Positions 1-64,000 of a stretch of DNA of 64,000 nucleotides are shown here, one piece after another; within the stretch, counting starts at the first letter, position 1; every line of letters begins with the position of its first letter. Position numbers and translations under genes: made by a program. The notes under the pieces were generated by a model. The model was given only the letters and a program-made list of their open reading frames with translations. It was not told where the DNA came from and made no database searches. This stretch comes from Limnohabitans sp. Rim8. GTDB taxonomy: Bacteria > Pseudomonadota > Gammaproteobacteria > Burkholderiales > Burkholderiaceae_C. Location of the stretch: assembly GCA_945897795.1 (NCBI GenBank), contig CAMDFT010000001.1, forward strand, positions 1 to 64,000, written 5' to 3'.

Positions 1-516
1 ACGATGCTGGCCTTCTTGATCAAGGCCTGCGTGGCCGCGCTCAAGAAATACCCCGAGTTCAACAGTTCGTTGGATGGCGATGCCATCGTCTACAAAAACT
101 ATTGGCACATCGGCTTTGCAGCTGACACGCCCAATGGTTTGATGGTTCCGGTCATCCGCGATTGCGACAAAAAAGGCGTCTTGCAGATCAGCCAAGAAAT
201 GGGCGAGCTGGCCAAGAAAGCCCGTGACGGCAAACTGGGTCCCGCAGAAATGACCGGCGCAACTTTCACCATCTCCAGCCTCGGCGGCATTGGTGGCAAG
301 TACTTCACGCCCATCATCAACGCGCCCGAAGTGGCCATCTTGGGTGTGTGCAAGAGCACCATGGAACCCGTCTGGGACGGCAAGCAGTTTGTGCCCCGCC
401 TGATGCTGCCCCTGTCTTTGACATGGGACCACCGCGTCATCGACGGCGCCGCAGCGGCACGCTTCAACGCGTTCCTGGGTCAAATCCTCAGCGACTTCCG
501 TCGGGTATTACTCTAA
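1..516 (+). CDS. aceF: Pyruvate dehydrogenase E2 (dihydrolipoamide acetyltransferase), 3' part
   Basis: This is the C-terminal 171 residues of the E2 acyltransferase, which moves the acetyl group from lipoyllysine to CoA in the pyruvate dehydrogenase core. The gene begins upstream of the window. The visible part is the trimer-forming catalytic domain, with the active-site motif HRVIDG about 30 residues from the end and the usual E2 terminus DFRRVLL. The N-terminal lipoyl domains are not visible. lpdA follows after 57 nt on the same strand, so the two form the end of a pdh operon. The E2 of 2-oxoglutarate dehydrogenase is a separate gene at 43.2 kb. The HRVIDG and TISSLGG motifs and the neighbouring lipoyl-E3 favour the pyruvate enzyme. 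Confidence 0.93.
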   Translation, partial: TMLAFLIKACVAALKKYPEFNSSLDGDAIVYKNYWHIGFAADTPNGLMVPVIRDCDKKGVLQISQEMGELAKKARDGKLGPAEMTGATFTISSLGGIGGKYFTPIINAPEVAILGVCKSTMEPVWDGKQFVPRLMLPLSLTWDHRVIDGAAAARFNAFLGQILSDFRRVLL

Positions 517-573
517 TCCTTTGGGGCGGACCCAAGCGCAGCTTGACTCGGCCCTCAACCTCTTGAGAAGAAC

Positions 574-2469
574 ATGGCACTCATAGATATTCAAGTCCCT
601 GACATTGGCGACTTCGACGAAGTCACTGTGATCGAGCTGATGGTCAAGGTGGGCGACACCGTCAAATCTGACCAAAGTCTGATCACCGTGGAGAGCGACA
701 AGGCCTCCATGGAAATTCCTTGCAGCCACGGTGGTGTGGTCAAAGAACTCAAGGTCAAGATTGGCGACAAGGTCAAGCAAGGCTCGGTGGTGTTGGTGCT
801 CGAAGGCGAGGGCGCTGCAGTAGCCCCGGTCATTGCGAATGCCGCGCCCGCAAGCGGGCTCGCAGTGACAGAAGCACGGCAATCTGCTACTGCTAACGTC
901 ATTGCGAGCGAAGCGCGGCAATCCATGGATCGCTTCGTCCCTCGCGATGACGGCCCTGCACCCACGGCCTCATCCTTCGGCGGCTCTGCCGACATCGAGT
1001 GCGATGTGCTCGTGTTGGGTGGTGGCCCCGGCGGTTACTCGGCGGCATTCCGTGCTGCCGATCTCGGCTTGAACGTCGTCATCGTTGAGCGCTACGCCAC
1101 CTTGGGTGGCGTGTGCCTGAACGTGGGTTGTATCCCATCCAAAGCGCTTCTGCACGTCGCGGCCGTCATGGACGAAGTCAGCCACATGGCCGACCTGGGT
1201 GTGGACTTTGGCAAGCCAGTGGTCAACATCGACAAGTTGCGTGGCCACAAAGAAAAAGTCATTGGCAAACTCACTGGCGGCCTGGCGGCCATGGCCAAGA
1301 TGCGCAAGGTCACCACCGTGCGCGGCTTGGGTCAGTTCGTGGGTGCCCACCACCTTGAAGTGTCTGAGACCACCGGCACAGCGCAAGAACAAAATGGCAG
1401 CAAAAAAGTGATTGCCTTCAAGAAGGCCATCATCGCTGCAGGTTCACAAGCCGTGCGTTTGCCTTTCATGCCCAACGATCCCCGCGTGGTCGACAGTACC
1501 GGCGCTTTGGAACTCCAGAGTGTTCCGAAGCGCATGCTGATTCTGGGCGGCGGCATCATCGGCCTGGAAATGGGCACCGTTTACAGCACGCTGGGCGCAC
1601 GCCTGGACGTGGTGGAAATGATGGACGGCCTCATGCAAGGCGCTGACCGCGACTTGGTCAAAGTCTGGCAAAAGATGAACGCCAAGCGCTTTGACAACAT
1701 CATGCTGAAGACCAAGACCGTGTCTGCACGCGCCTTGCCCGAAGGCATCGAAGTCACGTTTGCAGCGGCAGAAGAGGGCGGCACAGCCCCCGCACCGCAG
1801 GTGTACGACCTCGTGTTGCAAGCCGTGGGTCGCACGCCCAACGGCAAAAAACTCGCAGCTGAAAAAGCTGGCCTGGCTGTGACCGACCGCGGCTTCATCA
1901 ACGTCGACATTCAAATGCGCACCAACGTGCCGCACATCTTCGCCATTGGCGACATCGTGGGCCAGCCCATGTTGGCGCACAAGGCGGTGCACGAAGCACA
2001 TGTGGCGGCCGAAGTCATTGCGGGCGAACTGCAAGGCAACAAAGAACTCGCTGCCGCTGCGTTCAACGCACGCGTCATCCCCAGCGTGGCCTACACCGAC
2101 CCCGAAGTGGCCTGGGTGGGCTTGACCGAAGACCAAGCCAAAGCGCAAGGCATCAAGGTGAAAAAGGGCTTGTTCCCTTGGTCGGCCTCAGGCCGCGCCA
2201 TTGCCAACGGCCGCGACGAAGGCGTGACCAAACTGCTGTTTGACGATTCACCCGAGGCCCACGGCCACGGCAAGATCTTGGGCGGCGGCATGGTGGGCAC
2301 GCACGCAGGCGACATGATTGGCGAGATTGCGTTGGCGATTGAAATGGGCGCAGACGCAGTGGACATTGGCAAGACTATTCATCCGCACCCCACGCTGGGC
2401 GAAAGCATCGGCATGGCGGCAGAAGTGGCGCATGGCAGCTGCACGGACTTGCCGCCAGGCAAGAAGTAA
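574..2469 (+). CDS. lpdA: Dihydrolipoyl dehydrogenase (E3 of PDH) with N-terminal lipoyl domain
   Basis: This 631-residue flavoprotein reoxidises dihydrolipoamide of the pyruvate dehydrogenase complex with NAD+. Residues 1-80 are a lipoyl domain with the lipoylated lysine K43 in ESDKAS. Residues 86-126 are a linker encoded entirely by two palindromic repeats. The E3 body starts near residue 141 with an FAD-binding GGGPGG, the redox disulfide C181/C186 in [13 protein letters not shown], a second dinucleotide fold with [10 protein letters not shown], and the C-terminal dimer domain with the catalytic HPHPTLGE. Lipoyl-E3 fusions of about 590-620 residues are common in betaproteobacteria, so the extra length is mostly the repeat-derived linker. 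It is in operon with aceF and is followed by a terminator. Confidence 0.96.
829..869. repeat. Palindromic repeat, copy 1, inside lpdA
   Basis: The ends GTCATTGCGA and TCGCAGTGAC are inverted repeats with one mismatch, and the interior CGCCCGCAAGCGGGC is itself self-complementary. The element starts exactly on codon 86 of lpdA and is read through in frame. Its ends match those of copy 2, 28 nt downstream, so it looks like a variant of the same dispersed element. Confidence 0.7.
898..951. repeat. Palindromic repeat, copy 2, inside lpdA
   Basis: The outer arms GTCATTGCGA and TCGCGATGAC, inner arms CGAAGCG and CGCTTCG, and a central ATCCATGGAT form a nested palindrome. It resembles dispersed intergenic palindromes of the form GTCATTGCGAGCGAAGC seen in many bacterial genomes. 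Here it is translated as part of the linker between the lipoyl and E3 domains. With copy 1 and the spacer it spans exactly 41 codons (86-126), so the reading frame is kept. Confidence 0.8.
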
Positions 2470-2488
2470 ACGCTTCATGCAACAAATC

Positions 2489-2522
2489 AAAAAGCCCGGA
2501 CGGGGAACCGTACGGGCTTTTT
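2489..2522. terminator. Bidirectional intrinsic terminator between lpdA and the AAA ATPase gene
   Basis: The arms AAAAAGCCCG and CGGGCTTTTT are perfectly complementary around a 14-nt loop. The hairpin has a T run on one strand and an A run on the other, so it can end the pdh operon from the left and the convergent ATPase gene from the right. Confidence 0.9.
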
Positions 2523-2537
2523 TGTTTTCTGCAAGTT

Positions 2538-3755
2538 TCAGCTCTGCAGCCATAAATCCAGCGGCATGCCCCCCGTGCCAATGATCAGCGGCTGTGCCTT
2601 TGGAAACTGCTGCAAAAATGCGGTCAGGCCCGAAACATTGCCCATGTTGTGGCCGCTTTTCACTTCCAGTGCGTGCAGCGTTTGGCCGTCGCGCAGCACG
2701 TAGTCCACTTCTTTTTGGCCGTTGTTCCAGTAGTGAATGAGGGGGTGGCGGCTGCTGTGCGTCAGATGGCGGGCCAGCAGCTCCGTGCCCACGGCGCTCT
2801 CGGCCAGACGGCCCCACACATCGGGGCGCGCTTGCGCCGCTTGCAGGCCCACACCTTGTGCGACCCAGTGGCAGCCCATCAGGGCGTTGTTAAACACTTG
2901 CAGCTTGGGGCTGGATGCCCGCTGGCGCACCACTTGGCCCATGTATTTGGGCAGGCCGCAGGCCATGCCCGCGCCTTCGAGCAGGTCGAGGTAGTGGGCG
3001 AGGGTGGTGGTGTTGCCCGCATCGTCGAGCTGGCCCAACATCTTTTGGTAGCTCAGGATCTGACCGCTGTACACGCAGGCGAGGTCAAACACGCGGCGTA
3101 ACAGCGCGGGCTTTTGTACGGGGGCCATCAGCAGCACGTCTTTGCTGATGGTGGTTTCGATCAAAGCGTCGCTCACGTAGGCGGCCCAGCGGGTTTCATC
3201 GTGCACCAAGGGGGCTGCGCCGGGGTAGCCGCCATAAAAGATGAACTGCTCCAAGCTAAAGCCAAAGGCGTCGCGCATTTCGGCGTAGCGCCAGTGGCCC
3301 AGGCGGGTGATCTCAAACCGCCCGGCCATGCTTTCGCTCAAGCCCCGTGCGATCAGCAGCGGGGCCGAGCCGAGGATGACCACGCGCACATCGCGACCCG
3401 CGGCGGTGTCTTCGTCCCACAGGCGTTTGACTTCTTCGGTCCAGTTGGACACTTTTTGGATCTCGTCCAGCACCAGCACGCAGCTGCCCGCTTGGGCCGC
3501 GAGCGCTCGGGCCACTTGCCATTGGGTGCCCAGCCAGACTTGGCCTTGCAGACCGGGGCCATCGGCACTGGCACTGTGCTGGGCTTTGGGGCTGGTGCTT
3601 GGCTGGTCTTGAGCGTCCCGTTGCAAGCGCTCCAGAGCCTGGCGCACAAGCGTGGTTTTGCCCACTTGGCGTGGGCCAGCGACCACCTGTAAAAACAGAC
3701 GCGGCTCTTGGAGCCGGGCAAGCAGAGGGGCAAGTGCTTCGCGTTCGATGGTCAT
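2538..3755 (-). CDS. AAA family ATPase with DUF4143-type nuclease-like C-terminus
   Basis: This 405-residue protein belongs to the AAA_14/DUF4143 group of P-loop ATPases, whose cellular role is poorly known. The N-terminal half has a Walker A motif GPRQVGKTT and a Walker B motif VLVLDEIQK. The C-terminal half contains EVDYVLRDG followed by ALEVKSG, the D...ExK pattern of PD-(D/E)XK nucleases seen in this family. An ATG start at 3755 is preferred; an in-frame TTG at 3770 would add five residues. The gene stands alone, converges on lpdA through a shared terminator, and has two inverted repeats just upstream. These ATPases often sit in accessory regions. No partner toxin or antitoxin gene is visible. 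Confidence 0.85.
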   Translation of the reverse strand: MTIEREALAPLLARLQEPRLFLQVVAGPRQVGKTTLVRQALERLQRDAQDQPSTSPKAQHSASADGPGLQGQVWLGTQWQVARALAAQAGSCVLVLDEIQKVSNWTEEVKRLWDEDTAAGRDVRVVILGSAPLLIARGLSESMAGRFEITRLGHWRYAEMRDAFGFSLEQFIFYGGYPGAAPLVHDETRWAAYVSDALIETTISKDVLLMAPVQKPALLRRVFDLACVYSGQILSYQKMLGQLDDAGNTTTLAHYLDLLEGAGMACGLPKYMGQVVRQRASSPKLQVFNNALMGCHWVAQGVGLQAAQARPDVWGRLAESAVGTELLARHLTHSSRHPLIHYWNNGQKEVDYVLRDGQTLHALEVKSGHNMGNVSGLTAFLQQFPKAQPLIIGTGGMPLDLWLQS

Positions 3756-3765
3756 TTTTGATTTG

Positions 3766-3802
3766 CTCAATTGATTGAGTAATTTAACTCATTATATTGA
3801 GT
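3766..3802. promoter_or_regulatory. Pair of operator-like inverted repeats upstream of the ATPase gene
   Basis: Two 14-nt near-identical palindromes, CTCAATTGATTGAG (3766-3779) and CTCATTATATTGAG (3788-3801), have centres 22 bp apart, about two helical turns. Both are followed by TAA and lie in very A+T-rich sequence directly before the ATPase start, overlapping its alternative TTG codon. This layout suits a dimeric repressor or autoregulation. The binding protein is unknown. Confidence 0.5.
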
Positions 3803-3880
3803 AAATTAAATTCCATCCATGCATGCACGCTGGTCAATGCGCCTCAAGCTAACAAAGCTCTACCCACTCATGATCTGAAG

Positions 3881-4012
3881 AGCGGGCAAAAAATGAACGC
3901 CAAACGCTTTGACTTGCAGCTGCTCAAGACCGAGTCCGCACGCCCCAGCGACGCCCACATCACCCCCGAAATGGCCTGGGTGGGCTTGACCAGGACCGAA
4001 GCCAAAGCTTGA
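3881..4012 (+). pseudogene. Decayed fragment of a PDH-type lpdA
   Basis: Translation gives [20 protein letters not shown] joined to a segment containing PEMAWVGLT, ending in TGA at 4010. The first part matches residues 366-385 of the intact LpdA at 574-2469 ([15 protein letters not shown]) and the second matches residues 510-524 ([15 protein letters not shown]), in the same order. An internal deletion has removed what lay between. No active-site or cofactor motifs remain. An open frame runs from 3797, but the first 28 codons have no E3 similarity. The rest of 3756-4200 holds only the inverted repeats above and non-coding sequence. Confidence 0.8.
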
Positions 4013-4200
4013 ACGGATGTGCCGTGTTTGACATCAACTGCCTTGACCACCTGGCTGATCTCATTGTCAAAGCTGTCTTGAGATGACTTGGATCAATATG
4101 GGCAGAGATGCAAGGCATAGGATGAACTCACCCCCTGATGTTGATTACGAAAACTGATCTCTTCGCGACTTGGGGTTCACATTGACCCAAAGGGTTCACC

Positions 4201-5238
4201 ATGCAAGTCGGAAAAGAGAAACTTCTCTGGATGTACGAGAAGATGGTTCAGATTCGTTATTACGAAGAGACCATGGCCGCGGTCTACATGGAAGGCAAAC
4301 TTCCACCCGCTATTCAAAAGGGGTTGGCTTTTGACATAGGTGCCGGCCCTGTACCCGGCGAGATGCATTTGGCTGCAGGTCAAGAGCCTGTTGCCGTGGG
4401 TATTTGTGCCCACTTGTCTGACGATGACACGGTGGTTGGCACCCATCGTCCGCATCACTTCGCGATAGCCAAGGGCGTGCCCCTCAATCCCATGACGGCT
4501 GAGATGTTTGGCAAAGTGACAGGCCTAGGAAAAGGCAAGGGCGGTCACATGCACTTGTTTGACAACGCCCACAAGTTCAGCTGCAGCGGCATCATCGGTG
4601 CCAGCATGCCCATTGCTTGTGGGGCAGCTTTGGCGGCTAAAAAACTAGGCAAAAACTGGGTGTCGATTGCTTTCTTTGGTGAAGGCGCAGCCAACCAAGG
4701 CTCATTTCATGAGTCGCTCAACTTGGCAGCTATTTGGAAATTGCCCGTGATTTTTGTCTGTGAAGACAACCAGTGGGCGATCTCAGTGCCTAAAACAAAG
4801 GCCACGTCCATTGAATGGATTGCAGACAGGGCAGCCGGGTATGGCATTCCTGGCATTCGAGTGCCTGAAAACGATGCGCTTCAAATCTTCGAAGCCGTGG
4901 CACCCGCCATCGCCAGAGCCAGACGAGGCGAAGGCCCCAGCTTGATTGAAATCAAAACGGATCGGTATTTCGGACACTTTCAAGGTGACCCCGAAACGTA
5001 TCGTCCCAAAGATGAAGTTACCAATTTAATAAAGAGTGATCCCATTCCCAAGCTGTCGCAAATGCTGAAAGACAAAGGATTTTTAACGGCAGATCAAGAG
5101 TCAAGCATTGTTCAGAACATGCATCAGCAAGTGGACGCTGCATTCGACTTTGCACGCAAGAGTGAATATCCCAATGCCAAAGATGCATTGCAAGATGTTT
5201 TTGTCAATGGTCACTTGAACGGCAGGGCTTTGGTATGA
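4201..5238 (+). CDS. Acetoin/pyruvate-type dehydrogenase E1 alpha subunit (acoA-like)
   Basis: This 345-residue thiamine diphosphate-dependent E1 alpha subunit decarboxylates a 2-oxoacid or cleaves acetoin and loads the acyl group onto lipoyllysine. It carries THRPHHFAIAKG, then GKGKGGHMHLFD typical of AcoA/PdhA, and the ThDP/Mg motif starting GEGAAN and ending EDN near residues 161-190. The ATG at 4201 follows an AAAGGG Shine-Dalgarno-like sequence. The stop overlaps the E1 beta start by 4 nt, so the subunits are translationally coupled. The AcoA-like motifs and a dehydrogenase downstream suggest acetoin as substrate, but pyruvate or a branched-chain oxoacid cannot be excluded. The DNA is visibly more A+T-rich than the flanking core genes. 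Confidence 0.85.
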   Translation: MQVGKEKLLWMYEKMVQIRYYEETMAAVYMEGKLPPAIQKGLAFDIGAGPVPGEMHLAAGQEPVAVGICAHLSDDDTVVGTHRPHHFAIAKGVPLNPMTAEMFGKVTGLGKGKGGHMHLFDNAHKFSCSGIIGASMPIACGAALAAKKLGKNWVSIAFFGEGAANQGSFHESLNLAAIWKLPVIFVCEDNQWAISVPKTKATSIEWIADRAAGYGIPGIRVPENDALQIFEAVAPAIARARRGEGPSLIEIKTDRYFGHFQGDPETYRPKDEVTNLIKSDPIPKLSQMLKDKGFLTADQESSIVQNMHQQVDAAFDFARKSEYPNAKDALQDVFVNGHLNGRALV

Positions 5239-6275
5239 AAACGAATCGCACATTGACCATGGCGCAAGCCATTTCTGAAGGCATCGCGCAAGAAATGACG
5301 CGAGATTCAAATGTCTTTGTCATGGGAGAAGACGTTGGATCTTATGGCGGCATCTTTGGCGCCACAGGCGGTTTGCTAGACAAGTTTGGCAAAGACCGCA
5401 TCATGGACACGCCCATTTCTGAAACGGCCTTCATTGGGGCAGCAACAGGGGCCGCAGCCGCCGGCTTGCGTCCTATTGTGGAGTTGATGTTTGTGGACTT
5501 TTTTGGTGTTTGCATGGACCAGATCTACAACCACTTGGCAAAGAACACCTACATGTCTGGCGGGCATGTGAGCTTGCCCGTTGTGATCACCACTGCCATT
5601 GGCGGTGGTTATGGCGATGCAGCACAACACTCACAATGTTTGTACGCTATTTTTGCGCACATGCCAGGCATCAAAGTGGTCGTGCCGTCCAATGCCTACG
5701 ATGCCAAAGGCCTTATGGTTCAAGCCATTCGAGACAACAATCCAGTGATCTTCATGTACCACAAGGGCATCATGGGACTGCCGTGGATGGCTTTCTTCGA
5801 GGGCAGCAGCAATGCTGTGCCGGAAGATTTGTATGTTGTCCCATTTGGCAAAGCCAACATCGTGAGAGAAGGCTCAGACCTGACCATTGTGACCATCAGC
5901 CAGATGGTGCAGAAGGCCGTATTGGCTGCCAAGGTTTTGGAAGAGCAGAGCATTCATGCCGAAGTGATTGATTTGCGTACCCTGGTACCCATGGACACCG
6001 AGAGTGTTCTGAAGTCAGTTCGCAAAACAGGTCGCTTGTTGATTGTGGATGAAGACTACTTAGGCTTTGGTTTAAGTGGCGAGATATCTGCGGTCATTGC
6101 TGAAAACTTGGACAGCGTTTCACTGAAGGCGCCCATAAGGCGGCTTGCAGTTCCCAATGTGCCCATTCCATTTAGCCGACCATTAGAGCAATTTGTGATT
6201 CCCCAGGTCCCCAATATTGTTCTTGCTGCGCAAGAACTCATGGTCAAAAAAATTGCGCTATTGGAGGCGAAGTGA
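5235..6275 (+). CDS. Acetoin/pyruvate-type dehydrogenase E1 beta subunit (acoB-like)
   Basis: This 346-residue transketolase-like E1 beta subunit pairs with the preceding alpha subunit to form the ThDP site at their interface. Visible family features are the N-terminal MAQAISEGIAQEM, the segment VFVMGEDVGSYGGIFGAT, the phrase TPISETAFIGAATGAA, and a C-terminal transketolase domain with VIDLRTLVPMD. The length is normal for AcoB/PdhB-type subunits (320-345). It overlaps the alpha gene by ATGA and the lipoyl gene by GTGA, so all three are read as one unit. Substrate is uncertain between acetoin and a 2-oxoacid. Confidence 0.87.
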   Translation: MKTNRTLTMAQAISEGIAQEMTRDSNVFVMGEDVGSYGGIFGATGGLLDKFGKDRIMDTPISETAFIGAATGAAAAGLRPIVELMFVDFFGVCMDQIYNHLAKNTYMSGGHVSLPVVITTAIGGGYGDAAQHSQCLYAIFAHMPGIKVVVPSNAYDAKGLMVQAIRDNNPVIFMYHKGIMGLPWMAFFEGSSNAVPEDLYVVPFGKANIVREGSDLTIVTISQMVQKAVLAAKVLEEQSIHAEVIDLRTLVPMDTESVLKSVRKTGRLLIVDEDYLGFGLSGEISAVIAENLDSVSLKAPIRRLAVPNVPIPFSRPLEQFVIPQVPNIVLAAQELMVKKIALLEAK

Positions 6276-6532
6276 TTGCGATCAAACTTGACGATGCGGC
6301 ATGGGATGGCGCTCAGGACAATGCGCAGGCCTTGTTAGAAAAATGGCTTGTTGCAGAAAATGAACCAGTCAAAAAAGGGCAGGTATTGGTCACCGTTGTG
6401 ATGGTTAAGGCAACGATTGATATTGAAGCGCCAACCGACGGACACATCGAAAAAATATGGGTTCCCAACGGTGAAAGTTTCGCCCTGGGAACCACTTTGG
6501 CGACGTTTAAAAATCAAGACAGATCAAGTTGA
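6272..6532 (+). CDS. Stand-alone lipoyl (biotinyl-type) carrier domain protein
   Basis: This 86-residue protein is a single lipoyl/biotinyl fold. The modified lysine is most likely K46 in VVMVKATIDIEAPTDG, where the usual lipoyl motif is ET/SDKA and the usual biotin motif EAMKM; the hairpin motif is therefore atypical. No peripheral-subunit-binding or acyltransferase domain follows, so this is the carrier part of an E2 without its catalytic part. The GTG start overlaps the E1 beta stop (GTGA). It probably receives the acyl group from the adjacent E1. Which enzyme transfers it to CoA is not encoded here; aceF or lpdA products nearby could serve. A biotin carrier role is less likely given the E1 neighbours. 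Confidence 0.75.
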   Translation: MIAIKLDDAAWDGAQDNAQALLEKWLVAENEPVKKGQVLVTVVMVKATIDIEAPTDGHIEKIWVPNGESFALGTTLATFKNQDRSS

Positions 6533-6605
6533 ACGATCAAACCGCCAATGTGCGAACGCCATCCACTGACATGAAATTGTCGACCAACCATCAAAAGAGA
6601 ATGCC

Positions 6606-7376
6606 ATGAACAGACTGACTGGAAAGACCGCCATTGTGACCGGGGGAGCCCTTGGCATTGGTCGGGCCTGCGTGGAGCGGATGATTGAAGAAGGTGCACA
6701 AGTTGCGATCTTCGATGTGATGAGTGCCGAAGGCGAAGCACTGGCCAGCGCTCTTTCTGCCAAGGGCCACTCGATTGCATTCTGGCGCGTCGATGTGACC
6801 GACGAGGCTTCGGTGAAATCAGCCATCGATGCCGTCGCCGCCAGATTTGGCGGCTTGCATGTGATGGTGAACAACGCTGGAATTTCGGGCAGTCCTAAGC
6901 CATCCGATCAGGTGACCGAGGACGAATGGGACCGCGTGCAGGCAGTCAATGTCAAGGGGGTTCTGTTCGGCACCAAGCACGCGATCCCGCATCTGCGTGC
7001 GGCAGGTCGTGGGTCCATCATCAACCTCTCCTCCATCGCTGGGCTGATCGGCATAGGCAATCTGGCGGCGTACCACGCATCCAAAGGGGCTGTGCGCTTG
7101 ATGACCAAGAACGATGCAGTCACCTATGCGCCCGAACAGATCCGTGTCAATTCGATTCACCCCGGCTACATCTGGACGCCGATGGTGGAAAACCACCTGC
7201 GTTCGACCTCGCTTGACCTTGAAGCAGCCAAGGCGGCCGCAGGTTCAGTCCATCCCCTTGGCCACATGGGTGAACCCGACGACATTGCGTGGGCGGCGGT
7301 ATGGCTGGCTTCGGAAGAGGCCAAGTTCGTCACCGGAGCAGAAATCACGATCGATGGTGGCTATACGGCACGATGA
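6606..7376 (+). CDS. Short-chain dehydrogenase/reductase (SDR)
   Basis: This 256-residue classical SDR has the cofactor loop TGGALGIG near residue 12, NNAG near residue 90, and catalytic Ser and YHASK in the usual order, ending in the C-terminal ITIDGGY. The acidic residue after the second strand (IFD) favours NAD(H). It lies 73 nt after the lipoyl gene on the same strand. The setting suggests oxidation of an alcohol, for example a butanediol, to the substrate of the E1 complex, but this is inference; SDR sequence alone does not fix the substrate. A glucose-1-dehydrogenase or cyclic-alcohol dehydrogenase role is possible. Its base composition is closer to the core genes than that of the E1 genes. 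Sequence 7377-7492 downstream holds nothing recognisable. Confidence 0.88.
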   Translation: MNRLTGKTAIVTGGALGIGRACVERMIEEGAQVAIFDVMSAEGEALASALSAKGHSIAFWRVDVTDEASVKSAIDAVAARFGGLHVMVNNAGISGSPKPSDQVTEDEWDRVQAVNVKGVLFGTKHAIPHLRAAGRGSIINLSSIAGLIGIGNLAAYHASKGAVRLMTKNDAVTYAPEQIRVNSIHPGYIWTPMVENHLRSTSLDLEAAKAAAGSVHPLGHMGEPDDIAWAAVWLASEEAKFVTGAEITIDGGYTAR

Positions 7377-7492
7377 GTGAATCGCGATCCTTTTTCTGTG
7401 TCCTAATAAAAGTCAATCATGGGTACTCTGCAATCTTCAAATCTTTGGTTGAATCAATCTACATCAACTTCTAAACCTGTTGCGAGTTGTGT

Positions 7493-8692
7493 CTAAAACT
7501 CAATACTGACAGTGACCGAACCAAATGAATGACTAGGCCCTTGTTCATCAAATTCACGAGTTCTAAAAACGCGCATCAGTGCTAGCTTTACACCGTGTCC
7601 CGCGATAGGGCGTTGTGCACTGATCCCCAACGCCGCTTGCGTGACCCAGGGCCTGCGAGTTACGCTGTGGCTGGATTGAAATAGATTCCCGTCGAGCGAG
7701 AAGTCGTGCACTACAAGTTTTGATTCGAGCGTTGCAAACAGATGGATGCCTGCGCGTGGGCGGGTTGACCCAGTGCTGGCGTCCTCAGTATTACCATGAA
7801 TGGATGCTGCGGAGGGCGGGCGGTTTTCAGCCCCGGGACGGATTGGGTAGGTACCAAAGTCGTTGGGAATATTCCAGCCAATCCGGCCTTCAATGCCAAC
7901 TGTTGCCGAAGTTTCGATGTTGCCCAATTGCAGCCCCAGGGAGCGAATGGAATCGACAGAAAAACCAGGCTGGATAGCTCCTGTGCCCTTGAAATTCTTG
8001 AATTTACGGTCTAGTGCCATTTGCAAAGCGGGCTCATTGTCCAGTTGATTGTTCCAGCCTTGAAATTTATCGGCACCGACAATGTTATGGACGGTGTGTT
8101 GTGTAGGTCTGGCCAACGCCAGGGGGCCAATGACGCCCAAGGTTATCTCGCGTGTATCCAGTATTTCCGTGTTGTTTTGGGGAGCGTGTTGGCGACGGTT
8201 CCACGCCATTCCCACATACAGTAACCCCGCGTAGGGCCGATCGTCCAAAATTAGTGCGGTTTGGTTCGAGTCCTTGGGTGTGAACATGGATTGGCCAAAC
8301 TTAACCACCACATTTTGAGTTTGAGCAGGGTTATCGGGATCAGCCCAAAAACTGGGGTTCAAATATCGGATGAGTTCGGCATGCAACCGCACCGGAACGG
8401 TTAGACACTCGGGTTTTAGTTGGCCAACCAGGTCGTGCGATACCGCAGTGAAGGCCACGCCGTTGGTGTAGTTTTGATCCGTTTCGGCAAACAAGTCATT
8501 TTCAAGTCGGGCAGAAAAACCCCGAAATCTGATTGCATCCTGAGTATTGCATTGTGGTGGAACGGTTTCCGTGCTGCTGGCAAATTGTGCGCTGACAGGC
8601 GCCACACCACAAATTAGCATGAATGCCACCGCCGCGCTCCTACGTGCGTACTTGGCTCGGGAAAGCTTGGCATTGGTATGCAGGATGCTCAT
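7493..8692 (-). CDS. LpxR-family outer-membrane lipid A 3'-O-deacylase-like protein
   Basis: The hallmark LENDLFAETDQNYTNGVAFT near the mature N-terminus identifies the LpxR/DUF2219 family, beta-barrel enzymes that remove the 3' acyloxyacyl chain from lipid A. Alternating hydrophobic strands run to a C-terminal phenylalanine (SVTVSIEF), as expected for an outer-membrane barrel. The ATG at 8692 is chosen because it places a signal peptide (RRSAAVAFMLICGVAPVSA) at the start, giving 399 residues; the open frame extends upstream to 8818 but that part resembles nothing secreted. The gene is divergent from an adaptor-permease-ATPase exporter. Base composition is lower in G+C than the core. Lipid A modification is inferred from family membership. 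Confidence 0.82.
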   Translation of the reverse strand: MSILHTNAKLSRAKYARRSAAVAFMLICGVAPVSAQFASSTETVPPQCNTQDAIRFRGFSARLENDLFAETDQNYTNGVAFTAVSHDLVGQLKPECLTVPVRLHAELIRYLNPSFWADPDNPAQTQNVVVKFGQSMFTPKDSNQTALILDDRPYAGLLYVGMAWNRRQHAPQNNTEILDTREITLGVIGPLALARPTQHTVHNIVGADKFQGWNNQLDNEPALQMALDRKFKNFKGTGAIQPGFSVDSIRSLGLQLGNIETSATVGIEGRIGWNIPNDFGTYPIRPGAENRPPSAASIHGNTEDASTGSTRPRAGIHLFATLESKLVVHDFSLDGNLFQSSHSVTRRPWVTQAALGISAQRPIAGHGVKLALMRVFRTREFDEQGPSHSFGSVTVSIEF

Positions 8693-8859
8693 AAATTGTG
8701 GGAAGACGGCTTGGCTCGGGACTATGCATTCCATGTCATTTTCATCAGGAACCGTAAGCAGTCTTTGACATACATCAAGTGAAGCATTTAGAAAAAATGC
8801 AGAATCACGCCATGCCAATTCAAAGCTACTTAATTTCTAAACTGGCTTTGTGAGCACTC

Positions 8860-10056
8860 ATGAAAATTATTCCATTGCTGAGTTCTAAGCGCACCTTGCT
8901 ATTTTTAGGTGGGCTAGCTTTGCTGGCTATGGTTGTCTTTGTCGCGTTTCGCATCGGGCCGCTTGCGCCTGTCAAAATCACAGCAGTTCAAGTCCAAAAC
9001 AAGTCTTTAAATCCAACAATTTTTGGAATTGGTGGCGTCGAAGCACAGCAAAGTTGGTTGCTTGGCCCCCTTGCAGCTGGCCGTGTCCTGCGGATTCACG
9101 TGCAGGTGGGTCAATATGTGAAAGCAGGGCAGTTGTTAGCCGAAATGGATCCCTTGGATCTGGATGAGCGCCATGCATCACAAGAAGCGGCGCTTTCCAA
9201 AGCCATGAGCTCACTGGCCTCTGCGCAGGCTCAATTGGAAGATGCTCTAACGCGTCGGGCCGTGGCGAATACAAATTGGGTTCGACAAGTTGAACTTGCG
9301 CGTCAAAACTTTATCAGTCAGGGCGCTTTGGAGGTTCGCGAACAAGAGTTGTTATCTGCAAATGCAGTTGTCAAAGTGGGACAAGCCAACGTGGCTTCTG
9401 CCTCACAAGACATTAAAAAAATTCAAGCGGACAAGCAGGCCGCTTTCGTGCAGCGTCAATCGATGCGTTTGATTGCACCTGCTCATGCAGTGGTCACCAG
9501 CCGTGATGCCGAAGCGGGTAGCACTGTCGTGGCGGGTCAAGCCGTATTGCGGTTGTCACAACCCACCAGCTTTTGGATCAAGATGCGCGTTGATCAAGGT
9601 CGTTCTTTTGGGCTGGCTGTGGGTTTGCCTGCTTCCATTGTTTTGCGTTCCAACCCACTTCAGAGTTTGGCTGGAAAAGTAGAGCGTGTTGAGTGGCAAT
9701 CTGATGCAGTCACTGAAGAGAAAATAGCGCAAGTGTCGTTTGATCGATTGCCATCAAATTTGTCGATGGGAGAGATGGCTGAAATCACTTTAATCTTGCC
9801 TGCAACAACTCCTGCATTGGTTCTCCCTCAAGCTAGCGTGCAGCAATTCCAGGGTCGCACGGGCGTATGGAAGTTATCGCCCCATCAGCTCGAATTTGTG
9901 GATGTGAAGTTGGGCGCATTCAGCACTGAAGGCTGGGTTCAAGTCCTTGAAGGCTTGCAGCAGGGCGATGAGGTGGTTGTATACAGCGAAAAGCCGCTGT
10001 CACCTCAAACCCGTTTCAAAGTCGTTGATGCTTTGATCAAAAAGCCCCAGACATGA
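8860..10056 (+). CDS. HlyD/MacA-type periplasmic adaptor (membrane fusion) protein
   Basis: This 398-residue protein has one N-terminal membrane anchor (LLFLGGLALLAMVVFVAF), a biotinyl-lipoyl-like half (GRVLRIHVQVGQYVKAGQLL), a coiled-coil hairpin at about residues 105-195, and the returning half (LIAPAHAVVTSRDAEAGSTV) with beta-barrel and C-terminal domains. Such adaptors bridge an inner-membrane transporter and an outer-membrane channel. The gene overlaps the following FtsX-like permease by ATGA, so the pair is an ABC-type tripartite exporter of the DevB/MacA kind. No TolC-like channel gene lies nearby. The gene is divergent from lpxR-like with a 167-nt gap. Confidence 0.88.
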   Translation: MKIIPLLSSKRTLLFLGGLALLAMVVFVAFRIGPLAPVKITAVQVQNKSLNPTIFGIGGVEAQQSWLLGPLAAGRVLRIHVQVGQYVKAGQLLAEMDPLDLDERHASQEAALSKAMSSLASAQAQLEDALTRRAVANTNWVRQVELARQNFISQGALEVREQELLSANAVVKVGQANVASASQDIKKIQADKQAAFVQRQSMRLIAPAHAVVTSRDAEAGSTVVAGQAVLRLSQPTSFWIKMRVDQGRSFGLAVGLPASIVLRSNPLQSLAGKVERVEWQSDAVTEEKIAQVSFDRLPSNLSMGEMAEITLILPATTPALVLPQASVQQFQGRTGVWKLSPHQLEFVDVKLGAFSTEGWVQVLEGLQQGDEVVVYSEKPLSPQTRFKVVDALIKKPQT

Positions 10057-11264
10057 TCAGCTTGGCAGCCCGTGACATTGGTCACAACTGGGCTAAGTTT
10101 TTACTCACCGGTATTGGGCTTGGCCTATTGATTGGCGTCACTTTAACCATGGCAGGTGTTTTTCGGGGCATGGTAGACGACGCGCAAACCTTACTGACCA
10201 ATAGTGGTGCAGATTTGTGGGTCGTTCAAAAAGATACGCAAGGGCCATATGCCGAATCTTCGAGTTTGAAAGACGATGTGGTGCGAAGTATTGCCGGTAT
10301 GCCCGGCGTACTGCAGGCAGCCAATGTGACCTATTTCACCATGCAGGTCAGCGTATTGAGGCATGAAGGTGCCAAAGAAACCAGAAGCATGGTTGTCGGC
10401 ATTGAACCTGGATCGCTGCATTTGCCAGGCCAACCTTCACACTTGCTTGCGGGTCGCCACCTTACAAAAAGCCACTACGAAGCCGTGGTTGATGTAAAAA
10501 CAGGTTTCAAAATTGCCGACAAAATTCAAATACGACGTCATGTGTATGAGGTGGTCGGCATCACCCAAAGAATGGTGTCATCAGGTGGCGACCCGATGGT
10601 TTTCATTCCTCTCAAAGATGCCCAAGAGGCCCAGTTTTTGAAAGACAACGATGCCATCGTCAATGAACGACTTCGAACGGCGTTAAATCCAAGTTTCAAC
10701 CGTCCTTCTGTCCCTGGACTTTTGGATGCGGTCCAAAATTTACAAACCAGCAGTCGACATGTGAATGCTGTTTTGGTGCGTGTATTGCCAGGATGGCATC
10801 CTGATTTTGTGGCCGAGCCCATTAGAAGGTGGAAGCATCTGACGGTTTATACGCGGGACGACATGGAAGAAATCTTGGTTAAAAAATTAATTGCCACGTC
10901 TGCCAAGCAGATCGGCATGTTTCTGGTCATTCTAGCCATCGTCAGTGCCGCCATTGTGGCGTTCATCATCTACACCATGACATTGGGCAAGATTCGTGAA
11001 ATAGCCGTTCTCAAGCTGATTGGTACCAAAAATGCCACCATTGCATGGATGATTTTGCAACAGGCATTGGGCCTAGGGGTCATCGGCTTTGTTGTGGGCA
11101 AAATTTCTGCAACAATTTGGGCACCCATCTTTCCTAAATTTGTTTTGTTATTGACCGAGGACGCCTTGATGGGTTTTGCGCTGACCATGCTCATTTGTGC
11201 ACTGGCAAGTACTTTGGCAATCCGAGCCGCATTAAGTGTTGATCCAGCCCAGGCCATTGGCTAA
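10053..11264 (+). CDS. FtsX/MacB-like ABC transporter permease (DevC-like)
   Basis: This 403-residue permease has the type VII ABC layout: one transmembrane helix near residues 17-38, a large periplasmic domain of about 230 residues, and three helices near the C-terminus (around 290-312, 330-355, 370-392), the first within MFLVILAIVSAAIVAFIIYT. The segment KIREIAVLKLIGTKN between the second and third helices is the coupling region typical of FtsX/DevC permeases. Such proteins transmit ATPase movement to the adaptor rather than forming a channel across the membrane. It overlaps the adaptor gene by 4 nt and is followed after 10 nt by its ATPase. The cargo is unknown. Confidence 0.87.
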   Translation: MISLAARDIGHNWAKFLLTGIGLGLLIGVTLTMAGVFRGMVDDAQTLLTNSGADLWVVQKDTQGPYAESSSLKDDVVRSIAGMPGVLQAANVTYFTMQVSVLRHEGAKETRSMVVGIEPGSLHLPGQPSHLLAGRHLTKSHYEAVVDVKTGFKIADKIQIRRHVYEVVGITQRMVSSGGDPMVFIPLKDAQEAQFLKDNDAIVNERLRTALNPSFNRPSVPGLLDAVQNLQTSSRHVNAVLVRVLPGWHPDFVAEPIRRWKHLTVYTRDDMEEILVKKLIATSAKQIGMFLVILAIVSAAIVAFIIYTMTLGKIREIAVLKLIGTKNATIAWMILQQALGLGVIGFVVGKISATIWAPIFPKFVLLLTEDALMGFALTMLICALASTLAIRAALSVDPAQAIG

Positions 11265-11274
11265 GGACTCAGAC

Positions 11275-11991
11275 ATGGCAAACGCAATGGGTGGCATCAA
11301 AATTGAAGATCTTCGAAAAGTTTACGGACAAGGTGATACGGCTGTAGAAGCTTTGAAAAATGTCAACATGTACGTTGCGCCAGGCGAAGTCGTAGGGCTT
11401 GTAGGTCCCTCAGGCTCGGGTAAAAGTACATTGTTGAAATGTTTGGGTGCGATCATTGAGCCTAGCGCTGGAAAAATGACACTGGGTGATGAGCTCATCT
11501 ATGACAATGGCTGGAAGATTCCAGATCTGCGGGCTTTAAGAAGAGATCGAATCGGATTTGTTTTTCAAGCCCCATACCTCATCCCTTTTTTGGATGTCAC
11601 TGACAACGTTGCCTTGTTGCCAATGTTGGCAGGCGTTTCTAATGAGCAGTCACGACTGCGCGCTCTGGAGTTGTTAACTTCCCTAGATGTTGTGCATCGA
11701 GCGAAAGCAGAGCCTTCGCAGTTGTCTGGTGGTGAGCAACAGCGTGTTTCTATTGCAAGAGCACTGGCCAATCGCCCCCCCGTTATTTTGGCCGACGAAC
11801 CCACGGCGCCTTTGGACAGCGAAAGGGCGTTAGGCGTGATGCGAATACTGAATGCCATGGCCAAACAATCCAATACGGCCATCATTGTGGTGACACATGA
11901 CGAAAAAATAATTCCAACATTTAAACGCATCTATCACATACGCGATGGTGTGACTCATGAGGAGGTTGGAGAAGGTCGGACTTTAGATTAA
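11275..11991 (+). CDS. ABC transporter ATP-binding protein (LolD/MacB/DevA type)
   Basis: This 238-residue ATPase has Walker A GPSGSGKST, Q-loop VFQAPYLIPF, signature LSGGEQQRVSIARAL, Walker B VILADEPTAPLDS and switch histidine VVTHDEK. It belongs to the group serving FtsX-like permeases. The ATG at 11275 is chosen because AAGGA lies 9 nt upstream; the frame stays open to a TTG at 11236 inside the permease gene. Glycine is replaced by Pro in the usual TG(A/N)LDS after Walker B (TAPLDS), a minor deviation. It is the last gene of the adaptor-permease-ATPase operon and is followed by a terminator. Confidence 0.9.
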   Translation: MANAMGGIKIEDLRKVYGQGDTAVEALKNVNMYVAPGEVVGLVGPSGSGKSTLLKCLGAIIEPSAGKMTLGDELIYDNGWKIPDLRALRRDRIGFVFQAPYLIPFLDVTDNVALLPMLAGVSNEQSRLRALELLTSLDVVHRAKAEPSQLSGGEQQRVSIARALANRPPVILADEPTAPLDSERALGVMRILNAMAKQSNTAIIVVTHDEKIIPTFKRIYHIRDGVTHEEVGEGRTLD

Positions 11992-12027
11992 TTTTCTTGA
12001 TGAAAGCAACGGGCACTTCTGAGTTGG

Positions 12028-12062
12028 CCGCGCATATTCCGTAAGGGCTGCGCGGTTTTTTT
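12028..12062 (+). terminator. Intrinsic terminator after the exporter operon
   Basis: The arms CCGCGCA (12028-12034) and TGCGCGG (12049-12055) form a perfect seven-pair stem, followed directly by a run of seven T. It ends the operon of the adaptor, permease and ATPase genes. Confidence 0.88.
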
Positions 12063-12120
12063 GTGCTCAATCACTGCTCCATTTGTCGTCGGTCATTGCG
12101 GCATTGGAGCCGACCTTGTC

Positions 12121-12320
12121 CTAGGCCGCTTGGGCAGCGCCAGCGTTGCCCGCGGCAGCGCGCTGCTGAAAAAATTTGGCTGTCTTCATGGGACTGATCT
12201 TTTTCAGCAATTGCCACCACAAAGAATTGGTTCATGGTGGTGTCGTCAGCGGCTGCAATGCGCTTGGCGGCTTGTTTAAGCGATTCGGGCAGGCGTAGGG
12301 CATAGCCCTGCAAGGGCCAT
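12121..12320 (-). pseudogene. HicB/ribbon-helix-helix antitoxin-like gene broken by two frameshifts
   Basis: The central open part reads QGYALRLPESLKQAAKRIAA and MNQFFVVAIAEK, typical of small HicB-family ribbon-helix-helix proteins. ATG at 12320 reads MAL and then loses frame; removing one T near 12313 restores MALQGYALRLPES. A second break lies in a five-A run at 12200-12204; one base less gives KISPMKTAKFFQQRAAAGNA, ending at TAG 12121. With both repairs the product is a coherent antitoxin of about 65 residues. No toxin partner is present. The two indels may be real decay or assembly errors. The rest of 11992-12340 holds the terminator and nothing else recognisable. Confidence 0.65.
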
Positions 12321-12340
12321 CGTTGGGTGAATTGGCCCGT

Positions 12341-13309
12341 TCAATCGACCTTTGCTCCACTGGCTTTTACAACGCCTTCATAGCGGTTGAACTCGCGCTT
12401 GATGAGCTCAGCGAACTGCTCGGGTGTCGATGGAACAGGTTCAGCCATCATGCTGGCAAATTTGGTCTTGATGTCGGGCGACTCCAGCGCGGCGACAAAT
12501 GCTTTGTTGAGACGCGCGACAACGTCCTTGGGCGTCGCCGCTGGCGCGACGAGGCCCCACCAAGTATCGATTTCAAAGCCGGGCCAGATCTCCGCCATCG
12601 TGGGCACATCGGGCAGCAGCGCACTGCGCTTGAGCGTGGTCACAGCCAGGGGCAACACCTTGCCAGCCCGGATGTTGGCACCCGATGTGGCCAGATTGTC
12701 CAGGGTGAAATCCACCGTGCCCGACAACATGGCGAGTTGGGAGGGCCCGCCTCCGTTGTAGGGAATGTGCACGGCAAACAAGCCGGCCTTGGTCTTGAAC
12801 ATCTCTCCGGCCAAATGGCCTCCGCTGCCATTGCCACCGCTGGCATAGGACAGCTTCGCTGGATTGACCTTGGCGTAGGCGATGAAATCTTTCAGATTGG
12901 TGATGTTCAATTTCTTCGCCGTGTCGGCGTTCATCACCAGTACGTTGGGGATGCGAACCATCTGTGTGATGGGCGCGAAGTCTTTGATTGCGTCGTAAGG
13001 CATCTTCTTGAAGAGCCAGGGATTGATGGCATGCATCGCCACTGCGGCCATGCCAATGGTCAGCCCGTCGGGTGCGGCCTTTGCAACGACGTCAACACCA
13101 ATGTTGCCACCGCCTCCAGGACGGTTTTCGATCAGCACGGGTTGGCCCAGCGAAATGGCTGCTTTCTCTGCGATGAGACGGCAGGTCACGTCGGTCGCAC
13201 CACCCGCAGCGAAGGGCACGATCAGGCGGATCGGCTTGCCCTGTGCATGAACGAACTTGGGCAGGGAAAGCGCAGCGCCTGCGGCACCAATGAATAGACG
13301 GCGGTCCAT
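12341..13309 (-). CDS. Bug-family tripartite tricarboxylate transporter substrate-binding protein
   Basis: This 322-residue periplasmic receptor starts at ATG 13309 after an AGGAG site and has a signal peptide (MDRRLFIGAAGAALSLPKFV, cut after HAQ). The mature protein begins with the Bug signature KPIRLIVPFAAGGATDV and later shows IENRPGGGGNIG and VPYNGG-like loops that line the ligand pocket. Bug proteins bind small carboxylates and related solutes, either for TctAB-type carriers or as sensors. No tctA/tctB gene is near, which is usual for the expanded Bug set of Burkholderiales. The ligand cannot be told from sequence. An upstream in-frame start at 13384 is rejected because it would bury the signal peptide. 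Confidence 0.93.
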   Translation of the reverse strand: MDRRLFIGAAGAALSLPKFVHAQGKPIRLIVPFAAGGATDVTCRLIAEKAAISLGQPVLIENRPGGGGNIGVDVVAKAAPDGLTIGMAAVAMHAINPWLFKKMPYDAIKDFAPITQMVRIPNVLVMNADTAKKLNITNLKDFIAYAKVNPAKLSYASGGNGSGGHLAGEMFKTKAGLFAVHIPYNGGGPSQLAMLSGTVDFTLDNLATSGANIRAGKVLPLAVTTLKRSALLPDVPTMAEIWPGFEIDTWWGLVAPAATPKDVVARLNKAFVAALESPDIKTKFASMMAEPVPSTPEQFAELIKREFNRYEGVVKASGAKVD

Positions 13310-13439
13310 AAAGAGTCTCCTGAATTCGGTTAGATGTGCATTCTCATTATGCAGTTGGTCGTCGACGCCTTGGACAAGATTCAAGGACTCGTTATGCCCT
13401 GCAAGTCAAAGGGTGATGGCTTGGATTATTTGCAGCATC

Positions 13440-14333
13440 TCAATGCGCACCGAGGTAACACCCATCAACCCGCTCTCCATCCGATTCATCACCTTCTTCA
13501 ATGCACAGCGCCGCAATCAAGGCCTGGTCCACCACCTGGCCGGGCAGCAGCAGCTCTTCATTCGTCCAGCGCTTGACCAAGTGGCCATTGGCGACGCCGC
13601 CGGTGTGCGGGGCTTGGTAGGCGCGGCGGTGCTGCAGGGTCACGCCGCTGTTGGCGTTGGCAATAAAGCGGCTTTCGCCCAAGGCCCAGGGTTCAAAGTA
13701 GGCGTTGGCGGCGGCGTCTACTTGGCGAAAGTAGCTGCGTGCGCCTTCGGCATCGAGCTTTTTGCGCACGGTGCGGGTGATGAGGCCTTGCAGCTGGTCA
13801 AGCGCGGCATCGTCCATGTGGCTGATGGTGCTCAGGCTCATGTCTTGACCCGCCAGCACAGGCGTGGTGGCCAATTCGGCGGGCAGCACCTGAACCATGG
13901 CTTTGACCACATCGTGGTGCGGTGCCACGGCGGTGGCCACGCCCCGTGTTTGCGGCTGGATGGGACAGCGGATTTCAACAAAGCGCGGCTTCACAGGACC
14001 TGAGCAGCCGTCGTGGTGGTAGTACTCGCCCTGGCTGAGGCGCCCCTTGCTGGAGCGACCGCGCACGTCGCGGTAGCTGGGGTGCTGGGTGTGCACATTC
14101 AGGCACACCACCAGGCCCGTGGCATCGACCAGTTGGTAAAAGGCTTCACGCCATTCGGGCAAGAGCAGTTGCTCGTGCAAATAGTCGCTGGGTTCGGTGC
14201 CTTCGTGCCCGACTTCACCTTCAATAACCAACACGAACGGGCGTGGCCTGCGCACGCGCCATTGGCGCTGGGCAAAGTTCAGCACATCGGTGATGGGGGC
14301 CTCTTGGGCGCTGCGAGCCGTGGATGCGGACAT
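13440..14333 (-). CDS. Unrecognised protein, possibly Fe(II)/2-oxoglutarate oxygenase-like
   Basis: This 297-residue soluble protein has no signal peptide or membrane segment. A possible iron-binding facial triad is visible: HHD in GEYYHHDGCSG near residue 137, and about 120 residues later a histidine in GVTLQHRRAYQAPHTGG, followed by arginines that could hold 2-oxoglutarate. The spacing fits taurine-dioxygenase/clavaminate-synthase-like enzymes, but overall similarity is not recognised and the call rests on this pattern only. The ATG at 14333 is chosen; the frame is open to a TTG at 14381. It lies between a Bug receptor and a divergent DMT transporter, which suggests small-molecule metabolism without naming a substrate. 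Confidence 0.6.
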   Translation of the reverse strand: MSASTARSAQEAPITDVLNFAQRQWRVRRPRPFVLVIEGEVGHEGTEPSDYLHEQLLLPEWREAFYQLVDATGLVVCLNVHTQHPSYRDVRGRSSKGRLSQGEYYHHDGCSGPVKPRFVEIRCPIQPQTRGVATAVAPHHDVVKAMVQVLPAELATTPVLAGQDMSLSTISHMDDAALDQLQGLITRTVRKKLDAEGARSYFRQVDAAANAYFEPWALGESRFIANANSGVTLQHRRAYQAPHTGGVANGHLVKRWTNEELLLPGQVVDQALIAALCIEEGDESDGERVDGCYLGAH

Positions 14334-14554
14334 GGGTGGAAATTCGGTTGAGGTCAGACCCGAACAAGGCGTTGGGGACAAATGTTAATTTTAGGGGGTT
14401 GCCTTGTTGTACATCAGGCACCCACTGGGCTGCTGGGCAATGCAGGTGACTGCCCCTGCGTGGCCAACGCTGTAAATTGCACCCAATTCCGAGCTTATGC
14501 CTGAAAGGTTGCGTGGTTTTTCCAACATTGACAGCCTTACATTCGATTGAGCCC

Positions 14555-15457
14555 ATGAATCCCACATCTGATGCTCCCGCGCGGGCAGACCACCCGCTTC
14601 AGGGCATCGCCTGGATGGTGGCGGGGGTGTTCTTGCTGTCCGTGATGGATGCCTTGTCCAAGCATGCGGTGTCGCAGTTGTCGATTCCGGTATTGATTGC
14701 GGCGCGCTCAGCGCTGGTGCTGATTTTGCTGGCGCCGTGGGTGCTGCGCAGCGGGGGCTGGTCGGCCTTGCGCACGCGCCGTCCGTGGGCACATGGGGTG
14801 CGCGGCTTGTTGGCGGTGTGTTCGATGTTGGCGTTTTTTGAAAGCTTGCGCTTGTTGCCGCTGGCCACGGTGATTGCCATCAGTTTTGCCGCGCCGCTGT
14901 TCATGACGTTGTTGTCAGTGCCCTTGCTCAAGGAGCGTGTAGGGGTGCACCGTTGGGGCGCGCTGTTGGCCGGTTTTGTGGGTGTGAGCCTGATCGTTGG
15001 GCCGCAGGCGATGGACGGCGAACTGGGTCAGGGGGCTTGGCTGGCTTTGGTGGCTGCATTTTTTTATGCCGCTTCGATGACCTGTGTGCGCTGGCTGTCG
15101 CCCACCGAGAGCGACCTGTCGATGTTGGTTTGGCAGAACCTGACCATGGGCCTGGCCGGTGCGGTGGGCTTGTTCTTTGTGCCTCTGCAGGTGGCACCGG
15201 GCATGTGGCCCATCATCGCGTTGATGGCCGTCTTGGTGCTGCTGGGTCAGCGTTGCACCTTTCGGGCCTTGCGTCTGGCGCCTGTGGGTGTGGTGGCGCC
15301 TTTCCATTACAGCGAGTTGCTCTTTGCGGCTTTGTTCGGTTGGGTCTTTTGGCAGGAGTGGCCTGGGCCCCATGTTTGGTGGGGCGCGTTTTTTGTGGTC
15401 GGCGCGGGTTTGTACACCTTGTGGCGTGAGCGCGCGCGCACGCTGTTGGGCGGTTGA
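14555..15457 (+). CDS. EamA/DMT-family transporter
   Basis: This 300-residue inner-membrane protein has about ten hydrophobic helices in two EamA repeats, the first opening with GIAWMVAGVFLLSVMDALSK and the second with AWLALVAAFFYAASMTCVRW. Members of this drug/metabolite transporter superfamily export amino acids, nucleotides or other metabolites. The ATG at 14555 is chosen because the helical repeat begins directly after it; the open frame upstream to 14477 lacks character. It is divergent from the oxygenase-like gene with a 221-nt gap and convergent with the class II aldolase gene. Substrate and regulation are not evident. Confidence 0.9.
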   Translation: MNPTSDAPARADHPLQGIAWMVAGVFLLSVMDALSKHAVSQLSIPVLIAARSALVLILLAPWVLRSGGWSALRTRRPWAHGVRGLLAVCSMLAFFESLRLLPLATVIAISFAAPLFMTLLSVPLLKERVGVHRWGALLAGFVGVSLIVGPQAMDGELGQGAWLALVAAFFYAASMTCVRWLSPTESDLSMLVWQNLTMGLAGAVGLFFVPLQVAPGMWPIIALMAVLVLLGQRCTFRALRLAPVGVVAPFHYSELLFAALFGWVFWQEWPGPHVWWGAFFVVGAGLYTLWRERARTLLGG

Positions 15458-15492
15458 TGGGCCCACTTGGGCCTTTCTAGCGGCTGCCAGGC

Positions 15493-16269
15493 TCAATCGG
15501 CATAACCAGGGTTCACCCGGTCGATCACCCGCATCATGGCTTCAAAAAACAGGCGCTCGCGTTCGCTGCGGGGGTGACGGTCTTGTGGGCTGGGGTTTTT
15601 GATGCGCCGGATGACCGATTCGGTCAGCACGTTCAGGGGCTGTCCCGTGCCCATGGCCAGCACTTGCGTGCGGCAGGCTTTTTCGAGCTTGTAGAGCCTG
15701 CGGTAGGCTTGTGCCACGGTGTCGCCCACCGTCATGACGCCATGGTTTTTCATGAAGAGCACAGTTTTGCCACCGCTCATGAGCTGCGACAAGCGCTCTC
15801 CCTCAGACAAGTCTGCCGCCAGCCCGGTGTAATGGTCGTCGTAGGCGATGGTGCCGTCAAAGAAGGCCGCGGTTTGGGTGGCGGGCAGCAAGCGGTTGGC
15901 TTTGAGCATGTTCAAAGCCAGCGCCCAAGGCTGGTGGGTGTGCAGCACCACTTTGGCTCCGGTGAGGCGGTGCACCGGGGCATGGATGGATTGCGCAGAC
16001 AGCTCCACCACGCCTGTGCCCTCCAGGGTTTCGCCCGCTTCGTTGAACACCATCATGGTGCTGGCCCGGGCCTCGGACCAGTGCACGCCAAAGGGCGAGA
16101 TCAGGTATTGGTCTTCACGCCCCGGCACAGCCACAGTGAAGTGGTTGTCGATGCCTTCGTCAAAATCGTGCAGGACGGCCAAGCGCAAAGCGGCAGCCAG
16201 GTGCACCTTGGTTTGCCACACCGGTTCGTCTTGGGCAGGTGTTGGGGCTGTTGAGGTGGCGGCTGACAT
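15493..16269 (-). CDS. Class II aldolase/adducin family protein
   Basis: This 258-residue protein has the class II aldolase fold: a short N-terminal part with NHFTVAVPG, ISPFGVHWSE, the zinc-binding HTHQPWALAL, and a later zinc histidine in MKNHGVMTVGDTVAQAY. Family members are zinc-dependent aldolases, epimerases or decarboxylases acting on sugar phosphates or hydroxyacids; related betaproteobacterial proteins are usually annotated only to family. The ATG at 16269 is preferred over upstream in-frame codons because family members start close to the VHLAAALRLAV helix. It is transcribed away from the TPP riboswitch on the other strand, so it is unlikely to belong to the thiamine operon. Confidence 0.88.
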   Translation of the reverse strand: MSAATSTAPTPAQDEPVWQTKVHLAAALRLAVLHDFDEGIDNHFTVAVPGREDQYLISPFGVHWSEARASTMMVFNEAGETLEGTGVVELSAQSIHAPVHRLTGAKVVLHTHQPWALALNMLKANRLLPATQTAAFFDGTIAYDDHYTGLAADLSEGERLSQLMSGGKTVLFMKNHGVMTVGDTVAQAYRRLYKLEKACRTQVLAMGTGQPLNVLTESVIRRIKNPSPQDRHPRSERERLFFEAMMRVIDRVNPGYAD

Positions 16270-16362
16270 GGGCGGGTCTTTCGAAGGTTGAACTGTCCTG
16301 CACTCTAGGCACCCACCGCCTGCGGGCCTGTCACTTGGGCGGCTCGCTTTGTACCCCCTCGC

Positions 16363-16368
16363 TACAAT
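16363..16368 (+). promoter_or_regulatory. Probable -10 element upstream of the TPP riboswitch
   Basis: TACAAT lies 12-18 nt before the riboswitch, at a distance suited to a transcript starting just upstream of it. No good -35 hexamer is seen at 17 nt. Confidence 0.4.
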
Positions 16369-16374
16369 AGACGA

Positions 16375-16467
16375 CTTCACCGGGGGTGCCTGGCCGCATG
16401 AGCAGCCTGGGCTGAGACATACCCCTCTCACCTGATCTGGGTTGTGCCAGCGTAGGGAGCGTGATGC
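16375..16467 (+). ncRNA. TPP (thi-box) riboswitch
   Basis: All conserved blocks of the thiamine diphosphate aptamer are present in order: CGGGGGTGCC (16381), GGCTGAGA (16410-16417), ACCC, CCTGATCTGGGT (16431-16442), and GCCAGCGTAGGGA (16446-16458). Outer pairing involves TTCAC before and GTGAT after the core. It lies about 80 nt upstream of thiB, so when TPP is bound it should lower expression of the thiamine uptake operon. No clear intrinsic terminator lies between the aptamer and thiB, which favours control of translation or Rho-dependent termination. Confidence 0.95.
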
Positions 16468-16549
16468 GAATGCCACCCCATCGCCCATGTGCGTTGACCG
16501 GCTTTGCTGTCATGACCCTCGCGGCTTGTTGAGCGAAAGGCAGTTGGCG

Positions 16550-17692
16550 ATGCAAAGGCGGTTTTTGGTGACCGGTACCGGGCTGGCATGGGTGCTGAGC
16601 AGCGCCATGGTCTGGGCTGCGGCAGGGCAGGCGCTGGCACAAAACCCACCCCCAAACCAATCCTCAAGCCCAACGCCAACGCTGCTGCGTGTCATGACGC
16701 ACAGCTCGTTTGATCTGCCCAAACCCTTGCTGGTGCAGTTTGAAAAAGATGCGGGTGTGAAGCTGCAGCTGATCAAAGGCGGCGATGCGGGTGAGATGCT
16801 GAACAAGTTGATCCTGAGCCGTGCCGCGCCCGTGGCCGATGTGGTGTTTGGCATCGACAACACCTTGCTGCCCCGCGCCCTGGCCAGTGGCATCCTCGAC
16901 ACCTACCCCGGCGCGGCCGCTCAAAGCAAAGCCCTGGCGGGCATGGCCGAGGGATCTGCTGCACAACAAGACCTGCCAGCCCCCACTGCCGACAGCGGCG
17001 TGGTGGGTGGGGTGGTGCCGGTGACCCAGGGCTTTGTGAGCCTGAACATCGACAAAGCCTGGTTCCAGAAAAAAGGCCTGGCCCTGCCCCCAAACCTGCA
17101 GGCGCTGGCCCAGCCGGCTTACCGCGATTTGTTGGTGATGCCCAACCCGGCCACCTCCAGCCCCGGCCAAGCGTTTTTGCTGGCCACGGTGGCGGGCTTG
17201 GGCGAAACGGCGGCTTGGGAGTGGTGGGGCCAGATGCGTGCCAACGGCGTGAAAGTGGTCAAGGGCTGGAGCGAAGCGTATTACACCGAGTTCAGCCAAA
17301 ACGGCGGCACCCGGCCCATGGTGGTCAGTTATGCCACCAGCCCTGCCGCCGAGGTGTTCTACAGCAAGGACAAACTGGCCGCATCGCCCACAGCCAATCT
17401 GTTTTTGCCGGGCGGGGTGTTCCGTCAGGTGGAAGGGGCGGCCTTGCTCAAGGGGGCGACGCCATCCGCACGCACGGCGGGCGTGAAGTTCATTGAGTTT
17501 TTGCGTTCTGTGCCGGTGCAGCAGGCGCTGCCAACCAGCATGTGGATGTACGCGGTGCAGCCCGGTGTGCCGCTCGATGCAGTGCTGCAACACGCCCAAG
17601 CGCCCACACATTTTGAGCGATTGCCGCTGCAAACCCTGAGCACGCAAGCCGCCCGCTGGCAGCAGCGCTGGACGCAGGTGGTGCTCAAGTGA
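16550..17692 (+). CDS. thiB: Thiamine ABC transporter, periplasmic binding protein
   Basis: This 380-residue protein is the periplasmic receptor for thiamine or its phosphates. A signal peptide (MQRRFLVTGTGLAWVLSSAM, cut after ALAQ) follows the ATG at 16550, which has AAAGG upstream. The mature part shows VMTHSSFDLPKPLLVQFEKD, ADVVFGIDNTLL and SPGQAFLLATV, as in ThiB/TbpA. The TPP riboswitch upstream and thiP/thiQ downstream settle the function. The family is usually about 330 residues; the excess is a long signal peptide with a proline-rich linker and an insert near residues 120-145. Confidence 0.93.
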   Translation: MQRRFLVTGTGLAWVLSSAMVWAAAGQALAQNPPPNQSSSPTPTLLRVMTHSSFDLPKPLLVQFEKDAGVKLQLIKGGDAGEMLNKLILSRAAPVADVVFGIDNTLLPRALASGILDTYPGAAAQSKALAGMAEGSAAQQDLPAPTADSGVVGGVVPVTQGFVSLNIDKAWFQKKGLALPPNLQALAQPAYRDLLVMPNPATSSPGQAFLLATVAGLGETAAWEWWGQMRANGVKVVKGWSEAYYTEFSQNGGTRPMVVSYATSPAAEVFYSKDKLAASPTANLFLPGGVFRQVEGAALLKGATPSARTAGVKFIEFLRSVPVQQALPTSMWMYAVQPGVPLDAVLQHAQAPTHFERLPLQTLSTQAARWQQRWTQVVLK

Positions 17693-17711
17693 CAGGGCCA
17701 GGGTCTTGGCG

Positions 17712-19397
17712 ATGAATCCCCCAAAGCGGCCAGTTCTGCGCTCAAGGCACAACGCCCTGTGGCTGGCGGCTGTGCCGCTGCTGTTTGCCTTGGTGTTTTT
17801 GGCGCTGCCGGTCGCGCGCTTGCTTTTTGAAGGCTTGTGGGGTGAACCGGTGCCAGGCTTGGCGCTGGCCGACACCGGCCCTTGGTGGCGCGATGCGCAC
17901 CTGCAGTGGCGCGTGGGCTGGACGCTGGTGCAGGCTTTGGTCACCTGCGTGGTTTGTCTGGTGCTGGGTTTGCCCATGGCCTGGGTGCTGGCACGCCTGG
18001 ATTTTGCAGGTCGGCTGTGGTGGCAGCGCGCTTTGCTGCTGCCTTTTGTGGTGCCTACTTTGGTGGCCGCGCTGGGTGTGTTGTCACTTTGGGGGCCACG
18101 CGGTTGGTTGGGCGAGCCTTTGGCGCAAGCGGGTGTGTCTGTGCAAGACGGCCCTTGGTTGCTGCTGCTGGGCAATGTGTTTTTTAACCTGGGTTTGGTG
18201 GTGCGCGCAGGCAGCGACGGCTTGGCGCAGGTCAGCGCCCAACAGGTGGCACTGGCGCGTACCTTGGGGGCCACGCCATGGCGGGCGTTTTGGCGGGTCG
18301 AGTGGCCGGTGGTGGCCCCTTGGTTGGCCTCGGCGGTGTGCTTGGTGTTTTTGTATTGCTTTACCGGCTTTGGCTTGGCTCTGGTGTTGGGTGGACAGCA
18401 CTGGGCCACGGTGGAGGTGGAGATTTACACCCTGATCGCGCACGAGCTGGCGCTGGGGCCGGCGGCGGCCTTGGCCGTGGCCATGCTGGCGCTGACCGGG
18501 GGCGTGGCTTGGGCTTACGCCTGGGTGGAGCGCCGCTTGGCGAATCCGGCGCGCATCACCCCGGTGGCGCGCCGCCCTTTGAGGGGGGCGGGCCAGTGGA
18601 TCTGGGCGCTTTGGGTGCTGGCGCTGGGCACTTGGGGCTTGCTGTGCGGCGCGCCCTTGTTGGCGCTGTTGGGCCAAGGCCTGCGCGCTGCGGTGTGGGG
18701 GCAGGGCGCGGCAGTGTGGGCCGATCCGGACACCTGGTTGGCTTTGCGCAACATGCTGCAGTTCACTGGCATGGCGCTGGTGCTGGCCACGGCTTTGGGT
18801 TTGCTGCATGCACTGGCCGGGCATGCCTTGCGGCCGTGGCCGCGCTGGGCGTTGGCCTGGCGGGCCAGTGCGTATGCGCCCTTGGTGGTGTCGCCGGTGG
18901 CGCTGGCTTTTGGTTTGCTGCTGTTGTACCCGCAGTGGTTGGCCAGCTTGCCGCTTTTGGTTGCGGCTTATGCGTTGCTGGCTTACCCGTTTGTGGCCAA
19001 AGCCCTGACGGCAGCGCTCGACGCCATGCCCGAGCACTACGCCCAAGCCGCCGCCACTTTGGGGGCGCGGCCGCTGCGGGTGTTTTGGCGCGTCACGCTG
19101 CCCCTGGTGGCTTTGGCCTTGCGCCGGGGCGTGGCCTTTGCCGCTGCCACCATGCTGGGCGAGTTTGCGGTTTCGCTTCTGCTGTCGCGCCCCGAGTGGC
19201 TGACCCTGACCACCTTGATCTACCAGCGCTTGGGCCGCCCCGGCTCGGCCAATCTGGACGCGGCGCTGGTGCTGTCGGCCAGCTTGATGCTGTTGGCGCT
19301 GCTGGTGTTTATGGCCATCGAAGGGCGACCCGATCGGGTCGCTTCACAGGCCCGGCGCACGGGCACTGCGGCCAGCGCAACCAACCCTTTGGCCTAA
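17712..19397 (+). CDS. thiP: Thiamine ABC transporter permease
   Basis: This 561-residue inner-membrane permease has two fused BPD_transp_1-type halves, each with about six helices, as in ThiP. The EAA-like coupling loops read LARTLGATPWRAFWRVEWPV in the first half and AAATLGARPLRVFWRVTLPL in the second; they contact ThiQ. The ATG at 17712 is chosen over a TTG six bases earlier. It follows thiB by 19 nt and precedes thiQ by 24 nt under the same riboswitch. The high G+C makes long shadow frames on both strands here. Confidence 0.93.
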   Translation: MNPPKRPVLRSRHNALWLAAVPLLFALVFLALPVARLLFEGLWGEPVPGLALADTGPWWRDAHLQWRVGWTLVQALVTCVVCLVLGLPMAWVLARLDFAGRLWWQRALLLPFVVPTLVAALGVLSLWGPRGWLGEPLAQAGVSVQDGPWLLLLGNVFFNLGLVVRAGSDGLAQVSAQQVALARTLGATPWRAFWRVEWPVVAPWLASAVCLVFLYCFTGFGLALVLGGQHWATVEVEIYTLIAHELALGPAAALAVAMLALTGGVAWAYAWVERRLANPARITPVARRPLRGAGQWIWALWVLALGTWGLLCGAPLLALLGQGLRAAVWGQGAAVWADPDTWLALRNMLQFTGMALVLATALGLLHALAGHALRPWPRWALAWRASAYAPLVVSPVALAFGLLLLYPQWLASLPLLVAAYALLAYPFVAKALTAALDAMPEHYAQAAATLGARPLRVFWRVTLPLVALALRRGVAFAAATMLGEFAVSLLLSRPEWLTLTTLIYQRLGRPGSANLDAALVLSASLMLLALLVFMAIEGRPDRVASQARRTGTAASATNPLA

Positions 19398-19421
19398 TAG
19401 CCAGCACAACCGCTTTGAACC

Positions 19422-20081
19422 ATGCTTGAACTGCGACACATTCACCACCACTGGATCGGCCCCAACGGTCAGCCCCAGCCTTTGCTGAACGACGTGAACT
19501 TGCAAGTGCCACGCGGGCAAACCGTGGCCTTGCTGGGGGCCTCGGGCAGCGGCAAAAGCACGCTGCTCAAAATCATTGCCGGTCTGGAAGCGCCCGAGTC
19601 GGGCAGCGTCTGGCTTGATGGGCAGGACATCACCGCCTGGCCCCCTGAGCGGCGTCGGCTGGCACTGATGTTTCAGGACTATGTGCTGTTTCCGCACCTG
19701 AACGTGCAAGACAACGTGGCCTTTGGCCTGGTGGAGCAAGGTGAGCCGCGTGCCCAGGCACGAGAGCGTGCCAATGGTTTGTTGCAACGCTTTGGCCTGG
19801 CAGGGCGGGGCCGCGACCCGGTGGCCACTTTGTCTGGCGGCGAACAGCAGCGCGTGGCGCTGGCGCGGGCAGTCATCACCGAGCCTCGGGGGCTGTTGCT
19901 CGACGAGCCTTTTTCTGCACTGGACGCCGAGATGCGTGACAGCCTTCGCGCCGAATTTGCCCAGCGCATTGCCGAGCACGGCATGCGCGCAGTTTTGGTC
20001 ACGCACGACGAGGCCGAAGCCCGCGCCATGGCCAGCGCTGCCTGGCGTTTGCAAGGCGGCGCGTTGGTCAGTTTGTGGTGA
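19422..20081 (+). CDS. thiQ: Thiamine ABC transporter ATP-binding protein
   Basis: This 219-residue ATPase drives thiamine import through ThiP. It has Walker A GASGSGKST, Q-loop MFQDYVLFPHL, signature LSGGEQQRVALARAV, Walker B LLLDEPFSALD and switch VTHDEAEA. The length matches ThiQ, which lacks the C-terminal regulatory extension of many importers. It is the last gene of the riboswitch-controlled thiBPQ operon and converges with the exonuclease gene 45 nt downstream. No terminator hairpin with a T run is seen in that gap. Confidence 0.92.
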   Translation: MLELRHIHHHWIGPNGQPQPLLNDVNLQVPRGQTVALLGASGSGKSTLLKIIAGLEAPESGSVWLDGQDITAWPPERRRLALMFQDYVLFPHLNVQDNVAFGLVEQGEPRAQARERANGLLQRFGLAGRGRDPVATLSGGEQQRVALARAVITEPRGLLLDEPFSALDAEMRDSLRAEFAQRIAEHGMRAVLVTHDEAEARAMASAAWRLQGGALVSLW

Positions 20082-20126
20082 TGCGGTGAAGCGCGAGAAC
20101 CGGGGAAACGGGTTGGGGCCGTCGCT

Positions 20127-20720
20127 TCAAAGCCCCAGCGCCTGCCAGACCCGGATGGCGGCATACGCGTCATTGGCGGCGTAGACCAATTGAGCTTCGC
20201 TTAAGCGGGCGTTGGCCCAGTTGCTGGTGGCGGCTTTTTTGGACTTGATGAAGCGCTGGTTGAACAGCACGGCCACCGCGCCCTTGACGCCCATGTCCTT
20301 GCGGTAACCGCGTTCGCGAAAAATGGTGTTGAGCTCCAGGATGCCTTGCGGCTCGATGCCCAGCTTGTGCACGATGCGCTTGCGGTCGTCGCCCAGACCA
20401 AAACCGGCTTTGACAACGCCGCTGCAGGCCAACAATTGGGCAGCAACCGCGCTGCATTCCGGGTCGTGCAACTGAAAAACCCAGGCCCGCTCGGAGGTGG
20501 ACAACTGCAAGATGTGCGGCCCGTCTGACTGCTCGCCCACCTTGAAAGTGGGCTTGGACTCGGTGTCAAACCCCCAGGCAGACGATTGCATGAGGGCATC
20601 CCATGCACTTTGCGCCTGCTGGCCGGTGGTGACGAGTGTGATGCGGTCCAGACCCAGTCGCTCAAAAGGCGGGAGCAGGGCGATGGCGTCTTTGTCGGGA
20701 GTGTGGAGCTGGGTGGACAT
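20127..20720 (-). CDS. RNase D-like 3'-5' exonuclease (DEDDy domain)
   Basis: This 197-residue protein is a single DEDDy exonuclease domain. Exo I reads GFDTES (D52, E54), exo II lies in KAGFGLGDDRK, and exo III in LVYAANDAYAA with the tyrosine and aspartate expected for the DEDDy subgroup. There is no HRDC domain, so it is shorter than RNase D and resembles the stand-alone 3'-5' exonucleases common in beta- and gammaproteobacteria. It likely acts on RNA or DNA ends; the substrate is not known. It is convergent with thiQ and divergent from the Bug gene at 20871, separated by 150 nt. Confidence 0.9.
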   Translation of the reverse strand: MSTQLHTPDKDAIALLPPFERLGLDRITLVTTGQQAQSAWDALMQSSAWGFDTESKPTFKVGEQSDGPHILQLSTSERAWVFQLHDPECSAVAAQLLACSGVVKAGFGLGDDRKRIVHKLGIEPQGILELNTIFRERGYRKDMGVKGAVAVLFNQRFIKSKKAATSNWANARLSEAQLVYAANDAYAAIRVWQALGL

Positions 20721-20870
20721 GGTGCTTCTGAAGGGAAGCCCATCATAGTGGCTGTGCTGTGCGCGGCATGGCTAAACCAAGGTGACACGCGCCTGCTGGG
20801 CCTTGTCAAATAATCATTAGGGTTTGCGGATACTGAAGTTTGTTGGATTCGATTGACAAGGAGACAAGCC

Positions 20871-21848
20871 ATGGTAATGAATTTTTTCAAAGGACTTTCT
20901 GTGTTGTTGGCCCTCGGCTTGTCTGCGGCAACTTGGGCGCAGGGGACTTATCCCCAAAAGCCGGTCACTTTGATCGTGCCATTTCCGGCAGGCGGTATCG
21001 CTGATTTGTCGGCCCGTGCGCTCAAGCCTTCGCTGGACAAAGCTTTGGGCCAGCCGGTGACGATCGTGAACCGGCCAGGGGCCTCGGGTGCCATTGGTGC
21101 GGCTGCGGTCGCCAATGCCACGGCAGACGGTTACACCCTGATGTACACCTTGTCGAGTGTGGCCAGCGTTCCGGAACAGGCCATCCTCAATGGCCAAAAG
21201 GCACCTTTCACGCTGGACCAATTCGTGCCCGTGGCCCGGGTCACCGTGGATGTGGTCAGCTTGGTGGTGCGTGCGGACAGCCCTTACAAAACCTACCAAG
21301 ACTTTGCGGCTGCCTTGAAAGCCAATCCCAAAGGCATGACATATTCGTCCAGCGGTAACTACGGCATCAGCCATTTCCCGGCCGAGATGCTGCTGGCGGC
21401 CACACAAACCGAGGCGCGTCACATACCTTACGCGGGTGGGGCACCCATGTTGACGGCCTTGATGGGCGGCCAGGTCGATTTCAACATCCCTGTTCGCACG
21501 CTCGCCTTGCCGCACGTTCAAAGCGGTCGACTGCGTTATTTGGCCATGTACGGCGCCAAGCGCTGGGCGCAAGCACCGGATGTGCCGACCCTCGCAGAAT
21601 TGGGCGTGCCGATCGACTTTGTGCCTTGGACCGGTTTGTTTGCGCCTGCGGGCACACCCGCCGATGTTTTGGCCGCTTTGCGCCGGGCCTTGCGTGCGGC
21701 ATCTCAGGACAATCAATTCGTCGAGACGGTGGGTAAAAGTTCCGCCGGAGAAATTGCTTACCTGGACGGCAGCGAGCTGGAGACCTTCTGGAAGGCCGAT
21801 CTGGCCCGCACATCCGTCACCATTCAGCGCATCGGACGCATTCAATGA
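20871..21848 (+). CDS. Bug-family substrate-binding protein coupled to a molybdenum hydroxylase
   Basis: This 325-residue periplasmic receptor starts at ATG 20871, seven nt after AAGGAG. A signal peptide (FFKGLSVLLALGLSAATWAQ) precedes the Bug signature KPVTLIVPFPAGGIADLS, followed by IVNRPGASGAIGAA and HIPYAGGAPMLTALMGG. The stop overlaps the start of the molybdopterin subunit gene (ATGA), so receptor and enzyme are translated together. The Bug protein probably captures the hydroxylase substrate or a precursor, perhaps an aromatic or N-heterocyclic acid; this is inferred from the coupling. No tctAB genes are near. Confidence 0.92.
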   Translation: MVMNFFKGLSVLLALGLSAATWAQGTYPQKPVTLIVPFPAGGIADLSARALKPSLDKALGQPVTIVNRPGASGAIGAAAVANATADGYTLMYTLSSVASVPEQAILNGQKAPFTLDQFVPVARVTVDVVSLVVRADSPYKTYQDFAAALKANPKGMTYSSSGNYGISHFPAEMLLAATQTEARHIPYAGGAPMLTALMGGQVDFNIPVRTLALPHVQSGRLRYLAMYGAKRWAQAPDVPTLAELGVPIDFVPWTGLFAPAGTPADVLAALRRALRAASQDNQFVETVGKSSAGEIAYLDGSELETFWKADLARTSVTIQRIGRIQ

Positions 21849-24034
21849 CGGCAGCGGCCCCGCGAGGGTTTACCTTTGACCGCAATGACGGTCGTACGGT
21901 TTTGCCTGGCAATTTGCACACCAACCGCCAATTGGCGCAATGGCTGGATTTCTCTCAGCCAGGTCGGGTGCGTGTCTTCACAGGCAAGGTGGAACTGGGG
22001 CAGGGCATTCTGACGGCCTTGTCCATCATTGCGGCCGATGAACTCGATGTGGATTTGGAACAGGTGCACATCGTCAGTGCCAGCACCCTGGAAGGGCCTG
22101 ACGAGGGCATGACCAGCAGCAGCATTTCAGTCCAGGATTCCGGATCGGCCATTCGCCACGCTTGTGCCGAAGTGCGTTTTCTGGCCCTTCAACAAGCGGC
22201 CCGTCACCATGGCTTGCCCGCCGACACCTTCGGCGTTGAGCAAGGGCGCTTCATGGACGCCCAAGGGCGCGCGCTGGGGGGTTATTGGGATTGGCTCAAG
22301 GACATCAGCCTGCATCGGGAATACGAGGGTTTGGCCCAACCCAAGCCGGTGGACGCGCTCAAGCTGCACGGTCACGGCAAAGTCCGCCGCATTGACCTGT
22401 CTGACAAGATCATGGGCCAGCCCCGGTTCATCCACGATTTGCGCATGCCCGGCATGCGCCACGGGCGGGTCCTGCGCGCGCCATCGCTGACGGCCCAATT
22501 GGCCCATCCCGCGCAACCCGTGCCGGTCGAAGTGTTGGATGCCATGGCCCAGTCTGCCATTGACTTGGTGGTGGATGGGCGCTTTATGGGCATCGTGGCC
22601 GCCTCCGAGCGCGAGGCGGATGCCGCACTGGCCCAGTTGCAAGCGCAAGTGGCTTGGCGCGAGTCGGCCAATTTGCCCGACATGCATGCCTTGGCCGACT
22701 TCCTGCGCAGCGCCCCGCATGAAACCACTTACCCCATTCAAAAAGGGGAAGTCCTTGGCGCTGACGATGACGGGGTGAGCTTGTCCCGTGAATACCTCAA
22801 GCCTTTCATTGCCCACGCCTCGATTGGTCTTTGCTGCGCACTGGCCCAATGGAATGGCCAGACTTTGCAGGTCTGGACCCACAGCCAGGGCATTCAGAAT
22901 CTGCGCGATGACCTGACCAAAGCCTTGGGGCTGGACAAACAGGCGATCGTGATGCGGCATGTGGAAGGGGCCGGATGTTATGGCCACAACGGTGCCGACG
23001 ATGTGGCGTTTGACGCGGCCCTTTTGGCCATGGCCCAGCCGGGTGATCCTGTGCGGGTCGTCTGGTCCCGCTCAGACGAACTGTCGCAAGCGCCGCTGGG
23101 CAGCGCCCACCTGGTCTCGCTCAGGGCCCGTTTGAACGAACAGGGGCGCATCAGCCACTGGCACCATGAACTGTGGGCCAACGGGTACAGCTCCCGGCCG
23201 GGTCGCGCGTTGATTCCCACCTTGCTGGGGGCGTCGCAGCGCGCCCAAGGGCAGCCCGCGCCTATTGCCATCAACCCGCCGCTGGCTGCAGGTGGGGGCT
23301 CGGACCGCAATGCCGTTCCGGGTTATTCGTTTGACAACACCCATGTGGTGAACCACCGGCTGACGGTCATGCCGATTCGAACCTCGGCCATGCGGGCCTT
23401 GGGGGCGTTTGCCAATGTGTTTGCGATCGAGTCCTTCATGGACGAGCTGGCCCATGCCAGCAGACAAGACCCTTTGCAGTTTCGAAAATGGCACATGGAG
23501 GACGCCAGAAGTCTGGCCGTTTTGAATGCCGTGGTCGAGCGCAGCACCTGGTGGCATTTGCCCAAAGCCGAAGGTGTCGGCCACGGGCTGGCCTGGGCCC
23601 GCTACAAAAATACTTCTGCATGGTGCGCTGTGCTGGCACGCGTGCAGGCTGGCGAGACGCTGCGTGTGTTGCAGCTCGATGTGGCCGTTGATGTGGGCCG
23701 TGTGGTGGACTTGGACGGTGTGATCAACCAAACCGAAGGCGGTGCCTTGCAAGGCATGAGCTGGGCCCTGAAAGAGGCCGTTCTGTTTGACCGCACACGC
23801 ATCACGACCCAAAGCTGGGCCGATTACCCCATTTTGCGTTTCAGCGAAGTGCCCGAATTGACCATCCATGTGCTGGACCAACCGGAGCAACCGTCGCTGG
23901 GGGCGGGCGAGTCGGTGCAAGCCCCCGTGGCAGCCGCTTTGGGCAATGCCTTGTTCGATGCCCTGGGGGTGCGTGTTCGCCACTTGCCCTTGTCGCAGGA
24001 CCACATCCTTCAGGCGCTGAATGCGCCGCAATGA
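21845..24034 (+). CDS. Xanthine dehydrogenase-family molybdopterin-binding large subunit
   Basis: This 729-residue protein is the molybdenum-cofactor subunit of a hydroxylase of the isoquinoline 1-oxidoreductase beta (IorB)/nicotinate dehydrogenase type. It opens with VRVFTGKVELGQGILTALS, has SSSISVQDSG and VEGAGCYGHNGADDVAFDAA in the cofactor region, and ends with GAGESVQAPVAAALGNALFD, where the glutamate of GAGE is the likely catalytic base. Such enzymes insert water-derived oxygen into N-heterocycles or aldehydes. There is no Tat signal peptide, so it should be cytoplasmic. The 2Fe-2S partner is two genes downstream, and there is no FAD subunit. Substrate is not determinable. Confidence 0.9.
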   Translation: MTAAAPRGFTFDRNDGRTVLPGNLHTNRQLAQWLDFSQPGRVRVFTGKVELGQGILTALSIIAADELDVDLEQVHIVSASTLEGPDEGMTSSSISVQDSGSAIRHACAEVRFLALQQAARHHGLPADTFGVEQGRFMDAQGRALGGYWDWLKDISLHREYEGLAQPKPVDALKLHGHGKVRRIDLSDKIMGQPRFIHDLRMPGMRHGRVLRAPSLTAQLAHPAQPVPVEVLDAMAQSAIDLVVDGRFMGIVAASEREADAALAQLQAQVAWRESANLPDMHALADFLRSAPHETTYPIQKGEVLGADDDGVSLSREYLKPFIAHASIGLCCALAQWNGQTLQVWTHSQGIQNLRDDLTKALGLDKQAIVMRHVEGAGCYGHNGADDVAFDAALLAMAQPGDPVRVVWSRSDELSQAPLGSAHLVSLRARLNEQGRISHWHHELWANGYSSRPGRALIPTLLGASQRAQGQPAPIAINPPLAAGGGSDRNAVPGYSFDNTHVVNHRLTVMPIRTSAMRALGAFANVFAIESFMDELAHASRQDPLQFRKWHMEDARSLAVLNAVVERSTWWHLPKAEGVGHGLAWARYKNTSAWCAVLARVQAGETLRVLQLDVAVDVGRVVDLDGVINQTEGGALQGMSWALKEAVLFDRTRITTQSWADYPILRFSEVPELTIHVLDQPEQPSLGAGESVQAPVAAALGNALFDALGVRVRHLPLSQDHILQALNAPQ

Positions 24035-24049
24035 CATGGCCTTATTGAC

Positions 24050-24811
24050 ATGACCGCATTGACATCGACCCTGGTGGACATTTGCAGTGCTGGTGCTGGG
24101 CGCGTCTGGTTAGAGCAATGCTTGGCCTTGCCGCAATGGGTGCAAATGGCGCAGTACCGCACACGCTTTGCAGCTTTGCAAAGCACTTTGGACGAGGTGA
24201 ACCGCCGTCTGGAGGAGGGACAAGACTGCCACCTGTGCGTGCTCACCCCCGATGTCATCCGCGGTTTGCAAAGCCGCTGGCCCGATCGCATCGACGCGCT
24301 GGGGTCTTTGGGCCAAGCAGAGACCGGATGGGTGAGCTTGGCAGGCGATGGCCAGTTCTATGATGTCGCCACCGAGCAAGCCTTGCGCCAGACCCTGATG
24401 TCTTTGGACTTGTTGCTGGTGCCGGATCTGCAGCAGTCCTCGGGTGGGCGGCATCTGCAGCGTGTGCTCGACCAACTGGCTATTCCTGCAGCGGACATGC
24501 CCGCCGTGCAGTCCTATGCCGGTGGCGCGCAAGCGGTGGCGGCCTTGTCTGCCCATGCCGGTCAGCGTGTGATGGCCTGCGCCCAGTCCACCGAGGTTCA
24601 AGCGGCGTCTCACGCCCACTATCTGGGCCCTTTTCCGGCCCCGCATGGTTTGTTCACTGAATACGCTGTGGCTGCTGTGCGCCCCCATACAGATAACCAT
24701 GACCCTGAGGCCCAAACGGCCTGGTCAGTGGCCTGCGATCTGGCACGTTACCTGTGCTCACCCAACCAGCAAGCCCAGCGCCAGGCGCTGGGTTTTGTTG
24801 GATTGTCCTGA
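24050..24811 (+). CDS. Solute-binding-like (ModA-like) protein without signal peptide
   Basis: This 253-residue protein resembles the periplasmic binding fold of molybdate-type receptors: a Rossmann-like start, DCHLCVLTPDVIRGL (the usual DVVVLTP-like strand), and LLVPDLQQSSGGRHLQRVLDQL, a phrase common in ModA-like proteins (sSGxhl..vl..lgi). It has no signal peptide or lipobox and so should stay in the cytoplasm. It sits between the large and 2Fe-2S subunits of the hydroxylase, 15 nt after the first and 18 nt before the second. It might help cofactor insertion or bind the substrate or product as a sensor; neither is shown by sequence. Similar proteins are known near xanthine dehydrogenase-type genes. 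Confidence 0.7.
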   Translation: MTALTSTLVDICSAGAGRVWLEQCLALPQWVQMAQYRTRFAALQSTLDEVNRRLEEGQDCHLCVLTPDVIRGLQSRWPDRIDALGSLGQAETGWVSLAGDGQFYDVATEQALRQTLMSLDLLLVPDLQQSSGGRHLQRVLDQLAIPAADMPAVQSYAGGAQAVAALSAHAGQRVMACAQSTEVQAASHAHYLGPFPAPHGLFTEYAVAAVRPHTDNHDPEAQTAWSVACDLARYLCSPNQQAQRQALGFVGLS

Positions 24812-24829
24812 TAGAACCCGAGACAGACC

Positions 24830-25294
24830 ATGATCACCATCAACGCCAAGAACATTGCCCTAACAGCGCCCGACAAAACCCCTTTGCTCAGCTTCTTGCG
24901 CAACGAGTTGGGCTTGTCGGGCCCCAAATTGGGCTGCGGTGAAGGCGAGTGCGGCGCTTGCATGGTGCTGGTGGATGGACGGCCCCAAACGGCCTGCAAT
25001 TTGCCACTTTGGGCAGTCAAAGGCCATGCCGTGACCACGCTCGAGGGCTTGGGCACGGTGGAGCAACCCCATGCTTTGCAACAAGCCTTTATCGAAGAAA
25101 ACGCAGGCCAGTGTGGCTATTGCCTGAGCGGCATTTTGGTCAGTGCCAGCGCCTTGTTGCTGCACACGCTCGAGCCGACGCGGGCGCAGATTTGTCAGGC
25201 CTTGGACAAACACCTGTGCCGCTGTGGGGCGCATGAACGCATCATCCGCGCTGTTCAGCGTGCTGCACAAATGGGCAAGATGGCCGCAGCCTGA
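24830..25294 (+). CDS. 2Fe-2S small subunit of the molybdenum hydroxylase
   Basis: This 154-residue protein carries two 2Fe-2S clusters that take electrons from the molybdenum site. The plant-type ferredoxin cluster uses C36, C41, C44 and C56 (GCGEGECGAC). The second, helical cluster uses C95, C98, C130 and C132 (GQCGYC and HLCRCG). The length and cysteine pattern are standard for CoxS/IorA-type subunits. It lies 18 nt after the ModA-like gene and completes an operon of receptor, large subunit, accessory protein and small subunit. Small subunits usually precede large ones; here the order is reversed. The final electron acceptor is unknown. Confidence 0.95.
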   Translation: MITINAKNIALTAPDKTPLLSFLRNELGLSGPKLGCGEGECGACMVLVDGRPQTACNLPLWAVKGHAVTTLEGLGTVEQPHALQQAFIEENAGQCGYCLSGILVSASALLLHTLEPTRAQICQALDKHLCRCGAHERIIRAVQRAAQMGKMAAA

Positions 25295-25331
25295 GCGGTC
25301 GGTCAGGGGTTCAAAAAAGGTCTCGCCAAGC

Positions 25332-26258
25332 TCAGCGGCGTTTGGGGTCTTTTTTTGGCGGTGCAGGTTTTTTGCGCTGCGCCCGCTCGGCGTCGGCCTT
25401 TTTCCCTTCGGCCAGCCAGATGGCAAATTCTTTCGGTGTTTCCAGTGTCAAACGGCCCAAGGCCGCTGACCGAAAATCGTGGATCACGATTTCGGCGGCC
25501 TTGGTGGTGTTGACCCGTCCGCCGCTTTGGATTGCACCGCGTTGTCGGGCAATGGCTTCGAGCAATGTTTCGTCGGTGTGGCTGGCCACGTCTTGCACCT
25601 TGTAGCGCTCGGTGATGGCCTGCGGGTAGCGCGGGATCAAATAATGGAGCAACTCCAGCGCCACCACCTCTTCGTCAAAAGCATTCACGCCAATCGCGCC
25701 GCTGGCGGCCAGGTTGTAACCGCTTTGCTCGACGATGATGCGCGGCCACAGCACGCCGGGGGTGTCGTACAAATAAAAGTCATCGGCCAGCGTGATGCGC
25801 TGCTCCAGTTTGGTTACGCCCGCTTCGTCGCCGGTCTTGGCGGCGCGTTTGCCTTTGAGGGTATTGATCAAGGTGGACTTGCCCACGTTGGGGATGCCGC
25901 AAATGAGCACGCGCAGGGGCTTGACCATGCCGCCCCGGTTGGGGGCCAACTGGCGGCTGGCATCAATCAAGGCCTTGGCGGGTGACACCACGCTCGTGTC
26001 CATGCCCAAAGCGCTCACGCCGGGCAGGGCGTTGTAGTGCGCCAGCCAGGCCGCGGTTTGCACCGGGTCGGCCAAGTCTTGTTTGCTCAGGATTTTCAGG
26101 GCGGGCTTGCCTTCGATCAGATCGGCCAGCATGGGGTTGGCACTCGACCCCGGCAGGCGGGCGTCCAGCATCTCAATGACGACGTCAATGTCTTTGATGC
26201 GCTCCCCAATCGCCTTGCGCGTGAGGTGCATGTGTCCGGGAAACCATTGAATCGCCAT
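25332..26258 (-). CDS. rbgA: Ribosome biogenesis GTPase YlqF/RbgA
   Basis: This 308-residue circularly permuted GTPase helps late maturation of the 50S subunit. The G motifs come in the permuted order: G4-like LSKQDLADP near residue 60, G1 GIPNVGKST near 130, and G3 DTPGVLWP near 175. It starts MAIQWFPGHMHLTRKA, the conserved N-terminus, at ATG 26258; the open frame extends upstream without similarity. The C-terminus is rich in lysine and arginine, suitable for rRNA contact. It is convergent with the 2Fe-2S subunit gene (37-nt gap). The 139 nt upstream to the toxin gene hold nothing recognised. Confidence 0.93.
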   Translation of the reverse strand: MAIQWFPGHMHLTRKAIGERIKDIDVVIEMLDARLPGSSANPMLADLIEGKPALKILSKQDLADPVQTAAWLAHYNALPGVSALGMDTSVVSPAKALIDASRQLAPNRGGMVKPLRVLICGIPNVGKSTLINTLKGKRAAKTGDEAGVTKLEQRITLADDFYLYDTPGVLWPRIIVEQSGYNLAASGAIGVNAFDEEVVALELLHYLIPRYPQAITERYKVQDVASHTDETLLEAIARQRGAIQSGGRVNTTKAAEIVIHDFRSAALGRLTLETPKEFAIWLAEGKKADAERAQRKKPAPPKKDPKRR

Positions 26259-26397
26259 AAAAGAAGCCGCTGCTGACCGAAAGGATAAAAGAGGTGATTG
26301 TCGGGCAGTTCGGTGCAGGCTTTGTGGGTTGCCCAAGAGGACTGTCCAAGAAGGGCCCAATGATGGCGCAGCCGGCGCGGGAGCACAGCAATCGGCT

Positions 26398-26724
26398 TTA
26401 TTTGCGCCCGTAGGTACTGTCGTGGTCGGCAGACACCGTCAACAATCGCATGAAATCTCCGTCACGGTGGGCTGTGCATCGGCGGCTTTGGGTGATGCGC
26501 AATGAATAGATGGCGGCAATCCCTGGCGGTGGTTTGACACTCGCGATCTTTTCCCATTTCAGGCCGTTGTCGCGGTAGAGCTGGTTCCAGCTCATTTGCC
26601 GGATTTTCCGCAAGGTGTCTATGGCTGCGTTGCGTTCCGGTTTTTGTAAACCGAACAGGTTTTCTTGAAACACCGGGTTGTTCAAATCCAGGCGAATGGG
26701 GTTGTCGTTTGCGCCCATCGCCAT
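26398..26724 (-). CDS. RelE-like toxin of a type II toxin-antitoxin pair
   Basis: This 108-residue protein has the compact helix-helix-sheet layout of RelE/YoeB-like mRNA interferase relatives: LDLNNPVFQENLFGLQKPER, the helix DTLRKIRQMSWNQLYRDNGL, then YSLRITQSRRCTAHRDGDFM and the terminal LLTVSADHDSTYGRK. It is basic, as expected of a toxin. The ATG at 26724 overlaps the antitoxin stop as TGATG; a GTG three bases earlier is also possible. The RITQ and LLTVSADHD motifs recur in proteobacterial proteins annotated as toxins of this group. RNase activity is inferred from family only. Confidence 0.75.
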   Translation of the reverse strand: MAMGANDNPIRLDLNNPVFQENLFGLQKPERNAAIDTLRKIRQMSWNQLYRDNGLKWEKIASVKPPPGIAAIYSLRITQSRRCTAHRDGDFMRLLTVSADHDSTYGRK

Positions 26725-27014
26725 CACTCGCTGGGGGACGCTGACGACAAAACAGAGGACAAAAGGGCGTCGGTTTGTGAGTCCGAGGTCGGGTTATTTG
26801 CAGACCAAGCCAAAGCCTTTGAAAGGTCGGCTGCGGCTTGCGGTTCATGCAGCCACCGTTCGTTGTCCGGAATGACGGTGGCCGTGCGAATCAGCCAAAC
26901 GCCGGCCTCTTTTTCTTCGACCAAAACCTGCCGACCTGCAAACTGTTTGCCGAGCGAAATTTGGCCGTTGGCACCGATGATTTTGACGCTGGGGGGTGAA
27001 GTGATGGCGGGCAT
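26724..27014 (-). CDS. AbrB/MazE-like antitoxin
   Basis: This 96-residue protein starts at ATG 27014 after AGGAG. Its N-terminal half (VKIIGANGQISLGKQFAGRQ to VWLIRTATVIPDNERWLH) has the swapped-hairpin pattern of AbrB/MazE DNA-binding domains. The C-terminal half (ADLSKALAWSANN and a Ser-rich tail) is probably the flexible toxin-binding arm. It is the first gene of a two-gene operon with the RelE-like toxin, coupled by TGATG. A short palindrome at 27049-27061 upstream may be its operator. Confidence 0.75.
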   Translation of the reverse strand: MPAITSPPSVKIIGANGQISLGKQFAGRQVLVEEKEAGVWLIRTATVIPDNERWLHEPQAAADLSKALAWSANNPTSDSQTDALLSSVLSSASPSE

Positions 27015-27034
27015 GGCAACTCCTGATTAAATTC

Positions 27035-27346
27035 CTAAATTCGTGCGGCACTAAAATAGTGTAATGCACAAGGCCGTGCTGTCAAGGTCTTCCGTTGGCG
27101 ATGGACTGCGGCCAAGATCAGGGTGCGCCGGTTCAACGGGGCGATGGTCGCTTGGGAAGTCGAACGCATTCTCCCCCACGTTTGCCCAATGGCCAGCAAG
27201 GCCGACCCTAAGCCGATTTTTGGGGCTACCGCATTTTCCAAAATTAGGCGAATCTCGGCTTCAGTGCTTCGGCCATGCTGGGCAACGCGCATTTTGAGGG
27301 CTCGGTGCGTGGCCTCGGGCAGGTTTCTGACGGTGACAGATATCAC
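27035..27346 (-). CDS. Orphan FitA/VapB-like ribbon-helix-helix antitoxin, tail probably frameshifted
   Basis: The GTG start at 27346 follows AAAGGAG by 5 nt and gives the canonical FitA start ISVTVRNLPEATHRALKMRV and GRSTEAEIRLILENAV. After GLGSALLAIGQTWG the 103-residue frame becomes low-character and Arg-rich. One nucleotide later in the next frame the sequence reads ENAFDFPSDHRPVEPAH, closer to the end expected for such antitoxins, so an indel in the GGGGG run there is likely. No PIN-domain toxin gene (FitB/VapC) follows; the next gene is the AbrB-like antitoxin. It is therefore an orphan and possibly degenerate. Confidence 0.65.
   Translation of the reverse strand: MISVTVRNLPEATHRALKMRVAQHGRSTEAEIRLILENAVAPKIGLGSALLAIGQTWGRMRSTSQATIAPLNRRTLILAAVHRQRKTLTARPCALHYFSAARI
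27049..27061. promoter_or_regulatory. Palindrome upstream of the toxin-antitoxin operon
   Basis: CACTAAAATAGTG is an inverted repeat (CACTA/TAGTG around AAA) 35 nt before the antitoxin start, a position where type II antitoxins usually bind their own promoter. Binding is not shown. Confidence 0.4.
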
Positions 27347-27412
27347 GATCACTCCTTTTAAAAATAAATAAATTATTATTAATATTCGATTTGACATCAA
27401 ATCTGCCGTTTG

Positions 27413-28315
27413 TTAACAGGAGGTGGTTATCAAAGCCGTTCCCACCTCGTCTGCCAAAAAGTCATATACCGCTCGTATGCGGGCGCTGGTGCGCAGTTCG
27501 CGGTGCACCGTGAGCCAGACCGGCAGCACCGGCAAGGCGATCATGGGCAGCACGGCAGCGATGTTGGGGTCACTTGCTGAGTGGTATTCGCCCATGAAGC
27601 AGATGCCCAGTCCGGCCCGCACGGCGGCCCATTGCACATTCAAATCGTCGGTGCGCAGCCCAAAATGCAGTGCGCTGGCTGGGAAACCCATAGCCTTAAA
27701 GCCTTGTTCAATCTCGGTGTTGGTGTCGCCAGCGATCAGGTCGTGCTGGACCAAATCTTCGGGCACTTGCGGTGTGCCCCGGCGTTGCAAGTAGTCAGTG
27801 CTGGCGAAGGCGCGTACCCGAACTTGTCCAATTTGCCGAGCTACCAGGCTGCTCTGTTCGGGCCGCACCATGCGCAAGGCGATGTCGGCTTCGCGCAGCA
27901 GCAAGTTGCTGACCGAGTTGCTCACCACCAATTCGACCAACACCTGCGGCAGCGCCTGGCGCATGCGCGCCAGGATGGGTGGCAGCAGATGAAAAGCCAC
28001 TGGCTGGCTGGCCGACAGGCGCACGCTGCCTTGCACCGATTGCCCAGCCCACAAAGCCAGCCTGGAAAAATCGGCAGCGCCCGCGTGCATGGCGCGCGCC
28101 GCTTCGGCCAATGCCAAGGCATGGCTGGTGGCTTGTAGGCCCCGTCCGGTGCGCTCAAACAGCAGCAGGTTCAACTGGCCCTCCAGCTCGGCGATGTGAC
28201 GCCCGAGCGTGGGCTGGCTCACGCCCGTGGCTCGGGCCGCGCCCATCAGGCTGCCGTGTTCCATGGCTGCCAAAAAGGACTGGATCAAGGCCCAGTTGAA
28301 GTTTGACTTATTCAT
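27413..28315 (-). CDS. LysR-family transcriptional regulator
   Basis: This 300-residue regulator has an N-terminal winged helix-turn-helix (WALIQSFLAAMEHGSLMGAA, then GVSQPTLGRHIAELEGQLNL) and a two-lobed effector-binding domain from about residue 90. The ATG at 28315 is chosen; the frame extends 26 codons upstream without LysR character. It is divergent from the nitroreductase-like gene with a 95-nt gap, the usual arrangement for a LysR regulator and its target, so it probably controls that gene. The effector is unknown. Confidence 0.93.
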   Translation of the reverse strand: MNKSNFNWALIQSFLAAMEHGSLMGAARATGVSQPTLGRHIAELEGQLNLLLFERTGRGLQATSHALALAEAARAMHAGAADFSRLALWAGQSVQGSVRLSASQPVAFHLLPPILARMRQALPQVLVELVVSNSVSNLLLREADIALRMVRPEQSSLVARQIGQVRVRAFASTDYLQRRGTPQVPEDLVQHDLIAGDTNTEIEQGFKAMGFPASALHFGLRTDDLNVQWAAVRAGLGICFMGEYHSASDPNIAAVLPMIALPVLPVWLTVHRELRTSARIRAVYDFLADEVGTALITTSC

Positions 28316-28410
28316 AAGTGAATGGCTGGTGATCAAATTTATGCAATTGTGCAATAGCAACTGTCTCCAGACAATCGTCTTCACCTCATTCATCCCTTAG
28401 GAGAATCAAC

Positions 28411-29571
28411 ATGAACAGAAGACACATCTTGCGCATTGCCGGCGGCGGTTTTATTGCCGCAGCCACCGTGACCGCCTTGACCGGCTGTGACAGCAGCATG
28501 CCCGCCGAGGCCATTGCTGTATGGCAGCCCCCAGCCGACAGCCCGGACATCCGCCGTTGGGTGTTGTCACACGCCTTGCTGGCACCGCACGCGCACAACC
28601 TGCAGTCTTGGCTGGTGGACTTGGACACACCCGACACCATCGTGCTGCGCATGGACATGACCCGCCTGCTCCCCGAGACCGATCCGCAGTCGCGCCAACT
28701 GGTGATCAGCCAGGGCACCTTCATTGAAGTGTTGGACCTGGCGGCCCGCCAGCGCGGCTACCGCACCGAGGTCACGCCATTCCCCGAAGGCGAGTTCAGC
28801 GCAAAGGCCCCTGACACCCGGCCCACCGCCCGCATTCGCCTGGTGCGCGATGCACAGGTCCAGCCCGACCCGCTGTTTGCGCAGGTGTTCAAGCGCCACA
28901 CCCACAAGGGCGTGTACGAGGCACGCACGCCCGATGCCGCTGCTTTGCAGGCCTTGCGCGAGAGTGTCAAAGGTTTGCCCGTCACCTTGGGCATGGTCAC
29001 ACAGGGCCAAGACGCCGCCATGGCCCGCCACGCGCAAATCGCCATGGACGCCTGGCGCACCGAATTGGTCACGCCGCGCACGCTGCTGGAGTCCTACCGT
29101 GTGCTGCGCATTGGCCCGAAAGAAATTGCCCAATACCGCGACGGCATTTCGCTCAACTCGCCCATGGTGCGTGTTTTGAACGCTCTGGGTTTGTTTGACC
29201 GCACCAAAGCCTCAGCGCCGGACAGCTCGGAAATCAAAGGACAGCTGGAGCGCTTCAACGTCTCGATCGCCAGCACCCCGGCTTATTTTTGGTTGAGCAC
29301 CGAGCGCAACGACCGCATCACCCAGCTGCAAACCGGGCGTGCCTATGTGCGGGCCCAACTGGCCGCCACAGCGCAGGGCTTGTCGATGCACCCCTTGTCG
29401 CAGGCTCTGCAGGAATACCCCGAGCAAAAGCCGCATTACCAGGCCGTGCACCAGTTGCTGGGCGCTGCCGAACGCGGTCACACGGTGCAGATGTGGACGC
29501 GGCTGGGTTACGGCCCCGCGATTGGCCCGGCACCGCGCCGGGGGTTGGAGGCGCATGTACGCAAGGCGTGA
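28411..29571 (+). CDS. Acg-like nitroreductase-family lipoprotein
   Basis: This 386-residue protein carries a twin-arginine-like start (NRRHILRIAGGGF) and a lipobox LTGC with the lipidation cysteine at C26, so it should be exported and membrane-anchored. The mature part resembles the Acg/nitroreductase fold: HALLAPHAHNLQSWLVDL near residue 55, HTHKGVYEARTPD near 168, and SMHPLSQALQEYPEQ and LGYGP near the end. Acg-type proteins have lost normal nitroreductase activity in mycobacteria and may sequester flavin. It follows a divergent LysR gene that probably regulates it. Substrate is not known. Confidence 0.78.
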   Translation: MNRRHILRIAGGGFIAAATVTALTGCDSSMPAEAIAVWQPPADSPDIRRWVLSHALLAPHAHNLQSWLVDLDTPDTIVLRMDMTRLLPETDPQSRQLVISQGTFIEVLDLAARQRGYRTEVTPFPEGEFSAKAPDTRPTARIRLVRDAQVQPDPLFAQVFKRHTHKGVYEARTPDAAALQALRESVKGLPVTLGMVTQGQDAAMARHAQIAMDAWRTELVTPRTLLESYRVLRIGPKEIAQYRDGISLNSPMVRVLNALGLFDRTKASAPDSSEIKGQLERFNVSIASTPAYFWLSTERNDRITQLQTGRAYVRAQLAATAQGLSMHPLSQALQEYPEQKPHYQAVHQLLGAAERGHTVQMWTRLGYGPAIGPAPRRGLEAHVRKA

Positions 29572-29652
29572 TGGGCTGGCGTTAGCTGGGGTTTTGGCCC
29601 CAAAATAGCCCTCCAATACAAACGCCGCAAAAGGCGACAGGGGAGTTTTCAA

Positions 29653-31719
29653 ATGACCACCACCGACAGGGTTGAACGCGAATTTGCCGAACAGCACATG
29701 CACACCATCCTGGCCCGCTTGGCTGGCCCCGCCGCTTTGCCGCGTGCCGACCAGGTGGACGCCGTACACGCGGTGCTGCAACCGGCCTCGCGCGTTTTGG
29801 TGGTGCAGGCCACGGGTTGGGGCAAGTCGGCGGTGTATTGGGCAGCCACGCACGCGATACGCAGCACGGGCGCTGGCCCCACTTTGGTGGTGTCTCCGCT
29901 GTTGGCCCTCATGCGCGACCAGGTGAGCGCGGCCGAGCGGGCGGGCCTGAAGGCCGCGACGGTCAACTCCACGAATATTGACGACTGGGACGAGGTGTTT
30001 CAGCGGCTGGACGACGACGCGATTGACGTGTTGCTGGTCTCACCCGAGCGGCTGGGTAACCCGCGTTTTGCGGCGCGGCTGGGCGCTTTGCTGGCCCGGG
30101 TGGGCCTGATCGTGATCGACGAGGCGCATTGCATCAGCGATTGGGGTTTTGACTTTCGACCCGATTACCAGCGGCTGGCGCGGGCGCTGTTGTCTACGCC
30201 CACCGCCAGCGTGCTGGCCACCACGGCCACGGCGAACGAGCGGGTGACTTTGGATATTGGCAAACAGCTCGGTGCTGGCACGGTCACGTTTCGCGGCACG
30301 CTGGCCCGCACCTCGCTCACGCTGTCGGTGGTGCCGGGTTTGTCGCCTTTGCAGCGTTATGCCTGGATTGCTGACGCACTCGAGCAGTTGCCGGGCTCGG
30401 GCATTGTGTATGTGCTGACGGTGGCCGAGGCCGAGCGCTTGACGGCGTTTTTGCGCAGCTGCGGCCATGCGGTCGATGCCTACAGCGGCCAGACCGACGC
30501 CGACACGCGCCTGAAAGTGGAAGACCGTTTGCGCCACAACGAGGTCAAGGCGGTGGTGGCCACTTCGGCACTGGGCATGGGTTACGACAAGCCGGACCTC
30601 GGCTTTTGCGTGCATGTGGGTTCGCCCTCGACCCCGGTGGCCTATTACCAGCAAGTGGGGCGGGCGGGCAGGGCAGTGGCGCATGCCGAAGGAGTGCTGC
30701 TGCCTTCCGATGCGGACGAGCGCATTTGGGATTACTTCGCCACGGCGTCGATTCCTGACCCGCAAACGGCGGCCAAGGTGTTGCAAAGCTTGGGTGGTGA
30801 TGCGCGAAGCCTGATCGAGATCGAGGCCGACACGGGCGTGCGCCGGGGTCGGCTGGAGGCGCTGCTGAAAATTTTGGCGGTCGAGGGCGTGGTGGACAAA
30901 GACGGCTCGGCCTGGCAGGCCACCGGCGTGCCCTATGTGCACGACACCGCCAAGTGGACCGCGCTGGCCCAGGTGCGCCAACAAGAGGCGGGCATCATGC
31001 GCCAGTATGCAAATGGTGCGGGCTGTTTGATGGCGTATTTGCAGACGGCGCTGGACGACCCGTCGCCTGCGCCTTGCGGGCGCTGTTCTGTGTGCACGGG
31101 GCAGTTGCCGTTTCCGGGCCTCATGCCGTCACAAGACAAATTGATCGCTGCGCGCAACTTCTTGCGGGGCATGGATGTGGACATCGAGCCGCGCAAACGC
31201 TGGCCCGCCGGGGTGGGCCGCAAGGGCACGATCCGAGGTTTTGATGCGGGCCGCGCGGTGGCCTTTGCCGACGATCCGGGCTGGGTGGTTGAGCTGCAGA
31301 CTTTGCGCTTGGCCCTCGGTGATGTGCCGCCCGATTTGCTGACGGGGGCCTTGGCCACATTGGGCCGCTGGGCCAAGACCTGGCCTGCGCGCCCGGTGTC
31401 CGTGGTGCCACTGCCCGCGCCCGACATGACGGCCAACCGTGTTTTGGCCGAGCACATTGCGCGCAAGGGGCGCTTGCCGCTGCACGATGTGTTCAGCTGG
31501 CGCGGCGGGCCTGCGCCTGACAACACCGCTTCAACCCCAGTTGTGGCGCATCTGGAGTCGGCCATCCTTTTGCCAGGTGATGCGGAGCTGCCGAACGGAC
31601 CAGTGCTGCTGGTCACCAGCACAGTGCGCACCCGCTGGGCCGCCACCGTGGCAGCGGCACTGTTGCGCGAGCAAGGCGCAAGCCAGGTGCTGGTGCTGGC
31701 TTTGCATTTGCAGCCTTGA
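29653..31719 (+). CDS. RecQ-family ATP-dependent DNA helicase with phosphoribosyltransferase-like tail
   Basis: This 688-residue superfamily 2 helicase has a Q-motif region (LPRADQVDAVHAVL), Walker A ATGWGKSAVY, motif II DEAHCISDWG as in RecQ, and motif VI YYQQVGRAGRA. A zinc-binding segment with C-X2-C (CGRCSVCTG) follows near residue 480. The last 120 residues include DMTANRVLAEHIA and VLLVTSTVRTRWAATVAAAL, resembling the PRPP loop of phosphoribosyltransferases (usually D-D-T). There is no HRDC domain. It likely unwinds DNA in repair or recombination. The next gene starts 36 nt downstream. The canonical RecQ of the organism is probably elsewhere. Confidence 0.85.
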   Translation: MTTTDRVEREFAEQHMHTILARLAGPAALPRADQVDAVHAVLQPASRVLVVQATGWGKSAVYWAATHAIRSTGAGPTLVVSPLLALMRDQVSAAERAGLKAATVNSTNIDDWDEVFQRLDDDAIDVLLVSPERLGNPRFAARLGALLARVGLIVIDEAHCISDWGFDFRPDYQRLARALLSTPTASVLATTATANERVTLDIGKQLGAGTVTFRGTLARTSLTLSVVPGLSPLQRYAWIADALEQLPGSGIVYVLTVAEAERLTAFLRSCGHAVDAYSGQTDADTRLKVEDRLRHNEVKAVVATSALGMGYDKPDLGFCVHVGSPSTPVAYYQQVGRAGRAVAHAEGVLLPSDADERIWDYFATASIPDPQTAAKVLQSLGGDARSLIEIEADTGVRRGRLEALLKILAVEGVVDKDGSAWQATGVPYVHDTAKWTALAQVRQQEAGIMRQYANGAGCLMAYLQTALDDPSPAPCGRCSVCTGQLPFPGLMPSQDKLIAARNFLRGMDVDIEPRKRWPAGVGRKGTIRGFDAGRAVAFADDPGWVVELQTLRLALGDVPPDLLTGALATLGRWAKTWPARPVSVVPLPAPDMTANRVLAEHIARKGRLPLHDVFSWRGGPAPDNTASTPVVAHLESAILLPGDAELPNGPVLLVTSTVRTRWAATVAAALLREQGASQVLVLALHLQP

Positions 31720-31754
31720 GGCATGATCGTCACCAACTTTTGAACGATGAAACG

Positions 31755-32249
31755 ATGAACGACGACACACAAAACACCCCCCTGCTGCAGGAAGCCCGCT
31801 TGTGGCAAGACGAGCACTGGACCGCCCAGGTCATCAAGAACGACGATGACGACGGCTGGGCCGTGGCCATGTTCAAAGCCGGTGCATCCGAGCCGGCGCT
31901 GGTCGGCCCCTGGACCATGGGCCGCGACAAGAAGAACCCCAAGCCGTTGGATGGCAACGCCTTCATCACGCTGGTCAAAACCGCAAGCGAGTTTGTGCGC
32001 CGCAGCGAGCAGCAGTTGCACGCGCAACTCAACCAAAGCGTGATCGTCAACGGGCAGAACAGCCGCGTCACGGTGCTGCTGCGCATCGTGCCCGATGAGG
32101 ACAACCCTTATGCGGTGCTGAGCGCGCAGGACGAAGGCGGTGACGAACTGGCCGAAATCAAAGTCGATGCCGGTTTTAAGCTCAACCGCCAAACGGCCCA
32201 AGCTTGGGTGGATGCGGACTTTGCCAAGATGGGCAGTGGGCGGCGTTGA
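31755..32249 (+). CDS. Conserved hypothetical protein
   Basis: This 164-residue soluble, acidic protein is not recognised. The ATG at 31755 is chosen over an in-frame start at 31716 that overlaps the helicase. The central part (WTAQVIKNDDDDGWAVAMFK, GPWTMGRDKKNPKPLDGNAF, VKTASEFVRRSEQQLHAQL) suggests an alpha/beta domain with no signal peptide, metal motif or membrane helix. It is 35 nt after the helicase stop on the same strand, so it may be co-transcribed with it; a DNA-repair accessory role is only a guess from position. Confidence 0.75.
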   Translation: MNDDTQNTPLLQEARLWQDEHWTAQVIKNDDDDGWAVAMFKAGASEPALVGPWTMGRDKKNPKPLDGNAFITLVKTASEFVRRSEQQLHAQLNQSVIVNGQNSRVTVLLRIVPDEDNPYAVLSAQDEGGDELAEIKVDAGFKLNRQTAQAWVDADFAKMGSGRR

Positions 32250-32312
32250 GGTTCCGTCGCGCCTGTTCATTACGATCAAGTCCTGCCAGGCGCATTGCCT
32301 ACACTTGAGGCC

Positions 32313-33530
32313 ATGAACGTAGCCAAACATTTTTCACCCAGCACCGGCCCCTTGGCCGGTCTCAAAGTCCTCGAATTGGGCCAGTTGATCGCTGGCCCCT
32401 TTGCCGCCAAAACCCTTGGCGATTTCGGGGCCGATGTGGTCAAGATCGAGCCGCCCGGTGCGGGCGACCCTTTGCGCCAATGGCGCTTGATGAAGGACGG
32501 CACCTCGGTTTGGTGGCAGGTGCAGTCGCGCAACAAACAGTCACTGGCACTGGACTTGAAGCAGCCTGCCGCGCAAGACATCGTGCGGCAGCTGGCCGCC
32601 GAGAGCGATGTGCTGATTGAAAACTTCCGCCCCGGTGCCATGGAAAACTGGGGCTTGGGGCCAGACGATTTGCTGGCCCTCAACCCACGCTTGATCATGC
32701 TGCGCGTGAGCGGCTACGGCCAGACTGGCCCTTACCGTGACCGCCCCGGCTTTGGGGTGGTGGGTGAGGCCATGGGCGGCATTCGCCACCTGACAGCCGA
32801 GCCGGGCCGCGTGCCAGTGCGGGTGGGCATCAGCTTGGGCGACACGCTGGCGGCTTTGCACGGCGTGATCGGCATTTTGCTGGCCTTGCACGAGCGTCAG
32901 ACTTCGGGTCGGGGGCAGGTGATCGACGTGGCTTTGTACGAGGCCATGTTCAATTGCATGGAAAGCCTGCTGCCCGAGTACAGCGCTTTTGGCGCGGTGC
33001 GTGGCCCGGCGGGCAGCGCTTTGCCCGGCATTGCCCCGAGCAACGCCTACCTGTGCAAGGACGGCGGTTATGCACTGATTGCGGGCAATGGCGACAGCAT
33101 CTTCAAACGCTTGATGGCCGAGATTGGCCGGGACGACCTGGCGCAAGACCCGGCCTTGAAAGACAACACCGGCCGTGTGGCCCGCGTAGCCGAAATCGAT
33201 GGCGTGATTGGCCAGTGGACCGCGCAGCACACGGTGGACGAGGTGCTGGCCGCGCTGGACCGTGCCAGCGTGCCAGCCGGGCGAATTTACACCGTGGCCG
33301 ACATTGCGCATGACCCACACTACCAAGCCCGCGGCATGCTGCAAACGGTGCACTTGGACGACGGCAGCGATTTGATGGTGCCCGGCATCGTGCCCAAGTT
33401 GTCACGCACGCCCGGCGGGCACCGGCGCAACGCACCCGGCATCGGTCAGGACAGCGATGAGGTGCTGTCCGGCATGGGCCTGAGCGCCGCGCAAATTCAG
33501 GCACTGCGCGAGCAGGGCATTGTGGCCTGA
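32313..33530 (+). CDS. CaiB/BaiF-family (class III) CoA transferase
   Basis: This 405-residue enzyme moves CoA between carboxylic acids. It opens with GLKVLELGQLIAGPFAAKTL and DFGADVVKIEPPGAGDPLR, then SRNKQSLALDLKQPAAQ and VLIENFRPGAMENWGLGPDD, all typical of the family. The catalytic aspartate is likely in VGISLGDTLAALHG near residue 180. The ATG at 32313 is preferred over a TTG at 32295. The convergent Bug receptor gene 22 nt downstream hints at a carboxylic acid taken up and activated here. The acid is unknown; family members act on formyl, carnitine, succinyl or mesaconyl substrates. Confidence 0.92.
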   Translation: MNVAKHFSPSTGPLAGLKVLELGQLIAGPFAAKTLGDFGADVVKIEPPGAGDPLRQWRLMKDGTSVWWQVQSRNKQSLALDLKQPAAQDIVRQLAAESDVLIENFRPGAMENWGLGPDDLLALNPRLIMLRVSGYGQTGPYRDRPGFGVVGEAMGGIRHLTAEPGRVPVRVGISLGDTLAALHGVIGILLALHERQTSGRGQVIDVALYEAMFNCMESLLPEYSAFGAVRGPAGSALPGIAPSNAYLCKDGGYALIAGNGDSIFKRLMAEIGRDDLAQDPALKDNTGRVARVAEIDGVIGQWTAQHTVDEVLAALDRASVPAGRIYTVADIAHDPHYQARGMLQTVHLDDGSDLMVPGIVPKLSRTPGGHRRNAPGIGQDSDEVLSGMGLSAAQIQALREQGIVA

Positions 33531-33552
33531 GCGCAGCGCCTGGGTTGCATCA

Positions 33553-34587
33553 TCACTGCGCCTTGGCGCCCGAGTCCTTCACCACCTTGGCCCATTTGGT
33601 GATCTCGGTGGCCTGGTAGCGCGCCAACTCTGCGGGGCTGGACAGCACCGGGTCGAGACCCAGGGTTTTGAGGCGCTCTTGCACTTCAGGCAGCTTGAAC
33701 ACGCGCAGCACCTCGGCGTTGAGCCTGTCGATCACGGGGCGGGGTACGTTGGCCGGGGCAAACATGGCAAACCAGGTGGTGGCCTCAAAGCCGGGAACCG
33801 ATTCGGCAACGGTGGGCACATCTGGCGCGGCCGGTGAGCGGGTGGCGGTGGTTTGGGCCAAAGCCCGGATCTTCCCCTCCTTGGCCATGGGCAGGGCCGA
33901 GGGCATGTTGTCAAACATGACCTGGATGCTGCCGCCGATCAGGTCGGGGATGGCAAACTGACGGCCCTTGTAGGGCACATGCTCCATGGTGGTGCCGGTG
34001 AGCGACTTGAAGAGTTCGCCCGAGACGTGCACCGACGTGCCGATGCCGGGGGAGCCAAACGAGAGCTTGTTGGGGTTGGCCTTCATGTAGGCGATCAACT
34101 CGGGCACGTTTTTGACGGGCAGGGCGTTGTTGACCACCAGCAAGTTGGGGGCCGAGGCGATCAGCGAGATGGGGCTGAAGTCCTTGACCATGTCGTAGGG
34201 CATTTTTTCGTAGAGCGCACCATTGATCGAATGCGTGCCCACAGTGCCCATCACGATGGTGTGGCCGTCGCCCGGCGACTTGGCCACGTTGTCCGCGCCA
34301 ATATTGCCGCCCGCGCCGGGCTTGTTGTCCACCACCACCGGAAAGCCCAGCTGGGCTTTTTCGCTGAACAGGCGCGCCAGAATGTCGGGTGCACCGCCCG
34401 AAGGAAAGGTCACCACCAGGCGCAAAGGTTTGGTGGGAAAAGCTTGCGCCGAGGCGCCGACGGCGCTCAAAGCCCCCAGCCCCAGCAACAGGCCCCCCAG
34501 GCTGCGGCGAAGGGGGTTGGTGATGCGGCGGACAGACCCGGGCGCGGACAGGGCAGAGGCTGTGGGGGTGGCAGAACGTGTGGGCAT
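33553..34587 (-). CDS. Bug-family tripartite tricarboxylate transporter substrate-binding protein
   Basis: This 344-residue periplasmic receptor starts at ATG 34587 after AAAGGAG. A long signal region with LRRSLGGLLLGLGALSAVGA ends in ASAQ. The mature part has KPLRLVVTFPSGGAPDILAR, VVDNKPGAGGNIGADNVA and HVPYKGRQFAIPDLIGG, all Bug hallmarks. It is convergent with the CoA transferase gene and divergent from the MFS transporter gene. Its ligand may be the acid used by the transferase, but this is an inference from position. No TctA/TctB partner is near. Confidence 0.93.
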   Translation of the reverse strand: MPTRSATPTASALSAPGSVRRITNPLRRSLGGLLLGLGALSAVGASAQAFPTKPLRLVVTFPSGGAPDILARLFSEKAQLGFPVVVDNKPGAGGNIGADNVAKSPGDGHTIVMGTVGTHSINGALYEKMPYDMVKDFSPISLIASAPNLLVVNNALPVKNVPELIAYMKANPNKLSFGSPGIGTSVHVSGELFKSLTGTTMEHVPYKGRQFAIPDLIGGSIQVMFDNMPSALPMAKEGKIRALAQTTATRSPAAPDVPTVAESVPGFEATTWFAMFAPANVPRPVIDRLNAEVLRVFKLPEVQERLKTLGLDPVLSSPAELARYQATEITKWAKVVKDSGAKAQ

Positions 34588-34768
34588 GAACAACTCCTTT
34601 TGAGCATTTCACTTTAGGGGTCTGCAGGTCGTGACGGGGATGGTGAAAACCCTTTGTCAAAGGGGACTGGCTGTCATGTTCGGGACGCGGCAAGCTGTTG
34701 CCCAAGCGTCAGCGCTTGTGCGCCTTGCGCCCAAGGCCGGCACAAATGCGTGGATACTTGGCGCTGCT

Positions 34769-35944
34769 ATGCAAGACACGTCCACCTCCCGATCACTTCA
34801 ACCTTGGCAAGTCATGGTCGGGGGCATTTGCGGCCTGGTGCTGACCATTGGCTTGGCCCGCTTTGCTTACACGCCTTTGTTGCCCGCCTTGCAGGCGCAA
34901 ACCGGTTTGAACGACGCCGCTGCCGGGGGCTTGGCAGCCGTCAATTACGCGGGTTACATCCTCGGCGCCTTGGTCACAGCCTGGATGGACGATGTGCGTT
35001 GGCGTCACCGTTTTTACAGTGCAGGCCTGTGGATGGCCTTGCTCACCACGGCGGCCATGGCGCTGTCGAGCTGGTTGCCCGCCTGGGGGCTGTGGCGCTT
35101 TTTGGGTGGTTTGTGCGGGGCCACGGGCATGTTGCTGGGCTCGGGTTTGGTGTTGGGCTGGCTGATGCGTCAGGGCCGCAGGCCCGAGCTGGGGGTGTTG
35201 TTCATTGGCCTGGGCTTGGGCATTGTGGTGTCGGCGCTGGGCGCGTGGGTGCTTTCCCGCATCTGGACGCTGTGGTCGGACCAGTGGCTGGCCTTTGCCG
35301 CGCTGGGCCTGGTGTTTTTTGTGCCGGCCTGGCTGTGGCGTCCCCCGGTACCGCCCCTGCCCACCGCAGCAGCGGTCGCCCAAGCGCAGCCGCAGGTCTC
35401 TCGCCGCTGGATGGCGACCATGGCGCTGAGCTATTTTGCGGCGGGCTGGGGTTTTGTCATCAGCGCCACTTTCACCGTGGCCATTGTCGAGCGCGAGCCG
35501 GCTTTGGCCGGGCAGGGCGCATTGGCTTGGGCGCTGGTGGGCCTGGCGGCCATGCCGGCCGTGTTTTTGTGGGACCGTGTGGCCCGAAAGTTGGGCGACA
35601 TCCCGGCCTTGCTGCTGGCGTTTGGTCTGCAGACCGTGTCCATCGTGCTGCCGGCTTTGTCGGGTTCACTGACGGCAGCGCTGATCGGTGCTGTGGGTTA
35701 TGGGGCGACTTTCATCGGCATTGTGAGCTTGACCTTGGCGCTGGTGGGGCGGCGTGCTCCCCACAACCCGGGTAAAGCCATGGCGCGTTTGACCCTGAGC
35801 TACGGCGCTGCGCAAATGATTGCGCCCGTCGTGGCCGGGGCCATGGCGCAGGCCACGGGCAGTTTCAAGGGGGCTTTGTGGTTGACAGCTGCTGTGATGC
35901 TCGTGGGCATGGCGCTGCTTTTGGCTTTGCCCAAAGAGACCTAA
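34769..35944 (+). CDS. MFS transporter, YbfB/YjiJ family
   Basis: This 391-residue inner-membrane protein has about twelve helices and the family phrase GLARFAYTPLLPALQAQTGL near the N-terminus, followed by AGGLAAVNYAGYILGALV. The ATG at 34769 is chosen because it places the first helix at residue 17; the frame extends upstream to 34631 through non-membrane sequence. YbfB/YjiJ proteins are sugar- or drug-type exporters of unknown substrate. The stop codon overlaps the convergent VOC gene stop by 2 nt. Confidence 0.9.
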   Translation: MQDTSTSRSLQPWQVMVGGICGLVLTIGLARFAYTPLLPALQAQTGLNDAAAGGLAAVNYAGYILGALVTAWMDDVRWRHRFYSAGLWMALLTTAAMALSSWLPAWGLWRFLGGLCGATGMLLGSGLVLGWLMRQGRRPELGVLFIGLGLGIVVSALGAWVLSRIWTLWSDQWLAFAALGLVFFVPAWLWRPPVPPLPTAAAVAQAQPQVSRRWMATMALSYFAAGWGFVISATFTVAIVEREPALAGQGALAWALVGLAAMPAVFLWDRVARKLGDIPALLLAFGLQTVSIVLPALSGSLTAALIGAVGYGATFIGIVSLTLALVGRRAPHNPGKAMARLTLSYGAAQMIAPVVAGAMAQATGSFKGALWLTAAVMLVGMALLLALPKET

Positions 35945-36648
35945 ATCCCCAGACTTTGCAGCTGCACCAAGCCTTTGGGGGTTTGCAAGCTGGCCACCAG
36001 GTTTGCCGGGCCAGTCTCGATGGCGATGCCCGTCAAACCGATGGCATCAAAAGCGGTTTGCAGTTTGACGCCGCTGGGGTGACTCACGGCAAGACTTTGC
36101 AGCGTCACGCCGGATCGGGGCAAGCTGTTGCGCGGGTGCAGGCGCAGCGGATCGGTGGCCTCGGGCTTGCCCCACTGGATCAGGGTGGGCAGGCAGCCAT
36201 TGAACAAACGCTCGCCGTCTTCGCGCACGGTGATTTGCCAATTGAGCGTGCCTTTGCGCGACTTGCGGCTGGCTTGTACCACTTGGCCCCGCTCGATGCC
36301 CTGGGTGCGCAGCAGATGGCGGGCGGCCTTGACGTCTTCGGTGCTGCTGACAAAGTGGATGAGCCGAGGGCCTTGCGCCACGGCTTTTTGCACAGCGGCG
36401 TCGTCCATGTCGAACCAGCGCGGCACTTGGGCGCGCTTGGGGATCACAGCCTGTGGGTTGATGGCGATGATTTCGAAGTAAGCCAATGGAAATTGAGGTG
36501 AGGCGATCTTAAAAAGGCGGTTGTGGGTGCCGTATTTTTCATGCTCGCCGCCAGGGCCGGGGCTGATGCCCAGGGTGTCTTCGCACCACTGCACGCCTTG
36601 GTCCAGGGAAGCCGCCATCACCACGAGGTGATCAATTTGAGTTTTCAT
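35941..36648 (-). CDS. VOC superfamily (glyoxalase-like) protein
   Basis: This 235-residue protein begins IDHLVVMAASLDQGVQWCED, the first beta-alpha unit of a vicinal-oxygen-chelate fold, and includes GGEHEKYGTHNRLFKI, PLAYFEIIAINP and the second module after residue 165. It resembles the glyoxalase-like domain family (PF13468). Metal ligands are not certain. The gene overlaps the end of the NlpC/P60 gene upstream by 17 nt, so the two are read together, and its stop overlaps the MFS stop on the other strand. Function is unknown. Confidence 0.82.
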   Translation of the reverse strand: MKTQIDHLVVMAASLDQGVQWCEDTLGISPGPGGEHEKYGTHNRLFKIASPQFPLAYFEIIAINPQAVIPKRAQVPRWFDMDDAAVQKAVAQGPRLIHFVSSTEDVKAARHLLRTQGIERGQVVQASRKSRKGTLNWQITVREDGERLFNGCLPTLIQWGKPEATDPLRLHPRNSLPRSGVTLQSLAVSHPSGVKLQTAFDAIGLTGIAIETGPANLVASLQTPKGLVQLQSLGI

Positions 36649-37195
36649 GCTTTGAATTGTCGCTGTTCACGGGGACGCGACGTGCTCCGTTGAAGCGTTT
36701 TTGCCAATAAGCGCTGCGCATGTCCTCGACGTTGACCGCTTTGCCTGCGCGCGGGGCGTGGATGAATTTGCCATCGCCCACGTAAACGCCGACATGGCTG
36801 AAGGCCCGTCGCATGGTGTTGAAAAACACCAGATCGCCGGGCTTGAGTTCTTCGCGGTCAATCACCTCGGTGGCCCGGGCTTGATCCGCAGCGCGGCGCG
36901 GGAGAATTTGTCCGACCGATTTCTCGTAGAGGTGGCGCACAAAACCACTGCAGTCAAAACCGGTACTTTCGTTGTTGCCACCACGCCGATAAGGCACGCC
37001 CAGCAAACCCATGGCTTGTTCCACCATGCCTGCAGCTTGGTCACCAGCCTTGCCCTTGACCGCGTTCAGCTGGGTGCTGATCTGCGAGACTAAGCCGCGT
37101 TCGGTCAAGCCTGCAGCGGGCGTTTCCTCTGTCGGGGAGGACCAAGCAGGCCGGTTCAGGGCTGTAACCAGAGATAAAAAAATGAGCCAACGCAT
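36632..37195 (-). CDS. NlpC/P60 cell-wall peptidase
   Basis: This 187-residue secreted cysteine peptidase probably cuts peptidoglycan stem or cross-link peptides. The signal peptide MRWLIFLSLVTALNRPAWS follows the ATG at 37195. The catalytic residues are C82 in TGFDCSGFVRHLY, H134 in AFSHVGVYVG and H146 in KFIHAPRAGK, as in NlpC/Spr enzymes. The open frame extends far upstream to 37444, but that part is low-character and would hide the signal peptide. The 3' end overlaps the VOC gene by 17 nt. Divergent from the isochorismatase-like gene with a 146-nt gap. Confidence 0.93.
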   Translation of the reverse strand: MRWLIFLSLVTALNRPAWSSPTEETPAAGLTERGLVSQISTQLNAVKGKAGDQAAGMVEQAMGLLGVPYRRGGNNESTGFDCSGFVRHLYEKSVGQILPRRAADQARATEVIDREELKPGDLVFFNTMRRAFSHVGVYVGDGKFIHAPRAGKAVNVEDMRSAYWQKRFNGARRVPVNSDNSKHENSN

Positions 37196-37341
37196 AGCTT
37201 TGCAGCATAACGGATATTTTTGGCTTAAAGAATGCGGGTGGCCGGTGTCAGGTTGCTTGTTTCGGTCTGGGCCCTCGCTGAAGGTTTGCAGGTGCCGGCG
37301 CTGCTGCCACAATCCTGACCCAGACACTCCAAGGACTGAAC

Positions 37342-37947
37342 ATGTTGATCGATGCAGATGAAAGCCAATTGGTGCTGGTGGATTTCCAGGCCCGCCTGAA
37401 ACCCGCGATGCTGGACGCCGATGCCGTCTGGGCCAACGCCGCACGCTTGGCCACCTTGGCCCAAGCGCTGGATGTACCCACCTGGGGCACCGAACAAAAC
37501 CCGTCGCGTCTGGGTGAGATGCCCCCCGAAATCCGCAGCCACTGCCGCCAGGTGTTGGCCAAGATGCAGTTCAGCGCGGTAGAGGAGGGTTTGGGCGAAT
37601 GGTTGCAGCCCGAGCCTCCCCAAGTCCCCAAGGGCAATGCCCGCAGCTTGCCACGCCACCTGCAAAAACCCCAGCCCGGCGCAGAACCACGCAAGACCAT
37701 CGTGTTGGCGGGTTGCGAAGCGCACATTTGCTTGCTGCAAACTGCGCTGGATTTATTAGAAGACGAGTTCGAGGTGTGGGTGGTGACCGATGCTTGCAGC
37801 TCGCGCACAGAGCGCAACCGCGATGCCGCCTATGACCGGCTGGCCGGGGCGGGGGCTGAGTTGGTAACCGCCGAAATGGTGGCTTTCGAGTGGCTTCGCA
37901 CGGCCGAGCACCCCGATTTCAAGCTGCTGCAAAGTTTGTTCAAGTGA
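37342..37947 (+). CDS. Isochorismatase-family cysteine hydrolase
   Basis: This 201-residue hydrolase has the catalytic triad of the family: D14 in LVLVDFQARL, K74 in VLAKMQFSAV, and C125 in VLAGCEAHICLLQTALDLL. The cis-peptide region is also in this last segment. Related small hydrolases act on nicotinamide, ureidoacrylate or similar amides. The gene stands alone; its substrate is not indicated by neighbours. The 176 nt downstream before prpE contain nothing clear apart from the prpE ribosome-binding site. Confidence 0.88.
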   Translation: MLIDADESQLVLVDFQARLKPAMLDADAVWANAARLATLAQALDVPTWGTEQNPSRLGEMPPEIRSHCRQVLAKMQFSAVEEGLGEWLQPEPPQVPKGNARSLPRHLQKPQPGAEPRKTIVLAGCEAHICLLQTALDLLEDEFEVWVVTDACSSRTERNRDAAYDRLAGAGAELVTAEMVAFEWLRTAEHPDFKLLQSLFK

Positions 37948-38123
37948 ACCGGTCGAGCGGGATGTGCGCTGGACAACCATCGTCGATGGCTATTTTTGTC
38001 ATGGGCTGAGTCAGCTTATTGCAAGTCCCTTGGCCATAATTATGAATTCAGAAGTGTGTAGACGATGCCAGGCCATCGCTCCCTTTTTTCGTTTTTAACT
38101 GGGTGGGTAATCAGGAGACTTTC

Positions 38124-40022
38124 ATGAGCAGCTTTGCTGACTTTCACGCACGCTCGATCAACGACCGCGACGCCTTCTGGGCCGAGCAGGCCAAGCTGGT
38201 GGACTGGAAAGTCCAGCCCCAGCAAATATGCGACTACAGCAACCCGCCGTTTGCCAAGTGGTTCTTCGGTGGCCAAACTAACCTGTGTCACAACGCGGTA
38301 GACCGCCACCTGGCCGAGCGTGCCGATCAGCCCGCTTTGATTTTTGTGTCGACCGAAACCGACACGGAAAAAACCTACACCTACCGTGACCTGCACGCCG
38401 AAGTGCAGCGCATGGCCGCCATCTTGCAAGACCTGGGCGTGGTCAAGGGCGACCGCGTGTTGATCTACATGCCCATGATCGCCGAAGCGGCGTTCGCCAT
38501 GCTCGCCTGCGTTCGCTTGGGGGCCATTCACTCGGTGGTGTTTGGCGGTTTCGCGTCGCACTCGCTGGCCACCCGCATCGAAGACGCGTCGCCCAAAGTC
38601 ATCATCAGCGCCGACGCGGGTTCACGCAGCGGCAAAGTCGTGGCCTACAAGCCGCTGCTCGACGAAGCCATCCAGCTGTCGGCTCACAAACCCGCCAAAG
38701 TGGTGATGGTGAATCGACATCTGGCCACCTTCACGCCTGTGGCAGGACGCGATGTGGACTACGCCACCGAACGCGCCAAGAACATGGATGCGGTCGTGCC
38801 TTGTGAATGGGTCGACTCCACCCACCCCAGCTACACGCTCTACACATCGGGCACCACCGGCAAACCCAAAGGCGTGCAGCGCGACACCGGGGGCTACACC
38901 GTGGCCTTGGCGGCGAGCATGCCCAACGTCTTTGAAGGCAAGACGGGCGGCACATTTTTCTGCACCAGCGACATCGGCTGGGTGGTGGGCCACAGTTACA
39001 TCATTTATGGCCCGCTGATCGGCGGCATGGCCACCATCCTGTACGAAGGCCTGCCGATCCGCCCCGACGGCGGCATCTGGTGGAGCCTGGTCGAGAAGTA
39101 CAAGGTCAACGTCATGTTCAGCGCGCCCACGGCGATTCGTGTGCTGAAAAAGCAAGACCCCGCGCTGCTGACCAAATACGATTTGTCCAGCCTGCAAGCG
39201 TTGTTCTTGGCCGGTGAGCCGCTGGACGAGCCGACTGCCAAGTGGATTTCCGAAGGCCTGAACGGCAAGGCCATCATCGACAACTATTGGCAGACCGAGA
39301 CCGGTTGGCCCATCTTGAGCATTTGCAACGGCGTGGAAAAAGCCCCCAGCAAGTTTGGCTCGCCCGGCAAAGCCATCTATGGCTACAACGTCAAGCTGGT
39401 GGACGACCAAACCGGCGAAGAGCTGACCGGTGCCCACCAAAAGGGCGTGTTGACCATTGAAGGCCCGCTGCCCCCCGGCAACCTGCAAACCATCTGGGGC
39501 GACGACGAACGTTTCGTCAAGACCTACTGGAAAACCGTGCCGGGCAAACTGGTCTACAACACCTTCGACTGGGCATTGCGCGACGAAGAAGGTTATTACT
39601 TCATCTTGGGCCGCACCGACGACGTGATCAACGTGGCCGGTCATCGGCTGGGCACCCGCGAGATCGAAGAAAGCATTTCCAGCCACCCCAACATCGCCGA
39701 AGTGGCGGTGGTCGGTGTGGCCGATCAGCTGAAAGGGCAGGTGGCCATGGCGTTTGCCATCGCCAAAGACGCTTCGGGTCTGGGCGATGCGGCGGCGCGC
39801 CTGAAGCTAGAAGGCGAAGTCATGAAGGTGGTGGACAGTCAGCTGGGGGCGGTGGCGCGCCCCTCGCGTGTCTTCTTCGTCTCGGCCTTGCCCAAAACGC
39901 GCAGCGGCAAATTGCTGCGCCGGGCCATCCAAGCCGTGGCCGAGGGGCGCGACCCTGGCGACCTGACCACCATGGACGATCCGGCCGCTTTGCAGCAGAT
40001 CGTCGATCAGATCAAGGGCTGA
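38124..40022 (+). CDS. prpE: Propionate--CoA ligase
   Basis: This 632-residue adenylate-forming enzyme makes propionyl-CoA from propionate, ATP and CoA. It has the AMP-binding motif YTSGTTGKPKGVQRDTGGY, the PrpE-type phrase TSDIGWVVGHSYIIYGPL, the hinge GRTDDVINVAGHRLGT, and the C-terminal lysine in PKTRSGKLLRR that is essential for adenylation and acetylation-controlled. The ATG at 38124 has AGGAG 6 nt upstream; seven extra codons to 38103 are unlikely to be used. No prpBCD genes are adjacent. It is followed by a terminator. Confidence 0.93.
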   Translation: MSSFADFHARSINDRDAFWAEQAKLVDWKVQPQQICDYSNPPFAKWFFGGQTNLCHNAVDRHLAERADQPALIFVSTETDTEKTYTYRDLHAEVQRMAAILQDLGVVKGDRVLIYMPMIAEAAFAMLACVRLGAIHSVVFGGFASHSLATRIEDASPKVIISADAGSRSGKVVAYKPLLDEAIQLSAHKPAKVVMVNRHLATFTPVAGRDVDYATERAKNMDAVVPCEWVDSTHPSYTLYTSGTTGKPKGVQRDTGGYTVALAASMPNVFEGKTGGTFFCTSDIGWVVGHSYIIYGPLIGGMATILYEGLPIRPDGGIWWSLVEKYKVNVMFSAPTAIRVLKKQDPALLTKYDLSSLQALFLAGEPLDEPTAKWISEGLNGKAIIDNYWQTETGWPILSICNGVEKAPSKFGSPGKAIYGYNVKLVDDQTGEELTGAHQKGVLTIEGPLPPGNLQTIWGDDERFVKTYWKTVPGKLVYNTFDWALRDEEGYYFILGRTDDVINVAGHRLGTREIEESISSHPNIAEVAVVGVADQLKGQVAMAFAIAKDASGLGDAAARLKLEGEVMKVVDSQLGAVARPSRVFFVSALPKTRSGKLLRRAIQAVAEGRDPGDLTTMDDPAALQQIVDQIKG

Positions 40023-40041
40023 TGCCCTTGGCATGCCACAG

Positions 40042-40065
40042 GACCTCGTCTTGGCGAGGTCTTTT
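40042..40065 (+). terminator. Intrinsic terminator after prpE
   Basis: The arms GACCTCG and CGAGGTC form a perfect seven-pair stem around TCTTGG, followed by TTTT. It separates prpE from the suc operon. The rest of 40023-40256 holds the sucA leader with no recognised element other than its GGAGG ribosome-binding site. Confidence 0.85.
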
Positions 40066-40256
40066 ACCTGAAAGTCATGAGCCGGTTTAGTTTGGCATGA
40101 CTGTAAGTTCTATAGCCGACTAGCCGTGGCACAATGCGCGATGTACTCAGGCCCTTCCCATGCCACAGTCGCATCCGCCAACCGGTTCAGCCGTGTCGCG
40201 GAAGGTAAAAATAACCCAACTTATGTTTCCCAGAGGGAAACGGAGGTCAGCGAAAT

Positions 40257-43124
40257 ATGAGCGAGACTAATTCCGTCTATGCTGCCTATCAAGGCAACAC
40301 GTACTTGTTCGGCGGCAACGCCCCGTATGTCGAAGAGATGTACGAAAACTACTTGGCCAATCCCGGCAGCGTTCCTGACTCTTGGCGCGAATACTTCGAC
40401 GCCCTCCAGCACGTTCCCGCAGTCGACGGCTCCAACGCCAAAGATGTGCCGCACCTGCCTGTCATCAATGCCTTTGCCGAGCGCGCCAAGTCTGGCGGCA
40501 CCAAAGTCGTCATGGCCAGCGCCGATGTCGAAATGGGCCGCAAGCGCACTGCCGTTCAGCAGCTGATCGCCGCTTACCGCAACGTAGGCCAGCGCTGGGC
40601 CGACTTGGACCCGCTCAAGCGTACCGAGCGCCCCAACATTCCAGATCTCGACCCCGCTTTTTTTGGCTTCACCGACGCTGACCAAGAAACCGTGTTCGAC
40701 ACCAGCAACACTTTCTTCGGCAAAAACCGCATGTCCTTGCGCGAGTTGCTCAATGCACTGCGTGAGACCTATTGCGGCACGATCGGGGCCGAGTACATGT
40801 ACACCACCGACCAGGCCGAAAAGCGCTGGTGGCAACAAAAGCTCGAAAGCATCCGCAGCAAGCCCAACTTCACGGCCGACAAGAAAAAGCAGATCCTCGA
40901 CCGCCTGACGGCCGCCGAAGGTCTGGAGCGCTACCTGCACACCAAGTACGTGGGCCAAAAGCGCTTTTCGCTTGAAGGTGGCGAGAGCTTCATCGCCGCC
41001 ATGGACGAGTTGATCCAATCGGCTGGCGCTCAAGGCGTGCAGGAAGTCGTGATCGGCATGGCCCACCGTGGCCGCTTGAACGTTTTGGTCAACACCATGG
41101 GCAAGTTGCCGGCCGACATGTTTGCCGAGTTCGACCACACTGCCCCTGAAGACCTGCCTGCCGGCGACGTGAAGTACCACCAGGGCTTTAGCTCGGACGT
41201 GAGCACGGCCGGTGGCCCGGTCCACTTGACTCTGGCCTTCAACCCCTCACACCTTGAAATCGTGAACCCTGTGGTCGAGGGCTCGGTGCGCGCCCGCATG
41301 GACCGCCGGGGTGACCCGCAAGGCAAGCAAGTGCTGCCCGTGCTGGTGCACGGCGATGCCGCCTTCGGCGGCCAAGGTGTGAACCAGGAAACCTTTGCTC
41401 TGGCGCAAACCCGTGGTTATTCCACGGGCGGAACGGTGCACATCATCATCAACAACCAGATCGGCTTTACAACGTCCGACCCGCGCGACATGCGCTCGAG
41501 CGTGTTCTGCACCGACATCGTGAAGATGGTCGAGGCGCCGGTGCTGCACGTCAACGGCGACGACCCGGAAGCCGTGGTCATGGCTGCGCAGTTGGCCCTC
41601 CAATACCGGATGACCTTCCGCAAGGATGTGGTGCTGGACGTGGTGTGCTTTCGTAAACTGGGCCACAACGAACAGGACACCCCTGCGCTGACCCAGCCGC
41701 TGATGTACAAAAAAATCGCCGCCCACCCTGGCACGCGAAAACTGTTTGCCGACAAACTGGCTGCGCAAGGCTTGGGCGACAACCTGGGCGAGGAGATGGC
41801 CAAGGTTTACCGTGCCGCACTGGACGCGGGCAAAAACACGACCGAGCCGGTGCTGACCAACTTCAAGACCCAATTCACGGTGGACTGGTCGCCCTTCCTG
41901 GGCAAGAAGTGGACCGATGCCGGCGACACCGCTGTTCCGCTGGCTGAGTGGAAGCGCGTGGCTGAAAAAATCACGACCATTCCTGAATCGGTGACGCCGC
42001 ACCAATTGGTCAAGAAGGTTTATGACGATCGCGCGGCCATGGGTCGCGGCGAAACACCCGTCGACTGGGGCATGGGCGAGCACATGGCTTTCGCAACCCT
42101 GGTGGCCAGTGGCTACCCCGTGCGCCTGTCTGGCGAGGACTGCGGCCGTGGCACCTTCACGCACCGTCACGCGGTCATTCACGATCAAAAGCGTGAGAAG
42201 TGGGACACAGGCACTTACGTGGCCCTGCAAAACGTCTCTGACAAGCAGGCACCGTTTGTGGTCATCGACTCGATCTTGTCCGAAGAAGCGGTGCTGGCCT
42301 TTGAATACGGGTACGCCTCCAACGACCCCAACACTTTGGTGATCTGGGAGGCGCAGTTTGGCGACTTCGCCAACGGCGCACAGGTGGTGATCGACCAGTT
42401 CATCGCCTCGGGCGAAGTCAAGTGGGGCCGTGTCAACGGCATCACCTTGATGTTGCCGCATGGCTACGAAGGCCAGGGCCCCGAGCACAGCTCGGCCCGT
42501 GTGGAGCGCTTCATGCAGCTGGCGGCCGACACCAACATGCAACTGGTTCAGCCCACCACGGCCAGCCAGATCTTCCATGTGCTGCGTCGCCAGATGGTGC
42601 GCAACCTGCGCAAGCCCTTGGTCATCTTTACCCCGAAGTCGCTGCTTCGCAACAAGGACGCGGCATCGCCCGTGTCTGAGTTCACGCACGGGGGCTTCCA
42701 GACCGTGATCCCCGAGAACAAAACGCTCAAGGCAGACAAGGTCAAGCGCTTGGTGGCTTGCTCGGGCAAGGTGTACTACGACCTGGTCAAGCACCGCGAA
42801 GCCAAGGGGGCTGACGACGTGGCCATCATTCGTGTCGAACAGCTTTACCCGTTCCCGCACAAGGCGTTTGCCGCCGAGCTGAAAAAGTACCCCAACGCCA
42901 CCGACCTCGTGTGGTGCCAGGACGAACCGCAAAACCAGGGAGCCTGGTTCTTCATCCAGCACAACATCCACGAGAACATGCAGGATGGCCAAAAGCTCGG
43001 TTACGCCGGCCGCGCCGCATCGGCTTCGCCAGCGGTGGGTTACTCGCACCTGCACCAGGACCAGCAAAAGGCGCTGATTGAGGCGGCCTTTGCCAAACTC
43101 AAGGGCTTCGTGCTGACCAAGTGA
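40257..43124 (+). CDS. sucA: 2-oxoglutarate dehydrogenase E1
   Basis: This 955-residue homodimeric thiamine diphosphate enzyme decarboxylates 2-oxoglutarate in the TCA cycle. It begins with the E2-binding part ([20 protein letters not shown], with WREYFDAL), then [35 protein letters not shown] with the ThDP-binding [16 protein letters not shown], and [20 protein letters not shown] in the C-terminal half. The length is normal. GGAGG lies 11-15 nt before the ATG. It heads the sucA-sucB-lpdA operon. A long reading frame on the opposite strand is a shadow of it. Confidence 0.97.
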
Positions 43125-43216
43125 TGCGGCCCCTGGCGCTGAGTGTTCTGTGCCAGGCCCTTCACCCCAATCCTCCAGTACACCTTCCTAACGTACAACG
43201 CATAACGGAAAAAAAT

Positions 43217-44464
43217 ATGGCAATCGTAGAAGTCAAAGTCCCCCAACTGTCCGAGTCCGTGGCCGAGGCCACCATGCTGCAGTGGAAAAAGAAAGTCGGC
43301 GACACCGTGGCCGCCGACGAGATCCTGATCGAGATCGAAACCGATAAAGTCGTTCTCGAAGTGCCCGCACCTTCAGCAGGTGTTTTGTCTGAAATCATCC
43401 AAGGCGATGGCGCCACCGTGGCCGCCGAGCAGCTGATCGCCCGCATCGACACCGACGGCAAAGTGGCCGCCGCCGCGCCTGCAGCAGCGCCTGCCGCTGC
43501 ATCGGCTCCGGCTGCCGCCGCTGTACCCGCAGTGGCCAGCACCAGCATGGCCGGTGTGGCCATGCCCGCTGCCGCCAAGCTGATGGCCGACAACAGCCTG
43601 GCCGCTGGCTCGGTGCCTGGCACCGGCAAAGACGGCCGCGTGACCAAGGGCGATGTGCTGGCCGCTGTGGCCGGTGGCGTCAAAAGGACTGCCGCCGTGA
43701 TCCCGACCGGCGTGCCCACCAAGGCTTTGCCTCAGGTGTCCGGCCCGGCGGTTGATTTGGGCGAGCGCCCAGAGCAACGCGTGCCCATGACGCGTCTGCG
43801 TGCCCGCGTGGCCGAGCGTCTGCTGCAATCGCAGTCGACCAACGCCATCTTGACGACGTTCAACGAAATCAACATGGCCCCGGTCATGGAGATGCGCAAG
43901 CGCATGCAAGAGCGTTTCGAGAAGGAACACGGCTGCAAGCTGGGCTTCATGAGCTTCTTCGTCAAGGCCGCTGTGCACGCCCTCAAGAAGTTCCCCGTGC
44001 TCAACGCTTCGGTGGACGGTAACGACATCGTGTACCACGGCTACTTTGACATCGGCATCGCGGTGGGCTCCCCCCGTGGTCTGGTGGTGCCCATCTTGCG
44101 CAACGCCGACCAGATGAGCTTTGCCGACATCGAAAAGAAGATCGCTGAATTCGGTCAAAAAGCCAAAGACGGCAAGCTGGGCATGGAAGAAATGACCGGC
44201 GGCACCTTCTCGATCTCCAACGGCGGGACCTTCGGCTCGATGATGTCCACCCCCATCATCAACCCACCCCAGTCGGCCATTTTGGGCGTTCACGCGACCA
44301 AAGACCGCGCCATGGTGGAAAACGGCCAGGTGGTGGTTCGCCCCATGAACTACTTCGCCATGTCGTACGACCACCGCATCATCGACGGCCGTGAAGCTGT
44401 CTTGGGCTTGGTGGCGATGAAGGAAGCGCTGGAAGATCCAGCCCGCTTGCTGTTCGACATCTGA
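43217..44464 (+). CDS. sucB: 2-oxoglutarate dehydrogenase E2 (dihydrolipoamide succinyltransferase)
   Basis: This 415-residue E2 has one N-terminal lipoyl domain with the lipoylated K44 in [14 protein letters not shown], an Ala/Pro-rich linker at about residues 78-110, a peripheral-subunit-binding domain ([19 protein letters not shown]), and the catalytic domain with [12 protein letters not shown], whose histidine and aspartate are catalytic. The ATG at 43217 starts the conserved [15 protein letters not shown]; an in-frame extension to 43121 overlaps sucA and is rejected. It lies 92 nt after sucA. A small hairpin (GCCCCC/GGGGGC, 44483-44499) follows before lpdA and could tune expression within the operon. 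Confidence 0.97.
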
Positions 44465-44524
44465 TTACCTTGAATCTGCAATGCCCCCTTGATGGGGGCG
44501 TTGTCCATTGAGAAGACAAATACC

Positions 44525-45952
44525 ATGAGCAAACAATTTGACGTCGTCGTCATCGGCGGTGGCCCCGGTGGCTACATTGCGGCCATTCGCGCAGCACAAC
44601 TTGGTTTCCAGGTCGCTTGCATCGACGAATGGAAAAACGCAGCCGGTGGCCCAGCGCCCGGCGGCACCTGCACCAACGTGGGTTGTATCCCCTCCAAGGC
44701 GCTGCTGCAGTCGAGCGAGCATTTTGACCACGCCAACCACCACTTTGCGGACCACGGCATCAGCGCCACGGGCGTGAAGATGGACGTGGCCAAGATGCTG
44801 GCGCGCAAAGACACCGTCGTGAAACAAAACAACGATGGCATCTTGTATTTGCTGAAAAAGAACAAGGTCACGTTCTTCCACGGTCGCGGCAGCTTTGTGA
44901 GCAAGGCTGAAGGCGGCTACACCATCAACGTGGCGGGCAAGACCGAAGAGGCCATCACCGGCAAAAACATCATCATCGCCACCGGCTCCAACGCCCGTGC
45001 CTTGCCCGGCACACCGTTTGACGAAGTCAATGTGTTGTCGAACGACGGCGCATTGCGATTGGGTGCGGTGCCCAAGAAGCTGGCCTTGATCGGCTCCGGC
45101 GTGATCGGTCTGGAAATGGGTTCGGTCTGGCGTCGTTTGGGCGCAGAAGTCACCATCCTCGAAGGTCTGCCGACCTTCTTGGGGGCCGTCGACGAGCAGA
45201 TCGCCAAGGAAGCCAAGAAGGCTTTCGACAAACAAGGCCTGAAGATCGAGTTGGGCGTGAAAGTCGGCGAGATCGTCAACGGCAAGAAGGGCGTCACGGT
45301 CAACTACACCAACGCCAAGGGCGAAGCTGTGGTGTTGGACGCCGACAAGCTGATCATCTCAATCGGCCGCGTGCCCAACACCATCGGTCTGAACACCGAA
45401 GCCGTGGGCTTGCAGCTGGACGAGCGCGGCGCAATTGTGGTGGACGCGGATTGCAAAACCAACCTGCCCGGCGTCTGGGCGGTGGGTGACGTGGTGCGCG
45501 GCCCGATGCTGGCACACAAAGCCGAGGAAGAGGGCGTTGCCGTGGCCGAGCGCATCGCGGGCCAACACGGTCATGTCAACTTCAACACCATCCCTTGGGT
45601 CATCTACACCAGCCCCGAAATCGCTTGGGTGGGCCGCACCGAGCAGCAGCTCAAAGCCGATGGCGTGGCTTACAAGGCCGGTTCATTCCCCTTCTTGGCC
45701 AACGGCCGTGCCCGCGCCTTGGGCGACACGACCGGCATGGTGAAAATGCTGGCCGATGCGACCACCGACGAAATTTTGGGCGTGCACATCGTGGGCCCAC
45801 AAGCTTCCGAGTTGATCGCCGAGGCGGTGGTGGCCATGGAATTCCGCGCCAGCGCAGAAGACATCGCCCGCATCTGCCATGCCCACCCGTCCTTGAGCGA
45901 GTCCACCAAAGAGGCTGCTTTGGCCGTGGACAAGCGCACGCTGAACTTCTGA
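44525..45952 (+). CDS. lpdA: Dihydrolipoyl dehydrogenase (E3 of the 2-oxoglutarate complex)
   Basis: This 475-residue E3 without a lipoyl domain reoxidises SucB lipoate. It has FAD-binding [12 protein letters not shown], the redox disulfide C49/C54 in [16 protein letters not shown], the NAD-binding [17 protein letters not shown], the FAD-binding [20 protein letters not shown], and the catalytic CHAHPSLSE. The ATG at 44525 is preferred over in-frame starts to 44489. It is clearly different in sequence from the PDH-type lipoyl-E3 at 574-2469, so the organism keeps separate E3 enzymes for the two complexes. It ends the suc operon, followed by a strong terminator. Confidence 0.96.
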
Positions 45953-46012
45953 GCCCTTGACGCGCCCGGAACTGCGGTTTCGGGGGAGTTGGGTTAAAGT
46001 TCTGCATCCCTG

Positions 46013-46045
46013 AAAACCCGGGCTCCGTCCCGGGTTTTGTTTTTG
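46013..46045 (+). terminator. Intrinsic terminator after the sucA-sucB-lpdA operon
   Basis: The arms AAAACCCGGG (46013-46022) and CCCGGGTTTT (46029-46038) form a perfect ten-pair stem around CTCCGT, followed by GTTTTTG. The A-rich left arm also makes it able to work on the other strand, but no gene there needs it. Confidence 0.93.
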
Positions 46046-46066
46046 AATTGAAGACCCAAGCCAGCC

Positions 46067-47164
46067 ATGTCCGTTCGTGAAGTTTACGAAGAGGAGCTCC
46101 AAAAACGGGGCTACCAAAGCGACCCCGCGCAATTGCGGGCCATCGAAGCGTTGGAGCGCTGCGCCAGTGAGTGGACGGCTTATAAATCCAAGCGCTCGGG
46201 CCTGTTGGGTAAATTCTTCAGCCGCCCGGAGATCCCCAAGGGGGTTTACATGTTTGGCGGGGTGGGGCGGGGCAAGAGCTTTTTGATGGACTGCTTTTTT
46301 GCGGCCGTGCCGATTGAGCGCAAAACCCGGCTGCACTTTCACGAGTTCATGCGCGAGGTGCACCGCGAACTCACCGTGATCCAGGGCACTGTGAACCCGC
46401 TGGACGAATTGGGCAAACGCATGGCCAAGCGTTACCGCCTGATTTGCTTTGACGAGTTCCATGTGGCCGACATCACCGACGCGATGATCCTGCACCGCTT
46501 GTTGGTGGCGCTGTTCGACAACGGCGTGGGCTTTGTCACCACCTCCAACTTCGAGCCCGACGGCCTTTACCCCGACGGCCTGCACCGCGACCGCATCTTG
46601 CCTGCGATTGCTTTGCTGAACCAGCGCATGCAAGTGCTGAATGTGGACAACGGCACCGATTACCGCCGCCGCACGCTGGAGATGGTCAAGCTCTACCACT
46701 CGCCTTTGGGCGAGCAGGCCGATGCCGAGATGAACGATGCCTTCAACCGCCTGGCCACCGGCCCGGACGAAGACCCGGTGCTCCACATCGAAGCGCGCAA
46801 CATCACCGCCAAACGCCGCGCCGGGGATGTGGTGTGGTTTGACTTTCGCGCCATTTGCGGCGGTCCGCGTTCGCAAAACGACTACCTCGAAATTGCCACC
46901 CAGTTCCACACAGTGCTGCTGAGCAACGTGCCGCACATGCCGGCCAACATGGCGTCTGAGGCGCGGCGATTCACTTGGCTGATCGACGTGCTGTACGACC
47001 GCCGGGTCAAGCTCATCCTGTCGGCAGCCGTGGCGCCTGAGCAGCTGTACACCGCCGGGCCGCTTTCGCACGAGTTTCCACGCACCGTGTCGCGCTTGCA
47101 TGAGATGCAGTCGAGCGAGTTTCTGGCGCTGGAACACCGCACTGTGGACACGCACATCACATGA
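46067..47164 (+). CDS. zapE: Cell division protein ZapE (AFG1-like ATPase)
   Basis: This 365-residue P-loop ATPase acts at the constricting division ring and binds FtsZ in E. coli. The Walker A is GGVGRGKSFLMDCFF near residue 65, and motifs CFDEFHVADITDAMIL (Walker B) and TSNFEPDGLYPDGLHRDRIL follow; RRFTWLIDVLYDRRVKLIL is the sensor region near the C-terminus. The length is standard. The stop overlaps the following small gene by ATGA. It begins a run of closely packed genes to the DinG-type helicase. Confidence 0.94.
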   Translation: MSVREVYEEELQKRGYQSDPAQLRAIEALERCASEWTAYKSKRSGLLGKFFSRPEIPKGVYMFGGVGRGKSFLMDCFFAAVPIERKTRLHFHEFMREVHRELTVIQGTVNPLDELGKRMAKRYRLICFDEFHVADITDAMILHRLLVALFDNGVGFVTTSNFEPDGLYPDGLHRDRILPAIALLNQRMQVLNVDNGTDYRRRTLEMVKLYHSPLGEQADAEMNDAFNRLATGPDEDPVLHIEARNITAKRRAGDVVWFDFRAICGGPRSQNDYLEIATQFHTVLLSNVPHMPANMASEARRFTWLIDVLYDRRVKLILSAAVAPEQLYTAGPLSHEFPRTVSRLHEMQSSEFLALEHRTVDTHIT

Positions 47165-47601
47165 GACGCGGACTTTTGAGCGGGTATTGCGGTTTGGCGC
47201 TGAGCCTGTTGTCGGGCTGGGACGTTCAGGCGCAAACCGTCCAGACAGAAGCTTTGGCGGCTCCGATAACGCATCCGGCCCCCCCTGTGCTGAACGCACA
47301 GCAACCGTTGGCTTCGGACGCCGCCCCAGATGAGGTGCCCGAGGTCATCGCACACCAACGACAGGCACTGGCATTACAACGCAGCGCCATCGTGCAAGCC
47401 GAGCAGATGCAGCAAGCGGCGTGTTGGCAAAAATTTGCCGTCAATGCCTGCTTGAGCGATGCGCGGCTCACTCGAAGACAGGCGTTGATACCCTTGCGCC
47501 AGCAGGAGTTGGCCTTGAACGCGCAAGAGCGGTCGTGGCGCAACGAGCAACGCGAACGGCGTTTGCAAGGCAAGCCATCCGAGACTCGGGGGGCACCATG
47601 A
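47161..47601 (+). CDS. Small exported coiled-coil protein, hypothetical
   Basis: This 146-residue protein has a signal peptide (RRGLLSGYCGLALSLLSGWD, cleavage after VQAQ), an Ala/Pro-rich linker, and a charged, Gln-rich helical part (AHQRQALALQRSAIVQAEQM, then RQALIPLRQQELALNAQERS) likely to form a coiled coil. Two cysteines in QQAACWQKFAVNACLSDAR could form a disulfide in the periplasm. It overlaps zapE by ATGA and the next gene by ATGA, so it is translated with both. Function is unknown. Confidence 0.78.
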   Translation: MRRGLLSGYCGLALSLLSGWDVQAQTVQTEALAAPITHPAPPVLNAQQPLASDAAPDEVPEVIAHQRQALALQRSAIVQAEQMQQAACWQKFAVNACLSDARLTRRQALIPLRQQELALNAQERSWRNEQRERRLQGKPSETRGAP

Positions 47602-47840
47602 GCGAAGACAGTCCCAGCGAAGAGTCCAAGCAACCGTCAGTTGATTTGCGCTCGCCCCAACGCCAGCTGATCGAATGGCAAATCGAGCATGCCGACTTGG
47701 ATGCACGGATTGACCAAGCCGTGTCTGTTCCCGTTCAACGCGACGAACTGAGCTTGCGTCGCATGAAAAAACGCCGTTTGGTCTTGCGTGACCAGATCGT
47801 TCAGCTGCAATCGCAGTTGTCCCCCAAGGAACCCGCTTGA
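47598..47840 (+). CDS. Small YdcH/DUF465-like coiled-coil protein
   Basis: This 80-residue protein resembles the DUF465/SlyX-like small helical hairpins: LIEWQIEHADLDARIDQAVS and the conserved basic RRMKKRRLVLRDQIVQLQSQ. These form short antiparallel coiled coils of unknown role. The ATG at 47598 overlaps the upstream stop (ATGA), and the stop overlaps the TTG start of the helicase gene (TTGA). Position between zapE and a DinG-type helicase is all that context offers. Confidence 0.8.
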   Translation: MSEDSPSEESKQPSVDLRSPQRQLIEWQIEHADLDARIDQAVSVPVQRDELSLRRMKKRRLVLRDQIVQLQSQLSPKEPA

Positions 47841-49966
47841 ATTTGCTCGATCAGCGGGTGGCCGAAACCCTGTCCAGCCACGGTGTGTTGGCGCAAACCG
47901 TGCCGGGTTTTCAGCCTCGGCAGGGCCAGACCGACATGGCCATGGCGGTCAGCCGGACGGTGCAAGACGGCGGCCAGCTGGTGGTGGAAGCAGGCACAGG
48001 CACGGGCAAGACCTACGCCTATCTGGTGCCGGTCTTGCTGAGTGGTCAGCGGGCGCTGGTGTCCACGGCCACCAAGGCGCTGCAAGACCAATTGTTTTCT
48101 CGCGACATTCCGCGTTTGGTGGAGGTGCTGGGTTTGCCCATTCGGGTGGCTTTGCTCAAAGGCCGAGGCAATTACCTGTGCCTGCACCGCATGGAACAAG
48201 CCCGGCACAGCCCCGAATCGGCGCAACCCGGGGCGCAAAAGGCCTTGGCCAAGATCGAAACCTGGGCGCAATCCACCCGCAGCGGCGATATGGCCGAGCT
48301 GACGGGTTTGGACGAGCGCTCCTCGTTGTGGCCGCTGGTCACCTCTACACGCGACAACTGCCTGGGCTCAACCTGCCCACGCTACCGTGCTTGCCACGTC
48401 AACCTGGCGCGCAAAGAGGCCATGGCCGCGGACGTGGTCGTCATCAACCACCATCTTTTCTTTGCGGACATGGCGGTGCGCGAGTCGGGTGTGGCCGAGC
48501 TGCTGCCCACCGTGCGCGTGACCGTGTTTGATGAGGCCCACCAGCTCAACGAGATCGGGGTGAATTTTTTGGGCCAGCAACTGACCACGTTGCAGTTGCA
48601 CGAGCTGGTGCGCGACGTGCTGGCCACCGGTTTGCAGTTGGCGCGTGGTCTGGTCGATTGGCAAGTCCTGAGCGCAGGCCTGGAAAAAGCCGCCCGCGAT
48701 TGGCGCCTGACTGCTGGCCAGCACCGTGGATCGGTGCGTTTGCGTTGGACGGGTCAGCATCCCGAGGGGGTGGTCCCAGACGAGTGGTCGGGTGCACTGC
48801 AAGCGGTGTCGAGCGCCTTGGTGGATTTGCAAAACGGCTTGGATATGGTGAACGAGCTGGCCCCCGATTTTCAGCGACTGAGCGAGCGCACCCGTGAGCT
48901 GATGCAGCGCGCCGCCTTGTTCTCCGAAACGCCCAATCCCGAGGGCGTGCGCTGGGCTGAGGTGAGCGCGCAACTGCGCCTGATCGAGTCGCCCTTGGAC
49001 ATCGCGCAGGCCTTTTCTGCCCTGACCCGTCCTGTGTCAGTGATGCCGCAACCCGAGGCCGATGCCGAACCGCCGGCTGACGCCGACTCTTTGGAGGCCT
49101 TGATGGCCGGAGATCCTCGACACGCTGCAGGCAAGCCTGCGTCGGCAGGGCATGCGCCGGGTGTGGGTCAGCGGGCCTGGATTTTCACTTCGGCCACTTT
49201 GGGTGACGAGCCGAGTTTGCGCTGGTTTACTGAGCCTTGCGGCCTGAGTTCGGCCGAAGTCATGCAGGTCAACAGCCCTTTTGACTATGCGCAGCAAGCG
49301 GCTCTGTACGTGCCGCCGCACCTGCCGCGCCCGGGTGACCCGGGGCACGCCAGCCAAGTGGCCGCTTTGGTGCTGGAGGCGCTGGCGATTTTGGGCGGCC
49401 GAACCTTGGTGTTGACCACCACCTTGAACGCGATGCGCAGCATTGGCGAACAACTGCAAGCGCAATGCGATGGCGGCGTCGAGGTGCTGGTGCAGGGCCA
49501 AAGCCCCAAGCGACGCTTGATGGAGCGTTTTCGCGAAGGGGGAGGGCACGGTGACGCGCAAGGCCGCATGGGTTGCGTGCTGGTGGCTTCGGCCTCATTT
49601 TGGGAGGGTTTCGACGTGCCAGGGGATGCGCTGCAACTGGTGGTCATCGACAAGCTCCCTTTTCCGCCCCCCGGTGACCCGCTGTTTGAGGCGCGCAGCC
49701 AGCGCATCACGGAGCAGGGCAAGAGCGCTTTTAACGACCACGCCCTGCCCGAAGCGGCGGTGTCACTCAAACAAGGGGCAGGGCGCTTGATTCGCAGCGA
49801 AACCGATCGCGGCATTTTGGTGGTGTGCGACAACCGCCTGAGCACCATGTCCTATGGCCGCCGCCTGGTGCGGGGTTTGCCTGCCATGCGCCGCCTGGAA
49901 GACCACGCAGCTTTTATGCAAGCGCTGCGTCAGCTCACCACAGACGCCAGCCACCCGAGCGCTTGA
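47837..49966 (+). CDS. DinG/YoaA-type ATP-dependent DNA helicase
   Basis: This 709-residue XPD-like superfamily 2 helicase has Walker A VEAGTGTGKTYAYLVP, cysteines in NYLCLHRM and DNCLGSTCPRYRACHV that should hold a 4Fe-4S cluster, motif II VTVFDEAHQLNEI, and motif VI GAGRLIRSETDRGILVVCDN. It likely unwinds structured DNA or R-loops during repair. The start is a TTG at 47837 overlapping the previous stop; AAGGA lies 5-10 nt upstream and no better start exists before the Walker A. Its 3' end overlaps the convergent bamD gene by 32 nt. Confidence 0.88.
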   Translation: MNLLDQRVAETLSSHGVLAQTVPGFQPRQGQTDMAMAVSRTVQDGGQLVVEAGTGTGKTYAYLVPVLLSGQRALVSTATKALQDQLFSRDIPRLVEVLGLPIRVALLKGRGNYLCLHRMEQARHSPESAQPGAQKALAKIETWAQSTRSGDMAELTGLDERSSLWPLVTSTRDNCLGSTCPRYRACHVNLARKEAMAADVVVINHHLFFADMAVRESGVAELLPTVRVTVFDEAHQLNEIGVNFLGQQLTTLQLHELVRDVLATGLQLARGLVDWQVLSAGLEKAARDWRLTAGQHRGSVRLRWTGQHPEGVVPDEWSGALQAVSSALVDLQNGLDMVNELAPDFQRLSERTRELMQRAALFSETPNPEGVRWAEVSAQLRLIESPLDIAQAFSALTRPVSVMPQPEADAEPPADADSLEALMAGDPRHAAGKPASAGHAPGVGQRAWIFTSATLGDEPSLRWFTEPCGLSSAEVMQVNSPFDYAQQAALYVPPHLPRPGDPGHASQVAALVLEALAILGGRTLVLTTTLNAMRSIGEQLQAQCDGGVEVLVQGQSPKRRLMERFREGGGHGDAQGRMGCVLVASASFWEGFDVPGDALQLVVIDKLPFPPPGDPLFEARSQRITEQGKSAFNDHALPEAAVSLKQGAGRLIRSETDRGILVVCDNRLSTMSYGRRLVRGLPAMRRLEDHAAFMQALRQLTTDASHPSA

Positions 49967-50744
49967 CCTCTGCGCCATCGGTGAGCAAAAAGGCCGACTT
50001 CGGGAAGCTGGTTTGCAGCACACGCTTGGCATCGTTGCTCAGCGCCGACATGCCCATGGCCTTGTAAGAGCTGATCAAAATGGCCAGGGCTTCCTCGAGG
50101 GCAGGCACACCCTGGTAGTCGGCAATGGCCTGCTGCGCCCGATTAATGGCCGCCACATGCGCGCCCCGGCTGGCATAGAAACGGGCCACATGCACTTCGT
50201 AAGCGGCCAGCGAGTTGACGATGTAAGTCATGCGCTGGCGTGCATCAGCGGTGTATTTGGAGTCCGGAAAGCGCGTGCTCAAATCGCGAAAGGCTTCGTA
50301 AGAATCTTTCGCGGCCTTTTGATCGCGCTCGGAGAGGTCTTGACGCGTGATGAAAGAGAACAAACCCAGGTTGTCGTTGAAGTTGACCAAGCCTTTGAGG
50401 TAAATCGCGTAGTCCAGGGCCGGGCTGGTGGGGTGCAGTCGGATGAATCGGTCAAGCGTGGCAATCGCCTGGATCTTGTCACCGGTTTTGTACTGGGCGA
50501 AAGCCTTGTCGATCTGGGCTTGTTGCGCAAGGACCGTGCCTGCGGCGCGGCCTTCGAGTTTCTCGAAGTAGCCAATGGCCTTGTCCCAGGCACCCGCACT
50601 CGCCTCGTCGCGGGCTTCGCTGTAGATTTTTTCAGGGGTCCAGCCCGCGGTTGGGTCCTTGGGGGTATTGGAGCAGCCACTCAGAAGGAGTCCTATGGCC
50701 AAAACCAGGCCAGCTGGAACCATCGATAATCTGAAGCTTTGCAT
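49935..50744 (-). CDS. bamD: Outer membrane assembly lipoprotein BamD
   Basis: This 269-residue lipoprotein belongs to the BAM complex that folds outer-membrane proteins. The lipobox LLSGC places lipidated C24 after a signal peptide. Five TPR-like helix pairs follow, starting KIYSEARDEASAGAWDKAIG and including LDRFIRLHPTSPALDYAIYL, RDLSTRFPDSKYTADARQRM and YASRGAHVAAINRAQQAIAD. The ATG at 50744 is preferred over a GTG at 50753. It is divergent from rluD (50 nt), as in many proteobacteria, and convergent with the helicase gene with a 32-nt overlap. Confidence 0.96.
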   Translation of the reverse strand: MQSFRLSMVPAGLVLAIGLLLSGCSNTPKDPTAGWTPEKIYSEARDEASAGAWDKAIGYFEKLEGRAAGTVLAQQAQIDKAFAQYKTGDKIQAIATLDRFIRLHPTSPALDYAIYLKGLVNFNDNLGLFSFITRQDLSERDQKAAKDSYEAFRDLSTRFPDSKYTADARQRMTYIVNSLAAYEVHVARFYASRGAHVAAINRAQQAIADYQGVPALEEALAILISSYKAMGMSALSNDAKRVLQTSFPKSAFLLTDGAEVKRSGGWRLW

Positions 50745-50794
50745 CTGTGACACCTTGATTGTTGAACCCTTTGATTATATCGACCGACCCCGAA

Positions 50795-51799
50795 ATGCAT
50801 GACCCCGGCGAGCTGACCGAGGATGCTGAGCACGCACTGGAAGCTTCGCAAGAAGATGTGCAAGAAGAGGTGCGCACAACAGCAGTGCCTGTGACCTTGC
50901 ATGGCCAGCGTCTGGACCGGGTATTGGCTCAGCTGGTGCCCGAGTTTTCGCGCAGTTATTTGCAGCAACTGATCGAGCAAGGTGAGTTGCTGATCGATGG
51001 CCGCGTGACCACCAAGGTGTCGGCCAAGGTGCGGCTGGGGCACCTGCTGCAAATCACCTTGCGGGCCACGCCGCAGTCACAAGCCTTTGTGCCTGAGGCC
51101 ATGCACATCGACGTGGTGTACGAAGACGCGCACCTGCGCGTGGTCCACAAACCGGCAGGTCTGGTGGTCCACCCGGCCCCGGGCAATTGGCGCGGCACAC
51201 TGCTCAATGGCTTGCTGGCCTTGGACCCGAAAGCCAGTGAAGTGCCCCGTGCAGGCATCGTGCACCGGCTGGACAAGGACACCAGCGGCCTCATGGTGGT
51301 TGCCCGCACGCGCCAGGCCATGGACGCGCTGGTGGCCCAGATTGCTGCGCGGCAAGTGCACCGCCAATACCTGGCCTTGGGCCATAAGAATTGGTCTGGC
51401 CCGTCACCGCGCACGCTCGAAGCCGCCATCGGCCGAGACCCGGCCAACCGCCTGCGCATGGCCGTGGTGGACTTGGCCCACCAATCGGGCAAAACAGCAG
51501 CAACCACCTTCGATCTGTTGGACCAAGGCGAGCGCTGCTGCTTGGTGCGATGCACCTTGCACACGGGGCGCACGCACCAGATCCGGGTGCACATGGCGCA
51601 CCTGGGGCACCCCTTGCTGGGCGATGCGGTGTACGGTGGCGCCCCTTTGGGCGGCATGGCGCGCCAGGCCTTGCATGCCTGGCGGCTGGCTTTTGAGCAC
51701 CCGATCACCGGCCAGAGCATCGACCTGACATCGGCTTTACCCGAGGACATGGCCCAGGCCATGCAAAATTCGGGCCTCAGTTACAATGTGTCCCCTTGA
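50795..51799 (+). CDS. rluD: 23S rRNA pseudouridine(1911/1915/1917) synthase
   Basis: This 334-residue enzyme makes pseudouridines in helix 69 of 23S rRNA. It has an N-terminal S4 domain (LDRVLAQLVPEFSRSYLQQL), then VHKPAGLVVHPAPGNWRGTL and the catalytic motif HRLDKDTSGLMVVA with the active-site aspartate, and GRTHQIRVHMAHLGHPLLGD. An ATG at 50795 is chosen; an in-frame TTG at 50759 is possible. The divergent bamD-rluD pair is conserved in proteobacteria. Confidence 0.95.
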   Translation: MHDPGELTEDAEHALEASQEDVQEEVRTTAVPVTLHGQRLDRVLAQLVPEFSRSYLQQLIEQGELLIDGRVTTKVSAKVRLGHLLQITLRATPQSQAFVPEAMHIDVVYEDAHLRVVHKPAGLVVHPAPGNWRGTLLNGLLALDPKASEVPRAGIVHRLDKDTSGLMVVARTRQAMDALVAQIAARQVHRQYLALGHKNWSGPSPRTLEAAIGRDPANRLRMAVVDLAHQSGKTAATTFDLLDQGERCCLVRCTLHTGRTHQIRVHMAHLGHPLLGDAVYGGAPLGGMARQALHAWRLAFEHPITGQSIDLTSALPEDMAQAMQNSGLSYNVSP

Positions 51800-51823
51800 C
51801 GCGCCAATGAGGTCGTTGGGCCT

Positions 51824-51911
51824 GACCCCTTTGTAGGGTCTTTGGCAGTTCTGAACTGCCCTGTCCACACGCCGTGAGGCGTTTTGCCACTTCGCCGTGA
51901 GGCGTTTTTTT
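51824..51911 (+). repeat. Four tandem hairpins between rluD and scpB
   Basis: Four inverted repeats lie in 88 nt: GACCC/GGGTC (51824-51840), the near-perfect GGCAGTTCTGAACTGCC (51844-51860), ACGCC-GTGA-GGCGT followed by TTT (51869-51885), and CGCC-GTGA-GGCG followed by seven T (51893-51911). The last two share the 12-nt direct repeat CGCCGTGAGGCG and have terminator-like tails. Together they may act as a terminator for rluD with processing or regulatory hairpins before scpB. Confidence 0.75.
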
Positions 51912-51927
51912 CCGAAAGACCGACACC

Positions 51928-52710
51928 ATGAATACGGCGCAAGCCAAGCGTGTCTTGGAAACGGCCCTGCTGACTGCGGGCCAGCCTTTGTCGCTGCGCG
52001 ACTTGCGCGTGCTGTTTGACGATGCGCTTGGGGCCGACACCCTGCGGCTGATGCTGCAAGACCTGGAACTTGAATGGGCGGAAAAAGGCCTGGAGCTGAC
52101 CCGCGTGGCCAGTGGTTGGCGTTTTCAAAGCCGCCCGGAGTTGCGTGTTTTCTTAGACCGCCTGCACCCCGAAAAGCCCCCCAAATACACCCGCGCCGTG
52201 CTGGAGACCCTGGCCATCATTGCCTACCGTCAACCGGTCACCCGGGGAGACATGGAAGACATCCGGGGCGTGACCATCGGCTCTCAAATCATCAAGCAGC
52301 TGGAAGACCGTGGCTGGGTTGAAGTCATTGGCCACCGCGAAACGGTGGGCCGTCCCAGCTTGTTTGCCACCACCCGCCAGTTTCTGGACGATCTGGGTCT
52401 GGCCGCCTTGGACCAATTGCCCTTGCTCTCCCAGGGTGACTCGCCCATGTCGGCCCTGGCCGGCATGCTGGAAGAGTCCCCGGCACAGGCCAGCCTTTCG
52501 CTCGAAGAGGCCCTGGCCGAATCTGCCGAATTGACTTTGGCGGGCGAACCCAGCTTTGCCGAGCCCTCTCACGAAGCCTCCAATACCCCTAAAAACGAGC
52601 TTTCCAGCCCTGCATTGAGCGACCCGCTCGGCGATCACCACTCGGACGCCAATCCGCCCGACGTGGACCCCGCCATCCCCGGCCACGGCCAAGAAAACAT
52701 CCCCACATGA
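51928..52710 (+). CDS. scpB: Segregation and condensation protein B
   Basis: This 260-residue protein is the winged-helix partner of the ScpA kleisin in the SMC condensin. Two winged helices are visible: [20 protein letters not shown] to [10 protein letters not shown] and [20 protein letters not shown] followed by [20 protein letters not shown] and [19 protein letters not shown] long acidic, low-complexity tail (from residue about 180) is variable. It overlaps rluB by ATGA, a pairing common in proteobacteria. scpA is not in the window. Confidence 0.95.
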
Positions 52711-53921
52711 ACGATTCTTCCTCCAACGCGCAGGGCTCGCGCTCTGGCGTGTACGCCGCCCGCAAAACGGGTGCAGCCCCTGCAGCCTCTGCTGCCCCCA
52801 CACCTTACAAGGCGATTGACCTGGCCGACGTGGTCTCTGGCCAGTTCGATGACGAGGACGCAGCCGAAGCGGTGGCGCAAGACCTGGGCAAGCGCGTGCT
52901 CGCGCCCCAAACCGACTCGCCCAAACTGCACAAGGTGCTGGCCCAGGCCGGCATGGGCTCGCGCCTGGAGATGGAAAAACTCATCACCGAAGGCCGCATT
53001 GCCGTGAACAACGAACTCGCCCATGTGGGCCAGCGCGTGCAATATGGCGACCAGATCAAGGTCGACGGCAAGCCGATCCGCATCCGCATCGACCCGCCGC
53101 CGGCCCGCGTGATCGCGTACCACAAGCCCGCAGGCGAGATCGTCAGCCACGACGACCCACAAAACCGTCCCTCGGTGTTTCGCAAACTGCCGCGCCTGCA
53201 AAACGGCAAATGGCAGTCGGTGGGCCGCTTGGACCTGAACACCGAAGGCTTGCTGCTGTTCACCAGTTCGGGTGAGTTGGCCAACCAGCTCATGCACCCG
53301 CGTTTTGGTCTGGAGCGCGAATACGCCGTGCGTGTTCTGGGTGCCCTCAGCAAAGACGAAAAGCAAAAGCTTTTGGACGGCGTGATGCTCGACGACGGTC
53401 CGGCCCAGTTCGGCTCGATCGAAGACGGTGGCGGCGAAGGCTCCAACTGCTGGTACCGCGTGACCATCTCTGAAGGCCGCAACCGCGAAGTGCGCCGCAT
53501 GATGGAATCCGTCGGTCATGCGGTCAGTCGCCTGATCCGCATCCGTTATGGCGCGATGGTGCTGCCGCACGGTTTGCGCCGTGGCGCTTGGCTTGAACTT
53601 GACGAGGCCGACATCCGCGCCTTGATGCGGGCGGCGGGCACGAGCGAGCGTCCCCGCCCCGTCACAGAGCAGCCGACCCGCACCAACCGCAATGACCGCC
53701 GCCCCCGCACCGGTGGGCAAGGCCGCGCGGGTACGGCCGTACCCCGCGCCAAACCGGCCGCCAAGCCCAACCAGGCTCCAGGAGGGTCTGGCTTGCATGC
53801 CCAGTCTGATGCCCCCAAAAGCGAGGCCAAGTACATTGGCGCCGAAAGCTTCAACCGTCTGAAAAAAGCGCCGGCCAGCCCGGGTCGAGGTGGCCGGGGC
53901 AGCGGTGGACGCAGCCGCTGA
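52707..53921 (+). CDS. rluB: 23S rRNA pseudouridine(2605) synthase
   Basis: This 404-residue RsuA-family enzyme modifies U2605 of 23S rRNA. An N-terminal extension of about 70 residues precedes an S4 domain ([20 protein letters not shown]), then the catalytic segment [20 protein letters not shown] with the active-site aspartate and [20 protein letters not shown]. The C-terminal 90 residues are basic and low-complexity ([23 protein letters not shown]), typical of betaproteobacterial RluB and likely rRNA-binding. It overlaps scpB by 4 nt. The 161 nt downstream contain the ndk leader and a weak hairpin. Confidence 0.94.
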
Positions 53922-54082
53922 ACATGGGCTTTAGCCATCTTGGCAACCCACGAGGGTCAAATCCCGTTTTCCCTGTCGGCCCATCGGCTGGCAGGGTCAA
54001 TTTGTCACCCACTCAGGGTAGAATGGTGGGCTTTGCCGCAGGGCAAAAATAGTTAAAAATCACCCCTTCACAGGAAAAAACC

Positions 54083-54508
54083 ATGGCCATCGAACGCACA
54101 CTCTCCATCATCAAGCCCGACGCTGTCGCCAAGAACGTCATCGGCCAAATCTATGCCCGTTTTGAAGCCGCTGGCCTCAAAGTGGTTGCTTCCAGAATGG
54201 CCCACCTCTCGCGCGGCGAAGCCGAGCAGTTTTACGGCGTGCACAAAGAGCGTCCTTTCTTCAAGGACTTGGTCGATTTCATGATCTCCGGCCCCGTGAT
54301 GATCCAGGCCCTGGAAGGCGAGAACGCCATTGCCAAAAACCGTGACCTGATGGGCGCGACCGATCCCAAAAAAGCCGCCGCCGGCACCATCCGCGCTGAC
54401 TTCGCTGACAGCATCGATGCCAACGCCGTGCATGGCTCCGATGCGCCTGAAACTGCTGCCGCTGAAGTCGCTTTCTTCTTTGCTGGCATGAACGTTTACT
54501 CACGCTGA
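54083..54508 (+). CDS. ndk: Nucleoside diphosphate kinase
   Basis: This 141-residue kinase balances nucleoside triphosphate pools through a phosphohistidine. It begins [18 protein letters not shown], and the catalytic H117 is in [15 protein letters not shown]. The length is normal. A CAGGAAAA ribosome-binding site lies before the ATG, after an A+T-rich leader with a possible -10 TAGAAT at 54019. It starts the conserved block ndk-rlmN-rodZ-ispG-hisS. Confidence 0.98.
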
Positions 54509-54550
54509 TTGCGTCGCGGCCCTTTCGCGACCCCTAGGCACCTCGACCCC

Positions 54551-55711
54551 ATGACGGCCAACCTTCTCGAATTCGACCTGGAAGGTTTGGCCGTTTTTTG
54601 TGAGGGCCTGGGCGAAAAGCGTTTTCGAGCCACCCAGTTGTTCCGCTGGATCCACCAGCGGGGCGCTGCGGATTTTGAACAAATGAGTGATCTGGCCAAG
54701 TCCTTGCGCCAAAAGCTCCTCTCCCATGCGCACGTTGCGGCGCTCCCTCTCATCAGTCAACACATTTCAGCCGACGGCACCATCAAATGGTTGTTTGACG
54801 TCGGCGATGGCAATGCCATCGAATCGGTGTTCATCCCTGAAGACGATCGGGGCACCTTGTGCATTTCATCTCAGGCCGGATGCGCCGTGGGCTGCCGTTT
54901 TTGCTCCACTGGCCACCAGGGTTTCAGCCGCAACCTCACCACCGGCGAGATTCTTGCGCAGCTGTGGTTCGCCGAGCATTTTTTGCGCAAACACCTGAAC
55001 ACGCCAGACCGCGTCATCTCTAACGTGGTGATGATGGGCATGGGCGAGCCGCTGCAAAACTATTCGGCCCTGGTTCCCGCCTTGCGCGCCATGCTTGACG
55101 ACCACGGTTATGGCCTGTCGCGCCGCCGCGTCACCGTGTCCACGTCAGGGGTGGTGCCCATGATCGAGCGCTTGTCAGGCGATTGCCCGGTTGCGCTGGC
55201 CGTGTCTTTGCACGCACCCTTTGATGCGCTGCGCGACAACCTGGTGCCGCTTAACCGCAAATACCCGCTGGATGAGCTCATGCAGGCGTGCATCGCTTAT
55301 CTGGCCCATGCGCCGCGAGACTTCATCACCTTTGAATACTGCATGCTCGATGGCGTCAACGACCAGCCCGAGCACGCCAGCGCCTTGATTGACCTGGTGC
55401 AAAAGCACGCCCGCCAAGGCCTGCGCTGCAAGTTCAACCTGATCCCCTTCAACCCCTTTCCGGCCTCAGGATTGCTGCGCTCACCTCAGGCCCGCGTGCA
55501 GGCCTTTGCCAAGCAGTTGCAAGACGCCGGTTTGGTCACCACGGTGCGCAAAACCCGTGGTGATGACATCGATGCGGCCTGTGGCCAGTTGGCCGGTGAT
55601 GTCAAAGACCGCACCCAAGTGCAATCGCGCATGGCCGAGCAACGCACCATCGCTTTGGTGCCCCTGTCCGCTGTGACTTTTTCGGAGCCCCGACATGACG
55701 CCAAGCCTTAA
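54551..55711 (+). CDS. rlmN: Dual-specificity RNA methyltransferase RlmN
   Basis: This 386-residue radical SAM enzyme methylates A2503 of 23S rRNA and A37 of some tRNAs. The 4Fe-4S cluster cysteines are C111, C115 and C118 in [13 protein letters not shown]. Other conserved parts are [27 protein letters not shown], and near the end [19 protein letters not shown], which holds the catalytic C-terminal cysteine. The ATG at 54551 is preferred over in-frame codons back to 54509. It overlaps the RodZ-like gene by 17 nt. Confidence 0.97.
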
Positions 55712-56672
55712 AACTGAGTCCGATCCCGAGTCCGGCAGTTCTGAGCTCCCTGTGTTGGCCTTAACGGCCGGGCAGTTGCTGCGAAAAGCGCGTTTGAAGG
55801 CGGGCATCCACTTGGCCGTTTTGTCGGTCACCCTGAAAGTGCCGGTGCGCCAACTGGAGGCTTTGGAGGCGGATCAGCTTGACCCTGGCAAAGGCCCCGT
55901 CTTTTACCGGGGCCTGGCTTCAAGCGTTTGCCGTCACCTGCAGACCGACGCTGCACCCATTTTGGCCCTGTTGCCGCAAATGTCCTCCCAACTGGCGCCT
56001 CTGCGAAGCGCTATTCAGCCTTTTGAGAACGATGCCTCTGTGGGCATCGCTGGTCTGCCTTGGGGCCGCATGGCTTCATCCAAAGTGGTCTGGAGTGCCG
56101 CATTCATGCTGTTTTTGACAGGCGCGTTCCTTTGGTTGCCCGGTCCGTCCCAATGGGCTTGGTTGGAGGACGTGAAATCCTTGATGGCGGACGAGGTGGT
56201 ATCTCAAGAAGTCGGCGAACCAGTCTCGCTGCCTGTGTTCAGCGCGACACCGGCCACTTTTGAAGCTTCTGATGCAAATACCACGCAGTCGCCAGCGTCT
56301 TCGGTCTCGAATGTTTCCATGGCTACAACCACCGCTGTGGTGACAGCGCCCGTGGCATCCAAAATTTCGCAAGTGATCCCGGCCAATCCAGCAACAGCCA
56401 TGGCATCATCTCCCGCAAATCGTTCTGATGCATCCCCCGAATGGGTTTTTTCTGCTTCGGGCGACAGTTGGCTGGAAGTGCGTAACGCGAAAAAAGCGGT
56501 GGTCTGGAGTGGTGTGGTCAAGGCCGGCGAAAGCACCCGCATCCAGAGCCCCTTGCCCGTGAGTGTGGTGGTCGGCCGTGCCCAGGTGGTCACCGTAACG
56601 CTGCGCGGCAAAGCTTTTGACCTCAAGCCCCACACCCAGGTGACGGTGGCTCGTTTTGAAGTGAAGGAGTGA
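55695..56672 (+). CDS. rodZ: RodZ-like helix-turn-helix membrane protein
   Basis: This 325-residue protein has an N-terminal cytoplasmic XRE-type helix-turn-helix ([20 protein letters not shown], then [20 protein letters not shown]), one transmembrane helix near residues 131-150 ([20 protein letters not shown]), a Thr/Val/Ala-rich periplasmic linker, and a C-terminal DUF4115 domain ([20 protein letters not shown]). This is the RodZ layout, a link between MreB and the cell wall that sets cell shape. It overlaps rlmN by 17 nt, where many Burkholderiales have a pilF-like gene between them. An AAGGAG at its end serves ispG. Confidence 0.86.
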
Positions 56673-56674
56673 AC

Positions 56675-57960
<1,286 letters not shown>

Positions 57961-57964
<4 letters not shown>

Positions 57965-59298
57965 GCGAACCGCTGAAAGAAATCACCCCCAAAGTTGAAA
58001 AGGCGGGCAAGCCCCAAAAGCTGGTCGGCGTCAAAGGCATGAACGACATCCTTCCGCCCGACTCGGCGCGTTGGGAATGGCTGGAGCAGCAGGTGCGCGC
58101 CTTGATGGCGCGTTACGCCTACCGCAACGTGCGCTTGCCCATCGTTGAGCCGACCGTCTTGTTTGTGCGCGGCCTGGGTGAGGTGACCGACATCGTCGAA
58201 AAGGAGATGTACTCCTTTGAGGACCGCCTGAATGGCGAACAACTCACCTTGCGCCCCGAGGGGACAGCAGGACTTGTGCGCGCTGTGGTCGAGCACAACC
58301 TGCTGTACGAAGGCGGCAAGCGGTTGTATTACATGGGCCCCATGTTCCGCCATGAGCGCCCTCAGCGCGGCCGATACCGCCAGTTCCATCAGGTCGGTGC
58401 CGAGGTGCTGGGTTTTGGTGGTGCCGAGGTGGATGCCGAGCTGATTTTGCTGGCCAATGACCTGTGGAAGGTGCTGGGCCTGAAAGATGTTCGTCTGGAA
58501 CTCAACAGCTTGGGCCAACCCGCAGAGCGCCAAGCCCACCGCGCAGCCTTGATTGCCCACCTGGAGCAGCACAGCGATGTGCTGGACGAAGAAGCCAAGC
58601 GCCGGCTGCACACCAATCCGCTGCGCATCTTGGACACCAAGAACCCGGCCATGCAAAGCGTGGTGGAGGCAGCCCCCCGTTTGCTCGATTTTTTGGGTGA
58701 GGCCTCTTTGGCGCACTTCAATGCGGTCAAAGCCATTTTGGATGCCAACGGCGTGGCCTACAGCATCAACCCGCGCTTGGTGCGCGGCATGGATTACTAC
58801 AACCTCACGGTGTTCGAGTTCATCACCACCAGCCTGGGCTCGCAGGGCACGATTTGCGGCGGTGGCCGTTACGACTACCTGATTGAGCAAATTGGCGGCA
58901 AGCCTTCTCCGGCAGTGGGGTGGGCCTTAGGCGTCGAGCGTGTACTCGAGCTCATCAAGGAGCAGGGCGAACCTGTGCCCGATTTGGCCCCCGATGTGTA
59001 CGCCATCATCCCCGAAAACGCCGCCTTGCCGGTGGCCATGCAAGTGCTGCAGAGCTTGCGCGCTTGTGGCGTCTCGGCCCAGATGCATGCTGGCTCGAAT
59101 GACGGCATGGGCAGCATGAAGTCCCAGTTCAAAAAAGCCGATGCCTCGGGTGCGCGTTTCGCCCTGGTCTTCGGTGCCGAAGAATTGACGCAAGGCCTGG
59201 TGGCGGTTAAATCGCTGCGTGACGGTGCCGGTGCCCAGCGCACCGAGTCGCTGAGCACGGTGGCCGCATGGGCCCACAGCCTACAATCCGCTCTTTGA
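57961..59298 (+). CDS. hisS: Histidine--tRNA ligase
   Basis: This 445-residue class II synthetase charges tRNA-His. Motif 2 is in [20 protein letters not shown], the histidine-specific loop in [18 protein letters not shown], and motif 3 in [14 protein letters not shown]. The anticodon-binding domain follows from about residue 340. The N-terminal 20 residues are an extra tail before [20 protein letters not shown]. It overlaps ispG by ATGA. The ispG-hisS-yfgM-bamB-der order is conserved in beta- and gammaproteobacteria. Confidence 0.98.
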
Positions 59299-59322
59299 TG
59301 CGCTCATTTACTGACAAACACC

Positions 59323-60000
59323 ATGGCCAAAGCCCTCGACCTTGAAGAACAAGAACAACTCGACCAGATCAAACACTTCTGGAAGAAGTACGGCAACCTG
59401 ATTTCCTGGGTGCTGATCGTCGTTTTGGGCGGCTATGCGGCCTGGAACGGTTACCAATTTTGGCAACGCGACCAAGCGGCCAAGGCGGCTGTATTGTTTG
59501 ACGAGGTGGAGCGTGCCGTTACCGCCGGGGATGTGGTCCGTGTGGAGCGAAGTTTTGCCGACATGAAAGACAAGTTTGGCGGCACGCATTACGCGCACCA
59601 AGCGGCCTTGCTGGCGGCCAAGGCTTTGCAAGCCAAAGACAAGGCCGAAGCCGCTCGCGCTGCTTTGAAGTGGGTCGCTGAGGTGGCGCCAGATCCTGCG
59701 TACCGCGACATTGCGCGTTTGCGGCTTTCTGCGCTCTTGCTCGATGCCGGCTCCAACGACGAGGCCCTGGCCCAGTTAACCGCACCATTCACTCCCGCCA
59801 TGGCGGGTCTGTCGGCCGATTTGCGCGGCGATGTCCTGCATGCAAAAGGTCAAAAGACCGAAGCTGTTGCCTCTTATCAAACAGCTTGGCAGCAACTGGT
59901 TGACAGCCCGGATTACCGCCGTCTGGTCGAAGCCAAGCTCAATGCCATGGGCGTAGACCCGCAAACGGCGTCAATCCCATCTACAGGAAACACCAAGTGA
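59323..60000 (+). CDS. YfgM-like ancillary SecYEG translocon subunit
   Basis: This 225-residue protein has a charged start (KALDLEEQEQLDQIKHFWKK), one transmembrane helix (LISWVLIVVLGGYAAWN) and a periplasmic TPR-like part with VAPDPAYRDIARLRLSALLL and ADLRGDVLHAKGQKTEAVAS, as in YfgM, which works with PpiD at the SecYEG translocon. The DUF2133/TPR_21 family membership is inferred from the sequence layout and the hisS-bamB neighbours. Its stop overlaps the bamB start as TGATG. Confidence 0.92.
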   Translation: MAKALDLEEQEQLDQIKHFWKKYGNLISWVLIVVLGGYAAWNGYQFWQRDQAAKAAVLFDEVERAVTAGDVVRVERSFADMKDKFGGTHYAHQAALLAAKALQAKDKAEAARAALKWVAEVAPDPAYRDIARLRLSALLLDAGSNDEALAQLTAPFTPAMAGLSADLRGDVLHAKGQKTEAVASYQTAWQQLVDSPDYRRLVEAKLNAMGVDPQTASIPSTGNTK

Positions 60001-61130
60001 TGAAGAAGCTGACACCCACCTGGACCCGTTGGCTGGCCTTGGCCTGCATTGGATGTTTGTCGGCTTGTTCCAGTGCACCTGAAAAACCCAAGCCAGCGCC
60101 ATTGCCCTCCGTCAGCGGGGCCTTGTCAGTGCAAAAAGTTTGGTCGAACGCGGTGGGCCCTGTCAACCGTCCACTGATGGTTTCGGTGCATGGTCAGCAG
60201 GTGGCCCTGGCCTCTTCTCAAGGTCAGTTGGCTTTGTTAGATGCCCAAACGGGTCGCGATGTCTGGCGCCTGTCCTTAGGCACACCCATTCAAGCCGGGG
60301 TGGGGGGAGATGGACAACGGTTTGCGGTGGTCACGCAAAACAACGAGCTGGTGGCGGTCGAGTCGGGCAAAGTGGTTTGGCGTCAGACTTTGCCTGCTTT
60401 GTCCTACACCCCGCCGCTGGTGGCCGGGGCACGTGTTTTTGTGCTGACCGGTGATCGGGCGGTGAGCGCTTTTGATGGTGCCACGGGTCAAAAGCTCTGG
60501 ACCCAACAACGCCCGGGTGACCTTTTGCTTTTGCGCCAAGCGGGTCTTCTGACCTCTTTTGGAGACAGTTTGCTGGTGGGTTGGGGCGGTCGTCTGGCCT
60601 CGCTCAATCCGCTCACAGGAGCGGTGCGCTGGGAGACGCTGATCGGCTCCACCCGGGGCACGAACGAAGTGGAGCGGCTGGTGGACCTGGTTGTGGGGGC
60701 CAGCCGTCAAGGTCAGACCCTGTGCGTGCGCGCCTTCCAGTCGGCTGTCTCTTGTCTGGATGCCAACCGCGGCAACACTTTGTGGACGCGTCCAGCTCAA
60801 GGTCACGAAGGCTTGGATGGTGATGAGAATTTCATTTTTGGCACGGAATCTGACAGCAAGGTCGTGGCGTGGCAGAGGCAAGGCGGTCAGCCTGCCTGGA
60901 CACAAGACGCTCTGCGTTTTCGGGGTCTGAGCGCACCGTTGGTCTTGGGGCGCTCCTTGGTGCTGGGTGATGACCAGGGCTTGCTCCATTTTCTGGCGCG
61001 TCAGGACGGACAGCCTTTGCAACGATTGAGCACCGATGGCAGTGCCATTGTCGGCAAGCCCGTGGTGGCGGGCCAAACTTTGGTGGTGGTGACACGTACC
61101 GGGGGCGTCTTCGGATTTCGCCCTGAATAA
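60000..61130 (+). CDS. bamB: Outer membrane assembly lipoprotein BamB
   Basis: This 376-residue lipoprotein of the BAM complex folds as an eight-bladed beta-propeller of PQQ-like repeats. The signal peptide ends in the lipobox LSAC with lipidated C23. Repeated blade motifs include LALLDAQTGRDVWRLSLGTP, AFDGATGQKLWTQQRPGD and LNPLTGAVRWETLIGST. ATG at 60000 overlaps the yfgM stop (TGATG). bamB and bamD are both in this window, while bamA is not. der follows after 19 nt. Confidence 0.95.
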   Translation: MKKLTPTWTRWLALACIGCLSACSSAPEKPKPAPLPSVSGALSVQKVWSNAVGPVNRPLMVSVHGQQVALASSQGQLALLDAQTGRDVWRLSLGTPIQAGVGGDGQRFAVVTQNNELVAVESGKVVWRQTLPALSYTPPLVAGARVFVLTGDRAVSAFDGATGQKLWTQQRPGDLLLLRQAGLLTSFGDSLLVGWGGRLASLNPLTGAVRWETLIGSTRGTNEVERLVDLVVGASRQGQTLCVRAFQSAVSCLDANRGNTLWTRPAQGHEGLDGDENFIFGTESDSKVVAWQRQGGQPAWTQDALRFRGLSAPLVLGRSLVLGDDQGLLHFLARQDGQPLQRLSTDGSAIVGKPVVAGQTLVVVTRTGGVFGFRPE

Positions 61131-61149
61131 TGGATCGGAAAATTTTTAA

Positions 61150-62490
61150 GTGAAACCTGTACTGGCCCTCGTTGGCCGCCCGAATGTGGGCAAATCCACG
61201 TTGTTCAACCGCCTGACCAAAAGCCGAGACGCCATCGTTGCTGATTTTGCTGGCTTGACCCGTGATCGCCATTACGGCAATGGCAAACAAGGCCGCCAAG
61301 AATTCATCGTGATCGACACGGGCGGTTTCGAGCCCGATGCCAGCAGTGGCATCTACAAAGAGATGGCCAAGCAGACCCAGCAGGCGGTGGCTGAGGCTGA
61401 CATCGTGATTTTTGTGGTGGACGCCCGCGGTGGGCTGTCAGCGCAAGACCACGACATCGCCAAATATTTGCGCAAGATCGGCAAACCCTGTTTGCTGGTG
61501 GCCAACAAGGCCGAAGGCATGCTCGAAGGCATTCAGCTGACCGAGTTTTATGAGTTGGGCCTGGGCGAGGTGATTGCCATCTCTGCCGCACACGGGCAGG
61601 GCACACGCGGGCTGGTGGAGTTGGCCTTTGAACAATTGAACCTCCCGGATGAACCGGAAGAAACAGAAGAAGACCCTTCGGTCATCAAACTGGCCGTGGC
61701 CGGTCGGCCCAACGTGGGCAAGTCCACCCTGATCAACACCTGGTTGGGTGAAGAGCGACTGGTGGCGTTTGACATGCCGGGCACCACTCGGGATGCTATT
61801 TCGGTGCCTTTTGAGCGCCAGGGTCAAAAATTCGAGTTGATCGACACCGCCGGTTTGCGCCGCAAAGGCAAGGTGTTTGAGGCCATTGAAAAGTTTTCGG
61901 TGGTCAAAACCCTTCAAGCGATTGAATCGGCCAACGTGGTTTTACTCTTGCTCGACGCCGAGCAAGGCGTGACCGACCAGGACGCGCACATTGCTGGTTA
62001 TGCCCTGGAAAGCGGCCGCGCCATGGTGCTGGCCATCAACAAATGGGATGCCATCGACGAATACCAGCGCCAGTTGGTGCAGCGTTCGATTGAAAACCGC
62101 TTGCCGTTTTTGAGCTTTGCCAACATGCACTTCATCTCGGCCAAAAAACGCCAGGGTCTGGGTCCTGTCTGGGCCTCCATTGTGCAGGCGCACAAGTCGG
62201 CCATGTGCAAAATGAGCACGCCCATTCTGACGCGTTTGCTGCTTGAAGCCGTGCAGTTTCAGAGCCCCCAACGTGGCGGCATGTTCCGCCCCAAACTGCG
62301 TTATGCCCACCAAGGTGGCATGAACCCGCCCGTGATCGTCATCCACGGCAATTCGCTGGAGCACGTCACCGACACCTACAAGCGCTTTCTGGAAGGTCGC
62401 TTTCGCAAAGCCTTCAGTTTGGCCGGCACGCCGATGCGAATCGAAATGAAAACATCGACAAATCCTTTTGCGGACAAAGAATCCAGTTGA
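61150..62490 (+). CDS. der: Ribosome biogenesis GTPase Der (EngA)
   Basis: This 446-residue GTPase matures the 50S subunit and has two tandem G domains. The first has [26 protein letters not shown] and NKAEG; the second has [39 protein letters not shown] and NKWD; a KH-like C-terminal domain follows ([20 protein letters not shown]). The start is GTG at 61150, which gives the usual [17 protein letters not shown]-terminus. The der-hfq-hflX order is conserved in Burkholderiales. Confidence 0.97.
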
Positions 62491-62578
62491 GATTTGTGGA
62501 ATTCATATTTCTCCAAAATCAAGCCCCTTTCCCTGTGGTAAGGTCCAGACTTCAAAACTTCTGAACACGGAGAATATC

Positions 62579-62824
62579 GTGAGCAACAAAGGTCAACTTT
62601 TGCAAGACCCCTTTCTGAACGCACTGCGCAAAGAGCACGTGCCGGTGTCCATTTACCTCGTCAACGGCATCAAACTTCAAGGCCAGATTGAATCGTTCGA
62701 CCAGTACGTTGTGCTTTTGCGCAACACGGTCACCCAGATGGTTTACAAACACGCCATCTCGACCATCGTCCCAGGTCGTTCCGTCACCTTCAGCACCCCT
62801 GAAACGGGTGAAATCACCGCTTGA
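62579..62824 (+). CDS. hfq: RNA chaperone Hfq
   Basis: This 81-residue hexameric Sm-like protein pairs small RNAs with mRNAs. It has the typical start [20 protein letters not shown], Sm1 with [20 protein letters not shown], and Sm2 with [11 protein letters not shown]8 and the K57/H58 pair for RNA binding are present. There is no long C-terminal tail, as usual in betaproteobacteria. The start is GTG at 62579, with ACGGAG 8-13 nt upstream; the frame is open further up inside der but without similarity. hflX follows after 52 nt. Confidence 0.98.
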
Positions 62825-62876
62825 TGCGGTTTTTGCTCGCCCGGCGGTGTGACACCGCTTCTGCAGGTTGCTGACA

Positions 62877-64000
62877 TTGTCTGAATCATCTTCCCAACAA
62901 GCCGCGCCGACCTTATTGGTCGGCGTTGACTTTGGGCTGCCGCATTTTGACGGCGAGCTGCTAGAACTCGGCCTTTTGGCCGAGTCTGGCGGCTTAAAGC
63001 CGGTGGCTCGCCTGACCTGTAAACGCAGGGCCCCAGACCCAGCCTTCTTTGTCGGCAGCGGGAAGGCCGACGAGATCAAGGCCCTGGCCCTGATGCACGG
63101 GGCGGTCGAGGTCTTGTTCGACCAGTCCCTGAGTCCGGCGCAGCAGCGCAATTTGGAGCGCCACATCGGGTTGCCGGTGAATGACCGAACCTTGTTGATC
63201 CTGGAAATTTTTGGCCAACGTGCGCGCAGCCACGAGGGCAAACTGCAAGTTGAACTGGCACGCCAGCAATACCTGAGCACCCGCCTGGTGCGCCGCTGGT
63301 CGCACCTAGAGCGACAAAGTGGCGGTATTGGCATGCGGGGTGGCCCGGGCGAAACCCAAATCGAGCTGGACCGCCGCATGATCAACGACTCGATCAAGCG
63401 CATCAAAGAGCGTTTGCTTAAGGTCAAAAAGCAGCGCAACACCCAGCGGCGACAGCGCGAGCGGCGCGACACCTTCAACATTTCGCTGGTGGGCTACACC
63501 AACGCTGGCAAATCCACTTTGTTCAATGCCCTGGTGAAAGCCCGTGCCTACGCTGCCGACCAGTTGTTTGCCACCTTGGACACCACCACACGTCAGCTTT
63601 ATCTTGGCGAAGCAGGTCGCTCGGTGTCCTTGTCCGATACCGTGGGGTTCATTCGTGATTTGCCGCACGGTCTGGTCGAAGCCTTTCAGGCCACATTGCA
63701 GGAAGCCACGGAGGCGGATTTGCTGCTGCATGTGGTCGATGCTGCCAACCCGGATTTTCCCGAGCAGATGGCCGAGGTGCAAAAAGTGCTGGCCGAAATC
63801 GGTGCCCATCAGGTGCCGCAATTGCTCGTTTTCAACAAACTCGATGCGCTGGCCGCTGAGCGTTACCCCTTGCAGATGCAAGACCAGTACGAACTCGATG
63901 GTGAGCCTGTGCCGCGTGTGTTTCTGAGCGCGCGAAGCGGCGAGGGTCTGGCCCTTTTGCGATCGGCGCTGTCTGACATCGTGAAAGCTGCGCTGCCTGC
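62877..64000 (+). CDS. hflX: GTPase HflX, 5' part (runs off the window)
   Basis: The first 374 codons of a ribosome-associated GTPase that splits stalled ribosomes are visible; the gene continues past the end. It has the N-terminal HflX domain (FFVGSGKADEIKALALMHGA, then RTLLILEIFGQRARSHEGKL), the linker motif GGIGMRGGPGETQIELDRR, and the G domain with VGYTNAGKSTLFNAL, LSDTVGFIRDLPHGLVEAFQ and LVFNKLDAL. A TTG at 62877 is the likely start; another TTG lies three codons upstream and no ATG or GTG precedes the domain. The GTPase motif order and the hfq neighbour make the call firm. Confidence 0.95.
   Translation, partial: MSESSSQQAAPTLLVGVDFGLPHFDGELLELGLLAESGGLKPVARLTCKRRAPDPAFFVGSGKADEIKALALMHGAVEVLFDQSLSPAQQRNLERHIGLPVNDRTLLILEIFGQRARSHEGKLQVELARQQYLSTRLVRRWSHLERQSGGIGMRGGPGETQIELDRRMINDSIKRIKERLLKVKKQRNTQRRQRERRDTFNISLVGYTNAGKSTLFNALVKARAYAADQLFATLDTTTRQLYLGEAGRSVSLSDTVGFIRDLPHGLVEAFQATLQEATEADLLLHVVDAANPDFPEQMAEVQKVLAEIGAHQVPQLLVFNKLDALAAERYPLQMQDQYELDGEPVPRVFLSARSGEGLALLRSALSDIVKAALP

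Follow-up and report, generated by a model that had tools for sequence, protein, structure and literature searches.

Why should a gene for a ModA-like protein without a signal peptide lie between the two subunit genes of a molybdenum hydroxylase, in a run that opens with a Bug receptor gene? The run was found in the window, which here means the whole stretch of 64,000 nucleotides of Limnohabitans sp. Rim8 DNA that was analysed. Its four genes and the two flanking genes, which lie outside the unit, are as follows.

20127..20720, minus strand: left flank, outside the unit; 3'-5' exonuclease domain, RNase D-like (Pfam DNA_pol_A_exo1)
20871..21848, plus strand: Bug/TctC receptor gene (Pfam TctC, signal-like N-terminus)
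21845..24034, plus strand: gene for the molybdopterin (Mo) subunit, 729-aa product (MoCoBD_1/2, GAGE motif at 686)
24050..24811, plus strand: gene for the ModA-like protein, 253-aa product without a signal peptide (ModA fold by model)
24830..25294, plus strand: gene for the [2Fe-2S] small subunit, 154-aa product (Fer2_2, cysteines)
25332..26258, minus strand: right flank, outside the unit; ribosome-binding GTPase (Pfam MMR_HSR1), presumably YlqF/RbgA-like

All four genes are intact and co-directional on the plus strand. The original prediction had placed them correctly, and the families of the receptor and the two hydroxylase subunits were confirmed with Pfam and the ModA fold with a structural model. 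Of 89 further genomes from the genus, five (L250-L254) had the exact four-gene order, each time between the same left and right flank genes as in the window, so that the order proved to be conserved. Mean dN/dS across the four genes (window plus orthologues) ranged from 0.05 to 0.20. Judged by the order and flanks kept in L250-L254 and by these low ratios, the arrangement is beyond chance.

We take the hydroxylase to be a two-subunit enzyme like isoquinoline 1-oxidoreductase. The Mo subunit matched Pfam MoCoBD_2 (3.7e-34) and MoCoBD_1 (1.7e-22), its nearest solved chain was 8gy3_C (E 4.6e-43), and its MoCo-binding domains and GAGE-type glutamate are features of the xanthine-oxidase family, whose role for that glutamate we assume to apply here. 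The small subunit matched the Pfam [2Fe-2S] domain Fer2_2 (E 2.8e-23) and has eight cysteines (36/41/44/56 and 95/98/130/132), fitting two 2Fe-2S clusters. As had been claimed, no FAD or cytochrome gene was present within the four-gene run; an FAD subunit is usually absent in two-subunit Mo hydroxylases of this type. Neither does the hydroxylase have an evident export signal. The run resembles two-subunit isoquinoline-1-oxidoreductase-type systems in its Mo and 2Fe-2S subunits and the lack of an FAD subunit in the run, but differs from them in having the small subunit last, a placement already noted and confirmed here, a ModA-like gene between the subunits and an overlapping Bug gene.

The first gene encodes a Bug receptor, combining a TctC domain (E 1.3e-58) with an N-terminus, MVMNFFKGLSVLLALGLSAATWA-Q, that by eye is a signal-like export segment. 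It is 94-99% identical in five orthologous loci (dN/dS 0.053). Its predicted 4-nt overlap with the Mo subunit gene is the sequence ATGA, and the same overlap was found in all eight other loci examined for it. The original prediction also spoke of self-contained uptake, which is unsupported because the run has no gene for a membrane component or permease. Across the window genome (87% complete) there were 59 TctC/Bug matches versus five TctA matches, none of the five in the window or on its contig. With its TctC domain, signal-like segment and no adjoining TctA, the receptor resembles the orphan Bug/TctC receptors described in the accessible parts of PMC5812351 and PMC11452294, from which it differs by its 4-nt overlap with a Mo-hydroxylase gene; the missing cognate TctA sets it apart from a complete TTT system.

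The ModA-like protein is hard to place by sequence. Its sole Pfam match up to E 1 was to SBP_bac_11, below the cut-off (E 0.0035, 17.6 bits versus 25), and no NCBIfam model, TIGR01256 included, matched up to E 1. Scored with a family profile built without it, the protein reached 101.5 bits, inside the range of the signal-bearing relatives (98-173); this is the fair figure, since a score of 239 bits came from a profile containing the window protein, and the other A1 members were likewise scored with a profile of which they are part. The first A1 member scored 36.7 bits with TIGR01256 (curated cut-off 62.5), and the A1 profile matched 1amf at E 1.5e-15. The AlphaFold2 model of the window protein (pLDDT 93.1) matched solved ModA with a Z of 19.6 and an rmsd of 3.5-3.7 Å over 221 residues, and a clade-A model did so with a Z of 26.2.

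In ModA, Ser12, Ser39 and Tyr170 are presumably the side-chain ligands of the oxyanion. The aligned positions are A/L/Q in the window protein and A/V/Q in 23 of 23 relatives. The protein therefore shares the fold of ModA (TIGR01256; 1amf, 3gzg, 4rxl) but differs in that it lacks a signal peptide, has no modBC genes beside it in the run, has replaced ligand positions and does not score above the curated cut-off; by these comparisons it is probably not a molybdate carrier. It does carry the motif Q179-x-T181-E182, together with H135. Q-x-[S/T]-E is kept in all six window-type proteins, 92 of 94 clade-A rows and 23 of 23 group-B rows, these being two signal-less groups of relatives; it is also found in 22 of 26 signal-bearing relatives and so is no marker of cytoplasmic enzymes. 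With no more than 27% identity to any other tree row and a branch of 5.9, the window protein diverges strongly from its relatives, and it has lost several clade-A motifs. Assigning it to one of the three sets (clade A, group B, signal-bearing relatives) was tried and not adopted, its placement on such a long branch being unsure.

Signal-less ModA-fold proteins are, on the sequences compared, a wide family. The test for a signal relied on start sites as called, some of which may be placed too late, and on a hydrophobicity threshold. By this test a hydrophobic stretch ahead of the core was present in none of the 94 rows of clade A (92 of them distinct) and in none of 19 group-B proteins, versus 26 of 28 other relatives (the R set), where both exceptions were group-B proteins. 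The 19 group-B proteins were those called from 20 loci (L291-L310; L305 gave none), and that of L300 has 54 residues ahead of the core with a segment just below the threshold. The suggestion that a binding-protein fold is used inside the cell thus appears to hold well beyond the window.

Clade-A genes are linked to Bug and Mo-hydroxylase genes. The same-strand upstream neighbour of 81 clade-A genes was a Bug gene in 57 cases, a Mo/FeS hydroxylase gene in 22 and another gene in two, at 80 loci that are not independent (Limnohabitans is named in 13 of the 80 titles); in an earlier set of 30 genes the counts were 23, four and three. In a genus that shares no rank below phylum with the window, all four loci looked at had the order FeS-Mo-ModA, three of them with Bug first. 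Among the literature matches listed, consisting of titles and the starts of abstracts and mostly outside the subscription literature, none linked a ModA-fold protein of the cytoplasm to operons with Bug or Mo-hydroxylase genes, and the accessible parts of PMC13188880, PMC8871043, PMC8959697, PMC10154247, PMC11676683 and PMC13141888 contained nothing decisive.

Group B belongs to protocatechuate or gallate (LigJ/LigK) clusters at 14 of 21 loci, with the match no more than 200 nt from LigJ or LigK in 12 of the 21, and seven of the 21 had no LigJ/LigK within the stretch examined. On the contigs that carry these clusters, no PrpF-type isomerase gene turned up over a distance of 46 kb, nor was there a PrpF match in three near-complete genomes with LigJ, LigK and group B (G091, G114, G995). 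These clusters thus have an open slot for the 4-oxalomesaconate isomerase and, next to it, a ModA-fold gene. This indicates that a signal-less ModA-fold protein may fill the slot, an indication that concerns group B and does not extend to the window's own pathway. Group B may not be the nearest kin of the window protein: both group-B rows of the tree are placed with signal-bearing relatives, so that transfer of function rests on fold and context.

In an Acidovorax carolinensis protocatechuate cluster a group-B ModA-fold gene precedes LigJ and LigK, which we take to be the place of pmdU as well. PmdU, of the pmd operon of Comamonas sp. E6 and reportedly treated by Kamimura in 2010, would by position only belong to group B, whereas the window protein falls outside that group. 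PmdU is named beside LigU and GalD in the accessible part of PMC12314914. As far as the available text of PMC8431788 goes, the last gene of a protocatechuate 4,5-cleavage cluster that forms one transcription unit is pcaT, called an 'ABC-type molybdate transport system'; by position, pcaT corresponds to the group-B-like gene of L311. A PrpF-type gene may have been kept by some relatives, since galD is listed in Delftia in the part of PMC13141888 that was available.

We propose, with a probability of somewhat under one half (about 0.47), that the run is a small catabolic operon combining Bug uptake, a cytoplasmic Mo hydroxylase and a predicted ModA-fold isomerase or tautomerase. The proposal starts from these observations: the four genes stand in a conserved order, the ModA-like protein has no export signal and its model shows the ModA fold, the ligand positions are replaced, selection is purifying, and relatives are linked to Bug, Mo-hydroxylase and LigJ/LigK genes. 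The four genes would be co-transcribed and would operate in a single pathway. Bug would bind a carboxylate, the putative substrate, in the periplasm and pass it to a membrane partner encoded elsewhere; the two-subunit hydroxylase would oxidise the imported compound in the cytoplasm; and the ModA-fold protein, probably a metabolic enzyme and predicted to be active, would shift a proton along a carboxylate that is unsaturated or bears a keto group, either ahead of the hydroxylation or following it. Such a role would fit the wider gene neighbourhoods better than the sensor, chaperone or carrier originally suggested.

The LigU and GalD isomerases have the PrpF fold, and together with TarA they share the proposed chemistry with the window protein. 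They belong to another family: the window protein has no PF04303 match, nor was one found in the window genome (87% complete). Another comparison is with the aconitate isomerase AIS of Pseudomonas sp. WU-0701, which Yuhara is said to have described in 2015 as a ModA-like isomerase of an unsaturated tricarboxylate; AIS is reportedly signal-bearing, unlike the window protein. No isomerase of ModA fold was recognised by title in the fold-match lists, which says nothing either way. According to the accessible part of PMC11495376, the aconitate isomerases TarA and TbrA are PrpF proteins, and so they provide no precedent for the ModA fold as an isomerase.

More broadly, and more tentatively, two or more signal-less lineages may have taken up the ModA fold for a class of cytoplasmic proton-shifting isomerases in carboxylate and aromatic catabolism, the divergent window type being a further specialisation that works on what the neighbouring hydroxylase consumes or makes. 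Genes of the clade-A and group-B types carry annotations such as 'substrate-binding domain-containing' or molybdate transport. Cytoplasmic catabolic enzymes appear to be present in this large family. If true, this would fill a missing step in protocatechuate and gallate clusters that have no LigU/GalD-type gene, would provide a consistent partner for many of the orphan Bug receptors and would mean that a binding-protein fold turned enzyme more than once.

An unlikely alternative, although one that suits the fold, is a cytoplasmic non-catalytic binder acting as a buffer, carrier or regulator sensor for the imported acid or its hydroxylated product. Further matches of the window model were to binders of carboxylates or phosphocarboxylates, namely the citrate-binding MctA (7f6p, Z 16.8), Peb3 (3fj7, 16.4) and AcfC (4jb7, 16.2), and to the LysR-type effector domains of CynR (2hxr/3hfu, 15.5), and linkage to Bug is consistent with a shared ligand. 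However, no DNA-binding domain was seen in the ModA-like protein, and a binder leaves group B in PrpF-less LigJ/LigK clusters unexplained.

It is also rather improbable that the ModA-like gene is a passenger, inserted between the hydroxylase subunits and functionally unrelated to them. The Mo subunit is at least 80% identical in 11 genomes, the window's own included; four of these clusters (G745, G755, G726 and G752) have no ModA-like gene and no close copy elsewhere in the assembly, and in one (G742) a contig end falls inside the gene. Three hydroxylase loci at 57-58% also do without it. The hydroxylase genes therefore persist without the ModA-like gene, which, being absent from four of the 11 closest clusters, looks like an added module. 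Its absence from other copies, raised as a concern by the original prediction, is thus real for those four, while the gene keeps its place in six genomes. Divergence from clade A would also suit a passenger, but the order kept in those six genomes (window included), the gene's dN/dS of 0.197 and the clade-A relatives, which adjoin enzymes from a different branch of the same hydroxylase family, argue against it. A decaying remnant was rejected because of this same ratio and the absence of internal stops in all six orthologues.

That the protein serves the hydroxylase as a chaperone of molybdate or of the molybdenum cofactor is very unlikely, despite the ModA fold and a place beside a Mo enzyme: the oxyanion side-chain ligand positions are replaced, 57 of 81 relatives directly follow Bug (22 follow a Mo/FeS hydroxylase gene), and group B accompanies aromatic ring-cleavage genes in 14 of 21 loci. 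Least probable of all, even with 26 of 28 R-set relatives signal-bearing, is that the protein works in the periplasm as the binding protein of a transporter, its start having been mis-called or its export being unusual, given the hydrophobic pre-core segment in 0 of 94 clade-A rows, the lack of a permease gene in the run and a stop no more than five codons upstream of the ATG in all six orthologues (window included), so that start correction cannot supply a signal peptide. As first predicted, the ModA-like protein seems to stay inside the cell.

The position of the small subunit gene was compared with L144 and L147, where an FeS-Mo pair follows the ModA-like gene. That the window small subunit is the FeS member of such a second pair was ruled out because the Mo and FeS trees both place the window proteins with other FeS-last pairs, with the FeS-first sister L068-L070 common to both. 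The FeS-last clade comprised 14 rows in the Mo-subunit tree (support 100/100) and 13 in the FeS-subunit tree (100/97); on these trees the small-subunit-last order is a trait of this hydroxylase clade. Window-type Mo subunits and their FeS-first relatives formed a clade of their own (17 rows, 100/98) apart from the clade-A-locus rows, so that the pairing of ModA-like and Mo-hydroxylase genes may have arisen more than once.

Four genes on one strand, flanked by two on the other, make up the unit in the window.

Genes of the four-gene unit and its surroundings in the window
16442-20081, +, ABC transporter genes: SBP_bac_6/8 binding protein; permease with two BPD_transp_1 stretches; ATPase
20871-21848, +, Bug/TctC gene
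21845-24034, +, Mo-hydroxylase large subunit
24050-24811, +, ModA-like protein, 253 residues
24830-25294, +, 2Fe-2S subunit
flank of the unit, -, 3'-5' exonuclease-domain gene
flank of the unit, -, ribosome-binding GTPase gene

The predicted overlap of the Bug and Mo genes is seen as ATGA. All eight cluster cysteines expected of the FeS protein are present. The Mo subunit carries a GAGE motif, and its closest solved chain is 8gy3_C (E 4.6e-43). The ABC transporter genes lie upstream of the left flank, outside the unit. Between the GTPase and LysR genes (26398-27400, -) are three small ORFs, of which one encodes a ribbon-helix-helix antitoxin like FitA (PF22513); they are probably a recent insertion, since tblastn against loci L250-L262 found no match to them.

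The ModA-like protein is modeled with a ModA fold (pLDDT 93.1, best Z 19.6), as is a member of clade A, the wide signal-less family linked to Bug and Mo-hydroxylase genes (predicted structure, Z 26.2 against ModA). Against a family profile built without it, the window protein scored 101.5 bits, compared with 208-298 for clade-A sequences outside the profile and 98-173 for signal-bearing relatives; its tree branch is 5.9 and its placement unsure. At the positions aligned to Ser12, Ser39 and Tyr170, the ligands in ModA, it has A/L/Q, and 23 of 23 relatives have A/V/Q. The motif Q-x-[S/T]-E, which aligns with Tyr170-x-Ser-Asp of ModA, is conserved in 6/6 window-type, 92/94 clade-A and 23/23 group-B proteins (group B being a second signal-less group) and in 22/26 signal-bearing relatives.

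The original prediction that the protein lacks a signal peptide agrees with a stop at most five codons upstream of the ATG in all six orthologues. In a crude hydrophobicity test, run on starts as called that may be too late, a hydrophobic 12-mer preceded the core in none of 94 clade-A rows (92 distinct) and none of 19 group-B proteins, against 26 of the 28 other relatives; the two without it (L205 and L218 gene 14) are group-B proteins. Loci L213, L214 and L215 hold relatives with signal-like N-termini (94-173 bits), convergent, in adjoining pairs.

With the window protein alone as query, 41 of 299 genomes of the same family, its own included, held relatives; in 30 loci (L002-L031) the same-strand gene immediately upstream was Bug in 23, the Mo subunit in 4 and neither in 3. 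A profile of 24 family members found at least 470 relatives in the genome collection. In the best 80 loci, 81 family genes exceeded 200 bits, with Bug (57), Mo/FeS (22) or another gene (2) upstream on the same strand, and FAA-hydrolase and GntR/FCD-regulator genes were common nearby. All four loci examined in a genus that shares only its phylum with the window's read FeS-Mo-ModA, three with Bug first; a fifth distant locus, L209, is Bug-ModA. The window's genome has a clade-A copy (L080, contig C93; Bug-Bug-ModA) and a group-B copy (L300, C55), the latter without LigJ/LigK in the stretch examined. L108, titled Akkermansia muciniphila, groups with Limnohabitans-type sequences and is probably a mislabelled or contaminated assembly.

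In the gallate cluster of Paraburkholderia L205, dioxygenase, amidohydrolase and ligK genes precede the group-B gene. Its protein matched in 60 of 300 genomes of the order (E <= 1e-25, signal-bearing kin counted). Among 21 group-B loci (the best 20 and one from G215), LigJ and/or LigK homologues, with 70-85% identity to the L205 proteins, share a run with the group-B gene in 14, within 200 nt in 12 of these; they are absent from the stretch examined in seven. PrpF (PF04303) gave one match in each of 14 of the 21 genomes and none in seven, and none within 46 kb of a LigJ/LigK-group-B cluster on the same contig. Genomes G091, G114 and G995 (99-100% complete), each with such a cluster, had no match at all. 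Because the 4-oxalomesaconate isomerase LigU/GalD has the PrpF fold and PrpF is missing near these clusters, the ModA-fold gene seems to fill that step. PMC11495376 gives TarA/TbrA the PrpF fold.

The group-B gene lies upstream of LigJ-LigK and further 4,5-cleavage genes in Acidovorax, and downstream of them in Pseudarthrobacter and Arthrobacter. In Comamonas, the pmd operon begins with pmdU, and we infer that PmdU belongs to group B; if so, isomerase activity of the group may already be published. PMC12314914 groups ligU/pmdU/galD for this step. In PMC8431788, the gene downstream of the 4,5-cleavage genes is named pcaT, 'ABC-type molybdate transport system', and the cluster is reported as one transcription unit, which may extend to pcaT. 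Three plasmid-borne clusters, of Actinobacteria and Burkholderiales, carry a ModA-fold gene annotated substrate-binding domain-containing, possibly the missing isomerase.

Signal-less ModA-fold genes in protocatechuate 4,5-cleavage clusters
L311, 7001-7699
L312, 7013-7690
L313, 6001-6699

The window protein is proposed to be an enzyme of this general ModA-fold isomerase kind, working beside the hydroxylase on an acid that arrives by way of Bug. Since group B need not be its nearest relative, the argument runs by fold, motif and context, and we infer its activity, substrate and order of steps. The main rival is a non-catalytic binder. Uptake by the unit itself, as originally predicted, is unsupported, a membrane partner from elsewhere being required: the genome has 59 TctC and 5 TctA matches, the situation of orphan Bug receptors known from PMC5812351.

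Among 90 genomes of the genus, the window's among them and many incomplete, the Mo subunit matched in 58 (E <= 1e-60) and at >=80% identity in 11, own included. The gene order is conserved in part: six genomes (the window's, G705, G753, G739, G714 and G727) keep Bug-Mo-ModA-FeS between the same flanks, and in G742 a contig end interrupts the ModA-like gene, but that gene is absent from the cluster in four of the 11 (G745 and G755, Bug-Mo-FeS; G726 and G752, Mo-FeS with no Bug close by). It is likewise missing from the Mo-FeS loci L260-L262 (57-58%). Loci without the gene count slightly for its being a passenger and slightly against an enzyme. Mean pairwise dN/dS in the six genomes is 0.053 (Bug), 0.115 (Mo), 0.197 (ModA-like) and 0.130 (FeS, one row including the stop codon).

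Every FeS-last row falls in one clade of the Mo tree (14 rows, support 100/100), and the FeS tree is concordant (13 rows, 100/97). This agreement, with FeS-first loci L068-L070 as sister in both, suggests that a single swap placed the small subunit last and that the ModA-like gene would have joined later; its absence from G745/G726 is probably a subsequent loss. At L144 and L147, the Bug-Mo-ModA run is followed by a second FeS-Mo pair, which belongs to a distant branch of the hydroxylases.
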